The notes under the pieces were generated by a model that worked only from the letters and a program-made list of their open reading frames with translations, was not told the DNA's origin and ran no database searches. A DNA stretch of 64,000 nucleotides, taken from NCBI GenBank assembly GCA_018396725.1, contig JAGTRC010000002.1, positions 1 to 64,000 on the forward strand, written 5' to 3'. A program made the position numbers and the translations under genes. The stretch is from Candidatus Bathyarchaeota archaeon. Lineage in GTDB: Archaea > Thermoproteota > Bathyarchaeia > 40CM-2-53-6 > DTGE01. Positions 1 through 64,000 of this stretch are shown piece after piece; position 1 is the first letter of the stretch, and every line of letters starts with the position of its first letter.

Positions 1-1159
1 CGGGTTCCCTGTCGAATGGAGCCTTTAGGACGCCCGCCCCCTTAACGAACTCTGAATATTTCCTGGAGGCCTCCTTCTTGATCTCTTCAAATAACCCAGA
101 GGGTACGATTGCTAGTAGGGATCCTCCCCCGATGAATACTATGCTCTCAGGAGCCAGCCTGTTCCTTATGACGTCAGCAGCTTCCTCCATTCCAAGTTCG
201 ACCATGGCGCTGTAGCCCATTAAACCTTTCAGGGCCTCGGATCTCCTGACTATGTCCTGAATTCCCTGTGCCTCGAGGAGGAGTACCGCTAAAGGCTTCT
301 CATCTATCTTCAACCTTCCTGGGGCATTAAGCAGCTCCCTGTCTAGGGTCTTCCGATACTCTTCATCTACAGGGAGTAAGAGGCGCATGGTTTGGCTTAG
401 CTTCTCCGGCTTCAGCGGAGACTCCGCTTCCAATGTTTCTGCTACTTCGAGGATCCGCTTATCTTTCGTATCCAGGTGTAGCTTCCTTAGGGCTTCCGCC
501 AATCCCTTAGGGTCGGGTGATATGGTGGACCTATCTTGGACAGCTACTTTATCAGCATAGGCTATTACCCATTCCAGCATAGTGGTCGGAGGATGCTCAG
601 AGCCAGCCCCGTAGTGGTGTTTCGAAGCCAGCTCCGCCAACTCCTTTGAGAGAGCCCCGAACCCCATGTCAGATAGAAACTTCTCCACAACTTCCCTAGT
701 CTTTAATTCATGATCTTGTAAGGGCTTCCCGGCGTCGTGAAGGAGGCACGCCAACCTTACAACCTGTATCAGGCCTGCCGCATCGTTTAGGAGGCTTTCA
801 AGCTCTTTGCCTTTATATTCTTTCGCGAAATCTATCCCTTCTAAGCGGCATTCCACCGCCAAGGCTACACCTATAGTTGAAGTCGCGATGGCGTGATCGG
901 CTAGGCTTGAAAAGAATCCCGGGAAAGAGTTTTGGGCGGGTATTTCACTCCAATAACTTCTCGGGAGCTCTTCCACCAAGTAGTCGCATATGATTTTAAG
1001 CTTCCCCACATCATCTTTACCCTTTAACTCTCCCCTTATCTCCTGAACCGCCTCGTTAAGGAACCTGTAAGTGTATTGCTTCCATGAATCCCTGTAAGGA
1101 ACCTTCTTAATCTCAAAAGTTAAAGGGTCTACGAGCGTCAGCTCCTCCATCATCTTCAT
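1..1159 (-). CDS. cas10: Cas10, type III CRISPR large subunit (N-terminal part, cut by window edge)
   Basis: Reading the minus strand from ATG 1159 (GAGAGG ribosome-binding site just upstream) gives 386 residues that run off the window start. The first ~210 residues form an HD phosphohydrolase domain, with a DH pair at 88-89, LLHDAGKP at 139-146 (HD 141-142), HH at 180-181 and AD at 201-202. Residues 295-352 (EAQGIQDIVRRS, then FIGGGSLLAIVP) match the first palm region of Cas10/Csm1/Cmr2. In this family Cas10 is the signature subunit of the RNA-targeting type III complex; HD cleaves DNA and the palm makes cyclic oligoadenylate. The second palm with GGDD would lie outside the window, so cOA synthesis cannot be judged. 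The stop of the upstream CARF gene is 14 nt away, so the two are probably cotranscribed. Confidence 0.88.
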   Translation of the reverse strand, partial: MKMMEELTLVDPLTFEIKKVPYRDSWKQYTYRFLNEAVQEIRGELKGKDDVGKLKIICDYLVEELPRSYWSEIPAQNSFPGFFSSLADHAIATSTIGVALAVECRLEGIDFAKEYKGKELESLLNDAAGLIQVVRLACLLHDAGKPLQDHELKTREVVEKFLSDMGFGALSKELAELASKHHYGAGSEHPPTTMLEWVIAYADKVAVQDRSTISPDPKGLAEALRKLHLDTKDKRILEVAETLEAESPLKPEKLSQTMRLLLPVDEEYRKTLDRELLNAPGRLKIDEKPLAVLLLEAQGIQDIVRRSEALKGLMGYSAMVELGMEEAADVIRNRLAPESIVFIGGGSLLAIVPSGLFEEIKKEASRKYSEFVKGAGVLKAPFDREP

Positions 1160-1173
1160 CCTCTCTCCATAAA

Positions 1174-1930
1174 CTACATGGATTCCAAAACTTTAGCGAA
1201 CGCCCTCCCCTCATCCGTGACGTATATCCTCCTGGATGAAGTCCTCACAAGATTGGAGGATTCAAGTCCTTCGATCACGTCTAGGGGTAGAGGGCTGCGA
1301 ATCCTTTCCACAGCCCTGCCCTGCCCGAGAAGCTTTACCACATCGTTCAATACGCTTCTGGGATACGGGATTACGGGGATCCTGATCACCGTGTAGGCTG
1401 AGATCGGGGGGAACATCAACGGGTCGAAGGCCTCCTTGTGGGCTTCGTAGTAGGCTTCCTTATCTTCGGCTTCGGCGAGCTCCTTTATCTCGTGTCTGAG
1501 CCTTTCAAGCTGGATGTTGAAGGACTTCACGTCGGGCATTATTATGTGGAAGACGCCGTTCACCCCGAAGTATTGAGCTATGAGCGAGAGGGTTATGCAC
1601 ATATCCTTCCTGCCGCCCGCCACGCACAGGTATATGAGGTCCGCCTTGTGGACTTCCCTCTGATCCCTCAGTATCCTGGCGGAGGCCCTCATGAACTCGA
1701 GGTTATCCTATATCGCTGAACGGGAGCTCGACCACGTGGAGGTGTACGTGGGGGTACCTCCTCCTCAAAGCGGCGGCTATGAGCTCCACCCCCTCCAGGA
1801 CCATTGGCTCCCTCGTGGCTATGACGGTGAGGTCCGTCACTCTCTTGTCCAGGAAGCCTTCCACGTACTGGATGAACTCGGTGACCACCGGGGGGCTCGT
1901 GCCCACGGGGGCGATCACGGAGACCTTCAA
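1174..1930 (-). pseudogene. CARF-wHTH protein (Csx14/Csa3-like) broken by a one-base frameshift
   Basis: The first reading frame (ATG 1930) gives 75 residues beginning MKVSVIAPVGTSPPVVTEF, a CARF N-terminus, and stops at TAA 1703-1705. Skipping one G at 1706-1708 continues as DNLEFMRASARI and the rest of the protein. The second part has a CARF motif (VAGGRKDMCITL) and a C-terminal winged helix (LPLDVIEGLESSNLV to the end). The joined product would be ~251 residues, a normal size for CARF-wHTH proteins. CARF domains bind cyclic oligoadenylate made by Cas10, so this would be a ligand-controlled regulator or ring nuclease beside cas10. An assembly error, a true pseudogene and a programmed shift cannot be told apart here. 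Its own promoter region lies at 2000-2040. Confidence 0.75.
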
Positions 1931-1999
1931 GGGTCAATCCTCACATGAACCTTCGTCTAGGGGATGCCCCCATAGCTTTCCTTATAGGATCCGGATTCC

Positions 2000-2040
2000 A
2001 ACTTATACATATTATAAGGAACCTCGGCCTAGTATAAGTT
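2000..2040 (-). promoter_or_regulatory. Promoter with 9-bp inverted repeat upstream of the CARF-cas10 genes
   Basis: AACTTATAC at 2000-2008 and GTATAAGTT at 2032-2040 are exact reverse complements offset by 32 bp. Between them lies an AT-rich TATA-like stretch (ATATTATAAGG). The only minus-strand gene downstream is the CARF-wHTH/cas10 pair starting at 1930. A dyad around a TATA box suggests an operator, perhaps for the CARF-wHTH protein itself; the ligand and protein are inferred. Confidence 0.45.
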
Positions 2041-2044
2041 CCGT

Positions 2045-2671
2045 CTATTCATTACTTAAGACTTTCGCCACCATGCGCTTCAAGATCCTGAGACACCCCA
2101 CGCTATCCTCAATATTGTAGATCACCGGTTTAACGTCCCCGTCGGAGAGGAATCCCTGGAAGGCCTCGTGGTAATTTGATCCGTCCACGTCCTCCACCAG
2201 CCTCCCTAAACCTAGGAGGCCCTCCACGCTCTTCTGACGGTAGCTTGGGAGGTCCATCCACATCCTTCTCGCAAGCCTGTAAACGTCCAGGCTCCTATAG
2301 CCCGCATAGGCTTCTTTGAAGTCTAACCCGTATAGGGATGCACGATAGGCCGTGTAGGGTAGGTCGAACCTCTCCCCGTTATAAGTCACCAGGCTGCCGC
2401 TTAAACAGCCCAGGTAGTCCCTTAGAAGCCTTAGAAGGGCCTCCTCCATCTCGGGCGGGAATGTCATCGATACTAGAACTAATCCACGGCTCATGTCGAA
2501 GGATGGGGAGATCGCCAGCGTAGCCGTGACTATTGGGTCCCGCCTATCAGCCGGGAACCCGTAAGGACTATAAGTTTCAACGTCGAACCCAACCATGGGA
2601 CCATCGAACCTAAACACGTCCGCATCTATGAGGGATGAGCCACCTCTAAACAATTTCACGAGATCAGCCAT
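2045..2671 (-). CDS. RNase H-like 3'-5' exonuclease (DnaQ/PolB exonuclease type)
   Basis: A 208-residue protein with the three exonuclease motifs in order: FDVET at 29-33 (catalytic D30, E32), YNGERFD at 97-103 (D103) and YNIED at 185-189 (D189). This pattern is typical of DEDDy exonucleases related to the proofreading domain of family B polymerases (YprB-like ribonuclease H fold). Its substrate is unknown. ATG 2671 is preceded by an in-frame TTG at 2674 that could also start. It lies upstream of the CARF-cas10 genes on the same strand with 114 nt and a separate promoter between them, and is divergent from the wHTH-CARF gene. A role in CRISPR defence is inferred from position only. Confidence 0.8.
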   Translation of the reverse strand: MADLVKLFRGGSSLIDADVFRFDGPMVGFDVETYSPYGFPADRRDPIVTATLAISPSFDMSRGLVLVSMTFPPEMEEALLRLLRDYLGCLSGSLVTYNGERFDLPYTAYRASLYGLDFKEAYAGYRSLDVYRLARRMWMDLPSYRQKSVEGLLGLGRLVEDVDGSNYHEAFQGFLSDGDVKPVIYNIEDSVGCLRILKRMVAKVLSNE

Positions 2672-2863
2672 CAAGATCCATCACCCCGCAGGTGTTATCT
2701 CTAGGGAGGGATTGAAAGGTTCCTCCACAATCAAGAATCATAACCGTCCGGAACATATGTTAACGTTGCCGTGAACGAGTTCAGCTGAGACGGAGCTACA
2801 CGTGAACTCCCGGGATAAGCCTAAAGATAAATAGCTGTACAGCGCCTCTTTAACCCGGGTGGA

Positions 2864-3616
2864 ATGGTGTTAGACTCCCGTATGGATCTCCCAGATTATA
2901 AAGGTTTGGAGAGGTGTAGGCGTAGGTACATCAAGAGGATACTCCGCATCCTCTTGGAGGAGGGAGGGGAGCTCCGCTTCAGCGATTTCCAGGCGGAGCT
3001 GGGGCTCTCCGCTAGCGAGAAGTCCACGCTCCATAATAACCTGGATTCCCTCAGGAGCCTAGGCTTCGTAACCGGGGATAAGAGGGGCCCCATAAGGCTG
3101 AAATGGAGGACCCCCCTATGCTTCATAGCCGGCACCCCCAACATCCCATACGCCTACCTGGGCCTTCTAGGGGTTAAGGATGAAAGGGAGGTATCCGAGA
3201 CCGAGACAGCCGTCAGGATCCTCGAATCCTCCGGGATCGCCTTCGAAAGGATAGTCGTGGTCACAACCCAGGAGGCTGTAGGATCATGGTCCAACTCCAT
3301 GGATCCGGAGCTCGCATCTAAGATAGAATGGCATACCCTCAGGAGGGAAGAACTCAACAGGATAGAGAGTGTCAGGGACAAGGTTAAACCTAAACTATTG
3401 GAGCTCATGAGGGAGTTCAACGTGGTAATGGACTGCACATCCGGGACGAGGCCGGCCGGTATAGCCTTCTACAACCTAGCCATACAGCACATGGTCCCAT
3501 TAATATACGTGTACGAGCCTGAGAAGGAGCTGATATGGCTCATATCGAGGGAAGATCTAGAAAGAGATTTGAGATATCTCTTCAAATCAGAGCCTACCCG
3601 GGCCTCTCCATCCTGA
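2864..3616 (+). CDS. wHTH-CARF protein, putative cyclic-nucleotide-responsive regulator
   Basis: 250 residues. Residues ~20-80 form a winged helix-turn-helix (KRILRILLEEGGELRFSDFQ, then LHNNLDSLRSLGFV). Residues ~85-235 form a Rossmann-like CARF/DUF1887-type domain with the diagnostic DCTSGTRPAGI at 190-200. CARF domains sense cyclic oligoadenylates in type III systems. Here the DNA-binding domain is N-terminal, the reverse of the CARF-wHTH gene at 1.2-1.9 kb. A TATA-like AAGATAAATA lies ~35 nt upstream of ATG 2864, and GGGTGGA precedes the start. It sits between the type III genes and the type I operon and could regulate either. No HEPN RxxxxH-type nuclease domain is visible, which argues against a Csx1/Csm6 effector. 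Confidence 0.78.
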   Translation: MVLDSRMDLPDYKGLERCRRRYIKRILRILLEEGGELRFSDFQAELGLSASEKSTLHNNLDSLRSLGFVTGDKRGPIRLKWRTPLCFIAGTPNIPYAYLGLLGVKDEREVSETETAVRILESSGIAFERIVVVTTQEAVGSWSNSMDPELASKIEWHTLRREELNRIESVRDKVKPKLLELMREFNVVMDCTSGTRPAGIAFYNLAIQHMVPLIYVYEPEKELIWLISREDLERDLRYLFKSEPTRASPS

Positions 3617-3687
3617 AGCTGTGAAAAATCCATTAAGCTGCCTTCCGGGGCTCCACTCTTATTTTAGTAGGGGTACGCCTCGAAGCA

Positions 3688-3750
3688 ATAGATATCTATA
3701 GTAAGAGTGAGGCATCATAAAATTTTTATTCATTTCTAGATATTATATAG
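3688..3750 (+). promoter_or_regulatory. Promoter of the type I cas operon with 12-bp palindrome
   Basis: A TATA box (TATTATATAG, 3741-3750) lies ~25-30 nt before ATG 3773, so the mRNA is probably leaderless or nearly so. A perfect 12-bp palindrome, ATAGATATCTAT at 3688-3699, lies about 45 bp upstream of the TATA box and is a candidate regulator site. Protein binding is inferred. Confidence 0.5.
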
Positions 3751-3772
3751 TTCCGCAGGGAAGGTTTTGTAG

Positions 3773-4096
3773 ATGTATGATGAAATATATAATTGGGCCT
3801 ACGCTGTAGGTAGAACCATTCTGGAACAAAGCGATAAGGGCGACGACCTACTCAGGGCCCTAATCTTCAATATTAGGGGGGAAGACCTTCCAGGAAGATT
3901 CCTTGAGAAACTTTCCAGCAGATTAACAGAGTATAAGACTAATAGGAATATAGGCATAGATTTATCGATGCAGAGGAGATTATTCGAGAAAAAATGGTAT
4001 GGCGACAGCTTCAGGTATATGAAATCCGCTGTGTTATCTGGGCTATTAAACTCCCTTGGAGCCAGAACTCAGAGAAAGGAGGAGGCTTCCTCTTGA
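3773..4096 (+). CDS. Putative small subunit (Cas11/Csa5-like) of a type I Cascade
   Basis: A 107-residue, highly charged, helix-rich protein with no recognised motif. It is the first gene of a tightly packed cas operon; its TGA overlaps the TTG start of cas7 (TTGA, 4093-4096). In type I-A operons the small subunit Csa5 occupies this position before cas7, and its size (~100-150 residues) fits. The assignment rests on size, composition and gene order, not on a sequence match that can be seen by eye. It could instead be an unrelated accessory protein. Confidence 0.5.
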   Translation: MYDEIYNWAYAVGRTILEQSDKGDDLLRALIFNIRGEDLPGRFLEKLSSRLTEYKTNRNIGIDLSMQRRLFEKKWYGDSFRYMKSAVLSGLLNSLGARTQRKEEASS

Positions 4097-5025
4097 ACAA
4101 CTCGAAGACGAAAACGGTTCAGGTATCCATCTTAACGAGAATATATGGAAACGTTAACGCCGACGAGGTGATAGGCACCAGGGTTACCTTAAAGAAGATG
4201 TACTCAACAACTGGCGAGGTGCTTCCCTTCGTCTCAGCAAGGGCCATAAAATACTCTATAAGACAAGCCTTAAAGGAGAGGGGCTACGAGGTAGATCCGT
4301 TCGTAGAGGACCCCAAGGCTACGGAAGCCCTAAGGTTGAGAGACTCAGGTAGACCGGATAAGTATATAGATAACGACCTCTTCGGCTACATGGTGACCAT
4401 GGGGAGACGGGAGCAAGCTGTTAGGAGGCAGGCTCCCATATCCTTCTCCTACCTTAAAGCTTTGAAGGACACTTCCATAGTCACCGAGTTCGCGGCCAGG
4501 TTTCCCAGGAGCTTAGAGACGGGGTCAAACCCGGTTCCCTTCGAAGTAGAGGTGGCAGACTTTCTAGGCAAGCTGAACTGCCTCATCTATGATTACATAG
4601 GGGACTTCTCAGGGGATAAAAGGCAGCCTGGAGCCCCCGCAGATCTCCCCGAGAGGCTTCCAGATGGAGAGCGTAAAAGGAGGCTAAGGGATTTCCTCGA
4701 AATCCTGTTAACGCCTGCTTACGTGCTACCGCGGAGAACCAACTCCCTTAACCTCCCAGAATACTATGCATCCCTGGTAACGCTATCTCATGGACCTTTA
4801 CCCATCTATCAATACTTGGACTACGATTTCGAAGAGGAGATGGTGGATCCTGATAAGCTTGAAGGAATTAAAAATTTGAGGCCTTTCGCCGATGGGACTT
4901 GCCGAGCCTTCTTAATAGACTATAAAGGAGTAGTGAAAGATAGCCGAGGCATAAAAGTCTCCAGCCTAAACGAAGTTATAGATGAAATATTAAACTTTTA
5001 CTTTAAGTCGGAAAAAGAGACATGA
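4093..5025 (+). CDS. cas7: Cas7 (DevR/Cst2-like) CRISPR backbone subunit
   Basis: 310 residues from TTG 4093, which overlaps the upstream stop and follows a GGAGG site at 4081. The N-terminus (VQVSILTRIYGNVNADEVIG, then GEVLPFVSARAIKYSIRQAL) matches the RAMP-fold Cas7/DevR family. Cas7 polymerises along the crRNA to form the backbone of the Cascade complex. The NADEVIG region and the following 'SARAIKYSIR' segment look more like I-B Cst2/DevR than Sulfolobus Csa2. It is followed by cas5 with an ATGA overlap at 5022-5025, a sign of translational coupling and fixed stoichiometry. Confidence 0.85.
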   Translation: MNNSKTKTVQVSILTRIYGNVNADEVIGTRVTLKKMYSTTGEVLPFVSARAIKYSIRQALKERGYEVDPFVEDPKATEALRLRDSGRPDKYIDNDLFGYMVTMGRREQAVRRQAPISFSYLKALKDTSIVTEFAARFPRSLETGSNPVPFEVEVADFLGKLNCLIYDYIGDFSGDKRQPGAPADLPERLPDGERKRRLRDFLEILLTPAYVLPRRTNSLNLPEYYASLVTLSHGPLPIYQYLDYDFEEEMVDPDKLEGIKNLRPFADGTCRAFLIDYKGVVKDSRGIKVSSLNEVIDEILNFYFKSEKET

Positions 5026-5687
5026 AAGCCGCGATAGTAAGTATATCCTTCTACGAGGCTTTCTTTAAGGTTCATTACACTAAAGGGTTTAGACTTACAT
5101 ACCCATTGCCGTTGCCCACGTCTGTAGCAGGAATCTTCGGCTCAATGCTGGGAGTAGATAGAGAAGACCTGAAAGTCGAGTTTAAGGATCTATATTTCGG
5201 CGCAGCACTGAAAAATTATGATGGAATAATAGTTGAGAATGAAACTTTTATACAATATAAGGGTGCAAAGGTTGAGAAGGGAGTCGTCCGCGCCCAGGTG
5301 ATTAACCATCCCAGCTATCTACTAGTCATGGCAGGTGGAGACGCCAAGATAAATCAATATTACAATTTTCTAGAAGGTAGGGGCCTCGTATATCTCCCCT
5401 ATGGAGGGCAGAACGATTTCTTCGTCGAGGATATAAGCCTGATGGGCTTTTCAGATGTAGTTGAGGGAGTCCTTGTAGGGAACTACGCCCCTCAAGACAT
5501 GGTTGAGAGGATAGAATCGAAAGAAGCGGTGCTCAGCATCCTTCCAGTAATGCATAATTACTCAGAAAATCCCAACTTCTACTTCATGTTAGAAGGTACT
5601 CTTAGGCTTAAGAGACCTGTGAAAACCGTGGAGAAGGGCGTTAATATAGCGGTATTCCCGCTTGAGATGTTCAAGCTTGTCTGCTAA
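5022..5687 (+). CDS. cas5: Cas5 CRISPR subunit
   Basis: 221 residues. The N-terminus SFYEAFFKVHYTKGFRLTYP, followed by LPLPTSVAGIFGSMLG, is typical of Cas5 RAMP proteins, which cap the 5' handle of the crRNA in type I Cascade. The gene overlaps cas7 by four bases and the next gene, cas3, overlaps or directly abuts its stop. Length is normal for Cas5 of I-A/I-B systems. No catalytic site is expected, since crRNA processing here is probably done by the separate Cas6 at 8.8-9.6 kb. Confidence 0.85.
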   Translation: MKAAIVSISFYEAFFKVHYTKGFRLTYPLPLPTSVAGIFGSMLGVDREDLKVEFKDLYFGAALKNYDGIIVENETFIQYKGAKVEKGVVRAQVINHPSYLLVMAGGDAKINQYYNFLEGRGLVYLPYGGQNDFFVEDISLMGFSDVVEGVLVGNYAPQDMVERIESKEAVLSILPVMHNYSENPNFYFMLEGTLRLKRPVKTVEKGVNIAVFPLEMFKLVC

Positions 5688-7806
5688 ATATGTGAAATGC
5701 ACCATATGGAACTCTAAAAATCTGAAATATTCACATGAAGGGAAGAAACTTTCAGAGCATATAGAGGAAGTAAAGGATCTTCTAAAGAAGTTCCTAGATT
5801 TCTACGGAGGCTTCAACGAACTCCATTACAAGATAGCCGACTACTTAGCGGAATACCACGACTACGGTAAACTATGCAACAGGTGGAGCCTAGATGAGGG
5901 TGAGAGGCCGCCCCCGCATTCTCCATGGTCGGTTCAATGGCTTATGGATAACCGAAAACTGTTAGGTGAGAGCGATGAAAGCAAAAAGTTAACCTATATT
6001 CTCTGGTACTTCATTCTAAAACATCATTCAAAGCTAACCGGAGCCATCCCCATCGACGCATATAACCCTCTGGCATCCATCGTCAGGAAGCTAGTATCCG
6101 ATACCAACTTTATCAATTTTAAAGGAAAGATCGATCTAGTGGACGTATTCGGATTCTTCAAGATAGCTGACGTCCTCTCGGCTAGCGGCGAAAAATACAC
6201 ACCAAGTTCTCCCATGATAGATGAGGAGCGAATAAAGAAGATTATAGGCGACAAAATAGACGAGGAAAGATGGCTCCAGCAGCTGGAGCTAAAGAAAATA
6301 GGGGATCTGGGCCTCCTTAGAGCTTATACGGGATGGGGGAAGACCACGGCCTCCCTGCTATTCTTCATAAATAAACATGTGAGAAAGGCTTTCTATCTCC
6401 TTCCCACGATCACTGCTATAAACAAGTTTTATGAGAAGGTGTCGCAGAGCTTCCCGAATGAAGTGGGCAAATACTTTTACTTATATGACGCTGAGCTAAC
6501 CGAAAAAGATGAGGAGATCGATAGGCTAAACGAGATGTTCTTCGCGGAATATTTCCTGTCCCCGATCACAATTACCACAATAGATCAATTTCTCTTAGCC
6601 TTCCTGCAATATAGCAGGTATCATACCAAGAGAGGCATGTTTAGAAAAGCCGGCATAATCCTCGACGAGGTACATCTACTCAATCCATTAATGTTAATAC
6701 TTACCACATACTTCATCCGCAGATACTTGCCATTTTACCAGATGCGCATACTTTTAATGTCGGCAACCATGCCCGAGGCACTAAGCAAATACTTCAAAAT
6801 TAATCTAGAAATCCCCGATGGAAGCTTCTTGGACTACTCAGAGGAGTATAGTAAACGTAGGAGAGTTATGCTGGAATACATCCCAAAAACCATCGAGAGA
6901 GAAATAGATGAGATAGTAAAGCGTGCAGATAAACCAGATAAGAAAACACTAATAATATTAAATACAGTGGACAAAGCCGTGGAATTGGCCAGGATCCTGA
7001 AGGAGAAGATGCCTTCAAAGAAGATAATTCTCTTGCACTCCAGGTTCATGTATAGGGATAGGAGGAGCAAGGAAGATGAAATCGAAAAGGAAAAAGGATC
7101 GTCCCACATACTAATCTCGACGCAGATAAGTGAAGTTTCGCTCGACATATCCTATGATCTACTATTCACCGAGATCTCGCCTCTAGCGTCTATGATTCAG
7201 AGGTTCGGTAGGGTTAACAGATACGGAAGAAAAACTGATAGCGTAAACGCCTACTTATACGAGCCAACCATAGACGATGAATTCTATTATCCTTACTCCC
7301 CAGGGGAGATAGAGACGGCGAGAAAAGTCATTAGGGAGTTGGAAGGAGAAGCCCTCTCCGATGAGAGGCAGCTCCTCGCTGTCTTTGATCTAGAATATAC
7401 TTATGAAGATCTGATGGAGGAGGTTAGGAAGGCTGAAGGACAAGTTAACTTGAGAGCCTTCGAGGACGTATTAGACTTCTTTTTCTCCTTGGACATAGGG
7501 GAGGATAAACTACTAAGAATTTTGAATTATAGAAGTTCGTTCAGCTCCCTCATAGTACCGGATCCGAAGTGCGTGGAAGATAAGGTCCTTAACTCATACT
7601 TAGAACATTTATTGTCCATGGACTTAAAAGTTGGAGAGTTCGGAGAGAGAAGGGCCAAAATAGCTAAAATAAAGGATGTTTCAGTTCCAGTCCCCTTGTG
7701 GTGGATCAGAAAAGATGAAATCGTTAGAGATTCACCCTACCCAGTACTCAGATTTAAAGACAAGATTTACAATAGATACTTTGGACTAATAAAGAGGGAA
7801 CGCTGA
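5662..7806 (+). CDS. cas3: Cas3 HD nuclease-helicase
   Basis: About 704-714 residues. The N-terminal HD domain shows YSHEGKKLSEH, EYHDYGKL (HD pair) and KHHSKL. The superfamily 2 helicase follows, with Walker A-like AYTGWGKTTAS, DEVH box (LDEVHLL), SAT motif (LLMSATMP), and the C-terminal RecA motif (QRFGRVNRYG). Cas3 is recruited by Cascade to nick and degrade target DNA. Starts at TTG 5662 or 5677, or GTG 5692 (5 nt after the cas5 stop), are all possible; the family start supports 5677-5692. Type I-A systems usually split HD and helicase into two genes, whereas here they are fused as in I-B. Its stop overlaps the ATG of the next gene (TGATG). Confidence 0.92.
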   Translation: MRCSSLSAKYVKCTIWNSKNLKYSHEGKKLSEHIEEVKDLLKKFLDFYGGFNELHYKIADYLAEYHDYGKLCNRWSLDEGERPPPHSPWSVQWLMDNRKLLGESDESKKLTYILWYFILKHHSKLTGAIPIDAYNPLASIVRKLVSDTNFINFKGKIDLVDVFGFFKIADVLSASGEKYTPSSPMIDEERIKKIIGDKIDEERWLQQLELKKIGDLGLLRAYTGWGKTTASLLFFINKHVRKAFYLLPTITAINKFYEKVSQSFPNEVGKYFYLYDAELTEKDEEIDRLNEMFFAEYFLSPITITTIDQFLLAFLQYSRYHTKRGMFRKAGIILDEVHLLNPLMLILTTYFIRRYLPFYQMRILLMSATMPEALSKYFKINLEIPDGSFLDYSEEYSKRRRVMLEYIPKTIEREIDEIVKRADKPDKKTLIILNTVDKAVELARILKEKMPSKKIILLHSRFMYRDRRSKEDEIEKEKGSSHILISTQISEVSLDISYDLLFTEISPLASMIQRFGRVNRYGRKTDSVNAYLYEPTIDDEFYYPYSPGEIETARKVIRELEGEALSDERQLLAVFDLEYTYEDLMEEVRKAEGQVNLRAFEDVLDFFFSLDIGEDKLLRILNYRSSFSSLIVPDPKCVEDKVLNSYLEHLLSMDLKVGEFGERRAKIAKIKDVSVPVPLWWIRKDEIVRDSPYPVLRFKDKIYNRYFGLIKRER

Positions 7807-8783
7807 TGAGCTACGAAGCACAACTTGATGAATTCTTCGGGGATGCAAAAAACAGGAGCTACGCAGCCAGCATAATTAACAAGCTCACTGCACAGCATAA
7901 GCATGGCTTAATCGCGGAAATAAGGGATAGAGGCCAGGCTGAAATGGCCGATAGAATCCGCGAGATAGTTGAATACTTGGTTAATGATGCTATCAAGGGG
8001 AGGCGATATACCAGTTCCGTGCTACCTACGATAGTATCGCCACAACTAGCACCGAACTTCTGGTTTAAAAACGAGAAAAAACCAACCAGAGAGGAAGTCT
8101 ACCGGCTGCTTCACCTGATCCTGACCGGCCTTTATAGAGGCAGCTATGTAGTTAACTTGGACAACGCAAAGCCTACTCTTAGAGAAGATTTCAGAAAGTC
8201 TCTCATCCAAGAGAATATACTCATATTCCCAGAAGGGGGTGTAGGGGGAGGGGTCAACATAAAGAAAATATTCACGCAACTAAATTTAGCCAGGTTCCCC
8301 GTCGTAGAGTTCGGCTTTACCCTCTTAATTTTATCATGTTTCGTTAAATGGTTAAAAAATAAGGTAGAAAAGCCCGAATTCCTGAAAAGGGTAGAAGAAA
8401 TGGGCCTCCCCCAAATCATATCTGACATAGGGGTCGACGATTCGTTGTCGTTGGTATTTTTTAACATCCCTAGGCAGAAGAAGGAGATGCACATCTTTCC
8501 TCGCCTCAAAGATTTCATAGCTAGATGGTACCACGACTTTCTAACCGGAGCAGAAGACATTGACTTACTACTCTTCTTATCCTCATTATATATAGTGGAC
8601 GAGAATTTCAAAGAAATCTCCGATGCGGTCATGAATAAATTCATCTACTACCTCTTGAGAGGTCACATCAACGGCGAACTCCTAGTAGATATGATCAACA
8701 TTAAAATCAAACATGAGTTGGAAGAAAGGAGAAGGGGCATATATCCTATACAGAGAGTAAGGGAGATCCTACGTAGAATCTAA
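7806..8783 (+). CDS. Putative compact Cas8-type large subunit
   Basis: 325 residues; no motif can be recognised by eye. The gene begins inside the cas3 stop codon and is last in the operon, exactly where cas8a2 (Csa4) lies in type I-A operons, and its length is near that of Csa4 (~350) but well below I-B Cas8b (~500-600). Large subunits diverge very fast, so lack of recognisable motifs is expected. A large subunit would recognise the PAM and connect Cascade to Cas3. Its 3' end overlaps that of cas6 by 15 bp, tail to tail. An unrelated accessory protein is the alternative. Confidence 0.5.
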   Translation: MSYEAQLDEFFGDAKNRSYAASIINKLTAQHKHGLIAEIRDRGQAEMADRIREIVEYLVNDAIKGRRYTSSVLPTIVSPQLAPNFWFKNEKKPTREEVYRLLHLILTGLYRGSYVVNLDNAKPTLREDFRKSLIQENILIFPEGGVGGGVNIKKIFTQLNLARFPVVEFGFTLLILSCFVKWLKNKVEKPEFLKRVEEMGLPQIISDIGVDDSLSLVFFNIPRQKKEMHIFPRLKDFIARWYHDFLTGAEDIDLLLFLSSLYIVDENFKEISDAVMNKFIYYLLRGHINGELLVDMINIKIKHELEERRRGIYPIQRVREILRRI

Positions 8784-9593
8784 TCCAGGCTTCGCGCCTC
8801 TTCCACTCCAGTATCTCGTTACGCCGAATCCCCCCGTGCGGTTCCCTCCGATGTTGGAGTATTCCGCGTACCTCGCCAGGGTCGCCGTCACCCTGCTCCA
8901 CCGATCCCTCTTCTTCATCTCGTATACAGCCCATCCCGTGAACCCCGTGGCCTTCTTCTCCCTCATGTATGCCATCCTCGTCTCCAATCGGTGCTGGCTG
9001 ACCCCCATGTTCCTGTGGAGCCACTCCTTATACTCTTCAAGCTCTTCCCCAGTGAACCTTTCATCGTCGGAGAAATGGTTCCATATCCTCAGAAGGTTTG
9101 GGAATATCCTCTCGTGGTCCGGGAAAAGATAATGGTACTCCGTGCCCGAGGCGGAGAGGTACGTGGGTGTCATAAAGTATAGCTTGAAGGATTCCCCGTG
9201 GTCCCCGCCGGACTCCCACAGCTCCCTGTAGCTCGTGGATCTGAGCCTCATGGAGGCCACGTGGAACGGCTCCTCGAATAACAGGATCTCGCCCCTACCC
9301 TGAAAGTACTTGAGGAGCTTCTCCATCAACCCGTCCTGGAGGAACCTGAAGCACACCCTGCATGGATACGCAGGGTCCATCAGGTATCCTTCTTTAAGCT
9401 TCTCCCTGGCCTTGAACCTTAATGGGGTGACCGAGTAGGGCTTAGGCTTATCCGCCTCGTGCATGGAGGCCGAGAGGCGGGGATCCACCGTCTTGAATAT
9501 GTGGAGGAGCAGGCCCCTGGAGACGTAGCCCGTATAGGAGGGCAGGGTCACGGGCCTCTCCCCGTAGAGCTCCAAGCCCACCTCGACGGGCAT
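8769..9593 (-). CDS. cas6: Cas6 crRNA-processing endoribonuclease
   Basis: 274 residues from ATG 9593. The glycine-rich loop near the C-terminus, GGNRTGGFGVTRY (about residues 248-260), is the hallmark of Cas6 RAMP nucleases, and the overall length fits. Cas6 cuts pre-crRNA within the repeat to make crRNA for type I and often type III complexes, so it may serve both effectors here. It is convergent with the type I operon and has its own promoter region at ~9.6-9.7 kb. The catalytic histidine cannot be fixed without an alignment. No repeat array to process is present in the window. Confidence 0.85.
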   Translation of the reverse strand: MPVEVGLELYGERPVTLPSYTGYVSRGLLLHIFKTVDPRLSASMHEADKPKPYSVTPLRFKAREKLKEGYLMDPAYPCRVCFRFLQDGLMEKLLKYFQGRGEILLFEEPFHVASMRLRSTSYRELWESGGDHGESFKLYFMTPTYLSASGTEYHYLFPDHERIFPNLLRIWNHFSDDERFTGEELEEYKEWLHRNMGVSQHRLETRMAYMREKKATGFTGWAVYEMKKRDRWSRVTATLARYAEYSNIGGNRTGGFGVTRYWSGRGAKPGLDST

Positions 9594-9802
9594 TAAACCA
9601 CCCCCATCTCGTCAAAACCGCATGTAACACTTCAGCTCGGCGGAGGGGAAAGTCAGCCCTCCCCTCAGACTACAGGTTAAATGTAGATGAGATTTAAGCC
9701 GGCTCAGCCTATAAGATTAACGGGCTTCCCCGCTGGAGGTCAATAGTTGAAATGGATTATCGATTGAACCCCACTCGCCGAGGGGAACTGCCAACGGCGT
9801 CT

Positions 9803-10210
9803 TCATCCGCTCCGTTGGAGCGTTTCCCTGAGGGCGTTTATGATCCATTCATCTCCTGCGAGCAGCTTACCGTATTTCACGGCTTCCATGATTATCCTCC
9901 TCTTCTCCTCGGCCATCTTTAGAAGTTCCATGGTGGTGTATACTCTGGGCTGGACCTCTATCGGCAGCGTCGGATCCATGAACTCCTTCATCCTATCCAT
10001 GGGGTTCTCAGGCGCCTCATCGAATACTATGAGGACGTCCGCATCCGAGAACGCTGTGTAGTCTCCTCTAGCCAGGGATCCTATCAGGATCACCGCCTTG
10101 ACGCCCCTAGCCACGGCCTTCTCAGCGTATTCCCTAACCCTCTCCAAGACCTCCTCATAGTTCAGCTTAAAGAACCTTACTTCTGCAGTATTCCGCGATC
10201 TCCTCCGCAT
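9803..10210 (-). CDS. MNT-type minimal nucleotidyltransferase (antitoxin)
   Basis: About 135 residues from ATG 10210. The nucleotidyltransferase signature GSLARGDYTAFSDADVLI gives the GS and DxD elements that bind nucleotide and metal. It overlaps the end of the HEPN gene upstream by 44 nt. In HEPN-MNT (HepT-MntA) pairs the MNT protein AMPylates a tyrosine of the HEPN RNase and so silences it. The true start is uncertain; several in-frame starts lie upstream, all within the HEPN gene. This pair has the order HEPN then MNT. Confidence 0.82.
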   Translation of the reverse strand: MRRRSRNTAEVRFFKLNYEEVLERVREYAEKAVARGVKAVILIGSLARGDYTAFSDADVLIVFDEAPENPMDRMKEFMDPTLPIEVQPRVYTTMELLKMAEEKRRIIMEAVKYGKLLAGDEWIINALRETLQRSG

Positions 10211-10556
10211 ATCTGACGGCCCTCCTCGCATCCTCCCTACTGTAATAATCGAGGGGCGCGCCTTCGGGGTGGAAGTTCGGATATCTCGTCGGGATGTAAT
10301 GCCTGTCAAGCTCCTTGGCCTTGTCTATCAGCTCCCCCGAGGGCTTATGCCCGCCTGGGAGGGCCTCCAGCATATGTGAGATCGAATAGCCCCAAACCTC
10401 GACGCCCAACCTTTGATATAGAGCCTTAACGACCTTTTCAGCGCCCTGCTGTGCGGCGAAGCAGGCCCACTCGTAATCGCCGAGCTCCAGGGACCTCTTA
10501 GCATGCTCCAAATCCTTTAAGCCCTGCCTCAACCAGTCCTCAGCTCTAGAAACCAC
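10167..10556 (-). CDS. HEPN-domain toxin
   Basis: 129 residues from GTG 10556, preceded by GGGGAG. The sequence AEDWLRQGLKDLEHAKRSLE, then WACFAAQQGAEKVVKALYQ, is a typical HEPN four-helix start. The C-terminal part has DRHYIPTRYPN, the same block as in the HEPN protein at 49.6-50.0 kb. HEPN proteins of this type are RNases with an RxxxxH-like site or are regulated by tyrosine AMPylation. A longer reading frame to 10691 exists, but the extra arginine-rich residues do not look like the family. It is paired with the MNT gene downstream. Confidence 0.8.
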   Translation of the reverse strand: MVSRAEDWLRQGLKDLEHAKRSLELGDYEWACFAAQQGAEKVVKALYQRLGVEVWGYSISHMLEALPGGHKPSGELIDKAKELDRHYIPTRYPNFHPEGAPLDYYSREDARRAVRYAEEIAEYCRSKVL

Positions 10557-11244
10557 GGCTCCCCGGCGCCCTCCCCGCCTCCCCTTCAGTAAAGTCCTGC
10601 GGCTCGCCGGATGTATGATCGGCAACTCCGCCTTAAAAGTTATCTCCTCACGTATCGGCCTCCCCCGCCGATAATGTTCCAGGCTCATCATCCCCGAGTA
10701 TTGGCGGAATCCCCAGGCTAAACCTCCTCCAAAGCCGTCCAGCTTCAGAAGCCCTCCTTACAGGAGGATGGAGCGGATCCACCGCCCTTGAGGCATCGCC
10801 GCCTTGGAGGCCCTCTCATATCCCTCCCCAGCCGGGTAACCCCAATCCCATGGTCCTCCAAGCCCGGCCTCCATGGGCCGACCCGCCCAAAAACCTTTTT
10901 AGCCTGACACCTCTAAATCCAATGGTGAACCATCCCTCAGCCGAGGTTGAGGGCTTTCCCGCGAGGTCCCCGATAAATTGTCCGACATGGCTGAGGAAGA
11001 AGGGATCGGATTTATCGCCGCCGGATTCAAAGATGAAAATCACAGGATTCCACCCCGGACACTTCACACCGTCCCGCACGATTCCAGTGCGGGAATCGTG
11101 GACGGCGAAGAACGAGAGGCGCGTATCAAGAACCCCGAGGGGAACCCAGCGTCTCCGCCTCAAACCCATCGGTAAACTCATCGCATGGCTTAAGCCTTGG
11201 ATGCGAGAAAGTGGTGGGGAGGCATCGGACAACTCATCGCCCCC
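10557..11244. other. Long non-coding stretch with interleaved inverted repeats
   Basis: No convincing gene is seen in this 688-nt stretch; the reading frames present are proline- and arginine-rich and look like chance. The only clear structure is at 11073-11100: CCCGCAC/GTGCGGG (11073-11079 with 11087-11093) overlaps CACGATTC/GAATCGTG (11077-11084 with 11093-11100), so the two hairpins exclude each other. A leader or decayed element is possible. Confidence 0.4.
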
Positions 11245-12303
11245 ATGAAATCCGTTGATACAAGCCCGGGGCCGGATGAGGGGATGGAGGCTGATGGGGG
11301 TCTGACCCTGATGGCTAAGGTCGAGGAGAACCGTCTCTCGGAGGTCCTGGCGGGGATCCTGCCCCCGCCTGAACGGGTCTTCACGCCACCCATGGATGAA
11401 AGCAACGCGATAGAGCAGAGGCACATCCTCATCTACGGCGGACCCGGCTCTGGGAAGACCAACGCCTTCCGCCACATGGCGGAGTGCCTGGCCCGCCTCT
11501 ACGGCAGCCGGTTCCTCCACGTCGCCTGCACCGAAGCCGACCTGGCGGGCCTCCTGGCCAGGATCAGCCCCAGCCACGTGGTCCAGCTGCTCTGCTGCGA
11601 GGACATGACCAGGGTCAGGCAGCCCGAGGATGCGATCCACGGCTACTTCACCATCCGCCACTTGATGGCCCGCCGTACGGGGGGCCGCCACGGCCTAATC
11701 GTAACCGCCTTCACCACTCATGACTTGTATGGGGTGCAGCCTAAGTCGCTTAGGACCAGCTGCGACCTCTTCCTCTTCCTGGAATCACCCGCGAACCCCC
11801 ACGATGAGAGGTTGGCCGTGGAGATGCTCGGCGCGGAGGTCTACGAGAAATTGAAGCAGGTGGAGCAGCTCCGCCTATCCCAGCCCGAATACAAGGGATG
11901 GGCCGCCTATTCGACGAAGTGGAGGAGGGGCATGGCCTACATCCCCAAGGCCGAATATCAGCTCCAGCCTCAACACCCGCCTCAACTCTTGGAGTCGGCG
12001 GTCGCCCTGGCCCAACGCATCCTAGGGAGGAGGATGGAGCGGATGGATGAGGAGGTCGGCGGCCTCCACGAGGAGGTCCTCCGGCTGCTCCGGGATGGCG
12101 TTACCCGGCTGCCCAGCATAAACTCCGAGCTTCGCATGTTCCACCCCGACGAGGTTGAGGCCGCATTGTTCGACCTGGAGAGGATGGGCTACGTGAAGCT
12201 GCGGGGGCCGAGGAACCGGGTCCTCATGCTCCTCTTCTCCGAATGGCTACTCACGAGGAAGGGCGCAGACTATTTGAAAGCCTTAGGAGGCTCCAAAACC
12301 TAG
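11245..12303 (+). CDS. P-loop ATPase with C-terminal winged helix, function unknown
   Basis: About 352 residues from ATG 11245. A Walker A motif, GGPGSGKTN, follows HILIYG, and a Walker B-like strand is less clear (LIVTAFTTHD region, or VVQLLCCED). The last ~90 residues look like a winged helix (EEVLRLLRDGVTRLPSINSE, then VEAALFDLERMGYVKLRGPRN). The ATPase core with a DNA-binding tail recalls archaeal virus or plasmid ATPases and ORC/Cdc6-like fold proteins, but no specific family is recognised. No good ribosome-binding site is seen; starts at TTG 11197, ATG 11284 or ATG 11311 are also possible. It stands alone after a long non-coding region and before decayed hicBA. Confidence 0.65.
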   Translation: MKSVDTSPGPDEGMEADGGLTLMAKVEENRLSEVLAGILPPPERVFTPPMDESNAIEQRHILIYGGPGSGKTNAFRHMAECLARLYGSRFLHVACTEADLAGLLARISPSHVVQLLCCEDMTRVRQPEDAIHGYFTIRHLMARRTGGRHGLIVTAFTTHDLYGVQPKSLRTSCDLFLFLESPANPHDERLAVEMLGAEVYEKLKQVEQLRLSQPEYKGWAAYSTKWRRGMAYIPKAEYQLQPQHPPQLLESAVALAQRILGRRMERMDEEVGGLHEEVLRLLRDGVTRLPSINSELRMFHPDEVEAALFDLERMGYVKLRGPRNRVLMLLFSEWLLTRKGADYLKALGGSKT

Positions 12304-12366
12304 GCATTCCCCTTTTCAGCTATCCGCAGGGAAAGCCTAGATACCCAAAAGGAGCTTGTTAAAGCT

Positions 12367-12539
12367 ATGAGCCTGTTAAATACACCGGGAAATTGGAGCC
12401 GCGGAGGAGGAAGCTTCGTAGCGAAGTGTTTAAAGCTGCCCATCGCCAGCCGGGGAGAGACCGGGAGGAAGACATAGCCAACATTAAGGAGGCCATAGAG
12501 GGCCATCTGGAAGCAGAGCTTTTAAAGGTAAAGTTATAG
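12367..12539 (+). pseudogene. Decayed hicB antitoxin
   Basis: Pieces of HicB can be read in shifting frames. VKYTGKLEP is encoded at 12375-12401. GGSFVAKCLKLPIASRGET follows in a second frame (12406 on). EEDIANIKEAIEGHLEAELL follows in a third frame, ending at TAG 12537-12539. Together these match the HicB pattern 'KY...EP..GGFVA.C.ELP...SQGET.EEAL.NI.EAIE..LE'. At least two frameshifts are needed, so no full antitoxin can be made. A hicA-like remnant follows at once, in the order found in many archaeal hicBA pairs. Confidence 0.7.
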
Positions 12540-12557
12540 GGGAGAGATTTGAAGTAA

Positions 12558-12660
12558 TTGTCGAAGCCCCATATTGTCGTGGCGTGACCTTGTTGAAGCC
12601 TTGATTAAAGCCAGCTTCAAAACTGTGAGACGGGAGGGAAAGCCTAGAACATGCTTCTAA
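12558..12660 (+). pseudogene. Decayed hicA toxin
   Basis: TTG 12558 starts SKPHIVV, and after a frameshift near 12581 the sequence continues as WRDLVEALIKASFKTVRREG to a stop at 12658-12660. This resembles the HicA start 'SKLPVVSGRELIKALEKAGFRVVRQ.GSH'. The part that carries the catalytic histidine (GSH) is replaced by KPRTCF, so the toxin is dead. HicA proteins are small mRNA interferases with a dsRBD-like fold. Confidence 0.6.
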
Positions 12661-12718
12661 GAGAAATATGTGGAAACCGAGATGCATAGAAGAGTATGCA
12701 AACATACTCAGCGTAACC

Positions 12719-13156
12719 CTACTGTGCGGGGTATCCCAGCCTGGTCAACATGTGTCTAGCTAGGCTTAAAGCTTTTTCAGCGGCCTTCACCACTTTTTCA
12801 GCAGTTTCCCGATCGTATATCGCGCTTGGAGTTAAACGTTGCTCAAGCATGCCGTAGCTAGTTCTTCCATGCTCCGGCGCGAGCTCGTGGGTGATCGCCG
12901 CCAGCTCCCGGGCCTCCTCCTGTAGAGATGGGGGTAAACGGCCGCATATTTCCAGGAGCTCATCCGACGGATCGTGGCTCCAGCTTGGGATCATGAAGTA
13001 AGCTATCACCGCCTTAGCGGCGTTCTCCGCTGCGAGCTGGGATGCCTGCACGACTCCGACCCAGTCATCCACCCTCATCCTCTTCAACGCGGCCTGGAAA
13101 TGCTCCCTAGCCAAGCTTAACCTGTAAGCCACCTCTTCCAAAGGATCTATCTCCAA
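12719..13156 (-). CDS. HEPN-domain toxin (second pair)
   Basis: About 145 residues from TTG 13156, which has a GGAGG site seven bases upstream inside the end of the MNT gene. It is helix-rich, with REHFQAALKRMRVDDWVGVV, then QASQLAAENAAKAVIAYFM, the HEPN core. Unlike the first pair, the order here is MNT then HEPN, and the HEPN sequence is from a different subfamily. It is likely the RNase toxin partner of the nucleotidyltransferase at 13159-13626. Confidence 0.75.
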   Translation of the reverse strand: MEIDPLEEVAYRLSLAREHFQAALKRMRVDDWVGVVQASQLAAENAAKAVIAYFMIPSWSHDPSDELLEICGRLPPSLQEEARELAAITHELAPEHGRTSYGMLEQRLTPSAIYDRETAEKVVKAAEKALSLARHMLTRLGYPAQ

Positions 13157-13158
13157 AG

Positions 13159-13626
13159 CTAAGCCTCCACGATGGCCCCCGGCCTGGGAAGAACCCAATA
13201 ATAGAACCTGCCCCTCCTAACCCTCTTTAAACCCGTTTCAGCTAGTTTTCGCCGCGCCTCGGAGACGAAAGAGCCAAGCTTGTCATACTTATCGTATAAT
13301 ACGATGGCGTCGAAAATTATGTTTAAAAACAATGGATTAACCTTCTTCAAGTTGATGAATCGAGCGTACTCTACATCTAAAACCGTTAAACCCTTATCCA
13401 CCTTAAAATAACGTGAAGCCAACTCATAAAACATAATGTACCTTTCCCGCAGCGGCAAATCGACATCCTCCCAGAGGATGAGAAGGTCTAAATCGCTGCG
13501 GCCGTCCGACTCCCCCCTGGCCGCGGAGCCGAACAGGATCAACCCCGCCACAAAGGGGTTTTCACGTCCCATCCTCATGGCGGATGAGGAGAGCAACTTA
13601 AGCAGTTCTACATCCTCAGCTTTCAA
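13159..13626 (-). CDS. MNT-type nucleotidyltransferase (second pair)
   Basis: 155 residues from TTG 13626. The signature LILFGSAARGESDGRSDLDLLILWED contains the GS and DLD elements of MNT nucleotidyltransferases. The C-terminal ~60 residues (VNPLFLNIIFDAIVLYDK, then a basic tail) resemble the MNT of the third pair at 49.2 kb. It is translationally linked to the HEPN gene (3 nt gap) and probably neutralises it by AMPylation, as is known for MntA-HepT. The ATG at 13629 region is out of frame, so TTG is the likely start. Confidence 0.8.
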   Translation of the reverse strand: MKAEDVELLKLLSSSAMRMGRENPFVAGLILFGSAARGESDGRSDLDLLILWEDVDLPLRERYIMFYELASRYFKVDKGLTVLDVEYARFINLKKVNPLFLNIIFDAIVLYDKYDKLGSFVSEARRKLAETGLKRVRRGRFYYWVLPRPGAIVEA

Positions 13627-13742
13627 ACATGTAGACCTCGTTAACAGTTTAATAAGAAACGATGATAAAGTTAACCCTTCACCTAGGAAGCCTCCAACAT
13701 GGAGGGAAACCCTACAAATTTAGGGGGGTATCCGAGGTCTCC

Positions 13743-14092
13743 GTGAAGCCGCTGAGACCATGCGTTTTAGGGGCTTACTACGATACAAACATGATTATAG
13801 CGGAGTTTGTCGGCGAGCTACAGCAAGGGTAACAGACGAGGAGAAGCGCAAAGTACAAATGCTGTTTAGTAAGTCATACGCTAGTGGTTTCTACGCGTTT
13901 GTTTCAGTTTTAAATTTAGCAGGCTTGGGTTACTCCGAGGGCAAGGCAACTCAAGTTCTTGAACTGGACGAATGGAAGAGGCGAGCTATAGCAGCAATTA
14001 GAGCCTACATACTGTTGCTTACGGGACATTTATTTAAGAGCGCCATAAGCCATCCACTTCCATTACCCCCCCTACGCTTAAGAGGCTTCTAG
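13743..14092 (+). pseudogene. Decayed PIN-domain toxin gene
   Basis: GTG 13743 opens a frame with VLGAYYDTNMIIAEFVGELQ, a PIN-domain first motif (DTN with an acidic residue), which stops at TAA 13830. A second frame then reads TDEEKRKVQMLF, FYAFVSVLNLAGLGY and LDEWKRRAIAAIRAYI down to 14092. The pieces read as one PIN protein with a frameshift near 13829. The later acidic active-site residues are not evident, so the gene is probably dead. The 3' end overlaps a cas4-like remnant on the other strand. Confidence 0.45.
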
Positions 14093-14255
14093 CGAATTCT
14101 ATGCAACAACATACGGGGATTAACCCTATTAAGGCGCTTACATCAAAATGCATAGGCCTCGGACAGTAAACATAATGCTTAACTTCGGTAACCGAGACCA
14201 AAGGTTCAGCAACATCTGAAATGGGCAAACCATGCCTTTTTCCAGCCTTGCTCAT
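14034..14255 (-). pseudogene. N-terminal fragment of a Cas4-like (DUF83) nuclease
   Basis: The minus strand encodes EPLVSVTEVKHYVYCPRPMHFDV, which matches the start of Cas4/DUF83 RecB-type nucleases ('SVTEV..YxYCPR..Y'), including the first cysteine of the Fe-S cluster. After ~40 residues the frame becomes unlike the family and ends at 14034; no RecB catalytic block or C-terminal cysteines are found nearby. It suggests that an adaptation gene once lay here, 4.5 kb from the present cas genes, among other decayed defence genes. Confidence 0.5.
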
Positions 14256-14257
14256 TC

Positions 14258-14277
14258 CTTACTTACTTACTTACTTA
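14258..14277. repeat. (CTTA)5 tetranucleotide repeat at the PIN stop codon
   Basis: Five perfect copies of CTTA at 14258-14277. On the minus strand this is a TAAG repeat that begins with the stop codon of the PIN gene (14271-14273). Length changes here would not alter the protein. Confidence 0.8.
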
Positions 14278-14795
14278 TTCTTTCCCAGCTTCTCTATGTT
14301 TTCCATAATTTTCGCGTAGGTTTCAACACTGCATCTCCACCCAGCGAAAACCATGTCTTTTATAGCTCGCTTCACATCTTCCTTTGCGACGAGTCCTTGG
14401 AAAAACGCTTTGAACGAGATGTATGGGGTTCCTGCGTAGGCTATCCCGTAGATTTTAGCTGTCTTTCTCGCAACCTCGTCGTCGATTATGGCTACTCCGT
14501 CACGCTCTTTCGCTATGGCTAAAACCTCAGCGTCAACTACATGAAGCCCCTTCGTCTGCAAAAGAGCCTCCAGAAAACTTGTATCTCCAGGTTTTACAAC
14601 TTTGAGAACATCCTTTTGAAATAACCCTTCTAAAACCATGGCATCTGCGATGACCTTGCGCTTGCCTTCATCCACAACCTCACGTTTAACACTTGGGGAA
14701 GTTAACTTCTCTCCCTTTAACTCTCCAAAAATTCTGCTCAGCCCAATCTTCGCTATATAAATTAACGGAGTTGAATTAAACACAAGCGGCTTCAT
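14271..14795 (-). CDS. PIN-domain toxin (DUF3368 type)
   Basis: 174 residues. MKPLVFNSTPLIYIAKIG carries the N-terminal motif (N, S/T, P) of DUF3368 PIN proteins, and VVDAEVLAIAKERDGVAIIDDEVARK supplies the central acidic residues (DAE, DD). PIN toxins are metal-dependent RNases. It starts 2 nt after the stop of the UPF0175 gene, its expected antitoxin, so the two form an operon. The gene ends in a run of TAAG repeats. It appears intact. Confidence 0.85.
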   Translation of the reverse strand: MKPLVFNSTPLIYIAKIGLSRIFGELKGEKLTSPSVKREVVDEGKRKVIADAMVLEGLFQKDVLKVVKPGDTSFLEALLQTKGLHVVDAEVLAIAKERDGVAIIDDEVARKTAKIYGIAYAGTPYISFKAFFQGLVAKEDVKRAIKDMVFAGWRCSVETYAKIMENIEKLGKNK

Positions 14796-14797
14796 CT

Positions 14798-15130
14798 CTA
14801 CTCCGCCGCAGACGCCTCCTTAAACTCCCTCTCAATCTCCTCAGGCGAATACCTAACCCATTCAACATTGCACTGCTTTACTAAATCAGCGAACTCCCAA
14901 AGAGGAAGCTTAGCCATTTCAGCAGCCTTAGCGAAGGTTACCTTCCCGTCACGCAGCATTTCTAAGGCTGTCTGCTTACGCCATTCGCTAATGCCCAACT
15001 CGAGGAGAGTTCTAACGGCCGTAGCCTTATCTAAACCCTCCCGCTCGATAACTTCTCGAATTTCCCTCTCAATTTCCTCAGGGATCCTTACGGCTAGGGG
15101 CTTAAGAGTCAACTCCGTCACCGTAAACAA
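14798..15130 (-). CDS. UPF0175 antitoxin
   Basis: 110 residues. LAVRIPEEIEREIREVIERE (ribbon-helix-helix-like N-terminus), then ALEMLRDGKVTFAKAAEMAKLPLWEFADLV, is the diagnostic UPF0175 helix pair. UPF0175 proteins are antitoxins coupled to DUF3368 PIN toxins, exactly as here with the PIN gene directly downstream. The upstream region 15131-15247 is short and would hold the promoter, where antitoxin and complex usually act as repressors. Confidence 0.85.
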   Translation of the reverse strand: MFTVTELTLKPLAVRIPEEIEREIREVIEREGLDKATAVRTLLELGISEWRKQTALEMLRDGKVTFAKAAEMAKLPLWEFADLVKQCNVEWVRYSPEEIEREFKEASAAE

Positions 15131-15247
15131 AAGATATCAGACGCATACATAAAAGTTGCGCCTTCAAAAATAAGCCGCCTCCCCTCGAAGCCGTTTTGAA
15201 ATGAGCCTGCTCGAGATCAGGGAGATCTACGTAAAGCGTTGGTCGGC

Positions 15248-16495
15248 TTATTCAAGGCCTTTAAAGCAGAACTTCCATAGTGGAACTAAATATATGGAGT
15301 CTACCCTGCCCTCAACATCTTTTGTTATGACATAGCCCCTTTCAGCATTATATTTCTTTATGAAGAACTCGATCCAGCGCAGGTCTTCCTTTTCGATTTT
15401 CCCCTTAAGCTTCACCTCTATTGGAGTTAGATCCCTCAGGAAATCAACTTCTTTCCCCCCATCCCGCCAGTAATGACTGGCATTCAACTCGAACAACACC
15501 AGGTTCTCTGCGAAACGCTCTTCGGGGACTCTGAAGGGCAGCGTCAAGCAGGGATGATAAGGGTAAATCCTCGCCAGTTTCCTTGAGGCTGCCCTGATCG
15601 AAGGCCTGTAATTCAATATTTTCCTGATTAATAGCGAAAATTCGAGGTAGAAAATGGCCTTGTACAACGTCAGCTTAGCCCGCTTCAACTCCTTTGCAAG
15701 CTCGTCTAGCCGTAAGTATTGCCCCGGATTTGTTAAGAATATGTTAACGAGCTTTTCGAGTAGAAGAATGTCCACCTCTTTGAACTCCTTTGGGATATCC
15801 TTCAGGAGGATCGGCTCGATGACGGAGCCTCTAATATAGTTGTTAATGAAGTTGACGTCCTGTTCATGGATTAGCTCTGGAAAAGTCCTTATCAAAAATT
15901 TAGTAAATTCCTTCTCTAAGAGATCCCTATGAAGCAGGAACCGCCTATCATCGATGCGTATTCCCTTTAGGCGTAAAAACTCTCCAAAGCTTAAGGGTTT
16001 CAACTCATAATAGATGGCCCTCCCCGCTAGGCTCCTCTTAGCCTCGGATAATATGTTGAGTGAAGCTGAGCCGGAGACCAAGATCTTTATGTTACGCAGA
16101 TTATCGTAGATCAGCTTTACATCGGCAACCCAGTCTCTAGCTTTTTGAGCCTCATCCAGAAACAGGTAGATCCTTTCCCTTTTATAGTCCACATCCGTTA
16201 ACCTCGAATATTCCTTCAATAATTCATCGATCCTCCTCTCCTGCAGCTCGGGTTCATCGAAGTTGCAGTAGATTACGTGGAGCGGGGAGATCCCACCCCT
16301 GATTAAGTCGTCTATAAGCTGGTAGAACATGGTCGATTTGCCAACCCTTCTTAGGCCTATAAGAACTTGGATCTGTCTCCTATACAAATCGTTTTTAATG
16401 GATGCGTATAGGTCTCTGTAAGTCGGAGGCACGAACTCCTTTCTAACAGCTTCTTCAATCCACCAATGATTCAGCTCTTCGAGGTTCATATACAT
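15248..16495 (-). CDS. ATPase of the DUF4143/archaeal AAA type (first copy)
   Basis: 415 residues from ATG 16495 (or ATG 16489). Walker A GLRRVGKST lies near residue 47, Walker B LFLDEAQK near 117, and the sensor region NIKILVSGSASLNIL follows. The C-terminal part has the DUF4143-type nuclease-like fold, with AENLVLFELN and EVDFLRDLTPIEVKLK (E-VDF...EVK), which resembles a restriction-like active site. Such proteins are common in archaea and their role is unknown; defence or toxin-antitoxin functions have been suggested. It is related in layout to the gene at 19.7 kb but not nearly identical. Two palindromes lie immediately upstream. Confidence 0.85.
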   Translation of the reverse strand: MYMNLEELNHWWIEEAVRKEFVPPTYRDLYASIKNDLYRRQIQVLIGLRRVGKSTMFYQLIDDLIRGGISPLHVIYCNFDEPELQERRIDELLKEYSRLTDVDYKRERIYLFLDEAQKARDWVADVKLIYDNLRNIKILVSGSASLNILSEAKRSLAGRAIYYELKPLSFGEFLRLKGIRIDDRRFLLHRDLLEKEFTKFLIRTFPELIHEQDVNFINNYIRGSVIEPILLKDIPKEFKEVDILLLEKLVNIFLTNPGQYLRLDELAKELKRAKLTLYKAIFYLEFSLLIRKILNYRPSIRAASRKLARIYPYHPCLTLPFRVPEERFAENLVLFELNASHYWRDGGKEVDFLRDLTPIEVKLKGKIEKEDLRWIEFFIKKYNAERGYVITKDVEGRVDSIYLVPLWKFCFKGLE

Positions 16496-16499
16496 CCAA

Positions 16500-16556
16500 T
16501 ATTCGTTTTCTAATGAAACGAATACTTAACTCTTTTGTTTCCAAAAAATACGAATA
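16500..16556 (-). promoter_or_regulatory. Tandem palindromes around the promoter of the first DUF4143 ATPase
   Basis: TATTCGTTT (16500-16508) and AAACGAATA (16516-16524) form a perfect 9-bp inverted repeat, ending 5 bp before ATG 16495. An imperfect second copy lies at 16532-16556 (TTTTGTTT, then ATACGAATA), offset by 32 bp. Between the copies the minus strand reads AGTTAAGTA, a TATA-like element. This resembles an autoregulatory operator pair flanking a promoter. Confidence 0.6.
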
Positions 16557-16701
16557 ACAAAGAGCCCCAACCGATCAGAGATCCCACCTAAGAAGACGAT
16601 GAGATCAAAATCGTAACAACGTTTATAGCATCAGATGCCCAAGAAAGCTTCTTAAAGGTATAAGGGATCGTCCAGGCTTTCCCAGCCATACATGTGCTTC
16701 C

Positions 16702-17565
16702 TCATAGCCTCCCCATCTTCTCTAGGGTGCTGACCGCGTAGAAGGTGTCCTCGAAAGTGGATATTCCCAAGCTCGATCTGGCGAATCCCCCGTTGGAGTT
16801 CCGGCAGCCATGGATGAACTCAGCCGTCTCCTCCGGGAACCCCGGATCCTCCCCCATCAACTCCAGGAGGGATACCCCGTAGTATACGTGCTCCATGTAT
16901 ACGCCGTAGCTTCGGGGCGTGGCCGTGTAGCCTCCGCTGGGCCTCTCGCAGGCCCTGACGAAGCTGAGCGTCTCCCTGAGGGATCCAACCGGGAAGCCCA
17001 GCCTGTCCAGGGAGGCCACCGCGTGGTAGGTCGCGTTCAGGTTCGAGTACCGGTGGATCCCGAAGCCTCCGTCCCTGTTCTTAAACCTTAAGAGCCAGCC
17101 TATGAGCCTCTCCCGGTCCAACTCTACGCCGGCCAACCCGGCGAGCTCCACCACCATATACACGGGATGGAGCTCCGAGGCCGCCTCCACATATACGTCT
17201 TCGACCCTGAACTCCCCGTGGACGATCGGGAGCGAACCGATGAAGCCTCTAAGCCCCTCGACGTCCGGCTCCTCCCCGCAGATCCTCAGGGCCTTAGCCA
17301 CGTAATAACTCGAGTATAAATCGTATTCCTTGAAGCCTCGAAGCCACCCCACAGTCTCCTCGATATTGGGCGGGGGCACACCTAGAAGATCCAGGATGGC
17401 TAATCCATAATAGGTGTCTTGGACGTTGGATTCGAGGCCCTGGCAGAAGGCGTAGCCCCCATCCATGTTCCGGCGGTCCAAAACGTAGCGGGCGACGCCT
17501 CCAATCCATGAAGACCCTAAGGGTAACCCCTTCACCAAACGGCTGAGCCGCCCGTTCCCCTGCAA
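16702..17565 (-). CDS. Prenyltransferase/squalene-cyclase-type alpha-toroid repeat protein
   Basis: 287 residues. Repeats of the prenyltransferase/squalene oxidase kind occur: RNMDGGYAFCQG, RFKNRDGGFGIHRY, ERPSGGYTATPRSYG and RNSNGGFARS, with TYHAVASLDRLGF-type helices between. The fold is an alpha-alpha barrel as in protein prenyltransferase beta subunits and terpene cyclases. Metal ligands for prenyltransferase activity (D, C, H) and the cyclase DxDD motif are not clear, so the activity is unknown. It has no signal peptide, and no partner subunit gene is next to it. Confidence 0.75.
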   Translation of the reverse strand: MQGNGRLSRLVKGLPLGSSWIGGVARYVLDRRNMDGGYAFCQGLESNVQDTYYGLAILDLLGVPPPNIEETVGWLRGFKEYDLYSSYYVAKALRICGEEPDVEGLRGFIGSLPIVHGEFRVEDVYVEAASELHPVYMVVELAGLAGVELDRERLIGWLLRFKNRDGGFGIHRYSNLNATYHAVASLDRLGFPVGSLRETLSFVRACERPSGGYTATPRSYGVYMEHVYYGVSLLELMGEDPGFPEETAEFIHGCRNSNGGFARSSLGISTFEDTFYAVSTLEKMGRL

Positions 17566-17700
17566 ATCCGCATCAACCCCGCCGCCTCAACTGGGCCCTT
17601 CCAAGTGGAGTAGAAGCTATCAGCCCCCGCGGATCCCCGGCAGGGACGGTTAAAGGCGAGCTTCATCGCCTACAGTAACAGTCGTAAAGTGGGACACAGC

Positions 17701-17912
17701 AGATATAAACTTTTATTGGGCGCCTAGAATCCTACATGAAATTTTTAGTGGTTTAGGGGGTGTCCTGGGTTCGGGGCCCTGCACCTTTTCGAAGCGTCTA
17801 ACCTTACTATAGGGTTCCACTAGGCCCTCCAACCCTCGGTTGGGGGTGAGGCCCTGGGGTTCCCGCGCGGATGTGTATTCCATGGAGACTTTCGATGCGG
17901 CCCCTTTTTTTA
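17701..17912 (+). ncRNA. Possible structured small RNA in a 340-nt gap
   Basis: The gap 17566-17909 has no gene. On the plus strand a strong TATA-like element (GATATAAACTTTTAT, 17701-17716) precedes ~180 nt of GC-rich sequence with hairpins, the clearest being CTCCAACC-CTC-GGTTGGGG near 17836-17855, itself flanked by GGCC on each side. It ends in CCCCTTTTTTT at 17902-17911, like an archaeal terminator. No tRNA, SRP RNA or RNase P RNA signature was found. The TATA element could instead serve the minus-strand gene at 17565. Confidence 0.3.
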
Positions 17913-19232
17913 GATGGCCGGCTTCTCCTCCACGTTTATCGTCTTGGCTCTGCGGCGTCGTAGGAGTGTGATGGCCGCCGCTGAGGCCGCTGCGATTCCC
18001 CCGAGGCCTCCAGCGAGGAGCCTTGCATCCAACCCGAGTACGGTCGGGTGGAGGGGTACATCCCTCCCCTCGCTGATCGCTATCCTCGCCTGCTTCATGT
18101 ACCGGTCAGCGTATGGATGTCCCGGATAGAGCTCCATCACAATCCTGTACTTCTCCAACGCGGCGGAGTAGTGATCCTCCCAGAAGAGGTTCATCCCCTC
18201 CTCCCAGTACCTGTCCAGTTCGCCGCGTGCCGGTTGGATGTTCGCCTCCCTAACGAACTCCTTCGCGACGTTTATTGGGACGAGGAATCCTATATCCGAT
18301 AATTCCTCTCCGCTGCCGCCCACCGCTCCGAAAGTTGCCAGGCCTATAACCTCGCCCTTATCGTTGAAGGCGGGGCCGCCGCTGTTCCCGTGGTGTATGG
18401 AGGCATCCGTCTGTATAGCCTTCCATTGGCCGGGCATCTCCTTGAGGGAGCTTATGATCCCCGACGTCACGGTCGCCTCAAGATACGCGGTGACCTCCTT
18501 CACATAGGTCTGCATCCCCGGGTATCCGATTACAAAGGCGTGTTGGCCTACAGCAACCTTGTCCGAGTCGCCGAGGACCACCGTGGGGAGAGGGAAGTCC
18601 ACGTTAACCTTCAAGACGGCCACATCCTTCTGAGTGCCCCCTACGCATTGCCCCGCCGCTCGAGTCTCGGCGATGAGCCCCCTAGGGGTGATCCCCTGCA
18701 CCCACTCCACGGTCCCCAACAAGACTACGAGGCTGAGCTGTTCAGGGCTGAATTTTCCATGGGTCCAATAGAACATGACCCTACTCATAACGTAGTATGG
18801 TGCCAGCTGCTGCGCGAAATCTCCCTTAGCCACATGCTGCATCGCGTCTTTCTGGGCCAGCTGGAATATGAACTGATACTTTGTCAGTTCAGCGGTTCCG
18901 ACGTGGGCGTTCGTCAAGATATAGCCGTCAGGAGTTATGATCAGGCCTGAGCCGCTCCACCCCGCCTTCACATCCTCCGTGAAGACCCCCTTCTCCGGAT
19001 GGGCCTCAAACGTGAACATGGGCTCCCCAGTCTTCGGGTTCTGCTCCATACTATAGTACGCGTAGGGATACGAGAAAACCGCCTCATACCTCCCGAAGAT
19101 GCATACCGTGGCAGGCGCATATAACGCTGATATCCTCTCACCCACCGGCGGCTCCGCAGCTTTTAACATGGGCGTCGCAGAAGCCAACCAGCAGAGTAAA
19201 GCCGCAACTAATACCAGCGGGTTAACCTTCAA
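17910..19232 (-). CDS. Secreted, membrane-anchored trypsin-like (S1C/DegP-type) serine protease
   Basis: 440 residues. A signal peptide (LVLVAALLCWLASATPML, 6-23) leads. The catalytic triad is visible as TNAH (histidine), DVAVLKV (aspartate) and HHGNSGGPAF (serine). About 100 residues without PDZ signature follow, including a TPR-like pair (WEEGMNLFWEDHYSAALEKY). A C-terminal transmembrane helix (LLAGGLGGIAAASAAAITLL) ends in RRRR. It is predicted to sit outside the cell, held by the C-terminal anchor. A 65-residue insertion with KDAMQHVAKGDFAQQL lies between H and D. Its promoter carries a palindrome at 19294-19317. Confidence 0.85.
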   Translation of the reverse strand: MKVNPLVLVAALLCWLASATPMLKAAEPPVGERISALYAPATVCIFGRYEAVFSYPYAYYSMEQNPKTGEPMFTFEAHPEKGVFTEDVKAGWSGSGLIITPDGYILTNAHVGTAELTKYQFIFQLAQKDAMQHVAKGDFAQQLAPYYVMSRVMFYWTHGKFSPEQLSLVVLLGTVEWVQGITPRGLIAETRAAGQCVGGTQKDVAVLKVNVDFPLPTVVLGDSDKVAVGQHAFVIGYPGMQTYVKEVTAYLEATVTSGIISSLKEMPGQWKAIQTDASIHHGNSGGPAFNDKGEVIGLATFGAVGGSGEELSDIGFLVPINVAKEFVREANIQPARGELDRYWEEGMNLFWEDHYSAALEKYRIVMELYPGHPYADRYMKQARIAISEGRDVPLHPTVLGLDARLLAGGLGGIAAASAAAITLLRRRRAKTINVEEKPAI

Positions 19233-19293
19233 AAAGCTTCGAAGCCTCCAACTCTATTTTTTAAGCAAACCTGTTCTTAAAGCGAGTATTATT

Positions 19294-19317
19294 CAAAGAT
19301 ATGCATATAAATCTTTG
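19294..19317 (-). promoter_or_regulatory. Palindrome over the TATA box of the protease gene
   Basis: CAAAGAT (19294-19300) and ATCTTTG (19311-19317) form a perfect 7-bp inverted repeat around ATGCATATAA. On the minus strand the centre reads TTTATATGCAT, a TATA box ~60-75 nt before the protease start at 19232. A bound protein would block the promoter. Confidence 0.4.
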
Positions 19318-19603
19318 CGGCAGCGCGTGGATGGAGCGGGTATTCCTGGATGCCCCAGCGCATCTAGAGGCGAAGACCCCCCGAATAAATTATTGGTGAA
19401 GTGAATAAGCCGTGGAGAAAACACTTTATTAGAGCGGGGAACGCGTAGATGTCTGAGTGGATCTATGGCGGATAGCCGGGATCTCCCCCATCGATCCATC
19501 TCCGTCCATTGGCGTAGGGGAAACTGAGTTTAAGCCGTAGAAACATCATGTGGCCGCTTCTAAAGGTTAATTATTTTAATTTTTGGTTATTCCACCCTGG
19601 GGC

Positions 19604-19661
19604 TTATTGGTATTCTAAATACCAATAATTATTTAAGTAGTTGGTATTCTAAATACCAAGC
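19604..19661 (+). promoter_or_regulatory. Tandem palindromes around the promoter of the second DUF4143 ATPase
   Basis: The 19-bp palindrome TTGGTATT-CTA-AATACCAA occurs twice, at 19607-19625 and 19641-19659. The first extends to 25 bp (19604-19628). Copies are offset by 34 bp, and the second ends two bases before ATG 19662. TTATTTAAGTA between them (19629-19640) fits a TATA box for a leaderless transcript. The rest of the gap 19233-19603 shows no gene. Confidence 0.7.
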
Positions 19662-20981
19662 ATGGAGAAAGTTAACCCCTGGTGGAGAGGAAGGGAGGGA
19701 ATAGAGGAAGACGAGGATTACATTAGGTGGAAGGAGAGCAAAATAAGATGGGATCCCCCCCTCCTGGAGAAGATCGAGCTGAAGCCATTCTCCCTGAGTT
19801 TCCTGTTCGGCCCCCGGCAAATAGGCAAGACCACGCTGGTGAAGCTGCTGATAAAGAAGCTTCTACAGGAGGCGGATCCAAAATCAATATTTTACTATAG
19901 ATGCGACAAACTAACCGACTTCAAGGAGCTGGACGAGAAAATAGGGGAATACCTGAGGATAAAAAAGGTGGAAGGGATAGGGGCCTCCTACATCTTCCTG
20001 GATGAGGTCACGTTCCCGAAGGAGTGGTTCAGGGCTGTAAAGTACAGGATAGACGTGGGAGATTTGAAGAGGGACGCCCTTTTCCTCGCGGGTTCCCTGA
20101 GCATGTTCGCTAAGGGGGAGGTGGAGACCTTCCCGGGGAGGAGGGGGTTCGGCGGAGACTTCGTCCTTCACCCGGTGAGCTTTAGAGAATTCATAAAAAT
20201 ATCAAATCCACCGCTCCATGAGAAACTAGTGAAGATCCAGGGGTTCTCCCCGAAGGAGATAAGGGAGAGATGCGGCAAGCTGCTCCCCTGGCTCCCCGAG
20301 CTCAACGAAGCCCTCGCATCATACCTGAGCTGCGGGGGGTTCCCCCTCTCCATAAAATCCCTCCTGGAAAAAGGAAAAGTCTCCCAGGAGGCGAAGGACA
20401 GCTACCTCTCCGCCTTCCTATACGACCTCATGAAACTGAAGAGGAACGAGGCAATAGCCAAACGCGTGTTAAAAGCCATAATCGAAAAGGCTCCATCAAG
20501 CATAAGCCTGAACAGCGTCGCAAAAGAATTCGAGATAAGATCCCATAAGACAGTCTTCTACTACCTCGACCTCTTCGAGAAGCTCTTCATAGCGAAGAAC
20601 GTTTACTTCATCGAGCCCAACAAGAACATCGAAGTCTTCTCCAAGGAGAGGAAAGTCCACCTAACCGATCCCTTCCTCTACCACGTATTCTCAGACTGGT
20701 GCTCCACGAGGATCCCTGAAGAACCAGTGATCATCGAAAGCGTGGTCGCCTCCCACCTCGCCAGGAAGCTCAGGATCGGCTACTGGAAAAACAACTTCGA
20801 AATCGACATAGTCCTCCCCGAGAAACTGGTCGGGTTCGAAGTGAAATGGAGGAGGAAAGCTGAACCTAAAATGAGGAGGGTGGGAAAGTACAGGGACATA
20901 ATCTACCTGACCAGGGAGGAGTTCAACGACGATCCAGTCGCAGTCCCCGCCAGCGCATTCCTCGGCTGCTTGGAGGTATGA
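19662..20981 (+). CDS. ATPase of the DUF4143/archaeal AAA type (second copy)
   Basis: 439 residues. Walker A is FGPRQIGKTTLVKLL (about residues 50-64), Walker B IFLDEVTFPKEW, then ALFLAGSLSMFAKG and GRRGFGGDFVLHPVSFREF. A winged-helix-like part follows (SISLNSVAKEFEIRSHKTVFYYLDL). A C-terminal DUF4143-type region has VESVVASHLARKL-like helix, EIDIVLPEKLVGFEVKWR, with the E-D-EVK residues of a restriction-like fold. Its function is unknown. Its ATG sits directly after the second palindrome, so translation and transcription could both be controlled there. It is convergent with the DUF3006 gene. Confidence 0.85.
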   Translation: MEKVNPWWRGREGIEEDEDYIRWKESKIRWDPPLLEKIELKPFSLSFLFGPRQIGKTTLVKLLIKKLLQEADPKSIFYYRCDKLTDFKELDEKIGEYLRIKKVEGIGASYIFLDEVTFPKEWFRAVKYRIDVGDLKRDALFLAGSLSMFAKGEVETFPGRRGFGGDFVLHPVSFREFIKISNPPLHEKLVKIQGFSPKEIRERCGKLLPWLPELNEALASYLSCGGFPLSIKSLLEKGKVSQEAKDSYLSAFLYDLMKLKRNEAIAKRVLKAIIEKAPSSISLNSVAKEFEIRSHKTVFYYLDLFEKLFIAKNVYFIEPNKNIEVFSKERKVHLTDPFLYHVFSDWCSTRIPEEPVIIESVVASHLARKLRIGYWKNNFEIDIVLPEKLVGFEVKWRRKAEPKMRRVGKYRDIIYLTREEFNDDPVAVPASAFLGCLEV

Positions 20982-21038
20982 GAACAAGCCTACAGGATAT
21001 AAGGCCTGGGAAACCATCCCCTGAGAAGCCGCCGCCCC

Positions 21039-21335
21039 CTAATCCGCCGTTCCATCCTCTTCCTCCTGATCCTCAGGTTTCTCCTGCTCCTTGAACCTCT
21101 TAAGGAGCTTCTGCATCAGCCTAGCCAGCCTCTCCTTAGCGGCTATAGTCTCCCCCTCCATGACTTCGACTCCCGAGACCGCTCCATCTATAAGGGTCAA
21201 GGTAACCTTAACCCCCTCCCTCAGCCCTGGAGTCCCCTCCACCGGAACATAGTACACGCGCTCATCCACATCCGAATAGACCACGGCTAACCCCTCCTCT
21301 ATCCTGTCTACGGTGGCCTTCACCTTCTCCTCCAA
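21039..21335 (-). CDS. DUF3006 small beta-barrel protein
   Basis: 98 residues. KATVDRIEEGLAVVYSDVDERVYYVPVEG and DGAVSGVEV show the DUF3006 pattern ('DRiEegkAvL...'). An acidic tail (EKPEDQEEEDGTAD) follows a coiled-coil-like helix. DUF3006 genes are commonly found next to ComEC/Rec2-type metallo-beta-lactamase genes, and here the start overlaps the end of such a gene by 16 nt. It probably acts with it, in an unknown way. Confidence 0.8.
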   Translation of the reverse strand: MEEKVKATVDRIEEGLAVVYSDVDERVYYVPVEGTPGLREGVKVTLTLIDGAVSGVEVMEGETIAAKERLARLMQKLLKRFKEQEKPEDQEEEDGTAD

Positions 21336-22660
21336 ACCCCTCTCCCCCTCGCGGCGTAGAAGAGCATTAAAGCCGCCGCAGCCACAGCCAAGGCGAACAT
21401 TAATGGCATCCTAGGATATGGGATCTCCGGGACGGCGGAGGCCCCTGCTATGGTTATCATGTGCCGGCTATGCGTATACTCGATCCTGATGGAGGCTGTG
21501 GGGCCGGCTTGATCCACCTCGGCCTCCACAGGTTCACCGTCGAAGTATACCTTGTAGGGCGGCCCCAGGAGGGCTGTGGGGAGGCTTACCTCCAGGGAGC
21601 CCCTGGTGCCCGCCTCCCCTGAGACGTTGAACCTGATCTGCCTAGCCGGCTGGATAAACATGTAATCTGAGATCTCCGAGTTCGACGTTAAAGTCACCTT
21701 GAAGACCTGCCCCTCCCATTTAGTATAGGCTTGGGCGGGGACACCCCTCTCCGCCGATACCAGGATGGAGTAGCCGTCCGTGGAGATCTCTATCCCACCG
21801 TTCAGGTCCGTCCGATAGACGGCTGCGCCGGCCGATGCGAGCCTATCCAAAACCTCCCGGCTCGGATGCCCATAGGGATTATCCGCGCCCACGGAGATCA
21901 CCGCGACGAGCGGCGTAACGGCTTGGAGGAACCTGCTGCCGCTGCTGCTCCTGCCCCCGTGATGGGCAACCTTCAAGACATCCACATCCACTTCTAAGCG
22001 GCTCAGATGGGATTCCGCATCGCCTCCTATATCGCCCGTGAAGAGGAACGATACCCGCCCATAAATAACCTTTAAGACTAGGCAGTTGGCGTCCAAGTCC
22101 GATCCCGTATCCTTGAAGGGCACCGCTGGAGGCGACATGACGATCACCTGGACCACGGGATCCAAGTCCAAGCGGTCCCCCTCCCTCCCCACCCTGAACG
22201 GTATATTCCTCTCATCGATGACTTTCAAATAGTCCTCGAAGATCCTCGTCGGGTGTACCTGGCCTGAATCCACCACCAACCCGACATTGAACCTTTCAAG
22301 CACGGTTATCAAGCCGCCTATATGATCCGAATGGGGATGCGTAGCCACCACTACATCCAGCGACGATAAGCCCAGGGACCTTAGGAATTCGACTATCCTA
22401 GGACCCATCGACTGTTCACCTCCATCGATCAGCATTGCAGCCCCGCTGGGGAACGATACGAGCGCGGAATCCCCCTGACCCACATCCAAGAAGTAGACCT
22501 TGAGGAAGCCACTGGACGGGAGCGCAGGCCCAGATGCAGGCATGGGGGCGGATGCGTATGCAGCGGCCATGGTTAAAACCGTTGAATCCACCATTACGAC
22601 CATTAGGAGGATGACTAAACGCCTGAGATGAGCGGTAAAACCTCTGAAGCCGCCGGCCAT
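21320..22660 (-). CDS. Secreted ComEC/Rec2-type metallo-beta-lactamase-fold hydrolase
   Basis: About 446 residues from ATG 22660. A signal anchor (LVILLMVVMVDSTVLTMAAA) leads. The MBL core shows YFLDVGQGDSALV, LIDGGEQ and the metal motif THPHSDHIGG, with later LKVAHHGGRSSS. A beta-rich region follows, then a C-terminal transmembrane helix (LMFALAVAAAALMLFYAA) and basic tail. The hydrolase is predicted to be outside the membrane. In ComEC the equivalent domain degrades one DNA strand; stand-alone versions are probably extracellular nucleases or phosphodiesterases. It is in an operon with DUF3006, and TTG 22666 is an alternative start. Confidence 0.85.
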   Translation of the reverse strand: MAGGFRGFTAHLRRLVILLMVVMVDSTVLTMAAAYASAPMPASGPALPSSGFLKVYFLDVGQGDSALVSFPSGAAMLIDGGEQSMGPRIVEFLRSLGLSSLDVVVATHPHSDHIGGLITVLERFNVGLVVDSGQVHPTRIFEDYLKVIDERNIPFRVGREGDRLDLDPVVQVIVMSPPAVPFKDTGSDLDANCLVLKVIYGRVSFLFTGDIGGDAESHLSRLEVDVDVLKVAHHGGRSSSGSRFLQAVTPLVAVISVGADNPYGHPSREVLDRLASAGAAVYRTDLNGGIEISTDGYSILVSAERGVPAQAYTKWEGQVFKVTLTSNSEISDYMFIQPARQIRFNVSGEAGTRGSLEVSLPTALLGPPYKVYFDGEPVEAEVDQAGPTASIRIEYTHSRHMITIAGASAVPEIPYPRMPLMFALAVAAAALMLFYAARGRGVWRRR

Positions 22661-22827
22661 AATCAATAGGTCTTCACCGGGTTCTTAGGCTCGGATGACC
22701 TGGTCACAGCCCCTCTAAACTGGATGAAAGATCGCCGATCCTTATATTGTTTTGGGCTGAGGCGATGACCTTATACACTCGTCCAGCGATCTTCCTTTCA
22801 TAAAGCAACTCAAGTTACTAGGGATGC

Positions 22828-22853
22828 TTATATATTACTATTGTTTTATAGTA
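22828..22853 (+). promoter_or_regulatory. Leaderless promoter and dyad operator of vapBC
   Basis: CTTATATATTA at 22828-22838 is a TATA box 20-25 nt before ATG 22858, so the transcript is probably leaderless. TACTAT (22836-22841) and ATAGTA (22848-22853) form an inverted repeat between TATA box and start, a likely binding site of the AbrB-type antitoxin or its complex. Confidence 0.5.
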
Positions 22854-22857
22854 GATC

Positions 22858-23091
22858 ATGGCTAGGGTTAAGATAACTAGGAACTTCCAGGTCACCATAC
22901 CCGCCCAGGTGAGAAATAAGCTGGGCCTGAGGGAGGGGGAGGAGGTCGAGGTCCGCCTAGACCAGGAGGGCCGGATCCTCATCGAGAGGCTGCCCAGGGG
23001 GAGGCGTACCTTGAAGGCGGGGAGAAGACTCCTACCGGAGGAGATAGAGGAGATAATAAGGAAAGGCCTGGCGGAGAGCATCGAGGGATGA
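22858..23091 (+). CDS. vapB: AbrB/SpoVT-type VapB antitoxin
   Basis: 77 residues. ARVKITRNFQVTIPAQVRNK, LGLREGEEVEVRL and DQEGRILIERL form the swapped-hairpin AbrB DNA-binding domain in the first 50 residues. The C-terminal ~25 residues (LLPEEIEEIIRKGLAESIEG) would wrap around the toxin. The stop overlaps the start of the PIN gene (23088-23091, ATGA), typical of vapBC operons. The antitoxin both inhibits VapC and represses its own promoter. Confidence 0.9.
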   Translation: MARVKITRNFQVTIPAQVRNKLGLREGEEVEVRLDQEGRILIERLPRGRRTLKAGRRLLPEEIEEIIRKGLAESIEG

Positions 23092-23507
23092 AGGCCGTAT
23101 TGGATACGAACATACTCATCTACGACAGCTTTGAGGACAGCGCCTTCCACATGGAGGCCCGAAGGCTCCTAGATGAGCTTGAGGAATGGGTGATCCCCTC
23201 CATAGTTGTCCATGAATACGTCTGGTTCATGAAGGGCCTAGGCGTAGATATAAAGGACGTCCTCGAGAAAGTTAAGGAGTACCTCCTCCACGTTAAAGGG
23301 TTCCTAGCCTCCGAGGAGGAGGGCGATATCGTCAGATCCCTGGGGATGGTCTACTCCGAGGGCTTATCCCTATCAAAGTTTAACGATAAACTCATCTTAA
23401 CGATAGCTTTAAGGGAGAAGATCCCGATAGCCACCTTCGACGCGAAGCTCAGAGGGCAAGCCCTTAGAAAAGGCTTAGCCACTTTGCCGCCCCCATCCCT
23501 CGATTAG
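23088..23507 (+). CDS. vapC: VapC PIN-domain RNase toxin
   Basis: 139 residues. MKAVLDTNILIYDSFEDS gives the first aspartate (LDTN), IPSIVVHEYVWF the glutamate, and the third part SLSKFNDKLILTIALREKIPIATFDAKLR the remaining acids (ND, FD). All the residues expected for a metal-dependent PIN RNase are present, so the toxin looks active. The family usually cleaves tRNA or rRNA. It is coupled by a four-base overlap to vapB. Confidence 0.9.
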   Translation: MKAVLDTNILIYDSFEDSAFHMEARRLLDELEEWVIPSIVVHEYVWFMKGLGVDIKDVLEKVKEYLLHVKGFLASEEEGDIVRSLGMVYSEGLSLSKFNDKLILTIALREKIPIATFDAKLRGQALRKGLATLPPPSLD

Positions 23508-23583
23508 CCACGCCCGAAGCGGAGGGTGGGGTGCGAAACCGCGGGGATTCTAAGCCACGGGGCACGCCTCATCAGGATGCCTC

Positions 23584-23685
23584 TTCCAAACCATCCTGCA
23601 GGAGGCAGGTTTGGAAAGTCCCCCTTCCATGGGTGTCGGTAAGGTTTATTAGGGCGTAATATAACAATGTTATAAAACTTATAAC
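23584..23685. repeat. Hairpin and AT-rich palindromes downstream of vapBC
   Basis: TTCCAAACC (23584-23592) and GGTTTGGAA (23608-23616) form a 9-bp stem enclosing CCTGCAGG, a possible terminator or mobile-element end. Further on, ATAAC-AAT-GTTAT (23661-23673) and GTTATAA-AAC-TTATAAC (23669-23685) overlap and look like operator sites. The span 23508-23768 has no gene. Confidence 0.4.
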
Positions 23686-23768
23686 GTCGCCACCATCCAA
23701 AAACCAAGCCGGAAACCCACCACCCAAAAGAGGAGGCGGCTACGCAGTCCTGATCCCAGAAGAAACAG

Positions 23769-23999
23769 GTGATGGGTTCATCTAAATCCGGTTCATCTAA
23801 AATCCCTCTCGCCGGGGCAGCCCTAGGAACGATGAACGCGCTCACACTCAACCACCTCGCGTTCACCCTGGGGATGAGGATCAACCTCCACAGGTTCTTC
23901 CAACTCGCCAGCATACTCATAACCCTGCTCGCGGCTGGACTGCTCTGCTATGGCGTGAACGAGCTCATAGAATACCTGAAGTACTCCGGGCATTCTTGA
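23769..23999 (+). pseudogene. C-terminal fragment of an FTR1-like iron permease
   Basis: 76 residues. AGAALGTMNALTLNHLAFTLGMRINLHRFFQLASILITLLAAGLLCYGVNELIEYL in outline follows the FTR1/iron-permease family pattern (Gly-rich helix, 'R-L-R-FF', then 'LLAAGL..YGV.EL'). Full FTR1 proteins have seven helices and ~270 residues, so about 200 N-terminal residues are missing. GAAGTACTT is repeated three times at the 3' end (23980-24017). No REXXE iron site is left, so transport is unlikely. The fragment may still be translated as a two-helix peptide. Confidence 0.4.
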
Positions 24000-24238
24000 A
24001 GTACTTGAAGTACTTCGGATACGCCGCCAAGGCTGAATGGGGCTAGGATGATAGCCCATGCAGCATACCTCTGAGCAGCCCTCCCATACATCCTGCTGAT
24101 CCTCCGAGGGCAGCTCAGCGGAGCCCCGTCGAAGCCGGAGACGACCCGTAGGCCGGGAGGCTTCAAGGGCCATCGGAGGAAGTCTCCCACTCAGCCCACT
24201 CCCATCTAAGAAAGACGGAAAAACCGAGTTTATCCAGA

Positions 24239-25660
24239 TCACCTGGGTTTAAGGAGCCAGTAGGCGACGGCTACCCCGATGAGGACGCTGCATATCGCCG
24301 TGGCTGCGCCGATGAGCATCCACTTAGCCTCGTAGAGCGAGTCGGCGTGGATGCTCGTAACCGTAATGCTCGTGACGGTGGTGCTCGTAGCGGCGGGGGT
24401 TCCTGGATGAACCTCCACCTCAGCCTGATCCTCCACCTCCAACCTCTCGCCGTTCCACCATGAGCTGGCCCTCACCAGGTAGACGCCTTCCTTGGACGGC
24501 TTCCAACCGACCCTCTTGTATAGGTCGCCTTCCGTGTTCCAGGTCCACGACTCCACCCTTGTCCCGGCGGAATCGAGGATCTCAAGCCTAACCTGATGGT
24601 CGTGGACCACCATGATCTCCACGCATCCAGGCAGGAGGTGGATGAACCTCACGGAGACCTCCACCTCCTCCCCCAGCCTATACGATGCTTTTTCGACTTC
24701 GACGTCTATGAGCCGGCATGCCCCCCGCCGCCCCGGTATCTCCAAGTCGAAGTCTAGGCTGCCCAGCTCCCCCTCGTATTTGACGGCCGTAATCCACATC
24801 GTGGGCGACGGATAAACAGCCGGGACCGGGTTGAAGAGGTGTGGGATCCCCTCATCGACGGCCTGGAGCTCCTCATGGGTCACCTGGAACTGCACGGGTT
24901 GGCCGCTTGGATGGTACCGGGCCATCCTCATCCCGGCCGGGATATCCCCCTCCTGGACCGCCATCCACGTGACCAGGTATAGGGTTATCTCCGTCGAACC
25001 CTCCGCCGTGGACGATATCTTCAACGGATAATAAAGGGTTGGGCTCCTAAACTCGTATATGATGGGCTCCACGCTTCCAGGGTTCGATGTTAGATCGACC
25101 ACGTCGAGGACCCAGAAGCGGAACCCCCTCCCCAAGTAGTCCTCCAGGATGATGCGGGCCTTCCCTGATACGCTGGGGCCTCCTGGGAGGCCTGCCTCCG
25201 CGGCGAGCTTTGAGATGAACTCCGCCAGGTCCTCCAGGGAGGACGCCTCCACGACCGTGACCTCGTGGGCGCCGATCCGCTCATGGAAGACTATGGATAA
25301 CCCCTCTACTCCACCCTTCTCCCCCGCCGCCCTAGGTATGTTCTTCATCACAAGGCTTTGAACCGCCTCGAAGGATTCCCAGCTGCCCCCCTCCACCTCA
25401 GGCTTGGATGGGAGCGGGAGCAACTCCAGGACCCTCGACTCCCCGCTCGCATACAGGTCTGTGGAGAGTATCAGCCGCTCCACCTCGCCGTTCCAGGCTA
25501 GGATCGCCTTCTGGCCGGGGCCGTAAACGTCCACTTCGCTGAAGGGTATAACCCCCCTGTCAGCGCACGCCGGTGGAGCCAGCATAAAAAATGAGGAAGA
25601 GAAGGAGGATAGGAATAAAAAGGCGAGAAGGGGGATCATCCTCGCATTAAGCTTGTTCAT
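24239..25660 (-). CDS. Secreted membrane-anchored DUF2330-like protein
   Basis: 473 residues. A signal peptide (LLAFLFLSSFSSSFFMLAPPA) is followed by an N-terminal region typical of DUF2330 (QKAILAWNGEVERLILSTDL, then LELLPLPSKPEV). An Ig-like domain comes near residues 320-420 (VEVEKASYRLGEEVEVSVRF, then KEGVYLVRASSWW). A Thr/Ser-rich linker follows, then a C-terminal transmembrane helix (LIGAATAICSVLIGVAVAYW). It is predicted outside the cell. Its start overlaps the DUF4349 stop by four bases, so the two are cotranscribed. Function is unknown. Confidence 0.75.
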   Translation of the reverse strand: MNKLNARMIPLLAFLFLSSFSSSFFMLAPPACADRGVIPFSEVDVYGPGQKAILAWNGEVERLILSTDLYASGESRVLELLPLPSKPEVEGGSWESFEAVQSLVMKNIPRAAGEKGGVEGLSIVFHERIGAHEVTVVEASSLEDLAEFISKLAAEAGLPGGPSVSGKARIILEDYLGRGFRFWVLDVVDLTSNPGSVEPIIYEFRSPTLYYPLKISSTAEGSTEITLYLVTWMAVQEGDIPAGMRMARYHPSGQPVQFQVTHEELQAVDEGIPHLFNPVPAVYPSPTMWITAVKYEGELGSLDFDLEIPGRRGACRLIDVEVEKASYRLGEEVEVSVRFIHLLPGCVEIMVVHDHQVRLEILDSAGTRVESWTWNTEGDLYKRVGWKPSKEGVYLVRASSWWNGERLEVEDQAEVEVHPGTPAATSTTVTSITVTSIHADSLYEAKWMLIGAATAICSVLIGVAVAYWLLKPR

Positions 25661-26547
25661 CTCTTCCCCTCCTCCTCGGCTCTTCTTCTCCGTCTCCTCT
25701 TATAGGCGTGGTAGGCTACGGCGGCTATGGCTATTATGGGGAGCAGCGAGACCCCTAGTATTATTAGTCCTCGGAGCACCGCGAAGAAGCCTGCGAGGGC
25801 CGTCTCGAGGATTTCACCCCAGTCGAACCCTGGGGGCGTGAATGGGGGCGGCGGCTCCACCAGGCTGACAGTTACGACGGACATGGCCGCGCTCCTCTCC
25901 AGGTAGTTTATCTCCCCTTGGAGGCTCTCTATGTCCCCCCTGATCCGCGTCAGCTCCGCCTCAACCTTCAGGACGTCCTCGACGGTCTTAGCCATATCCA
26001 GGATATCCCTGAGCCTCCCCTCCTGCCTCTTAAGGTTCTCCAGCCTAGCCTTCAAGTCTATGTAACGCTCAGTGACGTCCTCGCTGCTGGTATGCTCATC
26101 TAAAACCTTGCCGTAGCCCTCGATCTCCCTGACCACCTCATGGAACCTCTCCTGCGGAACCCTTATAGTTATCTCAGCCCTCGCCTGCACGCCGTAGCTG
26201 GACCGGGATGTACCCGCCACGTATCCCCCGTAGGCCTCAGCCAAACCCCTGATCCTAGCCAGGACACCCTCTATGTCGCGGGTCTCAAGGGAGATATACG
26301 CGTTATATATGATCATCCGCTGCTCCACACCGTAATCCCCAGCCTTCACCGGCATGGGGGTAGGGGTCGGAGCCACCTCAGGCGCGATCAGGGTTTCGCG
26401 TGGGATCATCAGTGTTTCACCGTAGGGCTTGAGGCCTCCAATCCCATAGGGCGAGTATAGGGTTCCGATGAGGAACGAGGCGATCAGGAGGACGGCTACC
26501 ACCGCTATGGCCGCTAAAACCCTTCTCCTAACCATCTCTTCCACCAT
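25657..26547 (-). CDS. DUF4349 membrane protein
   Basis: 296 residues with an N-terminal transmembrane helix (VLAAIAVVAVLLIASFLI), a Pro/Thr-rich linker, then the DUF4349 domain: RMIIYNAYISLETRDIEGVL, AYGGYVAGTSRS, ITIRVPQERFHEVVREIEGYG, and a long coiled coil (YIDLKARLENLKRQEGRLRD to ~220). A second helix (VLRGLIILGVSLLPIIAIAAVAY) and a basic cytoplasmic tail end it. DUF4349 proteins are probable envelope sensors or scaffold proteins. It is the first gene of the operon with the DUF2330-like protein. Confidence 0.8.
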   Translation of the reverse strand: MVEEMVRRRVLAAIAVVAVLLIASFLIGTLYSPYGIGGLKPYGETLMIPRETLIAPEVAPTPTPMPVKAGDYGVEQRMIIYNAYISLETRDIEGVLARIRGLAEAYGGYVAGTSRSSYGVQARAEITIRVPQERFHEVVREIEGYGKVLDEHTSSEDVTERYIDLKARLENLKRQEGRLRDILDMAKTVEDVLKVEAELTRIRGDIESLQGEINYLERSAAMSVVTVSLVEPPPPFTPPGFDWGEILETALAGFFAVLRGLIILGVSLLPIIAIAAVAYHAYKRRRRRRAEEEGKR

Positions 26548-26697
26548 GGATAAATGGATGGCCCCGGGAGGCTTAAATTACTAGAGGTTAGAACGATCCG
26601 TCCAGGAATAGAAACAGTTTAATCGCCGTCCCAACCAATGGAGAAGGGGGTCGATCCACCACTCCTAGCATATCCGTTATGGAAGGGAGAGTAAACC

Positions 26698-27150
26698 TTG
26701 GTGAGAGTCGACGAGGGCCTCGTCGAATCGGAGCTGAAGGGTAAGACCCTCACCGTCTACTGGCACCTGCTCCGCCGAGGTGATGAACCCATAGGGGTCC
26801 GCGACCTCCAGAGGGCCCTGGGCTTCAGCAGCCCCAGCGTCGCCTTCCACCACCTCGAGAAGCTCCGCAGGCTAGGCCTCCTCAAGAAGAACATCACGGG
26901 AGACTACGTGCTCGCCCAGAGGGTTAAGGTGGGCGTCTTGAAGCAGTTCGTGGGGATCGGAAAAGTCATGCTACCCCGATACCTCTTCTACGCCGTCTTC
27001 TTCACGGCGATGCTCCTCGGATACCTGGCAGCCTACCCCCAAACCCTCACGCTCCACAACATTGCAGCCCTGATCTTCGGGGCATCCTCAACCCTAACCC
27101 TATGGTACGAGACCATCCGAGCGTACAGGCAGGTCCCCACAAGGGATTAA
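26698..27150 (+). CDS. Membrane-linked winged-helix (ArsR-like) regulator
   Basis: 150 residues from TTG 26698. The winged helix spans 10-75 (VYWHLLRRGDEPIGVRDLQR, then LGFSSPSVAFHHLEKLRRLGLL). Two transmembrane helices follow (YLFYAVFFTAMLLGYLAAY and HNIAALIFGASSTLTLWY). Archaeal wHTH-TM proteins of this type are thought to be membrane-tethered transcription factors. It is divergent from the DUF4349 operon and may regulate it. Confidence 0.78.
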   Translation: MVRVDEGLVESELKGKTLTVYWHLLRRGDEPIGVRDLQRALGFSSPSVAFHHLEKLRRLGLLKKNITGDYVLAQRVKVGVLKQFVGIGKVMLPRYLFYAVFFTAMLLGYLAAYPQTLTLHNIAALIFGASSTLTLWYETIRAYRQVPTRD

Positions 27151-27224
27151 AGGAGACCGTTCTAAAAAATGGTAATAAATAACCCTTTAGGGATAAGGCG
27201 ATAAGGGAAGGGGGGAGATCGGCT

Positions 27225-27842
27225 TTGAACAGGGTCGCAGCACCGATTGTAGCAGCGGTCCTCGGCTTAACCGTGATTCTAGCCCCGAGGATGCTGCTGC
27301 CGAGCCTGACGGGGGGGCTGGGCCCCTCAGCCCCTACAGCCGAGGAGATGGCGGCGACACTTACCCTCACCCCCGTCCCCACCCCGGAGCCTGAGCCGGG
27401 TCCCCCGTCCAGGCTTAAAGCCGTCGGCGGCGAATCCGTTAGGGCTGCTTCACCCCCCTTCATGGTGGAGCTCGACCCTGAATCCTCCCGTGGATTCGAT
27501 GAGGCGGGGTTAGCCCATGGAACCTACGGCGTAGCCCTCTTCGCCTTGAGGAGGGGTGGATCCGCCGTGGCCCAGGTACTGGTGTCATCCCTCTCCGACG
27601 ATGCGCTCCAACTCTCCCTTGAGGGGGTTGAGGGAGTCCCGGAGGGCGTGGAGGTGGAGCTCAACCCTGAATCCTTTACGCTCCAGCCCCATGAGCAGAG
27701 GAGGCTGGAGCTAAGGTTATCCGTCTCCCCTGAGGCCCCGCCTACGGATCCTCAAGGCTTCCCTCCTGGAGCTTTCGTACAGCTCGTCCTTAGAGGGGAC
27801 GGCTACATCCTCGGAGCCGGATTCATCCTAAAGATCGTGTAG
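27225..27842 (+). CDS. Secreted protein with Ig-like/NEW3-like domain
   Basis: 205 residues. An N-terminal helix (VAAPIVAAVLGLTVILAP) serves as signal or anchor. A Pro/Thr linker (PTPEPEPGPPSR) and a beta-rich domain follow, with VAQVLVSSLSDDALQLSLEG, LNPESFTLQPHEQRRLELRL and a final QLVLRGDGYILGAGF; this is the pattern of Ig-like domains that cap surface proteins. It has a TATA-like AATAAATAA element at ~27173-27181 and lies 75 nt after the wHTH gene. No enzyme motif is seen. Confidence 0.65.
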   Translation: MNRVAAPIVAAVLGLTVILAPRMLLPSLTGGLGPSAPTAEEMAATLTLTPVPTPEPEPGPPSRLKAVGGESVRAASPPFMVELDPESSRGFDEAGLAHGTYGVALFALRRGGSAVAQVLVSSLSDDALQLSLEGVEGVPEGVEVELNPESFTLQPHEQRRLELRLSVSPEAPPTDPQGFPPGAFVQLVLRGDGYILGAGFILKIV

Positions 27843-28005
27843 TGGGATGGGGATGCCCCGCCGCCCTAGGGGGTTCTTCAGCGTTCGAGGCAGGGCTCAG
27901 CATAGCCGTCCAGCTTCTATGCGTCCAAGCCTGAGCCTATGCTGTGGCTTTAACACCGCCTTCTTCAGGCCTGGCGGTGCCCCCTGTTTGAACCCTGTTT
28001 AATCC

Positions 28006-29103
28006 CTACGACTCTCCAGCTTTAAGGATCTCCTTGAACCGGGCTATGCCCTTGACGGGTTCAGGATCCACCCCCCTCAGTATCGCAAGGTAATACGACG
28101 TGTAATCCAGCAGGTAGATGGCCGTCCAGATGGCTTCGAGGGGGGATGAACCCTCCCCATCCACCTCGTATAGGGATGTGACCCCCAGCTCGTGGAGGAG
28201 CCGCCTCAAAGCCCCAATGATATTCTTCTCCACCTCGTCCTCGAAGGGATCCCTCACTAAGACCACGGCCCTTCCATCCATCTCTTTAAGGCCCTCCCAT
28301 GCCTCCACCTCGTTGTGGCATAGCTCAGGGATCAGGTCGAACCGCGCCTCCATCTTAGAGTTCTCGTTGAGTTGGCATTTGAACCGCCTCGCCACGCTCC
28401 CCATCCTATCCAGGGCGTATATGGAGACGGCCCTGTCCACCAGCCGGGCTGCCAGCCTCTTGCTCGGGTTCACGTCCATGGAGGCCTTGAACCCCACCCT
28501 CCCGTTGAGGATCCTCATCCTCTCGGCAGCCCCCTCCACCTCGGATGCCCCAGCCAAACCCCCCTCGCACATAAGATACGCCACGGACCCGAAGACCGCC
28601 GGCAGGGCGTATCTAGGGGGCATGCCCCCTTCAACCCTTAGTAACGGGATGCCCCGCCTCACGCATCTATCCTCCAGCTCTCCGCCGGATGTAACCGCGT
28701 AGATGGTTAACCCCCTTTTGACGGCCTCCTCGACCTGCATGAGGGTCTCAAATGTGTTGCCCGAGTAGCTGATGGCTATGAGGAGGCTCCCCTTCTTCAC
28801 GTGGCTGGGGAGCCTGTAGGACCTGCTCACCAGGATCTCCCTACCCGTCCTAGGGGAGAGCCAGTCGGATAGGAGATCCCCGCAGATAGCGGATCCGCCG
28901 ACCCCCGCCACCACTATGGACTCGTAGAGGTCAAGGCTTGGAGGCTCAACCCCCTGGTCCGCGGCGGCTCTAAAAGCCGATGAGAGCATCCCAGGGGCCC
29001 CCTCCAAAAGCCTAAGCATATCGGAGCCATCCACGCTCCTCAAAAGCTCCCCGTCATCGAGTATACCCGAATCCATGCCCGCCTTACCCCTCGAATAATC
29101 CAA
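28006..29103 (-). CDS. Bifunctional phosphoglucose/phosphomannose isomerase
   Basis: 365 residues. Two SIS domains: VVAGVGGSAICGDLLSDW (about 66-84) and LIAISYSGNTFETLMQVEEA (about 107-126), followed by a C-terminal part with RFKCQLNENSKMEA and a final lid (TIYLLDYTSYYLAILRGVDP). These are family features of the archaeal PGI/PMI, which interconverts glucose-6-P, fructose-6-P and mannose-6-P. ATG at 29076 (MDSGILDD) is an alternative start. It is divergent from the ribosomal operon and does not belong to it. Confidence 0.88.
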   Translation of the reverse strand: MDYSRGKAGMDSGILDDGELLRSVDGSDMLRLLEGAPGMLSSAFRAAADQGVEPPSLDLYESIVVAGVGGSAICGDLLSDWLSPRTGREILVSRSYRLPSHVKKGSLLIAISYSGNTFETLMQVEEAVKRGLTIYAVTSGGELEDRCVRRGIPLLRVEGGMPPRYALPAVFGSVAYLMCEGGLAGASEVEGAAERMRILNGRVGFKASMDVNPSKRLAARLVDRAVSIYALDRMGSVARRFKCQLNENSKMEARFDLIPELCHNEVEAWEGLKEMDGRAVVLVRDPFEDEVEKNIIGALRRLLHELGVTSLYEVDGEGSSPLEAIWTAIYLLDYTSYYLAILRGVDPEPVKGIARFKEILKAGES

Positions 29104-29224
29104 TGGATAAATAAATATTTAAGGAACCCTCCTCTAACCGTCTTTAAGTGAGTGTTGGGGAAACCCGGTATAGCGGTGTATCCAACCGTTTAGGAGATGG
29201 GAGGCCCCTGGGAGGAGCAGGGTC

Positions 29225-29965
29225 ATGGGTAAACGTATAATTGCGAGGAGGAGGGGTAGAGGCTCAGCCGCGTTTAGGGCTCCAACCCATAGGAGGGTGG
29301 GGGATGCAGGCCTACCCCCCGTGGACATCAAGGAGCTGGGCGGAGTTCTCGCCGGCAAGGTTAAAGACCTGATCCACGACCCCGGCAGGGGTACCCCTGT
29401 AGCATTGATAGAGTTCGAGAACGGACAGGAATGCTACCTGCCCGCCCCCGAGGGACTCCACGTGGGACAGGAGATATCCAGGGGGGTTACAGCGTCCCCC
29501 GAAATAGGGAACATACTACCCCTAAAGGCGATACCTGAGGGCACCATGATATGCAACATAGAGCTCAGCCCGGGGGACGGGGGAAAGATAGCTAGATCCT
29601 CAGGTGCATACGCGATGGTCGTAGCCCATACCCCCGCCGGCGTCCAGGTGAAGCTCCCCTCGGGCAGGAGCGCCTACATAGACGAACGCTGCCGCGCAGT
29701 CGTAGGCTTGGTAGCCGGCTCAGGGAGGACTGAGAAGCCATTCCTGAAGGCGGGCGCCCACGCTAAACTGGCGGCTTCCCGGGGGAGGAGATGGCCTAGG
29801 GTCAGGGGACAAGCCATGATAGCCGCCTCCCACCCGTTCGGCGGGGGGAGGCATAGACATCCCGGTAAACCCACAACCGTCTCCAGACACGCCCCGCCGG
29901 GGAGGAAGGTGGGCCACATAGCCGCGAGGAAGACCGGCAGGGCTAAGTCGAAAAGGAGAGCTTAA
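29225..29965 (+). CDS. rpl2: 50S ribosomal protein L2 (uL2)
   Basis: 246 residues. GKRIIARRRGRGSAAFRAP, then the OB region IPEGTMICNIELSPGDGGK and the C-terminal catalytic-loop block RGQAMIAASHPFGGGRHRHP are uL2 signatures. uL2 lies near the peptidyl transferase centre. It is the first ribosomal gene of the cluster here; L3, L4 and L23, which normally precede it in archaea, are not in the window. A promoter region of 120 nt separates it from the divergent sugar isomerase. Confidence 0.97.
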   Translation: MGKRIIARRRGRGSAAFRAPTHRRVGDAGLPPVDIKELGGVLAGKVKDLIHDPGRGTPVALIEFENGQECYLPAPEGLHVGQEISRGVTASPEIGNILPLKAIPEGTMICNIELSPGDGGKIARSSGAYAMVVAHTPAGVQVKLPSGRSAYIDERCRAVVGLVAGSGRTEKPFLKAGAHAKLAASRGRRWPRVRGQAMIAASHPFGGGRHRHPGKPTTVSRHAPPGRKVGHIAARKTGRAKSKRRA

Positions 29966-30012
29966 ATAAAAGGGGACGGATAAGATAAGGGGAGACAAAG
30001 GGGAGTATCCCC

Positions 30013-30408
30013 ATGGTCAAGGAATTCATGTATAGAGGCTATACGATAGATCAGATACAGAAGACCTCCATGGACAAGTTCATCCAGCTCCTACCCTCGA
30101 GGCAGAGGAGGAGCCTACTGAGAGGGCTCACGGAGCAGCAGAGAAAACTCCTGGAGAGGATAAGGGAGGCGAGGAGGAACCCTGATGGTAAACCCGTGGA
30201 GACTCATTGCAGGGACATGATAATCCTCCCGGAGATGGTGGGCCTCACCATAATGGTTCACAACGGGAAGGAGTTCGTCCCGGTCAAAATTAGACCTGAA
30301 ATGATAGGCCACTACCTGGGGGAGTTCGCTATAACCTGCAGGAAAGTGACGCATGGGACCCCGGGGATAGGGGCCTCCAGATCGAGCATGTACGTGCCCT
30401 TGAAGTAA
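30013..30408 (+). CDS. rps19: 30S ribosomal protein S19 (uS19)
   Basis: 131 residues. The C-terminal core shows [43 protein letters not shown] and [11 protein letters not shown], the family pattern for the protein of the small-subunit head. An N-terminal archaeal extension is present. It follows L2 by 47 nt in the canonical order. Confidence 0.96.
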
Positions 30409-30517
30409 GGCGGCGCGGCTGGGGCTGGTCCTCAGCCCTTTCAGCGGCTACCCCCAGTCCTATCCGAAAACTTTTTAATACGTCCCATCCATCGCTCTAA
30501 GGGAAAGTGAGCCTGAG

Positions 30518-30982
30518 ATGCCCCACTGGAAATACTCCGTTACGGAGCTCGACCCCGATAGGAGCGTGAAATGCTCTGGGAGGGAGCTCAGCATATCCCC
30601 CAAGGCCTCAAGGGAGCTGTGCCTGTCGATAAAGGGGTTGAAGCTCGAGGATGCGAAGAAGTTCCTGGAGGCCGTTATAGAGAAGAAGCTGCCGGTGCCG
30701 CTCCGCAGATACAACAGGGAGGTGGGCCATAGGAGGATGCCCTACAAGGGGTACGCGGGGAGATACCCTGTTAAAGCCGCCGAAACCCTGCTGCGCCTCC
30801 TGGAGGAGCTTGAAGCCAACGCCGAATACAAGGGATTAGACGTTGAAAACCTTATAATCATGCATGCAGCCGCCCAACGCGGAAGGAAGATTAAAAGGTA
30901 TACTCCCAGGGCGTTCGGGAGGAGCAGCCCCAAATTCGACACCCTAACCCATATAGAGCTGGTAGGCTACGAAGCCATATGA
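30518..30982 (+). CDS. rpl22: 50S ribosomal protein L22 (uL22)
   Basis: 154 residues. The C-terminal YTPRAFGRSSPKFDTLTHIELV is the beta-hairpin segment lining the exit tunnel in archaeal uL22, and MPYKGYAGRYPVKAAETLLRLL marks the core. A TATA-like stretch (AACTTTTTAATA, 30469-30480) upstream of ATG 30518 suggests an internal promoter in the cluster. Confidence 0.95.
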   Translation: MPHWKYSVTELDPDRSVKCSGRELSISPKASRELCLSIKGLKLEDAKKFLEAVIEKKLPVPLRRYNREVGHRRMPYKGYAGRYPVKAAETLLRLLEELEANAEYKGLDVENLIIMHAAAQRGRKIKRYTPRAFGRSSPKFDTLTHIELVGYEAI

Positions 30983-31116
30983 AACCCCTTCACCCATCCA
31001 TCGATCACCAGCCTTAACTAGGACACTAAATTAAAAAGGGAGTGTGGGACCTCCATTATAGGATGGTGTAAGGGAGGGGGGAGAACCCCTCAACAATAAT
31101 CGAAGGAAGATACGGG

Positions 31117-31842
31117 ATGTCGGTGAATAGATACTTCGTCAGGGAGAGCCTGAGGAAGCAGGAGATAGATGAATTCCTAGCCCAGGAATTGAAGAGGGCC
31201 GGCTACAGCAGATGCGAAATAGCTAAGACGCCCCTCGGAACCAACGTGGTGATCTACGCCGCCAGGCCGGGCATGGTGATAGGGAGGCGCGGCCAGAGCA
31301 TCAGGGATCTAACCAGGATACTCGAGGAGAAGTTTAAACTGGAGAACCCCCAGATCTCGGTCGCCCCGGTCGACGTCCCGGAGCTCGACCCGAAGGTTGT
31401 GGCGGGCCAGATCGCTTCGGCTTTGGAGCGGGGCGTCCACTTCAGGAGGGCTGCCTACTGGGCGCTCAGGCGCGTCATGGAGGCGGGAGCCCTGGGGGCC
31501 GAGATAACCGTGAGCGGCAAATTAACCACGGAGAGGGCTAGATACGAGAAGTACAGGGAGGGATACCTCCCGAAGTCCGGGGATCCCGTCATGAAGCAGC
31601 TTAGAACCGCGGTGGCCTACGTCCAGCTTAAACCTGGAATATTCGGGGTTAAGGTGAGCATACTCCCCCCTGAAGCGAGGTTCCCGGATAGGCCATCCGT
31701 GAAGGAGGCGCCCCAGGTCGAGGAGGAGCCTCGGGAAGTCCGGGTGACGGAGGAGGCCCCAACCCCCTTGGAGGAGGCGAAGGAACCTGCCCCTGTTGAG
31801 GATGAAGGAAATAAGGGAGATGAAACCCGAGGAGAGGGTTAA
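31117..31842 (+). CDS. rps3: 30S ribosomal protein S3 (uS3)
   Basis: 241 residues. The KH domain is visible as [19 protein letters not shown], followed by the C-terminal core [22 protein letters not shown] ~40-residue acidic tail ([20 protein letters not shown]) follows, usual in archaea. Upstream is a GGAGGGGGGAG-rich leader and a TATA-like AAATTAAAAAGG at ~31025. Its end overlaps L29 by about 40 nt. Confidence 0.96.
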
Positions 31843-31993
31843 GAAGCTCAGGGAGCTCAGGGTCGAGCTGAGCAAGCTCAGGACGACCATCGAATCCGGG
31901 GGAACCGTGGAGAACCCCGCCAGGATCAGGGAGATAAGACGCGCCATAGCCAGGATCCTCACGGTCCAGAGGGAGGAGCAGAAAATTGACTGA
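31802..31993 (+). CDS. rpl29: 50S ribosomal protein L29 (uL29)
   Basis: 63 residues from ATG 31802, inside the end of rps3. [20 protein letters not shown], then [23 protein letters not shown], is the two-helix uL29 pattern; it borders the exit tunnel. TTG 31796 is an alternative start. The stop overlaps the next gene's TTG by eight bases. Confidence 0.93.
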
Positions 31994-32273
31994 GATCAAT
32001 CCCAGGAACCTCATACACCACGAGCTCATCGGATTGGAGGTGGAGATATCCTCGGCGAAGGATCCAACCCATGAAAAAATCGCGGGAAAAGTCATAGATG
32101 AGACGAGGAACACGATACTGGTGGGGAAACGGCCCGGTGGGAGGGCTAGGATCCCCAAGGCCACCTCCACCTTCGCCTTCAAACTCCCAGATGGAAGGGA
32201 GATCCTAGTAGATGGAAAAGCGATAATGGGCAGACCTGAGGAGAGGCTCAAGAGGAAGGTGAGATCATGGTGA
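31986..32273 (+). CDS. rnp1: RNase P protein component 1 (Rnp1/Pop4/Rpp29)
   Basis: 95 residues from TTG 31986. [40 protein letters not shown] and [30 protein letters not shown] match archaeal p29, an Sm-like beta-barrel that supports RNase P RNA and tRNA 5'-end maturation. The location between L29 and S17 is the usual archaeal one. The ends overlap neighbours on both sides. Confidence 0.93.
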
Positions 32274-32602
32274 AAAGCATGAACATAGGCTTGGAAACCC
32301 AGCCGCCGAGGCAGAGCTGCGACGATGAGAACTGCCCCTACCATGGAAGCCTCAGGGTCAGGGGTAGGATCCTGACGGGGACCGTCATAAGCGATAAAAT
32401 GAGGAGGACGGTCACCGTGGAAAGAGAATACCTATACTATGTGAAGAAGTATATGCGGTACGAGAAGCGCCGCAGCAGGATATTAGCCCATAACCCCCCC
32501 TGCATATCGGCTGAGCCCGGCGACACGGTCAAGATAGCTGAGTGCAGACCAATAGCTAAAAACGTGGCATTCGTAGTGGTTGAGAAGAAGAAGGGGATAT
32601 GA
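32267..32602 (+). CDS. rps17: 30S ribosomal protein S17 (uS17)
   Basis: 111 residues. [41 protein letters not shown]-like core and [18 protein letters not shown] are uS17 signatures, with the archaeal N-terminal extension containing C-(x6)-C before it. It overlaps the rnp1 stop. A non-coding gap of 193 nt separates it from L14. Confidence 0.94.
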
Positions 32603-32795
32603 GGAGCCCCTCCATCAATAACCGTCGAGAAGCCTATTGTAGGGGCTGCGGGGGACCGGTTCAACCCGGCTTCGAACCATCTACTCGATGAAGGGCTTAA
32701 CCCTTTAATATCCAGGTCCACCCGTGAAGTAAGCCTCTCCGAGGGGAAGCGAAGAAGTTAAATCCAGGTGGAGGATTAAGGATTCAATCGGAGCG

Positions 32796-33242
32796 GTGAC
32801 ATCCTTGCCGAGGCCTAAAACTCGGGCGGTGTCAGCTAAAGGGGTTGTGGAGTATAAGCCCCGCATCTCCAGGGGCCTCCCAGCGGGGGCTAGGCTCCTC
32901 TGCGCAGATAACACAGGAGCCAAAATACTCCGTATACTGACGGTGGACGGATACAAGGCTAGGCTGAGGAGGGTGCCCACCTCATGCGTAGGCGAGATGG
33001 TTAAGGTCTCAGTGGCTAAGGGGCCCCCAGACCTCAGGAAACAAGTCCTCTCAGCCGTGGTTATAAGGCAGAGGAAACCCTACCGTAGAAAGGACGGCAC
33101 ATGGATACAATTCGAGGATAACGCCGCCGTGCTCATGACCCCTGAAGGCGACTTGAAGGGAACCGAGATAAGGGGTCCAATAGCCCGCGAAGCAGCCGAG
33201 AGATGGCCTAGGATAGCCGCAGTGGCGAGCATAATCATATAG
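32796..33242 (+). CDS. rpl14: 50S ribosomal protein L14 (uL14)
   Basis: 148 residues from GTG 32796. LLCADNTGAKILRILTVDGY, VGEMVKVSVAKGPPDLRKQV and a C-terminal GTEIRGPIAREAAERWPRIA identify uL14. There is an N-terminal extension of ~28 residues. L24 and S4e, which normally follow in archaea, are missing: the next 299 nt hold no gene. Confidence 0.95.
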   Translation: MTSLPRPKTRAVSAKGVVEYKPRISRGLPAGARLLCADNTGAKILRILTVDGYKARLRRVPTSCVGEMVKVSVAKGPPDLRKQVLSAVVIRQRKPYRRKDGTWIQFEDNAAVLMTPEGDLKGTEIRGPIAREAAERWPRIAAVASIII

Positions 33243-33541
33243 GATACTAACCAACCCGCAAACATAAATAAACATATGAGATTTTAAGTCCTGATGCGAA
33301 ACGGCTCCCATCCACCCTAAAATATCAATTAATATCCTCCAGCTTTCCCATCCCCCATCGAGCCCCTCCCTCCAAATGAGATGAGATGAAGTCGCCGTTA
33401 ACAGTAAGCCAGTACACTAAGGGTTGTAGGGGCTGGGCTCAGCCCATAAAAGCTCAACCCATAACAGAAAAGTTTTAAACATAGGCGTGTATTCCCTCAT
33501 CTCACCGTTCGCATCCCCTTAGGGTAAGGTGTGGAAGGATA
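33243..33541. other. Gene-free gap in the place of L24/S4e, with an internal promoter
   Basis: No reading frame resembles L24 or S4e. GGGCTG-GGCT-CAGCCC at ~33431-33446 forms a small hairpin. AAAAGTTTTAAAC at 33468-33480 is a good TATA-like element, ~60 nt before the L5 start, so the second half of the cluster has its own promoter. Confidence 0.55.
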
Positions 33542-34081
33542 TTGGCTGCCCAGCTGGCCGTGGCGTCCCAGGAGAATCCCATGCGCAGGATCAGGATAGG
33601 TAAGGTAGTCGTGAGTATCTCCGTGGGGAGGTCGGGGGAGCCCTTGGAGAAGGCCGTGCGCATCCTCCAGGACATTACGGGTCATAGACCCTCCCAGAGG
33701 AGGGCTAAGAAGACCATAAAGACCTTCGGGATAAGGAAGGGGGAACCGATAGCCTGCATGGTAACCCTCAGGGGTGGGGATGCGGATGCCTTCCTGAGGA
33801 GGGCCCTAGACGCCGTGGGGCGCAGGCTTAAACAATCCTCATTCGACGATGAAGGCAACGTATCCTTCGGGTTGAAGGAGCATATAGAGATACCCGGGGT
33901 TAAATATGATCCCGAGCTTGGGATATACGGGATGAACATAAACGTTCACCTTGAGAGGCCGGGATACCGGGTGAAGAGGCGGCGTAGATGCCCCTCGGAT
34001 ATCGGGAAAACCCATAAGGTAACCCGTGGGGAAGCCGTCAAGTTCATGGAGGAGGCGTTCTCGGTCCAGGTAGGGGGTTAA
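33542..34081 (+). CDS. rpl5: 50S ribosomal protein L5 (uL5)
   Basis: 179 residues from TTG 33542 with GGAAGG upstream. [20 protein letters not shown], then [20 protein letters not shown] and [16 protein letters not shown] are uL5 features; it contacts 5S rRNA and P-site tRNA. It lies 7 nt before S14. It starts the second transcription unit of the cluster. Confidence 0.95.
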
Positions 34082-34088
34082 GCCATAC

Positions 34089-34253
34089 TTGGCTAAATAT
34101 AAGCCTAAGAAGGAGAGGAAGTTCGGTAAGGGCGCCCATCCATGCCGTAGATGCGGCCAACAAGGTGCTGTAATCCGAAGGTACGGCCTCAACCTTTGCA
34201 GGCAATGCTTCAGGGAGGTAGCCAAAGATCTAGGGTTCAAGAAATACTCGTGA
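34089..34253 (+). CDS. rps14: 30S ribosomal protein S14 (uS14, zinc-binding)
   Basis: 54 residues from TTG 34089, too short to be caught by many gene finders. The sequence has [20 protein letters not shown], then [21 protein letters not shown], with CxxC and CxxC zinc ligands. The start has little ribosome-binding signal except GGGGG at 34075. S8, which normally follows in archaea, is absent before L6. Confidence 0.92.
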
Positions 34254-34336
34254 TCCATGCCGGATCATCCAGGGTTAAATTCTAGAGTGGATGTGAACGG
34301 AGCAGGGAGGGAGGATGTCTGAGCCATCAAATAGAG

Positions 34337-34879
34337 TTGGAGGAGAAGGAGGTTCCTGTACCTGAGGGCGTAGAGGTGAGGCTGGACGGCAAGGTGGTGG
34401 AGGTTAAGGGGGATATGGGAACCCTAAGGGAGGATTTCTCCCATGCCCCCGTCGAGCTTAGGCTCGAAGGGGATCGGATCCTCGTCTCAGCGGCTTGGCC
34501 TAGGAAGCGTCAACGAGCCCTGGTCAACACGGTTGCCTCGCTGATTAGGAACATGATAACCGGCGTAACCGGGGGCTTCACATATAAGCTTAAGATAGTC
34601 TACGCCCACTTCCCCGTGTCCATCAAGGTGGATAAGGCGAGGAAGCGAGTGGTGATCGAGAACTTCATGGGCGAGAAGGCTCCCAGGACGGCCCGTATAG
34701 CGGGGGATGCGGAGGTCGAGGTATCGGGGGACGAGATAACCGTGAGGGGTATCCGCCTCCAGGATGTAAGCCAGACCGCCGCCAACATAGAGCAGGCCAC
34801 CAAGGTGAAACGTAAGGATCTACGCGTCTTCCTCGACGGAATATACGTTTATGAGAAGGGTAGGAGCGGGAAGCCTTGA
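34337..34879 (+). CDS. rpl6: 50S ribosomal protein L6 (uL6)
   Basis: 180 residues from TTG 34337. VPEGVEVRLDGKVVEVKGDM, GVTGGFTYKLKIVYAHFPVS and QTAANIEQATKVKRKDLRVF are archaeal uL6 signatures. The obvious ATG at 34315 after GGGAGGGAGG is in another frame and would stop after 17 codons, so the true N-terminus is unsure. It overlaps L32e in TTGA. Confidence 0.93.
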   Translation: MEEKEVPVPEGVEVRLDGKVVEVKGDMGTLREDFSHAPVELRLEGDRILVSAAWPRKRQRALVNTVASLIRNMITGVTGGFTYKLKIVYAHFPVSIKVDKARKRVVIENFMGEKAPRTARIAGDAEVEVSGDEITVRGIRLQDVSQTAANIEQATKVKRKDLRVFLDGIYVYEKGRSGKP

Positions 34880-35262
34880 GGAAGCCGAGGTTCATCCGCC
34901 AGGAGAGCTGGCGCTACAAACGCGTAAAGGAGAACTGGCGTAAACCCAAGGGTGGGAGCAGCCGTATGAGGAGGAGGATGGGCGGGTTGCCCCCATTGGT
35001 CTCGGTGGGATACGGCGCCCCGAAGAGCGGTAGGGGCCTCCATCCATCCGGCTTCAGGGAGGTCCTCGTATATAACCCCAGCCAACTGGAAGGGGTGAAT
35101 CCCGGGAGCGAAGCCGTCAGGATCGCCTCCACCGTCGGCGAAAGGAAGAGGCTAGCCATACTGGAGAGGGCTGAGAGTCTAGGCTTAAAGGTCTTAAACC
35201 CGCCCAGGGCGGCTGAGGAGTCCGCATCCGAGGGGGCGCCGCTGGAGGGATCCGAGAGATGA
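34876..35262 (+). CDS. rpl32e: 50S ribosomal protein L32e (eL32)
   Basis: 128 residues from TTG 34876. RFIRQESWRYKRVKENWRKP, MRRRMGGLPPLVSVGYGAPK and the loop RGLHPSGFREVLVYN are eL32 signatures, a protein found only in archaea and eukaryotes. It ends by overlapping the L19e ATG (ATGA). The last 20 residues are acidic and lineage-specific. Confidence 0.94.
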   Translation: MRKPRFIRQESWRYKRVKENWRKPKGGSSRMRRRMGGLPPLVSVGYGAPKSGRGLHPSGFREVLVYNPSQLEGVNPGSEAVRIASTVGERKRLAILERAESLGLKVLNPPRAAEESASEGAPLEGSER

Positions 35263-35684
35263 GCTTGAGGATCCAGAGGAGGCTGGCCGCCGAGCTCCTC
35301 AAAGTGGGGGAGTCCCGCATCTGGATAGATCCAGGCTCCATCGAAAGGGTGGAGGCCGCCATAACCAGGGATGAGATAAAAAGGCTCATCCATGAAGGTG
35401 TGATAAGGAGGCTCCCCGAGCGCGGGGTGAGCAGGGGCCGGGTGAGATCCAAACCGAGGAGGAGGGGACCCGGGAGCAGGAAGGGATCCACCATCGACAG
35501 GAAAACCCTGTGGATAAACAGGATAAGGAGGCTTCGAAGGATCCTGAAGCGGCTCAGGGACTCGAAGAAGATTTCAAAGGACATTTATAGGAGGCTCTAC
35601 CTATTGGCTAAGGGAGGAGCCTTCAGGAGCGCCTCCCACCTCAAGGAGTATATTGAGAGGCACAGCCTCATAAGGAGGAGATGA
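35259..35684 (+). CDS. rpl19e: 50S ribosomal protein L19e (eL19)
   Basis: 141 residues. LRIQRRLAAELLKVGESRIW, GVIRRLPERGVSRGRVRSKP and GPGSRKGSTIDRKTLWINRI are eL19 signatures. L18 (uL18), which should follow in the archaeal order, is not present; S5 starts 25 nt later. Confidence 0.94.
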   Translation: MSLRIQRRLAAELLKVGESRIWIDPGSIERVEAAITRDEIKRLIHEGVIRRLPERGVSRGRVRSKPRRRGPGSRKGSTIDRKTLWINRIRRLRRILKRLRDSKKISKDIYRRLYLLAKGGAFRSASHLKEYIERHSLIRRR

Positions 35685-35708
35685 GACAGCGGAATTGAAG
35701 GTCATGGG

Positions 35709-36338
35709 ATGGATATGGATATGAGCGAGGCTGGATGGACCCCTAAAACCAAGCTTGGATTAATGGTTCAGAGCGGCCAGATAGTGAGCATATCCGAGAT
35801 ATTCGCTCAGGGCCTCAAGATAAAGGAGCCTGAGATAGTGGATGTGCTCCTGCCCGACTTGAAGCAGGAGGTGTTAGGGATAGGGCTCGTCCAGAAGCAG
35901 ACGGACGCCGGGGAGAGATCCCGCTTCAAGGCCGTGGTGGCCGTAGGCAACGGGGCGGGATACGTGGGCTTGGGGACGGGCAAGGCTAGGCAGGTGAGGG
36001 CGGCCATAGAGAAGGCCACGACCCAAGCCAAACTCAACATAATACCCATAAGGAGGGGGTGTGGAAGCTGGGAGTGCAGATGCGACCTCCCCCACTCCCT
36101 CCCCTTCAAGGTATCCGGTAAATGCGGCAGCGTAAGGTTTGAAGCCATGCCTGGACCCAGAGGGCTGGGATTGGTCGCGGGCGAGGTGGCTAAGACGATA
36201 CTAGCCCTCGCTGGGGTAAAGGACTGCTGGACGAGGAGCTCAGGCGCCACCTCAACCCTCTCATCCACGGCGTTCGCGGTCTTCGACGCCCTGAGGAGCA
36301 CTTATAGGCTGGTATCCCCGGTGGACTGGGTGAGGTAG
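35709..36338 (+). CDS. rps5: 30S ribosomal protein S5 (uS5)
   Basis: 209 residues. [40 protein letters not shown], and [20 protein letters not shown] identify archaeal uS5, with the double-stranded RNA-binding-like N domain. Four nucleotides separate it from L30. Confidence 0.96.
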
Positions 36339-36342
36339 ATCC

Positions 36343-36843
36343 ATGGATAAGCCGGGAGATGGCTCTAGATGCCTCGTAGCGGTGAGGCTGAGGGGCACGG
36401 CTAGAGTATACCCCGAGCTCCAGAAGACCCTGGATTCCCTGAGGCTCAGATCGAAATATAACGCGGTGCTCCTCCACGAAACCCCCAGCATAAAGGGGAT
36501 GCTTCAAAGGGCGAAGGACCATGTAACCTGGGGTGAAGCGGACGCGGATACTATACTCCAACTGCTCCGGCTTAGAGGCCGCACCACCGGAAACCATCGA
36601 ATAGACGACGGATACGTGAAGGAGAAGTTCCCCGGATACAGCTCCATCGAGGAGCTGGCGGCGGCTATAGCCTCGGGGGAGGTCCCCCTCGAAAGGCTTT
36701 GGAGGGCTGAGATAAAACCCGTCTTCCGCCTCCACCCCCCTAAAGGGGGATTCAAGAAAACCATAAGAAGGCCGTATGGCTCCGGGGGGGAACTCGGATA
36801 TAGAGGCCCGGACATAAAAGGCCTGATCAAAAAAATGATCTGA
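36343..36843 (+). CDS. rpl30: 50S ribosomal protein L30 (uL30)
   Basis: 166 residues. LVAVRLRGTARVYPELQKTL, LRLRSKYNAVLLHETPSIKG and the archaeal C-terminal part with FRLHPPKGGFKKTIRRPYGS identify the long archaeal/eukaryotic uL30 (L7 in eukaryotes). An Hsp20-like gene is inserted after it instead of L15 directly. Confidence 0.94.
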   Translation: MDKPGDGSRCLVAVRLRGTARVYPELQKTLDSLRLRSKYNAVLLHETPSIKGMLQRAKDHVTWGEADADTILQLLRLRGRTTGNHRIDDGYVKEKFPGYSSIEELAAAIASGEVPLERLWRAEIKPVFRLHPPKGGFKKTIRRPYGSGGELGYRGPDIKGLIKKMI

Positions 36844-36898
36844 GCAGATCAGCCCTCCTGGAGAGGCGGATAGATGGGGTTCCAAATCCGATGTTAAA

Positions 36899-36908
36899 CT
36901 TTTATATC
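36899..36908 (+). promoter_or_regulatory. TATA box upstream of the Hsp20-like gene
   Basis: CTTTTATATC at 36899-36908, ~40 nt before ATG 36948, between the L30 and Hsp20-like genes. It implies a separate transcript start for the inserted gene. Confidence 0.45.
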
Positions 36909-36947
36909 GGCGTCATGGGTATAAGGGATTATTGGGCGGGTTAAGAT

Positions 36948-37448
36948 ATGCCCCCGGATCCGAGAAGGAGACGCTACCCCTGGTTCAGCGATCCCAATAG
37001 ATGGGACTACGAGGACTGGCCCGACGAACCCGACTACGATGAACCGGGCGGAGGCGGCCTAGAAGATAGATATATGCGGGAGAGGTACATCCAGCCGCCT
37101 AGAAACCGTAGGGAGATGGAGGTTCAAAGGGCCTTAAGGATGATCCATAAGATAAGAGACCTATACGATCCATTAATAGACGTGATAGAATACTCCGAGA
37201 GCATAGTGGTGGCCGCCGAGCTCCACGGGGTCAGAACATACAACATAGCCGTGAAGATCGTGGATCGCTCCCTAACCATAGGGTTCAAACGGGGCGAAAC
37301 CAGGAACATAAGGGTCCTTAAACTCCCCAAGCCCGTGGACCCCAAACCCATCAGGAGCATCCATAAAAACGGGATACTCTTCCTGGAACTCAGGAAATCG
37401 GAGCATCCCGTGGACGCCGCTGTAATCCCCATAACCAGCTCGGAATAA
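36948..37448 (+). CDS. Hsp20/alpha-crystallin-like protein inserted in the ribosomal cluster
   Basis: 166 residues. The N-terminal ~60 residues are rich in D, P, Y and G (low complexity). Residues ~75-155 (LIDVIEYSESIVVAAELHGV, YNIAVKIVDRSLTIGFKRGE, then IRSIHKNGILFLELRK) match the alpha-crystallin fold pattern seen in small heat-shock proteins and p23-like proteins. It may be a chaperone acting on ribosomal proteins or nascent chains; that is inferred. It has its own TATA box and is followed by 121 nt before L15. Confidence 0.65.
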   Translation: MPPDPRRRRYPWFSDPNRWDYEDWPDEPDYDEPGGGGLEDRYMRERYIQPPRNRREMEVQRALRMIHKIRDLYDPLIDVIEYSESIVVAAELHGVRTYNIAVKIVDRSLTIGFKRGETRNIRVLKLPKPVDPKPIRSIHKNGILFLELRKSEHPVDAAVIPITSSE

Positions 37449-37569
37449 AGCAGAGGATAGATGGGGGTATGATAGGGGGACGCCCGGTTAGATCCGGGCT
37501 TTAAAGCAAAGCAAAATTTATCTTCACGGGTTGAGAGCAGCAGGTTTAAATGGAGGAGAAGATTGAACC

Positions 37570-38028
37570 ATGGCTACCAGGCTTAGGAAGGTGCGGAAGC
37601 TTAGGGGTAGCAGAACCCATGGATGGGGCGTCTCAGGGCAGCATAGAGGTATAGGGATGAGGGGAGGCCACGGCAAAGCCGGATGGTGCAAGCATAAGTG
37701 GACCTTCACCGTGAAGTATGGCAGGGACAGGATTGGGAAGAAGGGTTTCAGGAACCCCACAAGCGAGGATTTAAGGGTCTTAAATCTAAGCCAATTGGAG
37801 GATCTAATCCATAGACTCGAGGCATCCGATGAACGCTTATCCATGAGGGGAGACAAATACTTTATAGATTTGAAGGCCCTAGGCTACGATAAGCTGCTGG
37901 GGAAAGGCAGGATCGAGACGCCCGTGATAGTCTCCGTGCCAGGATGCTCCGCGAAGGCCAGGGAGAAGCTCGAGGAGATAGGGGGCGCGGTAGCCCCCGT
38001 GGACCAGGCTCCGACCACGGATGGATGA
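37570..38028 (+). CDS. rpl15: 50S ribosomal protein L15 (uL15)
   Basis: 152 residues. RKVRKLRGSRTHGWGVSGQH, HGKAGWCKHKWTFTVKYG, GFRNPT and VSVPGCSAKAREKLEEIGGA identify archaeal uL15. A TATA-like AAGCAAAATTTATC lies ~60 nt upstream of the ATG. It is followed by secY after 85 nt, the usual archaeal neighbour. Confidence 0.95.
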   Translation: MATRLRKVRKLRGSRTHGWGVSGQHRGIGMRGGHGKAGWCKHKWTFTVKYGRDRIGKKGFRNPTSEDLRVLNLSQLEDLIHRLEASDERLSMRGDKYFIDLKALGYDKLLGKGRIETPVIVSVPGCSAKAREKLEEIGGAVAPVDQAPTTDG

Positions 38029-38113
38029 GCTGCGGTCAACCGGTCGGGTGGAGATCCGGGGTCACAGGTTTAATCGGCCGGGATATTAGGGATGATCGGG
38101 CTGAGTTGATGGG

Positions 38114-39541
38114 GTGGAGGGGGGAGGATTGAGGTTCATCGAGCTGTTCAGGCCCCTGGGGAGGTACGTCCTAGAGGTTTCGCCTCCGCAGAGGAAGGTT
38201 TCCTTCAACGAGAAGCTCTTCTGGACCGGTATGGCCCTGATAATATACTTCGTGATGTCCGAGGTTCCCCTCTACGGGGTGGGGGCTGGGGAGGCCGACC
38301 CGTTCGGGGCCCTCAGGGTTATATTCGCGTCTAAGAGGGGGACCCTGATGGAGCTCGGCATCGGCCCTATAGTAACCGCGGGCCTGATACTTCAGATACT
38401 CTCAGGCTCCAAGATGATAGATCTGGATATGAGGGATCCCGGCGACAGGGCGTTGTTCACGACCGCCAGCAAGGTCCTCTCGGTGGTGATGACCCTCTTC
38501 GAGGCCCTGGCCTTCATAATAGGAGGGGTATATGGGCGGCTGACCCCTCAAGCAAAGCTCGTGATCCTCGTCCAGCTCATGGCTGCCGGGATAATCATAA
38601 TGCTCCTGGATGAGCTCCTCCAGAAGGGATGGGGCTTCGGCAGCGGCATAAGCCTCTTCATAGCGGCGGGGGTGGCTCAGACCATATGGTGGAGCGCCTT
38701 CGCCCCCCTAGGCCCCCTATCGGACGGCAAGTATCTAGGGGCTGTCCTGGCTTTCATCCAGTCCCTGCGGGGAGGGGAACCCCTCATCAAAGCCTTCTAT
38801 AGGGCTGAAGGCCTGCCCGACATGATCGGCTTGGCCACGACGGTGGCGGTCTTCCTAATAATAATATACCTGAACGGGTTAAGGGTTGAAATACCCGTCT
38901 CCTACGCCAGATACAGGGGGTATCGCAGCAAGTTCCCCCTGAAACTCCTCTACGTATCGAATATCCCGGTTATATTCGCCTCAGCCCTCTTCGGAAACAT
39001 ATATTTCGTATCGCAGATAATATGGGCGAGGTATAACCAGGCGGGGACGAATCCATGGCTCAGCCTCCTGGGTGTATTCGAGAGGCATGGAACCGAGTAC
39101 GTCCCGAAGAGCGGCTTAGCGTACTACGTGATCTCCCCTAGAAGCCTGAGCGGCGTCCTCGAGGACCCAGTCAGGGCGGGGGTCTTCACGGCCATAATGG
39201 TGTTGACCTGCATCTTCTTCGCTGTCACCTGGGTCGAGGTGGGCGGGATGGACGCCCGATCGGTAGCCAAGCAGCTCCTGGACTCGGGGATGCAGATAGA
39301 GGGGTTCAGGAGATCCTATACGCCGATCCAGCAGCTGCTATCCAGGTACATCCCCACGGTTACGGTTCTAGGAGGGATAATCATCGGCCTCATAGCCTCC
39401 CTATCGGATTTCCTAGGCGCCTTCGGCTCAGGCGTAGGCATACTCCTGATGGTGGGCATACTGGAACAGTATTACCAGATACTGGCCAGGGAGAGGATCG
39501 CCGAGATGTACCCCGCCCTGGGAGCCCTACTGGGCAGGTGA
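38114..39541 (+). CDS. secY: SecY preprotein translocase channel subunit
   Basis: 475 residues from GTG 38114 (TTG 38129 is a strong alternative, just behind GGGGGGAGG). FRPLGRYVLEVSPPQRKVSF, then ten hydrophobic stretches, for example LGIGPIVTAGLILQILSGS (plug region), EIPVSYARYRGYRSKFPLKL and LSDFLGAFGSGVGILLMVGI, fit archaeal SecY. It forms the membrane pore for secreted and membrane proteins. The window contains many predicted exported proteins that would use it. Confidence 0.96.
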   Translation: MEGGGLRFIELFRPLGRYVLEVSPPQRKVSFNEKLFWTGMALIIYFVMSEVPLYGVGAGEADPFGALRVIFASKRGTLMELGIGPIVTAGLILQILSGSKMIDLDMRDPGDRALFTTASKVLSVVMTLFEALAFIIGGVYGRLTPQAKLVILVQLMAAGIIIMLLDELLQKGWGFGSGISLFIAAGVAQTIWWSAFAPLGPLSDGKYLGAVLAFIQSLRGGEPLIKAFYRAEGLPDMIGLATTVAVFLIIIYLNGLRVEIPVSYARYRGYRSKFPLKLLYVSNIPVIFASALFGNIYFVSQIIWARYNQAGTNPWLSLLGVFERHGTEYVPKSGLAYYVISPRSLSGVLEDPVRAGVFTAIMVLTCIFFAVTWVEVGGMDARSVAKQLLDSGMQIEGFRRSYTPIQQLLSRYIPTVTVLGGIIIGLIASLSDFLGAFGSGVGILLMVGILEQYYQILARERIAEMYPALGALLGR

Positions 39542-39577
39542 GGAGCCACGACCCCCCTCTCCATATTCGACTCCGCT

Positions 39578-40090
39578 ATGGAATCGGTTGCTAGGATGCT
39601 GTCCCCATACTCCGGGATCCCGGATTCCACGCTCCTCATATTAGCCGTGGCCGCCATATTATCCTTCATAACATCCGCCGCGAACAGGCTCCTCGTGGAC
39701 GTTAAGAAGATGAAGGAGATCATGGATGAGGTCAACGCCTGGAGGATGCAACTCGAGAAGGCCAAGAAGAGCAACGATAAGAAGCTCTTAGCGAAGGTTA
39801 TGAAGAGGCAGGAGGCTATAATGAAGCTTCAAAGCCGGGCCATGTGGGATAGGATGAAGGTGAGCCTGATATTCCTAGCCCCCTTCTGGATAATATTCAT
39901 GATACTAAGCAGGTTCTACGCTTCGAATCCCGTGGCTTTATCCCCCTTCTCGATACCGCTCCTCCTCTCAGGCACCCCGGACCCCACCTATGGGGCTCAG
40001 CGGCTGCTCTTCTTCTCCTGGTATATAATATGCAGCTTCGCGGTGAGCCTCCCCCTCTCCAGGATCCTAGGGGTGAACCCTGAGGATTAG
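39578..40090 (+). CDS. DUF106 membrane insertase-like protein (EMC3/TMCO1/YidC superfamily)
   Basis: 170 residues. A first helix (LLILAVAAILSFITSAANRL), a charged coiled-coil loop (KKMKEIMDEVNAWRMQLEKA, then KRQEAIMKLQSRAMWDRMK), and two further helices (SLIFLAPFWIIFMILSRFY and LLFFSWYIICSFAVSLPL). This is the archaeal DUF106 layout; the family is related to YidC/Oxa1 and EMC3 and helps insert membrane proteins. The position after secY is the typical one in archaea. Confidence 0.9.
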   Translation: MESVARMLSPYSGIPDSTLLILAVAAILSFITSAANRLLVDVKKMKEIMDEVNAWRMQLEKAKKSNDKKLLAKVMKRQEAIMKLQSRAMWDRMKVSLIFLAPFWIIFMILSRFYASNPVALSPFSIPLLLSGTPDPTYGAQRLLFFSWYIICSFAVSLPLSRILGVNPED

Positions 40091-40177
40091 GGAGGATGGA
40101 AGATATGAGCCCCATCTCCCCAGCTGCAGAAGCGATGAAAAGGGAGGTTTGGATGAGCCTCGAAGAAGAGCGGGATA

Positions 40178-40738
40178 GTGGTAGCCATAGGGGGCCCCCA
40201 CGGGACGGGGAAGACCACCTACGCTAAGGGCCTAGCCCAAACGTTCGATCTGAGGCACGTCTCCGCGGGGGAGGCCTTCAGGAGACTAGCTGAGGATGAG
40301 GGCTTAACCCTCCAGGAGCTCGCATATAAGGCGGAGATGGATCCATCCATCGATCGGCGCATAGACGAAGCCGTGAAGAGGGAGGCTGAGCTCGGATCCG
40401 TGGTCATAGACGGCCAGTTAGCGGCGTGGATGGCTGGGGATAAGGCGGACCTCAAAGTATACCTGACTGCCCCGGATAAGGTCAGGTTCGAGAGGATAGC
40501 CAGGAGGGACGGCTTAACCCTCCAGGAGGCTGAGCGTACGACCAGGATCCGGGAGGAGGGGGAGGCTCGACGGTTCAGGGAGCTCTACGGGATCGACGTG
40601 AAGGACCTCTCCATATATCATCTCATAGTGGATACCTCGCTTCTACCCCTGGAGGACACCATGAAAACCCTTAAAAACATAGTCTCCGACTACATTCAGG
40701 AGATGGGAGGGAGGCGCCGCAGCGATGTCCGTGGTTGA
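40178..40738 (+). CDS. cmk: Cytidylate kinase
   Basis: 186 residues from GTG 40178. The P-loop VAIGGPHGTGKTTYAKGLAQ, VSAGEAFRRLAEDEGLTLQE, VVIDGQLAAWM and RIREEGEARRFRELYGIDV identify archaeal CMK, which phosphorylates CMP/dCMP. Located between DUF106 and L14e as in other archaea, it overlaps L14e by 14 nt. L34e, often next to it, is absent. Confidence 0.93.
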   Translation: MVAIGGPHGTGKTTYAKGLAQTFDLRHVSAGEAFRRLAEDEGLTLQELAYKAEMDPSIDRRIDEAVKREAELGSVVIDGQLAAWMAGDKADLKVYLTAPDKVRFERIARRDGLTLQEAERTTRIREEGEARRFRELYGIDVKDLSIYHLIVDTSLLPLEDTMKTLKNIVSDYIQEMGGRRRSDVRG

Positions 40739-40988
40739 CGTAGGCAGCATATGCGTGAAGGTTAAGGGGAGGGAGAAGGGTAGGAAATGCGTGGTCGTGG
40801 ACGTGATCGATAAGAACTTCGTCCTGGTCACGGGGCCCAAAGCCATCTCGGGAGTCAAGAGGCGTAGAGCGAACACCGCCCATCTATCCCCTACAGGCGA
40901 GAGATTAAACCTGAAGAGGGGGGCCTCGGACGAGGAGGTCCTGGAGGCCCTAAGGAAACACGGGAAAGAGGAGTTCATGAGGGGATAA
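40725..40988 (+). CDS. rpl14e: 50S ribosomal protein L14e (eL14)
   Basis: 87 residues. VDVGSICVKVKGREKGRKCV, VVDVIDKNFVLVTGPKAISG, VKRRRANTAHLSPTGERLNL fit eL14, a KOW/SH3-like protein found in archaea and eukaryotes. It overlaps the end of cmk. It precedes Cbf5 by one kilobase; two minus-strand genes intrude between them. Confidence 0.92.
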   Translation: MSVVDVGSICVKVKGREKGRKCVVVDVIDKNFVLVTGPKAISGVKRRRANTAHLSPTGERLNLKRGASDEEVLEALRKHGKEEFMRG

Positions 40989-41029
40989 CCCGGGAGGCAA
41001 CCCCTGAGGGGCGGCCCATCCCCCGCGGC

Positions 41030-41329
41030 TCATCCCCGATCCAGGTTCTCCCTGGACACCCTGACCTCATCGAAGCTTTGAACGCTCGCACCCAGCTCCT
41101 CTATGCACTGCCTCACCTCGTTTATATCGATGCCGTCCCCCTCCAGGGACACCTTAATGGTCTCCGTGCGCTGGTCTATCTCGGCGAGGTTTATGTCCAC
41201 GTCGCTCACCCCTCTGCATTCAGCCAGCCTCGACGCGAGCTCGTATATCGGCGGATCCCTCGGCTTTAGAACGTCCAGGACGAGCTTCCTAATCCTCACG
41301 TAACTACTGTTTCTCAAGTTCCAAGCCAT
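41030..41329 (-). CDS. DUF211 protein
   Basis: 99 residues. YVRIRKLVLDVLKPRDPPIY, LASRLAECRGVSDVDINLAE, IDQRTETIKVSLEGDGIDIN and EVRQCIEELGASVQSFDEV match DUF211, a ferredoxin-like fold protein that is widespread in archaea and of unknown function. It lies opposite the ribosomal genes and convergent to rpl14e. Confidence 0.88.
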   Translation of the reverse strand: MAWNLRNSSYVRIRKLVLDVLKPRDPPIYELASRLAECRGVSDVDINLAEIDQRTETIKVSLEGDGIDINEVRQCIEELGASVQSFDEVRVSRENLDRG

Positions 41330-41370
41330 CCCTTGAAGGGGGATTTACCCCTCCAGATCCATCCATCTAT

Positions 41371-41961
41371 CTATAATCCTCCCGTAAACAGGATTACGGC
41401 GGCCGTCGCCAGGCCTACGGCGAGGGTTCTAACCCCGGATGCGAGGAGCCTCTCCCCGCTTATCTTTCCTAGGAAGACTCCTAGGAGGAACAGCATCGCC
41501 ATTATAGCGGTTATGGACGAGTAAACCGCCCATAGGGGTGTAACCATCCCTAGGACGGCTAACAGGAAGGGGGTTAACGCCACCATCCCCGCTATCAGGG
41601 GGGCTCCACCGTCCACCAGCGCAACCCATACGGTGGCCGCCTTCATAGCCTTGGCGTGGAGGGAGTTCTCCATGTCTCGGAGCATGGCTTTCTCGAGCTC
41701 CTGCAGGTCCCGCCTCTGCTCCGCCCTCTCCGCCATGTAGGCCCCTGAAAACCCTGAGATTGCCATGGCGAGGCTCGCCCCGAACCCGGCGCCCAGGATC
41801 AAGCGTACATCCATCCTCCCATAGGCGTAGGAGCCGAGCACTATCCCGAGCATGGTTAAAGCTCCATCGAACGTGTTCATCACGAAGTATCTCCTGGAGA
41901 TATCTGACACGCCTGAGAACTTGATGTATCCTTTAAAATCTGATAATTTCTCCGCTATCAT
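41371..41961 (-). CDS. VIT1/CCC1-family transporter
   Basis: 196 residues. A cytosolic start leads to FVMNTFDGALTMLGIVLGSY, ASLAMAISGFSGAYMAERAE, then a charged loop (RDLQELEKAML), and three more helices, the standard VIT1/CCC1/DUF125 five-helix layout. The family moves Fe2+ or Mn2+. The start has a GGAGG site upstream (GAGGACTTAA ATG). It lies between L14e and Cbf5 on the opposite strand, so it is not part of the cluster. Confidence 0.85.
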   Translation of the reverse strand: MIAEKLSDFKGYIKFSGVSDISRRYFVMNTFDGALTMLGIVLGSYAYGRMDVRLILGAGFGASLAMAISGFSGAYMAERAEQRRDLQELEKAMLRDMENSLHAKAMKAATVWVALVDGGAPLIAGMVALTPFLLAVLGMVTPLWAVYSSITAIMAMLFLLGVFLGKISGERLLASGVRTLAVGLATAAVILFTGGL

Positions 41962-42111
41962 TTAAGTCCTCCTGGGCTTATTTATGGTAGCCCCCTCCGG
42001 AGGAACCATTCCATTTCGCAACTAGCTTCTCAGCAGCCCCCGATCATTTAAGATTATGGGAGACCTATATATTTAGGTTACGTCCCCAGTTGCTTATATT
42101 GGTTTAGGTGG

Positions 42112-43119
42112 ATGGATTTGGAGTTGATCCCTCCATGGCTTGAGGAGAGGACGCTTACGGTGAGGGAGGAGGATGAGACCGATCCCAGGTTTGGATGCGA
42201 CCCCTGGAACAGGCCGTTAAGGGACCATATACGCTTCGGGCTTATAAACCTGGATAAGCCCCCCGGGCCTTCAAGCCATGAGGTGGTCGCCTGGGTTAAG
42301 AGGATCCTGAAGGTTGGTAAGGCTGGCCATGGGGGAACCCTGGACCCCAAGGTCACCGGCGTCCTCCCCGTCGCCCTAGAAGACGCTACGAAGGCTGTAA
42401 AGGCCTTCCTCCTCTCCGGGAAGGAGTACGTGTGCCTCATGCAGCTCCACTCCGAGGCATCCATGGAGGCCTTAGCGAAGATTATGGGGGAGTTCACAGG
42501 GGAGATCTATCAGCTGCCCCCGGTTAAGTCGTCCGTTAAAAGGGCTTTGAGGCGCAGGGCAATATATTATATCCGGCTGCTCGACGTGGAGGATAGGCTC
42601 GTGCTCTTCAGGGTTGCATGCCAGGCAGGCACCTATATCCGGAAACTATGCTACGATATGGGTGAGGCCCTGGGTGTAGGCGCCCATATGAGGGAGCTCC
42701 GCCGCATACGCTCAGGGCCGTTCCACGTGGACGATGGATTATCCCTGATGGAGGACGTGGCGAACGCCCAACATGAATACGAGGAGTACGGGGACGAGGA
42801 GGCCCTCAGGAGGATAATCAGGCCGGTGGAGGAGGCCTTCAAGCACATCCCGAAGATATACGTGAGGGATACGGCGGTGGACGCCCTGTGTCACGGGGCC
42901 CTCCTGGCGGTTCCCGGGGTCGTCAAGTTCGACTCGAAGATTAGGAGGAGCTCCGATGTAGCTATATTCACGTTGAAGGGGGAGGTCGTAGGGATGGGTA
43001 GGGCGCTCATGTCGGCGAAGGAGATGCTCGAAGCCCGGAGGGGCGTAGCCGCCGAGATCCATAGGGTCATAATGCCCCCGAATACCTATCCGAGATCCTG
43101 GAGGGGCAAGGCTGGATGA
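42112..43119 (+). CDS. cbf5: Cbf5 tRNA/rRNA pseudouridine synthase
   Basis: 335 residues. GFGLINLDKPPGPSSHEVVA-like start, GHGGTLDPKVTGVLP with the catalytic aspartate, YVCLMQLHSEASMEAL, GTYIRKLCYDMGEALGVGAH, then a PUA domain (DALCHGALLAVPGVVKFDSK). Cbf5 is the catalytic subunit of archaeal H/ACA RNPs and can also modify tRNA position 55. A TATA-like CTATATATTTAGG lies ~40 nt before ATG 42112. Confidence 0.95.
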   Translation: MDLELIPPWLEERTLTVREEDETDPRFGCDPWNRPLRDHIRFGLINLDKPPGPSSHEVVAWVKRILKVGKAGHGGTLDPKVTGVLPVALEDATKAVKAFLLSGKEYVCLMQLHSEASMEALAKIMGEFTGEIYQLPPVKSSVKRALRRRAIYYIRLLDVEDRLVLFRVACQAGTYIRKLCYDMGEALGVGAHMRELRRIRSGPFHVDDGLSLMEDVANAQHEYEEYGDEEALRRIIRPVEEAFKHIPKIYVRDTAVDALCHGALLAVPGVVKFDSKIRRSSDVAIFTLKGEVVGMGRALMSAKEMLEARRGVAAEIHRVIMPPNTYPRSWRGKAG

Positions 43120-43433
43120 ACATGGGTGGAGGCGCCTAGGCCGGATGGTCGAGGGGGAGGAGGACTTAAACCTTAAAGGGAGGGGCGGCGACGTTGATGC
43201 GGCGGCAGATCACCCCTGCGGGATCACCCCCATGGCCTCTAGTACGCCGCCTCGACCGGCTTGGACCATCCATCCCCGAGATATACACGTCCAACCGGTT
43301 CTAGCCTTGGGGAGCCTCAAGCCGGCTGGTCCGGCCGCGGCCCCCAATATTGAAAAGTTTAAAATATGATTATGCCAGGTATCTTTGGTTTATTGGATGT
43401 CAGGCAGGGTGACGCCCATGGGAGTGGTTTACC
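43120..43433. other. Intergenic region with a TATA box for the DUF917 operon
   Basis: No gene is seen in these 314 nt. AAGTTTAAAATA at 43355-43366 is a TATA-like element ~70 nt ahead of the DUF917 start. The sequence is otherwise GC-rich. Confidence 0.5.
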
Positions 43434-44525
43434 TTGAGGCTCCTGGACGAGTCTTCCGTTGAGGATTTAGCCGTTGGAGCGGCCATCCTAGGCACCGGGG
43501 GCGGAGGCGACCCCTACATAGGGAAGTTGATGGCCGTCGACGCTATAAAGGAGTGCGGCCCCGTGGAGCTGGTGGATCCATACGAGGTCCCAGACGACGC
43601 CTTGATCATCCCCACGGCCATGATGGGGGCCCCCACCGTCCTGGTTGAGAAGCTGCCCGGCGGAGGCGAGGTCTTCCAGACGTTCAAGGCTTTGGAGCGG
43701 AGGCTGGGGAGGAACGCCTACGCCACGATCTCGGCTGAGGCTGGAGGCGTTAACTCCACGATCCCGATAGCGGTGGCTGCGAGGCTTAGGATACCGTTGG
43801 TGGACGCCGACGGCATGGGGAGGGCTTTCCCGGAGATCCAGATGGTGACCTTCCACCTCCACGGGATCTCCGCCACCCCCATGGCCATGGCCGATGAGAA
43901 GGGGAACTCCGTCCTCCTGGACACCGTGGACGACTTCTGGACCGAGCGTATATCGAGGGCCGTCACCATAGTCATGGGGGGCTCCTCCCTGATATCCCTC
44001 TACCCCATGTACGGCAGGGATGTGAAGGAGGCGGCGGTCCATGGAACCATAACCCTGGCTGAGAGGATAGGCAAGGCGGTTAGGGAATCCCTAAGGGAGA
44101 AGCGCAGCCCCGTCCAGGAGGTTCTGAAGCTGACCAACGGCTACATGCTCTTCAAGGGTAAGATCGTGGATGTGGAGAGGAGGACGGTGGCGGGCTTCGC
44201 CCGGGGAGAAGCCGTCCTCGAAGGCTTAGAGGAGTATAAGGGGAGCAGCCTCAGGATAAGGTTTCAAAACGAGAACCTAGTCGCCATAAGGGATGGGGAG
44301 ATAGTGGCGAGCGTACCGGATCTCATAACGGTCTTAGAGGTGGAGACAGGCCTACCCGTAACCACGGAGGCCCTACGCTACGGGTATAGAACCGTGGTGA
44401 TAGGCATGCCCTGCAACGAGAAGTGGAGGACGGAGGAGGCCCTAAAGGTTGTAGGCCCGAAATACTTCGGATACGACATCGAATACATCCCGATCGAGGA
44501 GCGCATGAAGGGGATGGGGGGATAA
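43434..44525 (+). CDS. DUF917 protein
   Basis: 363 residues from TTG 43434. AAILGTGGGGDPYIGKLMAV, ALIIPTAMMGAPTVLVEKLP, and the C-terminal VVIGMPCNEKWRTEEALKVV, are typical of DUF917. Members occur beside hydantoinase/oxoprolinase subunit A genes, as here (HyuA 3 nt downstream), and are thought to take part in the same ATP-dependent ring-opening reaction. The three genes run in the same direction as an operon. The substrate is unknown. Confidence 0.9.
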   Translation: MRLLDESSVEDLAVGAAILGTGGGGDPYIGKLMAVDAIKECGPVELVDPYEVPDDALIIPTAMMGAPTVLVEKLPGGGEVFQTFKALERRLGRNAYATISAEAGGVNSTIPIAVAARLRIPLVDADGMGRAFPEIQMVTFHLHGISATPMAMADEKGNSVLLDTVDDFWTERISRAVTIVMGGSSLISLYPMYGRDVKEAAVHGTITLAERIGKAVRESLREKRSPVQEVLKLTNGYMLFKGKIVDVERRTVAGFARGEAVLEGLEEYKGSSLRIRFQNENLVAIRDGEIVASVPDLITVLEVETGLPVTTEALRYGYRTVVIGMPCNEKWRTEEALKVVGPKYFGYDIEYIPIEERMKGMGG

Positions 44526-44528
44526 GCC

Positions 44529-46112
44529 ATGGCCCTCAGGATAGGGATAGACGTAGGGGGAACCCATACAGACGCCGTAATCCTTGATGGGGAGAACAGG
44601 CTGGTGGCGGCTGTGAAGACCCCCACCACGCCGGACGTGACCACCGGGATAGCTAAATCCCTCAGGGAGGTGATAGCCGCGGGGAAGATCGACCCATCAG
44701 GGATAGAGGCCGCCATGCTGGGGACGACCCATTGCACCAACGCCATCGTGGAGAGGAGGAGGCTCTCAAGGATAGGCCTGCTCAGGATAGGTAAACCCGC
44801 CACCACGGCCATAAAACCCTACAGGGCCTTCCCGGAGGATCTGAAGAAAGCCCTGGGAGACATATGGTTCATAGTCGGGGGAGGCCATGAATACGATGGT
44901 AGGGAGATAACCCCCTTGGACGAGGATGAGGTTCGAAGGGCAGGCGAGGAGATGAAGAGGCTCCACGTGGAGGCCGTAGCGGTATGCTCAGTGTTCTCGC
45001 CGGTGTGCCCAGACCACGAGGTGAGGGCCGCGGAGATACTCAGGGAGACCCTGGATCCGGACACCCCTATAACGCTGAGCCACGAGATCGGGAGCATAGG
45101 CCTCCTGGAGAGGGAGAACGCCTCAGCCCTGAACGCGGCCCTGATCAGGGTCGCGGAGACCGCCGTGAAAGCCTTCAGGGAAGCCATGAGGGACGCGGGC
45201 GTGGAGGAGGCGGAGCTCTACCTGACCCAGAACGATGGAACCCTGATGAACGTGGAATACGCCCTGAAGTATCCGATAAGGACGGTGGCCTCAGGGCCCA
45301 CCAACAGCATCAGGGGGGCGGCGTACCTCACCGGGACGAGGAACGGGATAGTCGTAGACATAGGGGGTACCACGACCCTCGTGGGAGCCCTAACCGACGG
45401 GTTCCCCAGGGAGTCCGCCGTAGCCGTGGAGATAGGAGGGGTCAGGACGAACTTCAGGATGCCGGATCTAATAGCGATAAGCTGCGGCGGAGGAACCATA
45501 GTCAAGGAGGGGGAAGGCGGCGTGGAGCTGGGGCCTGAAAGCCTGGGATACCGCCTGGTGGAGGAGGGGATGGCGTGGGGGGGAAAGACCCTAACCACCA
45601 CGGATGTAGCATTGGCCGCCGGCTACGCGGAGATAAATGATCCCCGCTGCAACCCGGAGAGGCTTAGAGGCCTAGACCCGAAGCTCATCCAGAAAGCGGT
45701 AGAGAAGATAGTCTCAACGGTGGAGGAAGCCATAGACAGGATGAAGACGAGCCCGGAACCCGTACCGGTGGTCCTGGTGGGGGGAGGAGGCATAATAATA
45801 CCTAAGTCCCAATACGATAAGATAAAGGGGGTATCCCAGGTGATAAGGCCTGAACACTTCCAGTACGCCAACGCCATAGGAGCCGCGATAGCCGAGGTGA
45901 GCGGAGAGATAGATAGGATATTCTCACTGGAGCATGAAACCAGGACGAAAGCCCTGGAGGATGCGAAGGAGATGGCTAGAAGAGAAGCCGTCAAAGCCGG
46001 GGCCAGGGAGGAGACCGTGAAGATAGTCCACGTGGAGGAGATACCCCTAGCATACCTCCCGGGGAACGCCGTGAGGATAAGGGTTAAAGCCTCCGGGGAG
46101 CTCGCGCTATGA
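44529..46112 (+). CDS. Hydantoinase/oxoprolinase A-family protein (HyuA)
   Basis: 527 residues. GIDVGGTHTDAVILDG (N-terminal phosphate-binding), GTTHCTNAIVERRRLSRIGL, GNGIVVDIGGTTTLVGALTD-like second actin-fold motif (GIVVDIGGTTTLVG) and LVGGGGIIIPK identify HyuA. These proteins hydrolyse hydantoins, 5-oxoproline or related lactams at the cost of ATP; many act with a HyuB subunit, not found here, and DUF917 may take that place. It overlaps or abuts DUF917 in the operon. Confidence 0.9.
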   Translation: MALRIGIDVGGTHTDAVILDGENRLVAAVKTPTTPDVTTGIAKSLREVIAAGKIDPSGIEAAMLGTTHCTNAIVERRRLSRIGLLRIGKPATTAIKPYRAFPEDLKKALGDIWFIVGGGHEYDGREITPLDEDEVRRAGEEMKRLHVEAVAVCSVFSPVCPDHEVRAAEILRETLDPDTPITLSHEIGSIGLLERENASALNAALIRVAETAVKAFREAMRDAGVEEAELYLTQNDGTLMNVEYALKYPIRTVASGPTNSIRGAAYLTGTRNGIVVDIGGTTTLVGALTDGFPRESAVAVEIGGVRTNFRMPDLIAISCGGGTIVKEGEGGVELGPESLGYRLVEEGMAWGGKTLTTTDVALAAGYAEINDPRCNPERLRGLDPKLIQKAVEKIVSTVEEAIDRMKTSPEPVPVVLVGGGGIIIPKSQYDKIKGVSQVIRPEHFQYANAIGAAIAEVSGEIDRIFSLEHETRTKALEDAKEMARREAVKAGAREETVKIVHVEEIPLAYLPGNAVRIRVKASGELAL

Positions 46113-46241
46113 CCCCTGCTCCAACTCCTCATCAAACCGGTATGGGAAGGTTGAAGGAGGCCTAAGATAAGCCGGGAGGAGAGAAGAGATATATGGATAC
46201 GGCGAAGGGATATATCGGTGGTAAGAGGTGAGGTGGTGGAT

Positions 46242-46937
46242 TTGAAGATCCTCGTGGTGAACCCGATAACGACGAAGATGTTTGAGGAGATGACGAGGGA
46301 GGAGCTTAAAGCCGTAAGGCTTAAGCCCGACACGGAGATCGTCGTCGAGAGCATACGTGAGGGACCTCCATCGATAGAATCCATGTACGAGGAATACCTC
46401 GCAGCCCCCCATACTATAAGGCTGATAAGGGAGGGTGAGGAGAAAGGGTACGATGCAGCTGTGATAAACTGCTTCGGTGATCCAGGCCTCGCAGGGGCCA
46501 GGGAGGTCGTGGAGATCCCCGTCGTAGGTCCGGGACAGGCAGCCATGTTAACGGCTTCAGCCATAAGCCACTGCTTCTCAGTTGTGAGCGTGCTCAGGAA
46601 CGTGCTACCCCTGATAAGGGAGCTAGCCCAGCTATACGGGGTCGAGTCGAAACTCGCATCCGTCAGATCCATAGACGTCCCGGTCCTAGACCTGGAGAAG
46701 GACCTCGGGAAGACCAGGAACGCGCTCCTAAAGGAGTCCGAGAAGGCCTTAAATGAGGATGGGGCGGAAGCCATCGTCCTAGGCTGCACAGGCTTCACAG
46801 GCTTAGCATCCTTCATCCAGGAGAGGCTGAGGGTTCCAGTCATCGATCCGCTCCCCACAGCCGTCAAGATGGCTGAGCTGCTAGTGGACCTCAACCTCTC
46901 GCAGAGCAAGATGGGATACCCGAAACCGCCCAAATAA
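46242..46937 (+). CDS. Aspartate/glutamate/hydantoin racemase-family protein
   Basis: 231 residues from TTG 46242 (GTG 46218 is another possible start). KILVVNPITTKMFEEM, AAVINCFGDPGLAGAREVVE, PVVGPGQAAMLTASA, and AEAIVLGCTGFTGLASFIQE give the two catalytic cysteines (NC and GCT) of the Asp/Glu racemase superfamily. Next to HyuA it would racemise hydantoins so that both enantiomers can be used. The spacing of 129 nt suggests its own start signals, such as the AT-rich AGAAGAGATATATGG at 46181-46196. Confidence 0.9.
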   Translation: MKILVVNPITTKMFEEMTREELKAVRLKPDTEIVVESIREGPPSIESMYEEYLAAPHTIRLIREGEEKGYDAAVINCFGDPGLAGAREVVEIPVVGPGQAAMLTASAISHCFSVVSVLRNVLPLIRELAQLYGVESKLASVRSIDVPVLDLEKDLGKTRNALLKESEKALNEDGAEAIVLGCTGFTGLASFIQERLRVPVIDPLPTAVKMAELLVDLNLSQSKMGYPKPPK

Positions 46938-47148
46938 GGCTGAAGGAGAAGGAGCGGGGGACCACCCCTACGGCCCTCCATCCATCGATCCGAGGCTCAA
47001 AGTTGGGGCCTTCCCATCCAGACAGCGATGGAGGCGAAGGATTACCCTGGGAGGGATCGTCGGGACTGGCGGAGAAGCGCTACGCCGGAGGGCATGGACC
47101 TGGACTCTACTGGGATCACCCTTATTAATGCGGCTGGCTGCGGGTCAA

Positions 47149-47904
47149 TTAATGCTCTATGGCTTCCACATCCCTATACCACTTCTTTTTAGGCCCGACC
47201 CTAGCCCTGAGCCTCCACCCCATGGATTTAGGCTTCCCCTCTATCGCCTTTAAAAGATCGTCCAACTTAGAGTTTATCTCCTCCCTCGCGCCTTCTTCGA
47301 GCCTGAAGTTCACCGTTAAATCCTTTATCTTCCTTATATTACTGGTTACGGTGTAGTAGAATCCCCAGTCCTCCGAGAGGATCCCAGCTATATAATCGGC
47401 GTTTATGGTTTCACGGTCCCCCTCGCCGATCTCATGCTCCCGGATGAGCATGAGGACATCCTTCACGTCTTTCTCCGTCAACTGGACTATCTGAAGCTTC
47501 TCGAGGAGCAGCTCCGCCAAGGGTATCGTTGGATAATCCCTCTCCAGCCTCCCACGGAAGTCTATGTCGTGGCACATCACCAGTTTATCGTAGAAGACGT
47601 CCACGATGAACTTGTTGGAAGGATGGAGGAATATCTCCCTGTCGCCCAGCATGTGCATGGCGAAGGATGCGGGCTTCATGGAGTATCCCAGCTCCCTGAA
47701 GAGGCCCTCCACGCCGCTCCTCTGCCTGCTGTAAGCCGCTAGATCCAGGTCGGTGAGACCCCTATTCAAGGCTTCATGCATGGATCCATGTCTGGGGCAG
47801 TGCAGCCGGAAGGCTACGGCCCCCATGACCCTGAGGATTATCCCCCTCCCCTCAGCCTCCCCAACTATCCTAGCCGCCTCGGCTAAGAGATCCTCCTGAG
47901 CCAT
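47149..47904 (-). CDS. Nucleotidyltransferase-fold protein (AbiEii-like)
   Basis: 251 residues. LRVMGAVAFRLHCPRHG, GLTDLDLAAYSRQRSGVEGL, FRELGY and KFIVDVFYDKLVMCHDIDFR give the GS-like/DLD motif layout of minimal and AbiEii-type nucleotidyltransferases. These often act as toxins or antitoxins; no partner gene is seen beside it. It runs convergent with the racemase gene and divergent from the phosphoesterase. Confidence 0.7.
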   Translation of the reverse strand: MAQEDLLAEAARIVGEAEGRGIILRVMGAVAFRLHCPRHGSMHEALNRGLTDLDLAAYSRQRSGVEGLFRELGYSMKPASFAMHMLGDREIFLHPSNKFIVDVFYDKLVMCHDIDFRGRLERDYPTIPLAELLLEKLQIVQLTEKDVKDVLMLIREHEIGEGDRETINADYIAGILSEDWGFYYTVTSNIRKIKDLTVNFRLEEGAREEINSKLDDLLKAIEGKPKSMGWRLRARVGPKKKWYRDVEAIEH

Positions 47905-47958
47905 GGATCTGAATCCTCCCAGGGCCTAACCGGACGGGAAAAGTTTTAGAGAATAGGA

Positions 47959-47968
47959 TTTATATAAA
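47959..47968 (+). promoter_or_regulatory. TATA box of the phosphoesterase gene
   Basis: TTTATATAAA at 47959-47968, ~30 nt before ATG 47999, preceded by AGGA. Confidence 0.5.
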
Positions 47969-47998
47969 GTGTCGGCTCATCTCAGAGGGGGATCGGAG

Positions 47999-48937
47999 AT
48001 GACCCGGATATTCCATGCATGCGACATACACGGCAACGAGGTGTTGTGGCGTAAGTTCCTCAAGATGGCGGAGTACCATAGGGCGGAAACCCTCATCATG
48101 GCTGGAGACCTGACGGGTAAAGCCATAATACCCATAGTGAAGAGGGGGGAGAACGACTGGTACTGCGCCCCATGGGGTAGGAAGGAGGAGATGAAGTCCA
48201 GGAGGGAGGTGGATGAGATGAGGGAGAGGATAATGGCGATGGGCTACTACCCCTACGAGACGGATCCAAAAGAGGTGGAGGAGCTCCAAGCCAACCCCGG
48301 CAAGGTCAAGGAGCTGTTCAACCATCTGATGGTGGAAACCCTGAAGAGGTGGATGGACATGGCTGAGGATCTCCCCAGGGATGTAACCCTCATAATGAAC
48401 CCGGGAAACGACGACCCATTCATAGTGGACGAGGCTATAAGGAACCACGGAAGGGTCGTATACCCTCTGGGGAGGGTCGTGGAGATAGATGGGAGATACC
48501 CGATGATAAGCTGCGAATGGGTTAACCCCACCCCATGGAGGACCCCGAGGGAATGCGGCGAAGGCGAACTCAAGAAGAGGATTGAGGAGGAGCTCGGCCG
48601 CGTAGGAGACCGGGAGAACCTGATATGCAACCTCCATGCGCCGCCGTACGATACCAACATCGACCTGGCCCCTAAACTCGATAAGAACCTGAAGCCCGTG
48701 ACGGACTTCGGCGTCCCAGTAATGATCCATGTGGGGAGCAGGGCGGTGAGGGAGATCATAGAGGAGTATAAGCCTCTGCTGACCCTGCACGGGCACATCC
48801 ATGAGTCCTCGGGTTTCCATAAGCTGGATGGGACCATCTGCCTAAACCCTGGATCGGAGTACGAGTCGGGGATCCTGAGGGGCTACGTCATAGACCTGCC
48901 GCCCAAGGAGTTTAATTTCTGGAGGGTGGAGGGATGA
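47999..48937 (+). CDS. Calcineurin-like metallophosphoesterase
   Basis: 312 residues from ATG 47999, with GGAG directly upstream (an upstream GTG at 47969 is less likely). HACDIHGNEVLWRKF, LIMAGDLTGK, MNPGNDDPFI, NLHAPPYDTNID and LTLHGHIHESSG supply the metal ligands (D-H, GD, GND, H, GH-H). Such enzymes cleave phosphomonoesters or diesters with two metals; the natural substrate is unknown. The gene is alone in its transcript. Confidence 0.9.
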   Translation: MTRIFHACDIHGNEVLWRKFLKMAEYHRAETLIMAGDLTGKAIIPIVKRGENDWYCAPWGRKEEMKSRREVDEMRERIMAMGYYPYETDPKEVEELQANPGKVKELFNHLMVETLKRWMDMAEDLPRDVTLIMNPGNDDPFIVDEAIRNHGRVVYPLGRVVEIDGRYPMISCEWVNPTPWRTPRECGEGELKKRIEEELGRVGDRENLICNLHAPPYDTNIDLAPKLDKNLKPVTDFGVPVMIHVGSRAVREIIEEYKPLLTLHGHIHESSGFHKLDGTICLNPGSEYESGILRGYVIDLPPKEFNFWRVEG

Positions 48938-49006
48938 AGACCCTTGGAATCGGGCCTTAAAAGCCGACAACGGCTTCTAATCCTCTACTGGGATGATGGG
49001 CCGCAG

Positions 49007-49043
49007 GCTTAACTCCAAATAGAGAACTGATTTGGAGTTAAGC
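49007..49043. terminator. 14-bp hairpin downstream of the phosphoesterase gene
   Basis: GCTTAACTCCAAAT (49007-49020) and ATTTGGAGTTAAGC (49030-49043) form a perfect 14-bp stem with a 9-nt loop. It may end transcription, or be the end of a mobile element. AT-rich sequence with another dyad (ATTCTT-AATTG-AAGAAT, 49080-49096) follows. Confidence 0.45.
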
Positions 49044-49211
49044 TCCTAGGAGGCCCTCGATTAAAAAATTCTTGATTAAATTCTTAATTGAAGAATCTGA
49101 TGAGGGCCGTCTCGCTCGCCTCCCGGCGCCCAGGATGAAGCTTAATTTATTGGAGTACCGGCTAAGACTGGTTCGGCCATGGGCCTCATAGGAAAGAACA
49201 GTTATTTTCTC

Positions 49212-49664
49212 TCAGCCTTTTCCCCAGGTCCATCCATTGCTTTCGGTCTTCCTTAAGTTATATTTCCTCCTGCATTTTTCGAATTCTCTAGATGCGACTT
49301 TCCAAAATCCACCCTCATCGTATAGTGGGATCCCATAGAAGATAGCGTCTAAGGCGAAGGGATTTAGCTCTCTGATCATCTCAAGGAATTCTCGAGGGGT
49401 ATATGCCGTTATATCCGCTTTGAGAGAATATTTTTGGGATGCTTCTAGGAGCCGTGTGAAGCGCTCCTTCACCTCGACTTTTCTAAGCTTAGGCGAGACC
49501 ACAATTATATCTATGTCCGAAAACTTATCGACGAACCCCCCTTTAGCCAATGAGCCGTGTAATATCAGGGTTAATGGGTTGAGGTCCCCCGCTAAATCAT
49601 TTATGAAGTGCTCCAGCTTCGAGGCATCAAATCCTTTAACCCTGTCCAGCCTCTTTTTCAGCAA
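49212..49664 (-). CDS. MNT-type nucleotidyltransferase (third pair)
   Basis: 150 residues. LTLILHGSLAKGGFVDKFSD, IDIIVVSPKL give the GS and DID signature of MNT antitoxins. The start (49664) overlaps the end of the HEPN gene by 29 nt. C-terminal ~50 residues (NPFALDAIFYGIPLYDEGG) resemble those of the MNT in the second pair. Together they form an intact HEPN-MNT pair. Confidence 0.82.
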   Translation of the reverse strand: MLKKRLDRVKGFDASKLEHFINDLAGDLNPLTLILHGSLAKGGFVDKFSDIDIIVVSPKLRKVEVKERFTRLLEASQKYSLKADITAYTPREFLEMIRELNPFALDAIFYGIPLYDEGGFWKVASREFEKCRRKYNLRKTESNGWTWGKG

Positions 49665-50037
49665 GCTTGACTATCTCCTCCGCGAGGCGGACGGCTTCCT
49701 CAGCATCCCTCATTAGAAAATATTCGTGGGGAGCTCCCCTTTCAAAGGCGTTCGGGTAACGCGTAGGTATATAATATCTATCTAAGATCCTCGCGTATTG
49801 AATGTGCTCCTCGGTCACGTTCGCTCCAGACTCCCGCGCTGCCAAGAGCAGCTCGGATACGCTATGCCCAGGCTCGAACCTTCCAAGAAGCAAGAGCAAA
49901 GCTTTCGAGGCCTTCTCGGCTGCCTGTTGGGAATGGAAACAAGAGGCGGCGTACTTATCCTCCTTTAAGAGAATCTTAGCTATAGATAAATCTTCTAAGG
50001 CTTCTGAAAGCCAATCCTTGTAGCGTCTACCACTCAA
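49636..50037 (-). CDS. HEPN-domain toxin (third pair)
   Basis: 133 residues from TTG 50037. RRYKDWLSEALEDLSIAKIL, CFHSQQAAEKASKALLLLLG and DRYYIPTRYPNAFERGAPHE match HEPN toxins of the HepT kind, close in sequence to the first-pair HEPN at 10.2 kb (both end in a YIPTRYPN block). The MNT partner follows. Order is HEPN then MNT, as in the first pair. TATA-like AAATAGATTATG lies upstream near 50060-50072. Confidence 0.82.
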   Translation of the reverse strand: MSGRRYKDWLSEALEDLSIAKILLKEDKYAASCFHSQQAAEKASKALLLLLGRFEPGHSVSELLLAARESGANVTEEHIQYARILDRYYIPTRYPNAFERGAPHEYFLMRDAEEAVRLAEEIVKLAEKEAGQG

Positions 50038-50631
50038 GTTTTTACACCATTCCCCGAGACATAATCTATTTCGAAGGCTCGCGCATTATTGAACGGTTCA
50101 ATGCCTTCAATGCGTATTTCCCCCTCCCCACCTCGAGATCTTTCAGCGCCCACGCCACCGATTCAACCCCATAAAAATATCGTGAAGACGTGTTTTTAAG
50201 GGATCTCCTCGAACCATGTTGAGCCATCTCCCAAGCCATAAAATTTTAGGCCGTCCCCAATGTTTGGGACCCTGATATGTAGGGTTTGGATTAAGCCCTA
50301 AATACTCCATGGCTGAAGCCCCCTCAGCGTAAAGGCTCGGCTGATCGCAGCCGTCCAAGTCTATGGAGACGATCTTTCTCTTTATCCAAGCCCTAGTTCT
50401 TTAAATTCTCTAAAGGGGCTTGGTACGCCGCGCCTAAGCCCATCCGATGACCTGTAAACTGAGGCCCGATCGGATTCGAGCCCTAAAACTAAGATCTCAT
50501 GATGATCAAACTCCATTCCAAGGCGTATAATGAATGGGAGGATAGAAAGGGTTGCGTGATTGTAGATCCATACATGTATGTTGGAGGAAACAGGATAGGG
50601 TAAAAAAAGTGGGGTTGGTGGTTTTTCAGGT
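50038..50631. other. 594-nt gene-free region
   Basis: A 71-residue minus-strand frame at 50143-50358 matches no known family and is probably chance. TGAAC-G-GTTCA at 50090-50100 is an 11-bp palindrome near the HEPN promoter. Nothing else is recognised. Confidence 0.4.
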
Positions 50632-52254
50632 TTACTCCGGCGGTACGGCTGCGAAGATCTTCTCGACGTCTATGCCCTTCTTCTTGTTCTGATAGGTGTA
50701 ATATAGGTACCAGAACGTGGAGTTCATGAGCAGTATTATCGTCACAGCTATGGATAGTGGATCCACCGTGCGGATGCCCATGAAGAGGACGTAGAAGTAG
50801 ACCGCCACGGTTATGAAGCCGAATATGCTCATCAGCGGGAACCCCATGACTGTGGCGCGGAATCCCCTGTTCCAGATCTCGGGCCTGTGGAATGGGAGCG
50901 TCATGGCGGCCCACCCCCAGAATATGGGGAGGAGCGTGCCGTAGATGAACAGGCTTATGGAGAGTATCACCGGTATGTAGAGGGACAGCACCGCTACTAT
51001 GACGCTGAGTATGAAGCAGTAGAGAACCGAGTAGACCGGGCTGTGCCACCTCGGATGTATGTAGGCGAACTTCTCGGGGGAGTACCTGTCCATGGCCATG
51101 GCGTAGAATGGCCTAGTGGTCCAGAAGTAGCCCATGGGTATGAGCCCTATGACGGCTATGAAGGGTGTAAGCGCTGAGAACAATGCTAGGCCTGGGTTGG
51201 TCGTAAGGGATGAGGCGAAGAAGGATGTGGAAGGCTGGATCCCGGGGTTCAACTTCAACTGGTTGGCGTAGCCTCCCATGACGACGAAGTCATACATGTG
51301 GAGGAAGTCCCCTAGGGAGTATTCCATGGCCGCGGCTATGCCAGCGCTCAGCCCCATCAGGACGAGGCCTGAAAGGCCTATGCCTATCATGAAGCTGATC
51401 CTCGGCTTAGCCACTTCGCCGCCTAGGGGTGCCACGTTGTTCGGGTATAGGAAGCCCGTCGCCACGAGCAGGCTTGCGCCGGTAGCTGAGAGGCTGAAGG
51501 AAGGCTTGGTCCACCCATTGGCTTTCGCCACCTCAACTATCTCCTTGTAGGCTCCGGAGCCCCAGACGGCGTCCCATGCGGATTGGATCGAGGCGGGTGG
51601 ATGCGCCAGGAACAGGCCTATCATGAGGAGTATGCCTATCACGGTGAGGCCGCTTATGACAACCATGAACCTTTTAAGCCATCTAGCCCCGAAGAAGTCC
51701 AGGAGCGCCCCCATTACCAGGAGGGCCAGGGTGATGGAGAGCAACGCGCCCTTATCCGTGCTTATGTATTGGCCTAGGCTGGTCAGCTGGGGGTTGTGGA
51801 CTATCTGCCCATATATGAGTATGGAGGCCCCCAGGAACCCGGCGGCGAAATAGGAGACGACCGCGTCGGCTATGGGGTTCCATACGACGGCCCTCCACCC
51901 CTCGAGCATCCCGAAGAGGGGGTGTAGACCCCTCGCTATGACCACGTAGTTGCCGCCCGACCTGGGCATGCATACCATCATTAGAGCCAACGCTAAGCCC
52001 TGGAAAGTCACTATTATCCCCGCTATGATGAAGGAGAGGGTTACGCTGCATCCCGGGAACATGAACGGGAGCATGGCTATGAACATGAAGAACCATGGGC
52101 TTGTGGAGGCCTTGATGGGGAAGAAGATTATGGACCAGGGACCGATCTCCTTGGCCAGTCCGGAAGCTTCCCTGACGAACAGGAGCGGCTTCTCCGACAA
52201 GTTTTCCACCGAGAACTTAGATAATGTACGTTTCCTCTTTTTAAGATTTTCCAT
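50632..52254 (-). CDS. APC-superfamily amino-acid permease
   Basis: 540 residues. About 12 hydrophobic stretches, starting FVREASGLAKEIGPWSIIFF, then ALALMMVCMPRSGGNYVVIA, a classical APC motif ('P..GG.Y..'). Cytoplasmic N- and C-termini are basic. It imports amino acids or polyamines; the substrate is unknown. The protein has a strong AT-free membrane composition and no neighbouring operon genes on the strand. Confidence 0.85.
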   Translation of the reverse strand: MENLKKRKRTLSKFSVENLSEKPLLFVREASGLAKEIGPWSIIFFPIKASTSPWFFMFIAMLPFMFPGCSVTLSFIIAGIIVTFQGLALALMMVCMPRSGGNYVVIARGLHPLFGMLEGWRAVVWNPIADAVVSYFAAGFLGASILIYGQIVHNPQLTSLGQYISTDKGALLSITLALLVMGALLDFFGARWLKRFMVVISGLTVIGILLMIGLFLAHPPASIQSAWDAVWGSGAYKEIVEVAKANGWTKPSFSLSATGASLLVATGFLYPNNVAPLGGEVAKPRISFMIGIGLSGLVLMGLSAGIAAAMEYSLGDFLHMYDFVVMGGYANQLKLNPGIQPSTSFFASSLTTNPGLALFSALTPFIAVIGLIPMGYFWTTRPFYAMAMDRYSPEKFAYIHPRWHSPVYSVLYCFILSVIVAVLSLYIPVILSISLFIYGTLLPIFWGWAAMTLPFHRPEIWNRGFRATVMGFPLMSIFGFITVAVYFYVLFMGIRTVDPLSIAVTIILLMNSTFWYLYYTYQNKKKGIDVEKIFAAVPPE

Positions 52255-52481
52255 AGCCGCCGGGCAGCCGCGGAGTAAAAGCAGCGAATAAAACCCTAAC
52301 CTAAATATAGAGGAGGGGAGAAAGAGAGGATAAGGGGGGAAGGTGGAAGGGGATAGGGAATGGACGGATACGGTGTCCCATCCAGCCCCTCATGATCCCA
52401 TCTAGGGGGTGGCCTGGAATACGCTCCGAGAAGCCCGCTGGGAGAGGGAGGGAGGGGGGCGGCCCCGGAGGCCGCGCGGGC

Positions 52482-53180
52482 TTGGATCTAAAGCTCTTAA
52501 CTGATGTCATAGTCCTCTTAGACGGGTATAGGATAAACCGTTACAGGGATCCGAAGCCCTTCTCAGAGGCTATAAGGGAGGGGAAGCTGGGCGAGAACCT
52601 AAGGGAGGAATGGCCCCGCGTGGAGCGCATCCTATTGGATATGGCTGGGGAGCCTGGGGAATTGCCCGCGGTGCTGAGGCTCTTCAAGCTTAGAAGCATC
52701 TTAAACTATGTGGGGTATCTCTTCGCCACGGTGGTACTCCTCCTCGTCCTAGCCAGGCTCCTCCTAGGCTACGACCTAGGCGAATACTGGGGTCCCATGG
52801 TGGTGGCATCTATAATATTGATCCCTGGAAGCTGGCTTGCAGCCCAGTACATGAACTATAGGATAGCTGTGGAGGTGGAGAGATACTACGAGGATAATCC
52901 CCACCTCCACAGGAGGGAGAAGCTTTATCTTAAGGAGTTGAATCAGAGGCTCATAAACACCTTGATATCCCATTTAAAGGCGTGGAGGATGGACCCCAGG
53001 GATTACGCCATGGGGCTATACAACGTGGACTATCAGGGTATAACCATCGTTGAGGCCCCTACATCCCTGAGGAAATACTACACGGTGATTCCGGACCTCT
53101 CAGGGATGGATCGTGAACCCGTGAGGGGGAAGAAGGGGAGGAGAAGGGCGTCCCAGCCTCCCCGTAGGGAGAGCTCATGA
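52482..53180 (+). CDS. Two-helix membrane protein of unknown function
   Basis: About 232 residues from TTG 52482 (GGAGG about 11 nt upstream). A soluble start (LKLLTDVIVLLDGYRINRY) is followed by two transmembrane helices (ILNYVGYLFATVVLLLVLARLLL and WGPMVVASIILIPGSWLAA), then a soluble tail with a histidine-rich and coiled segment (YYEDNPHLHRREKLYLKELN). No motif is recognised. It precedes the tRNA thiolation gene by 80 nt. Confidence 0.6.
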   Translation: MDLKLLTDVIVLLDGYRINRYRDPKPFSEAIREGKLGENLREEWPRVERILLDMAGEPGELPAVLRLFKLRSILNYVGYLFATVVLLLVLARLLLGYDLGEYWGPMVVASIILIPGSWLAAQYMNYRIAVEVERYYEDNPHLHRREKLYLKELNQRLINTLISHLKAWRMDPRDYAMGLYNVDYQGITIVEAPTSLRKYYTVIPDLSGMDREPVRGKKGRRRASQPPRRESS

Positions 53181-53260
53181 AGCCGATCGGAGACGGGGAC
53201 CACCCCTCGATCGAACCCGGGGCCGGGAGAGGAGACACGGGGATAAGGAGTTGAGGGCCC

Positions 53261-54226
53261 ATGCCCCTCTGCTACAACTGCAGGATCAGGGTCAGCGACG
53301 TATACCTCGCCTATTCAAGGCGATACCTGTGCAGTGAATGCTTCAAGAACCATTTCGAGAGGAAGGTTAAGTCCACCATAGCCAAGTATCGCATGATCCG
53401 TAGGGGGGAGAGGATAGGGGTAGCCGTCTCAGGGGGCAAGGACAGCACATCCCTACTCTACGCTTTAAGGAGGCTCTATCCATCTCTGGATATGATCGCG
53501 ATCCACATAGACCTGGGCATAGAGGGATACTCCGAACACTGCCACCGTATAGTGAGGGAGTTCACCCATAGGCTGGGAACCCCCCTGGTGGATTACAGCC
53601 TGGAGGAGGAGGGCTACACCCTCCACGACCTCCAGGGGACTGGGAGGGGGAGGAAGATGTGCAGCCCCTGCGGCGTGGTTAAGAGGCATCTCCTGAACAG
53701 GCTGGCCCTGGAGGCAGGGGTTGACAGGCTGGCTACAGGCCATAACCTGGACGACATGGTGGAGGTGATCCTCAACTGCTACATACACGGGGACGTGGAC
53801 CAGCTGAGGAGGATCCACCCCGTCCTACCAGGGGGACATCCCAGACTCGCCGCCAGGATAAAGCCGTTATGCGAGCTCACCGAGGAGGAGGATCTCCTCT
53901 ACGCCCTGTACTCGGAGTTACCCTTCAGGTCGGCTTCATGCCCCCTAGCGGAGGGGGCCAGGAGCATAAAGGGGAAGAGGCTCATAGCGGCGATAACCGG
54001 GGAGATACCCCAGTTTAAACATCTACTATTCAAATCCTACCTTAAAAGGATCCATCCAAATCTTAAACCCCTAGAGGGGGAAATAAGGGAGTGCCGGATA
54101 TGCGGCTTCCCCACATCCCTCCAGGTATGCGCCTTCTGCAGGATAACCCAGCTGGCTAGGGGGCAGCGTCTTCGACTGGGCGGGATGGGGCCCACTGCGG
54201 AGGGGGATCAAGGCCTCCCCGGCTAA
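53261..54226 (+). CDS. tRNA 2-thiolation enzyme (TtuA/Ncs6 family)
   Basis: 321 residues. An N-terminal zinc finger (CYNCRIRVSD, then LCSECFKNHF), the PP-loop VAVSGGKDSTSLLYALRR, the middle CSPCGVVKRH and a C-terminal zinc finger (CRICGFPTSLQVCAFC) are family features of TtuA/Ncs6/CTU1. These enzymes adenylate and thiolate uridine in tRNA (position 54 or 34) using a Fe-S cluster. ATGHNLDDMVE is the family loop. The start at ATG 53261 fits with the first CxxC. Confidence 0.92.
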   Translation: MPLCYNCRIRVSDVYLAYSRRYLCSECFKNHFERKVKSTIAKYRMIRRGERIGVAVSGGKDSTSLLYALRRLYPSLDMIAIHIDLGIEGYSEHCHRIVREFTHRLGTPLVDYSLEEEGYTLHDLQGTGRGRKMCSPCGVVKRHLLNRLALEAGVDRLATGHNLDDMVEVILNCYIHGDVDQLRRIHPVLPGGHPRLAARIKPLCELTEEEDLLYALYSELPFRSASCPLAEGARSIKGKRLIAAITGEIPQFKHLLFKSYLKRIHPNLKPLEGEIRECRICGFPTSLQVCAFCRITQLARGQRLRLGGMGPTAEGDQGLPG

Positions 54227-54648
54227 ACCCTCCGCCTCAAAGCCCTCCATATTAGGCCCTGCCTATATGAGAGGTATCTCAGGTATAAGGGGTCGGCCTC
54301 CAAGGCCTTCCTCGCATCCTCCACGTTCCTGAGGTGTATGAGCTGATCCACCGAGACTTCAGGGCCGGGCCACTCTCCCCTCCTACGATACTCCGCCTCC
54401 ACCAGCCCCACATCCTCCAGGTTTTTAACAGCCCTCCCTATCTCCTCATCCCGGGATGGGAAAGGCTCCCCGGAGAAGCTTAGAAGCCTGGCCAGGTCGC
54501 CCCTAATCTCGCTCCTCCAAGAGACGCCGTGATGTATGGCTAAGACCCTCAGGATATGGGCTGAAAGCTTAGCCGTATCGCTGGAGCCCTCATCCCTGAG
54601 GACCCTACGCACCATCTCAAATACGTCCACGCCGGAGCCGTCGAACAA
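54223..54648 (-). CDS. Conserved-looking hypothetical protein with winged-helix character
   Basis: 141 residues from TTG 54648. Helix-rich, with LSAHILRVLAIHHGVSWRSE and IGRAVKNLEDVGLVEAEYRR that read like a winged helix. No enzyme motif is seen. Its 3' end overlaps the thiolase gene by four bases. Function is unknown. Confidence 0.6.
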   Translation of the reverse strand: MFDGSGVDVFEMVRRVLRDEGSSDTAKLSAHILRVLAIHHGVSWRSEIRGDLARLLSFSGEPFPSRDEEIGRAVKNLEDVGLVEAEYRRRGEWPGPEVSVDQLIHLRNVEDARKALEADPLYLRYLSYRQGLIWRALRRRV

Positions 54649-54838
54649 GCGGTGAACACCAGCGAACCCTTTAAATTCATGTAGCGGATCCCTAAACGGA
54701 CCACGATATTAATAGGGGGGCCGTCGAGTTTAAAAGCTCTTCGGGGGATGCCCGTCCAACGCATCAAGGTACACCTTAAGGGTTGATAGTGAATCCCGCA
54801 GTGGATGGATTTAAAAGGGGGTCACGGGAGGATCACGC

Positions 54839-55900
54839 GTGAAGGGGTGTGGGCTGATGTTCAGGGTCTTGGCCTCGGACTTCGACGGGACCCTAACCGA
54901 TGGAGAGAGACTGCTCTCCCTGGAGGCGGTCAGGATGCTGAGGGCACTCCAGCTCAGGGGGGTCGCCGTCTCCCTCGTCTCAGGGATGAATTACCCCTCC
55001 CTCTTCAAGCTGAGCCTCCACCTCGGATGCAGGGGCGCCGTGATAGCTGAGAACGGCGCCGTGGTAAGCTATGGGGGCGAGGTCAGGGTTCTAGGGGATA
55101 AGGATCCCTCCCTCAGGGTTTTAAGGACGTTGAAGGAGAGGTTTCCAAGCCTCAAGGAGTCCTGGGATAACCGTTACAGGAGTGTAGATGTAGGCTTCGA
55201 GAGGAACCTGCCCAAGGACGAGGTCTCAAGCTTCGTGGAGAGATGCTCCAGGGAGGTCAGGTTCATCGACAGCGGAGTAGCCTACCACATCCTCGACAGG
55301 CGCGTGGATAAGGGGGTTGGCCTAAGGGTTGCAGCCGGGCTCATGGAGGTTAACCCCTCGGATATAGCCGCCGTGGGAGATAACGAGAACGACCTAGAGC
55401 TCTTCCAGGAAGCCGGCTACTCCATAGCATTGGCCAACGCCCCCCAGAAACTGAAGGATGAGGCCGACCACGTCACAGCCCATCCCTATGGGCTGGGCTT
55501 CGTGGAGGCTGCCAACCTGGTGATGGGCAGGCTTAAAGTGAAGATGGTGGGCTTAGACTATCCCGGAAGGCTCGGATCTATGGATAAGATAGAAGCCCTA
55601 AGGAGGATCGGGGAACACGTGGAATCCAAGGGCCACATCCCAGTGGACCTGCCCAGGGAAGGAGGAGGATTCGACTCAAAGATGGACTACGCCGCAGGCA
55701 TGGACCTCATAGTAGCTTATCTCGGTAAGCCCGAGGATCTGAGCAGCCTCCAGCCGGAGCTCTCCTACGCGAAATGGATGGGGAAGAGGATAGTGGCGTT
55801 AACCCAGGTTGAAACCCTGGATTTAAGCCTTTTCCACGAGATCTACGAGGACCCCGGGGAGCTCCTGAAAGGAGAAGCGGAGATACTCCATCCACACTGA
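54839..55900 (+). CDS. HAD phosphatase fused to a Rossmann-like domain
   Basis: 353 residues from GTG 54839; ATG 54857 is a likely start (MFRVLASDFDGTLTDG). The HAD motifs are DFDGTLTD (catalytic D), VSLVSGMNYP, IAENGAVVSYGGE and VGDNENDLELFQEAGYSIAL, as in archaeal phosphoglycolate phosphatase-type HADs (cap C2). After residue ~225 a separate ~115-residue part follows: KMVGLDYPGRLG, MDLIVAYLGKPEDLSSLQPE, LSYAKWMGKRIVAL. It resembles nucleoside 2-deoxyribosyltransferase-like/TIR-like Rossmann folds ('DLVVADLS...ELGYAKALGKPVIAL'). This fusion is unusual. Confidence 0.78.
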   Translation: MKGCGLMFRVLASDFDGTLTDGERLLSLEAVRMLRALQLRGVAVSLVSGMNYPSLFKLSLHLGCRGAVIAENGAVVSYGGEVRVLGDKDPSLRVLRTLKERFPSLKESWDNRYRSVDVGFERNLPKDEVSSFVERCSREVRFIDSGVAYHILDRRVDKGVGLRVAAGLMEVNPSDIAAVGDNENDLELFQEAGYSIALANAPQKLKDEADHVTAHPYGLGFVEAANLVMGRLKVKMVGLDYPGRLGSMDKIEALRRIGEHVESKGHIPVDLPREGGGFDSKMDYAAGMDLIVAYLGKPEDLSSLQPELSYAKWMGKRIVALTQVETLDLSLFHEIYEDPGELLKGEAEILHPH

Positions 55901-55930
55901 ACGGACGAGGCCATCCAAGTTAGTTTAGGG

Positions 55931-57163
55931 TTAAGCGACCTCCCTGAAGTCCATCGTACCCCTCCGGATCCTCCCCTTATAGCCGGATATGTCCGTCCCC
56001 TCCCTTACCAGGGTTTGGATCGCCCCCGCCTCCCTCACGTCTCCGAGGAGGATGGCGCCTACGAGGCGTGCCCCCTCAACTACGATCTTCCGGTATACGG
56101 GTGGATCCTCAGCGGCCGAGGCGTAGACTTCGTATCCATCCCCAGTAGGGTTCGCCAACCCAATGCTCGCGAACGGTAGGCCGAAGACGGACTCCGTGTT
56201 GGCGGCTATTGATCCCCGATACCTCGATGGCTTCCCAGCCATGTTCTCCCCGGCTACACGGCCCTGCTCCTCAGCGTTGGACCAGCTCGTATGGACGATG
56301 CGCCTGCCCAGGATGGGATCGTAGGCTTCAGCGACATCCCCAGCCGCGTAGACGTGTCCCACGGTGGAGCGAAGGTGATCGTCGACTAGGACTCCCCTAC
56401 CCGTCTTCAAGGGGGAGCCTCTGACCCATCCAATGGAGGGCTGGACGCCCACGGCGACGAGGACCATCTGGCACGGGATGACACGGCCCCCGCTGGTGGA
56501 AGCGGATTCAACCTGATCCTCCCCCTTGAAGGCTTTAACTCCTTCCCCGAGCAGGATCTTAACCCCGTTCTCGGATAGCCGCTTCACCAATAGACGGGAG
56601 GCTTCCCCGTCGAGGATGCCGGGGCAGAGCCTATCCCCCAGCTCCAGAATTGTGGCGTCCACCCCGTTCGCCCTAGCAGCCTCAGCCAGATTGAGGCCTA
56701 GGAGGCCCCCTCCAACCACGAGGACATGGGAAGCCCCCGCCATCCCATCCCTGATCTCCTCAGCGTCGTCCAGGGTCCTCAGGGTGTACACCCCTCTAAG
56801 GCTGAGCCCCTCAACCCTGGGCTTGAGGGGCTCAGCCCCGGTGGCTATTAAAGCCTCTCCGTAGCGTATCCTCCCTATACTCGTCTCCACCAGGCGACTC
56901 GAGGCGTCTAGGCGGAGGGCCTCCACGCCCCGGAGAACCTCGACCCCCAACTCCTCATAGTAGTTTAAAGGCTTGACGGTGAGCTTATCTAGGGATATCC
57001 GGCCGGCGATGTACCATGCAAGACTCTTCCTATAATAGAAGGGATGCCTCTCCCTTGAAACCACCGTTACAGGGGAGTCGGGGTTGAACGCCCTCAAACC
57101 CTCCACGGCGGCCATCCCGGCTGCGCCGCCGCCCACCACCAGGAACCTGGCTGAAATCTCCAT
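55931..57163 (-). CDS. FAD-dependent NAD(P)H oxidoreductase
   Basis: 410 residues. N-terminal FAD-binding LVVGGGAAGMAAVEGLRAF, the NAD(P)-binding VLVVGGGLLGLNLAEAARAN, and VYAAGDVAEAYD, then a C-terminal dimerisation part (ITRE-like), make it a pyridine-nucleotide-disulfide family member. The CoA disulfide reductase cysteine is not seen after HPFYYRKSLAWY, so it looks more like NADH oxidase or rubredoxin/nitrite reductase-type enzymes. Electron acceptor is unknown. Confidence 0.88.
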   Translation of the reverse strand: MEISARFLVVGGGAAGMAAVEGLRAFNPDSPVTVVSRERHPFYYRKSLAWYIAGRISLDKLTVKPLNYYEELGVEVLRGVEALRLDASSRLVETSIGRIRYGEALIATGAEPLKPRVEGLSLRGVYTLRTLDDAEEIRDGMAGASHVLVVGGGLLGLNLAEAARANGVDATILELGDRLCPGILDGEASRLLVKRLSENGVKILLGEGVKAFKGEDQVESASTSGGRVIPCQMVLVAVGVQPSIGWVRGSPLKTGRGVLVDDHLRSTVGHVYAAGDVAEAYDPILGRRIVHTSWSNAEEQGRVAGENMAGKPSRYRGSIAANTESVFGLPFASIGLANPTGDGYEVYASAAEDPPVYRKIVVEGARLVGAILLGDVREAGAIQTLVREGTDISGYKGRIRRGTMDFREVA

Positions 57164-57363
57164 TTTTATTTAATCCCGGCTCCGTCGAGGCTGGTAGCCC
57201 TATCCTATTCAGCTGGGAAGCCTATAATCTTTTCCGTGGAGTCGAGGGCTAAACCCGTGAGGCCTAAACATCACGGCCTCGAAAAAGCCTCGGATGGGGA
57301 GGAGGAGCTGAGCTGATACTTTTTTATCCCTGACCTATGAATTCCTTTGTCTGGTGTCATGGG

Positions 57364-58128
57364 ATGGGGGTTTGGAGGCTCATCCCGCTGGAGGTTCATT
57401 CAGCCGCCTTGAACATGGCGGTGGACGAGGTCCTACTGGGATCCGTCTCCAAGGGGGACTCCCCTAACACCGTCAGGTTCTATCGTTGGAGGCCTTCAGC
57501 CGTCTCCATAGGGTACTTCCAGAGCCTCATGGACGAGGTTGACCTGGAGATGTGCCGCCGCCTAGGCGTGGACGTGGTGAGGAGGATAACTGGGGGAGGG
57601 GCCGTATATCACGACTTCGACGGGGAGGTCACCTACAGCGTCATAGCCAGGGAGGATTCCGGAATACCCCGGGACATCCCGGAATCCTACAAGGTCATAT
57701 GTAACGGGATAATTAAGGGTTTAGGGAGGCTCGGCTTAAAGGCCGAGTTCAAGCCTGTAAACGACGTGGTCTTAAACGGCCGTAAAGTATCGGGGAACGC
57801 CCAGACCCGGCGTATGGGCTGCATCCTCCAGCATGGAACAATACTCGTCGACTTGGATTTGAAGACCATGTTCCAGGTCTTGAAGGTGGGCGGCGCCAAG
57901 ATAAGCGATAAGGCCTTGAGGAGCGTGGAGGAGAGGGTTACATCCATCAGGAGGGAGCTGGGGAGGCAGGTATCATTGGAGGAGGCCTACACGGCCCTGA
58001 GAGAAGGCTTCAGGGAGGCGTTGAAGGCCGAGTTTAAATCCTCGAGGCTGAACCGGGGGGAGCTGGAGGAGGCGGAGCGGTTAGCCGAGTCCAAGTATGG
58101 GAGTCCTGAGTGGCTCGGCCTGAGGTGA
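57364..58128 (+). CDS. lplA: Lipoate-protein ligase, catalytic subunit
   Basis: About 254 residues from ATG 57364 (MGVWRLIPLE); ATG 57337 is an alternative. VRRITGGGAVYHDFDGEVTY and VLNGRKVSGNAQTRRMG, with the lysine of the KVSG motif, fit lipoate-protein ligase A. It activates lipoate with ATP and attaches it to lysines of E2 or GcvH-like proteins. Like other archaea (Thermoplasma is known), the C-terminal domain is on a separate gene, here next to it, so the two subunits work together. Confidence 0.9.
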   Translation: MGVWRLIPLEVHSAALNMAVDEVLLGSVSKGDSPNTVRFYRWRPSAVSIGYFQSLMDEVDLEMCRRLGVDVVRRITGGGAVYHDFDGEVTYSVIAREDSGIPRDIPESYKVICNGIIKGLGRLGLKAEFKPVNDVVLNGRKVSGNAQTRRMGCILQHGTILVDLDLKTMFQVLKVGGAKISDKALRSVEERVTSIRRELGRQVSLEEAYTALREGFREALKAEFKSSRLNRGELEEAERLAESKYGSPEWLGLR

Positions 58129-58149
58129 ACAGGATTGGGAAGGTGCGAG

Positions 58150-58416
58150 TTGAAGGTCCCAGGTGGGAAGCTTCTAAGAGTGGACTGCACGGTGGAGGAT
58201 CACCACCTACGGACGGTGAAGCTTTCGGGGGATTTCTTCCTCCACCCCGAGGAGTCCATAACCATCTTGGAGGAGCGGCTCAGGGGAGCGGAGGCCGAGG
58301 AATCGAAGATAAAGGGGATAATTGAAGGGTTCATCGGGGAGGGCCGCATCCTCATAGGGTTGGAGCCGAGGCATATAGTGGAGGCGATACTGAGGGCCGC
58401 CCGAGAAGCCGGCTAA
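58150..58416 (+). CDS. lplB: Lipoate-protein ligase C-terminal subunit
   Basis: 88 residues from TTG 58150, with GGAAGG upstream. MKVPGGKLLRVDCTVEDHHL, KLSGDFFLHPEESITILEER, VEAILRAAR fit the small LplB/CTD subunit required for lipoate adenylation in split archaeal ligases. It starts 21 nt after lplA. Confidence 0.88.
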   Translation: MKVPGGKLLRVDCTVEDHHLRTVKLSGDFFLHPEESITILEERLRGAEAEESKIKGIIEGFIGEGRILIGLEPRHIVEAILRAAREAG

Positions 58417-58661
58417 ACCCTCGCTTTTAACGGTTCCAGCGAATACCGGGCAAACCCATCCTCGACGTTTAACGGAAAGTTGTCAGGGAAACCCTTTAAC
58501 AGCCCCTCCGATAGGAAAACCCGGAAAAAGGGACGGGGACATCTTAAAGCCTAAAAGCACCCCTGGGGAGAGAGGGACTGGTAGGGGCTGAATCCAGGGA
58601 TGGGGGGATGAAAGGTCGAGAAGGAGAGGGGGGACTCGGTTAAATCCATAATCCATAATGG
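58417..58661. other. Intergenic region before the M6-like gene
   Basis: No gene seen. GGTTAAATCC at ~58636-58645 is a possible TATA element for the gene at 58662. Confidence 0.35.
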
Positions 58662-61106
58662 ATGATCAGGGGGGATATTGGTTTGACCTGGTTTAAGTCG
58701 TTGAGGCTTCCCTCAAGCCTGGTATCGGCTTCGATGCTAGCCCTGCTCCTGCTCGGCGTAGGGGTTGAAGCCCAGGGCGGAGCCCACAGCCTCACAGGAT
58801 TCGAGCCCGCCGAGCAGCTCCCCGCCATGCGGGGCCTCCAATCCATAATAGTCATACCCGTGGCCTTCAGGGACCTACCAGGCTCCACGAGCCTCGAGGA
58901 GCTGAGGATCAAGGTGTTCACCCAGGCCTCGGATTACCTGAGGGAGGTAAGCGGGGGATCCCTGACGATATCGGGGGACGTCGCCCCCAGATGGTACGAG
59001 CTCTCCAGGAGCTATAAATGGTATGGGGAGGGGCGGGAGCGATGGGAGAACCTGGTGTGGGACGCGGTTAAGGCCGCCGACAAGGACGTGAACTACCTGG
59101 AATACGACCATGTAATGATCGTGCACGCGGGCGACAACCAGGATAAAAGCTTCAGGGAAGAGGACATCACGAGCTTCGCAAGCCAGGGCAGGGTCCTCCT
59201 GGATACCAGGGATGGGAAGCTCGCCGCCGGCGTCTCATGCCTGGCCGAGATGGATCCCCTAGGCCCCTACGTGAGGTACCTGCTCCAGTCCATGGGCCTC
59301 CCAAACCTCTACGTGGACGGCTACACGGTAGGGGAATGGTGCCTCATGGCCCACGGGTTCTGGGCCCATAACGGGTCTAAACCCGTCCATCCATGCGCCT
59401 GGACGATGCTCAGGGCGGGCTGGCTCCCCCAGGAGAAGGTTAGGGAGGTACCCCCGGGCGGGGAGGCTGAGATCCTCCTCACACCCCTGGAACCCGGCTA
59501 CACCGGGGATGTGAAGGCGGTCAGGATCCCCCTGGGCGAGAAAACCTATTACCTCGTTGAGGCGAGGCGCAGGGTTGGATGGGATGAAGGCCTCCCCGGC
59601 GAAGGGATCCTCATCTCCTATATAGACGAGGCTAAGAAGAGGGGCATAGTCCGCATCGTGGACGGCGGCTCCTCCACCCCGGGCTTAGAGGATGCACCGC
59701 TCCAGCCCGGAGGCTTCTTCGAGAACAGTTCAGCCGTGCTCACCGTGGAGGTCCTATCCTCGACGCCCAAGGGGTACATGATCCGCATCGACCGCACCGG
59801 GAGGCCCACCAGGGCCAACTTGACGGTTCAAACCGGCTGCCGGGAGACGCCGGTATGGGTGGATGGAGCAGCCTACACCACGGGCCCGGACGGCTCGATA
59901 ACCCTGGAGGTGAGGACTGGACCCCACCAAGTCCGGGTGGAGAAACTCTTAGACCATGGAAACGGGACCAGGAGCACGTTCAGGGAATGGTCCGACGGGG
60001 CATCAGAGCCCGATAGGATGGTGGAGGTGGAGGCCCCCGCGACCCGGATGGAGGCACGCTACTCCAAGGAGCATAAGGTGGAGATCATATCCCCGTACGG
60101 GATGGTTAGGGGGGAAGGCTGGTACCCTGATGGGGATCGAGCCGTGGTATCCGTGGAGCCCCCGATCCTGGATCATGGAAACGGGACCAGGAGGGTCTTC
60201 AAATCCTGGATCGTAGAGGGAGAGGAGCATGGTGCATCCCAGACCCCTATAACGGTCTCAGGCCCCATGAGGATCGAGGCCCTCTGGACGACGGAGTACA
60301 ATCTAACCTTCAAGGTGGAGGGCCTACCCGAGGGGAGCACAATCCTACTGACCGTGAACGGCCTAGCCATGAACTACACGGTGCCCTTCACGTATTCAGG
60401 CTGGTACCCCAGGGATGCCGCCGTGGAGTTTAGGGTGGAGCCCGAAAGCGAGACCGTGGGATGGATCACCTACACCCTGAAGGGATACGTGGACGATGAA
60501 GGAGGGGCCGTGGCCCCGCCCATACACCTGGATGGACCCACCATCATCTCAGTGGTGTACGCTGGAGGGGAGCTGCCCCAGCCGCCTAAGCCGAGGCTGG
60601 AGACGGAGCCCCCGGGGAACCTAACCGACGCCGCGAGGGGCTTCCTAGAGGTCTTATCCAGGGCTTGGAGGGGGTTCCTCCAGGAGAACAGGATGGCCTC
60701 AAGGGCATATAATGAGACAAGCCAGCCGGTTGAATGGGCCCTCGCCCAGGCTGAATCCATATACTCATCCATGAGCAGCCATCCAACCCCGGCCATACTC
60801 AGCTCAGCCGTATTCGTAGCCCTCGTGATAGGCCTAATATATGCGGCGCCCCTAGCCGCAGCCGTAGCCCTCCTGGGGACGTGGAGGCTTAGATGGAAGC
60901 CCAGCTTCAGGAAGCTCATAGCACCCACGGTCCTGCTCATTTTAGGGGTCATCCTAGCCGCCCTAGCAGCCCTCTACCATTCGCCCATGTACACGGCTAT
61001 AGGATGGGGGGGCGTGATCCTCACGGGGATAGCCACAGCCTACCTCGTAGCCGCGGCCGTGGCAGTTGCGGCTTCGAAGCCGCTACTCCTCAGGAGGAGG
61101 CGCTGA
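58662..61106 (+). CDS. Secreted M6 metalloprotease-like protein lacking the zinc motif
   Basis: 814 residues from ATG 58662 (TTG 58683 with GGGGGG upstream is possible). A signal helix (ASMLALLLLGVGVEAQ) leads to an M6-type domain with SIIVIPVAFRDLPGSTSLEE, EYDHVMIVHAG and MGLPNLY. The expected HExxH before GLP-LY is replaced by RYLLQ at 205-209, so no zinc protease is expected. Beta-rich repeats (VQTGCRETPVWVDGAAYTTG; VEIISPYGMVRGEGWYPDGD) and four C-terminal transmembrane helices (for example ALIYAAPLAAAVALLGTWRL-like) follow. It is a surface protein whose role is unknown. Confidence 0.75.
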   Translation: MIRGDIGLTWFKSLRLPSSLVSASMLALLLLGVGVEAQGGAHSLTGFEPAEQLPAMRGLQSIIVIPVAFRDLPGSTSLEELRIKVFTQASDYLREVSGGSLTISGDVAPRWYELSRSYKWYGEGRERWENLVWDAVKAADKDVNYLEYDHVMIVHAGDNQDKSFREEDITSFASQGRVLLDTRDGKLAAGVSCLAEMDPLGPYVRYLLQSMGLPNLYVDGYTVGEWCLMAHGFWAHNGSKPVHPCAWTMLRAGWLPQEKVREVPPGGEAEILLTPLEPGYTGDVKAVRIPLGEKTYYLVEARRRVGWDEGLPGEGILISYIDEAKKRGIVRIVDGGSSTPGLEDAPLQPGGFFENSSAVLTVEVLSSTPKGYMIRIDRTGRPTRANLTVQTGCRETPVWVDGAAYTTGPDGSITLEVRTGPHQVRVEKLLDHGNGTRSTFREWSDGASEPDRMVEVEAPATRMEARYSKEHKVEIISPYGMVRGEGWYPDGDRAVVSVEPPILDHGNGTRRVFKSWIVEGEEHGASQTPITVSGPMRIEALWTTEYNLTFKVEGLPEGSTILLTVNGLAMNYTVPFTYSGWYPRDAAVEFRVEPESETVGWITYTLKGYVDDEGGAVAPPIHLDGPTIISVVYAGGELPQPPKPRLETEPPGNLTDAARGFLEVLSRAWRGFLQENRMASRAYNETSQPVEWALAQAESIYSSMSSHPTPAILSSAVFVALVIGLIYAAPLAAAVALLGTWRLRWKPSFRKLIAPTVLLILGVILAALAALYHSPMYTAIGWGGVILTGIATAYLVAAAVAVAASKPLLLRRRR

Positions 61107-61448
61107 AGAATACAAAGGAGAGGTCGCCGGGGGAATTGGAGAATTCGAGTGATTAAGGTTATGCGTAGGCCTCGGCCAGCATCTTTGCAGCTTATCCATA
61201 TGGGATCCGATACCGAACACTAGGTAGGATCTAGCTGGAGGTGTAATTCCCCGAAAGCGTAATTTAATGGCCATCTTCGCTCCGGCCGTGGAAGAGGTGT
61301 ATTGCGAGGAGGCCCGGATGCTTGTGAGGATCACTATCTTCAAACCAGCTACCTCGCTTCATTGGATCGTTTAAAAAAAGCGGTGTATGAGGAAACTTCA
61401 CATATTTTTCGAATATGCTCCTGCGAAAAGGTCTCCTTTCTGCCAGCG
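61107..61448. other. 342-nt gap without a gene
   Basis: Between the M6-like gene and the convergent glycosyltransferase gene. Frames on both strands look like chance; no repeats or RNA genes are seen. Confidence 0.5.
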
Positions 61449-63572
61449 CTATTTTTCCGGTAGGCCGTGAAGCCTTGAAATACCGTGTTCGGTCTTCTCC
61501 CAGTAGAAGGGTTTCCTTATCAGTTGGAGTGCCCCCCTCCAACATCCAACGCTGATGAGGATCCAATATAGTGGGATCGCTAAAGCTAAGGGTATTGACG
61601 TGTAGTTCTTCTTTAAGATGAAGGGACCCATGTGCAACCCGATGTAGACGAGGTTCCCGATCAGTAAATTCGTCGCGCATATGTAATTGAGCGGATAGAA
61701 GAATAGGAATTGGAATAAGCCTGGCATGAGTAGGGTGGAGATCGTGACCGCCCACAGAAGCGGGTTGATGAGTGGGAGATATATGTTTCCCCCGAAGGTT
61801 AGTTGAAACAGAAGGAACTTCCTCCATCCCAGATCTTTTAGAAGCTTGCGTGGATGTCTCATGTGAACGAGGTACGTTTGAATGTATCCCTTGTTCCACC
61901 TTGATCTCTGGCGTATCCAGCTTCTAAGCCTGCTGTTTGCTTCTTCATACGTATAGGAGTTGAGCATAGCCGTCTTCTTTCCTCTCCTGGATATCCTTAC
62001 GCCGAGATCCGCGTCCTCAGTCATGTTATACGGGTCCCAGCCACCTAACTCCTTCAGTTGCTGTGTTCTGAAATGGTTGCTGGTTCCTCCGAGGGGTATG
62101 ACACCATCTACCTGGTCTAGGCCTTCAAGATAGTAATCATACCAGAATGAATACTCGAGAGAGAACCATCTGGTCAATAGATTCTCTTTAGGGTTATAGT
62201 AATTCAACCGCGATTGAAGGCAAATAACATCCATCGACGCTCTGGAGAACGCGACCACCGCTTTTTTCAATTGGTCTGGTTCAGGATCGTCCTCCGCGTC
62301 GTAGATTACGCAGTACTCTCCTCTCGCCCTGAGTAGACCATAGTTGCACGCCCTCGGTTTCGTCCTTATATCAGCGTCAGGAACAATCACGGGGTCGAAT
62401 ATCTTCAGGAACTCCTTGTAACGCCATGTCAGCCTGTCGATGGAATCCTTGAGTAAAATAACGTCTTGGGCCTTTCCTACGAAACTTAGAGGAATCTCCA
62501 TTATCCCTCCGGACATGGTTCTCACCTTTATAAGCGCCTCAGAAGGGTCTTCGCCTGGAATGACCTCCTCTAGGGTTCCGATTAAGGATCCGCTCCGATC
62601 TAATATTTTCATTGAAGGCGATAGGATATTCGCGTCCACCGTCGCCCTGCCAAACAGGCCAGGTGGGGCCACTACGGTTTCAGGGTTCCCGAATAGGCCT
62701 ATCCTCCTAGCCTCGCCAAGTGTTTCGTCATCCTTCTCTTCAATGAGGATCTTGACATCCAACTTCTCCTTAGGATAATCTAGGCTGTAAATGTTCTTCA
62801 ATACGTGGCGCAGGGCCTTCGCCTCCCTATAGACAGGGACCAGGATCGTGTAGACCGGTAAGTCCTTCTCCTGCAAGCTCTCAACATCCTTACTGGAGAC
62901 GTGCACAGCCCTGCGAGAGCCCCTGAAACCCTTAAAAGCTATGTAAAATTTCACCGGGTTCACGCAGAAGTATGCTATGTTGATGAGGGAGAAGAGAACG
63001 ATGAATGATAGAGGATAGTTTAAAACGAAGAGCACTGAAAAGAGGATTATGAAACCTAAGATCACCGATCTCTGCCATGGATACAACACTCTAAAAGCGG
63101 ACTCGTCAGGGCTTCGATAACGCAGCTCCTTCAAAGCCCTGCGCTCGTGAATTCCACTATAACCTTTGTCGATGGCTTCTTCAACCGCTTCGGTTGAGGC
63201 TACGCAAACCTCCACCTCCGCTCCGAAGAGGCTTTTCAGTACGTTGAAGAAATCGCTGTTGAATGGATTAGCCGTCGCCACCCTAACCCTTCCCTCAGAG
63301 ATCGAAAGCGGCAGGAAGAGGTTTTCTTTCAAGATCAAGTATGGAATCGCCGCAGCCAGATCAGCTTTTAAATCCATTCTTGGAATGTACTGTAATCCCA
63401 AAGCATCAGCTAGCTCGATGAAGAAGCCTTCATCAACCTCATACTTGTTCTCTCTTAGTTTGAAGACGAAGTTCTGCAAAGTTACCTGCGAGGATTCGAG
63501 TTTGGTGGCATCCGTTACGCCATGCTTCTTCGCAAGCTGTATCAACCATTCCTTGGTGATGGTCAACCCCAC
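61449..63572 (-). CDS. Membrane glycosyltransferase with MshEN-like N-terminus and inserted domain
   Basis: 707 residues from GTG 63572. The first ~140 residues are an MshEN/GspE-N-like domain (EVDEGFFIELADALGLQYIP, LFLPLSISEGRVRVATANPF), often a c-di-nucleotide-binding or adaptor module. Two helices (170-205) precede a GT2 domain: PVYTILVPVYREAKALRHVL, KILIEEKDDET, PRACNYGL, YDAEDDPEPDQL, TEDADLGVRI and SRWNKGY (Q/R-x-x-RW), followed by four more helices. Residues ~295-390 split the GT core with a PRC-barrel-like segment (MKILDRSGSLIGTLEEV, IPLSFVG). It would build polysaccharide at the membrane. Confidence 0.85.
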   Translation of the reverse strand: MGLTITKEWLIQLAKKHGVTDATKLESSQVTLQNFVFKLRENKYEVDEGFFIELADALGLQYIPRMDLKADLAAAIPYLILKENLFLPLSISEGRVRVATANPFNSDFFNVLKSLFGAEVEVCVASTEAVEEAIDKGYSGIHERRALKELRYRSPDESAFRVLYPWQRSVILGFIILFSVLFVLNYPLSFIVLFSLINIAYFCVNPVKFYIAFKGFRGSRRAVHVSSKDVESLQEKDLPVYTILVPVYREAKALRHVLKNIYSLDYPKEKLDVKILIEEKDDETLGEARRIGLFGNPETVVAPPGLFGRATVDANILSPSMKILDRSGSLIGTLEEVIPGEDPSEALIKVRTMSGGIMEIPLSFVGKAQDVILLKDSIDRLTWRYKEFLKIFDPVIVPDADIRTKPRACNYGLLRARGEYCVIYDAEDDPEPDQLKKAVVAFSRASMDVICLQSRLNYYNPKENLLTRWFSLEYSFWYDYYLEGLDQVDGVIPLGGTSNHFRTQQLKELGGWDPYNMTEDADLGVRISRRGKKTAMLNSYTYEEANSRLRSWIRQRSRWNKGYIQTYLVHMRHPRKLLKDLGWRKFLLFQLTFGGNIYLPLINPLLWAVTISTLLMPGLFQFLFFYPLNYICATNLLIGNLVYIGLHMGPFILKKNYTSIPLALAIPLYWILISVGCWRGALQLIRKPFYWEKTEHGISRLHGLPEK

Positions 63573-63640
63573 ATCACTTCAAGGGTTGGAATCGACATTG
63601 TTCAAGCTTGGTTTGCTCGAGGTTATTCTTGGATCACACT

Positions 63641-64000
63641 TCACCGCTCCTCCGACCTCTTGAGCTTCTTTAACCGTGTTTCCATCCATTGTTTGACCTT
63701 ATCTTCGCTCAGCATCTCCATTTCAGTTTGCTCTCGGAGTTTTTCCTCCACAACCTTTAGGAGCTCCTTCGGGTTCACAGGTTTCATGAGAAAGGCGTCT
63801 GCCCCCAGGTTTAGGGATTTCACCGCATTTTCCAGGCTTGGATAGCCTGTAAGCATGATCTTCATCATCTTCGGCATAGTTTCATGCATCTTGACGAGTA
63901 GCTCGGTTCCCTCCATGTCTGGGAGTTTTATGTCAAGGATGGCCAAGTTGTAGATCTTTTTTCTAGACTTCTCTATGGCCTCCTTGCCGGTTTCCGCTGT
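63641..64000 (-). CDS. Response-regulator receiver protein (cut by window end)
   Basis: At least 119 residues reach the window edge on the minus strand: TAETGKEAIEKSRKKIYNLA, then ILDIKLPDMEGTELL (phosphoacceptor aspartate), MLTGYPSLENAV (T/S), LMKPVNPKELL (K) form a CheY-like receiver domain. A short basic coiled tail ends the protein (VEEKLREQTEMEM to KRSEER), with no output domain visible. The stop lies 68 nt before the glycosyltransferase gene start, so the two are probably in one operon and this may control polysaccharide output. The N-terminus is missing. Confidence 0.85.
   Translation of the reverse strand, partial: TAETGKEAIEKSRKKIYNLAILDIKLPDMEGTELLVKMHETMPKMMKIMLTGYPSLENAVKSLNLGADAFLMKPVNPKELLKVVEEKLREQTEMEMLSEDKVKQWMETRLKKLKRSEER

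Follow-up and report, generated by a model that had tools for sequence, protein, structure and literature searches.

In type II toxin-antitoxin and restriction-controller systems, a potentially harmful module is kept low by a component that binds palindromes in its own promoter. Among archaeal regulators, Ss-LrpB and Lrs14 achieve autoregulation through palindromic, regularly spaced sites in their own control regions, and Lrs14 acts by blocking TBP/TFB (PMC2995911). PDC-S01 is a candidate defence family of PADLOC that combines AAA_14 and DUF4143 (COG1373), that is, an ATPase fused to PD-(D/E)XK; the accessible part of its description gives counts of 9,986 for archaea and 29,494 for bacteria, which make it the fourth most common (candidate) defence system (PMC12988326). 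That part of the source makes no mention of promoter architecture or DNA-binding specificity. The preliminary description of the DNA analysed here knew of no sequence-specific self-regulation in this ATPase family, and a full-text literature search for DUF4143 or COG1373 together with palindromes or regulation likewise found none.

Two genes of the family, here called ATPase A and ATPase B, lie in the window, the whole stretch of 64,000 nucleotides from a Candidatus Bathyarchaeota archaeon that was analysed (Table 1). Both encode an AAA_14 P-loop with Walker A and Walker B motifs (Pfam E 1e-33 and 2e-24), match the PADLOC PDC-S01 models (E 1e-51 and 1e-29) and end in a DUF4143 / PD-(D/E)XK domain with D...ExK, recognised from Pfam DUF4143 matches and conserved residues. 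In B numbering, G50, K56, D114 and E115 are invariant; across 63 homologues E393 is invariant as well, and E380, D382 and K395 are at least 90% conserved. Given the conservation of D382, E393 and K395, the ATPase-nuclease probably acts as an enzyme too, one that it would suit the cell to keep at a low level. Between the ATPase and the nuclease of B, AlphaFold places a winged helix (pLDDT 95.4) with helices at residues 263-276, 283-289 and 295-307, followed by a beta hairpin at 311-334 (strands 311-318 and 323-334).

Table 1. Positions of the two ATPase genes, their predicted operators and the protein segments discussed, in window coordinates.
Feature	Position	Strand	Description	Basis
ATPase A	15248..16495	-	415 aa: AAA_14, winged helix, DUF4143 / PD-(D/E)XK; ATG at 16495	Pfam, PADLOC PDC-S01, AlphaFold pLDDT 85
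Recognition helix of A	15638..15676	-	residues 274-286, AKLT at start	AlphaFold
Inner operator (predicted) of A	16500..16524		TATTCGTTT-7 nt-AAACGAATA; ends 4 nt 5' of ATG	
TTAAGTA (TATA-like) of A	16523..16529	-	edge of inner operator	
Outer operator (predicted) of A	16534..16556		imperfect, 74% to inner copy	
Outer operator (predicted) of B	19607..19625		19-bp perfect palindrome TTGGTATTCTAAATACCAA	
TATA-like box of B	19630..19637	+	TATTTAAG, between both operators	
Inner operator (predicted) of B	19641..19659		same letters as outer copy; ends 2 nt 5' of ATG	
ATPase B	19662..20981	+	439 aa: AAA_14 (46-177), winged helix, DUF4143 / PD-(D/E)XK; ATG at 19662	Pfam, PADLOC PDC-S01, AlphaFold pLDDT 95
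Recognition helix of B	20544..20582	+	residues 295-307; S294 H295 K296 T297 at start	AlphaFold, covariation
PD-(D/E)XK core of B	20799..20846	+	E380, D382, E393, K395	63 homologues

The preliminary description had claimed that each gene is preceded by two copies of a palindrome of its own, and the arrangement is present at both loci. In front of B, TTGGTATT-CTA-AATACCAA stands on the plus strand in two identical copies, 34 bp from start to start, and the arms of the outer copy extend to 11 bp (19604-19628). The two copies of A, before a gene on the minus strand, are 32 bp apart from start to start, the outer one being imperfect as described, and at both loci the inner palindrome ends within the claimed 2-5 bp of the start codon. 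The shared plan with different letters also holds, with half-sites (TATTCGTTT in A, TATTGGTAT in B) that are not maximally different. Two further claims stood in part. TTAAGTA, said to lie between the copies at both loci, does lie within the spacer of B, whereas at A its letters overlap with the margin of the inner palindrome; the motif is a variant of a TATA box rather than a conserved element, the consensus of the family spacer being TTTATAAA-like. The proposed placement on one DNA face is approximate only, as 33-34 bp correspond to about 3.1-3.2 turns.

The window ATPases are surrounded by toxin-antitoxin and defence-type genes. A UPF0175 / PIN-like (DUF3368) pair with a PADLOC PDC-S70 match (14271-15130, minus strand) adjoins ATPase A; two nucleotidyltransferase/HEPN pairs (9803-10691 and 12719-13626, both minus) and a Cas6 gene (8769-9593, minus) lie on one side, and a MazE-like/PIN pair (22858-23507, plus) on the other. 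A fluoride riboswitch (RF01734; 17604-17679, minus), scoring 42.4 bits and thus above the gathering score, stands upstream of a prenyltransferase-toroid-like open reading frame (16702-17565, minus), an unusual neighbour for a fluoride riboswitch.

Paired palindromes turn out to be far more general than the two loci of the preliminary description. Within the 320 nt that precede the Walker A codons, palindrome pairs with common half-sites were scored for two sets of family genes. In the first, with 134 genes from the phylum, the score lay above the 99th percentile of dinucleotide shuffles in 54%, as against 0% for coding stretches of the same genes, and the centres were 32-34 bp apart in 54 of 72 hits. 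The second set of 75 loci, gathered with organism names by a different search and drawn from many phyla of archaea and from some bacteria, gave 64% (coding stretches, 1.3%) and a spacing of 32-35 bp in 44 of 48 hits. With the sets pooled and the spacing limited to 31-35 bp, a score of at least 36 was reached by 146 of the 209 loci (70%), compared with 3.0% of dinucleotide shuffles and 3% of the starts of 196 other genes; the remaining promoters of the family, about 30%, fall under this threshold. At a score of at least 38, the contrast is 122 of 209 family promoters against 1% of those 196 starts (Fisher p 5e-43), and the two control promoters concerned are a missed member of the family (L157) and a spurious open reading frame in a repeat array (L193). 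Chance is therefore rejected as the origin of the paired palindromes, which stand before homologues across archaeal phyla at the same spacing.

Variant geometries accompany the usual one. Some subfamilies have a single long GGGAAACTTTTATATAAAAGTTTCCC-like palindrome instead of a pair, and one (L063, L075, L090, L083) carries GTGTGCATTAGTAATGCACA-like palindromes at 23 bp, which is 10 bp below the usual 33. In the sister family ATPase_2 (PF01637), two private palindromes often lie right beside the start codon, with a shorter spacing of about 15-20 bp; examples occur among L235-L248 (L242, L244, L246, L247 and L248, for instance) and in the window genome itself (C9, C10).

The layout of these promoters points to how the pair could function. 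Across 113 loci, a TATA-like box lies inside the spacer in 62%, compared with 19% of equal flanking stretches on either side, and the distance from the ATG to the inner dyad is most often 11-12 nt. It is proposed that the initial turn of the recognition helix would allow the protein, with its AAA+ ATPase, winged helix and PD-(D/E)XK nuclease, to bind both palindromes of its own promoter. These would flank the TATA box about three helical turns apart, the inner palindrome over the start site and the outer palindrome on the opposite side of that box. Once occupied by two dimers, or by one oligomer bridging them, they would exclude TBP/TFB and RNA polymerase, and the gene would be repressed; release may come with ATP or an infection signal. 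We infer direct binding, the stoichiometry of dimers, repression and such triggered release, and it is the order operator-TATA-operator-ATG that suggests repression rather than binding alone.

The same layout bears on whether self-binding might instead activate the gene, or regulate it in both directions depending on concentration, as for Ss-LrpB. In the Sulfolobales both copies precede the TATA box, the inner one abutting the BRE position, and the ATG follows about 30 nt further on; activation would fit this layout as well. Methanosarcina relatives (L176, L179, L184) have 3-4 tandem 34-bp operator-TATA units 5' of the gene, an arrangement that could likewise serve dual control. However, the start site itself lies under the inner operator in the window and in most other phyla, so that a bound protein should obstruct initiation, and activation or dual control instead of plain repression is unlikely. 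Private autorepression by the ATPase itself is the best explanation of the paired operators, and a likely one.

Among 113 non-redundant loci, the similarity of operators rises with protein identity, and in partial correlations controlling for the other domains the winged helix ranks first (0.11), followed by the ATPase (0.07), the lid (0.00) and the nuclease (-0.03). The profile of covariation by column peaks at B residues 290-302. For protein pairs of less than 35% identity, residues 294-297 are the best of 144 four-residue windows at marking a shared operator, with an excess of 1.40 against 0.83 for the next-best window, and permuting the operators within subfamilies gives p <= 2e-4. Further, 295 six-residue segments were compared blindly as nearest-neighbour predictors of the operator, with identity capped at 30%, 35% or 40%. 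Every one of the leading segments, five at the 35% and 40% caps and four at the 30% cap, overlaps residues 290-300 and outperforms similarity of the whole protein. These residues would form the first turn of the recognition helix, because the helix in the AlphaFold model of B spans 295-307. The identity caps and the permutation in subfamilies control for shared ancestry in part only. Position-wise mutual information with APC gave a map with too much noise to single out contacts; its best helix pair, which joins residue 295 to position 4 of the half-site, ranks only 10th.

The correspondence can be read directly from the residues and letters involved. SHKT goes with GGTATT in window ATPase B, in a 60%-identical Thermoproteota protein, and in a Woesearchaeon and ANME archaea at 34-40% identity. 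SH[IV]T goes with TTGATATT, SHNT with GTCAAT, SHHT with GGCAAT, SPHT with TTTGCAAT, SPNT with TTTTCAAT, D.KT with TGTGGA, and STRT with TTTAC in two distant subfamilies; AKLT of window ATPase A goes with TTCGTTT. Orthologues of B keep TTGGTAT/TTGATAT half-sites at 54-60% identity and have TTGTGGA at 43-46%. The idea that the palindromes vary together with the winged-helix part of each protein is thus borne out and, from residue windows and the blind scan alike, narrowed to its recognition helix. The predicted recognition of its own operator by the protein is strongly supported by this covariation. Operator and helix drift together, and each copy of the gene would therefore have a specificity of its own.

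Such privacy is also visible within genomes. All four DUF4143 genes of the 1.75-Mb window genome have paired palindromes, with differing letters; the two outside the window carry TTAGAGTTTAAGATTCTAA-gcatttataagcag-TTAGAGTTAAGAATTCTAA-TATG (C20) and TGGTTTATCTTACTTTACCT/AGGTTAATTATAGTTTACCT-atATG (C17). Elsewhere in this genome, no further site was found within 2 mismatches of the B palindrome or within 3 mismatches of the A palindrome. A DNA search of 398 genomes, blind to the proteins, returned five exact copies of the B palindrome: two at B, two before an orthologue and one inside an unrelated gene. The pair of the orthologue (MEKLNPWWKGKEAIEEDED...) stands 34 bp apart, directly 5' of its gene. 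In six Sulfolobales genomes, the TTGACTC operator (at most 1 mismatch) occurs only as a pair before the ATPase, in two of the six. Every operator tested is unique in its own genome, and the comparison of operators among copies in one genome covered 18 same-genome pairs. These observations weigh on the possibility that a separate transcription factor binds the palindromes, which would be the usual case for palindromic operators, commonly the sites of small HTH regulators. It is nevertheless very unlikely, since the operators are unique in the genome, differ among the ATPases within one genome and track the recognition helix of the ATPase better than its other parts.

The fold of the protein raises another possibility, namely that, in binding the palindromes, the ATPase serves an integrated element in an initiator-like or partition-like role. 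Inverted sites round an AT-rich stretch resemble the origin recognition boxes bound by Orc1/Cdc6, which likewise join AAA+ to a winged helix, and the nearest solved folds are indeed archaeal Orc2/Cdc6 (1w5t, 2qby). The overall similarity is low, however (TM 0.27-0.39), the protein ends in a nuclease, the inner site abuts the start codon and the spacer looks like a TATA box. Searches of the PDB by sequence returned nothing beyond designed repeat proteins and weak matches to ABC ATPases, and one with the family profile gave no match; Pfam found neither a Cdc6 domain nor Lrp-type DNA-binding and RAM domains in the window ATPases. No relatives were found in viral contigs and phages, and a search of plasmids gave two weak hits. 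A role as initiator or partition protein is accordingly highly improbable. Finally, although the palindromes could fold as RNA, an attenuator or structured leader is hardly credible, as the palindromes of leaderless genes stand at the start site or before it, both share one sequence at a fixed spacing for which hairpins have no need, an Rfam search at the palindromes gave no family, and covariation with a protein helix would not be expected of hairpins.

Overall, it is very probable that each protein of this family shuts down its own gene through a lock and key peculiar to it. A wider reading, less likely than not, can be offered only tentatively: in one of the commonest candidate defence families of prokaryotes, the nuclease-ATPases might be their own sequence-specific repressors, and a conformational change triggered by ATP or an invader might at once free the operators and arm the nuclease. 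The operator and the recognition helix would then co-diversify against cross-talk between copies, amounting to a natural protein-DNA recognition code, and the sister family ATPase_2 might do likewise with its 15-20-bp spacing.

There are tens of thousands of PDC-S01/DUF4143 proteins, without known function, and an operator private to each gene predicts a way in which their expression is kept low. The self-operator could serve as a DNA ligand for purification and structural work, and release from it as a direct assay for the trigger. Moreover, more than 100 natural helix-operator pairs with regularities constitute a dataset for winged-helix specificity and for the design of orthogonal archaeal gene switches.

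Compared with the systems described so far, the window ATPases share with Ss-LrpB and Lrs14 the palindromic, regularly spaced sites in the gene's own control region. Those proteins are small dedicated regulators, whereas here the presumed repressor is an ATPase-nuclease and each gene copy has a private operator. With Orc1/Cdc6, the best fold match in the PDB, they share an AAA+ module followed by a winged helix, but they differ in their low structural similarity, in the extra PD-(D/E)XK domain and in sites that lie at promoters beside the start codon. In contrast to type II toxin-antitoxin and restriction-controller systems, there is a single gene here, and the ATPase-nuclease itself is apparently the regulator. 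Autoregulation through spaced palindromes is thus known from archaeal regulators; what appears to be new is an autoregulator that is itself an ATPase-nuclease with a gene-specific operator.
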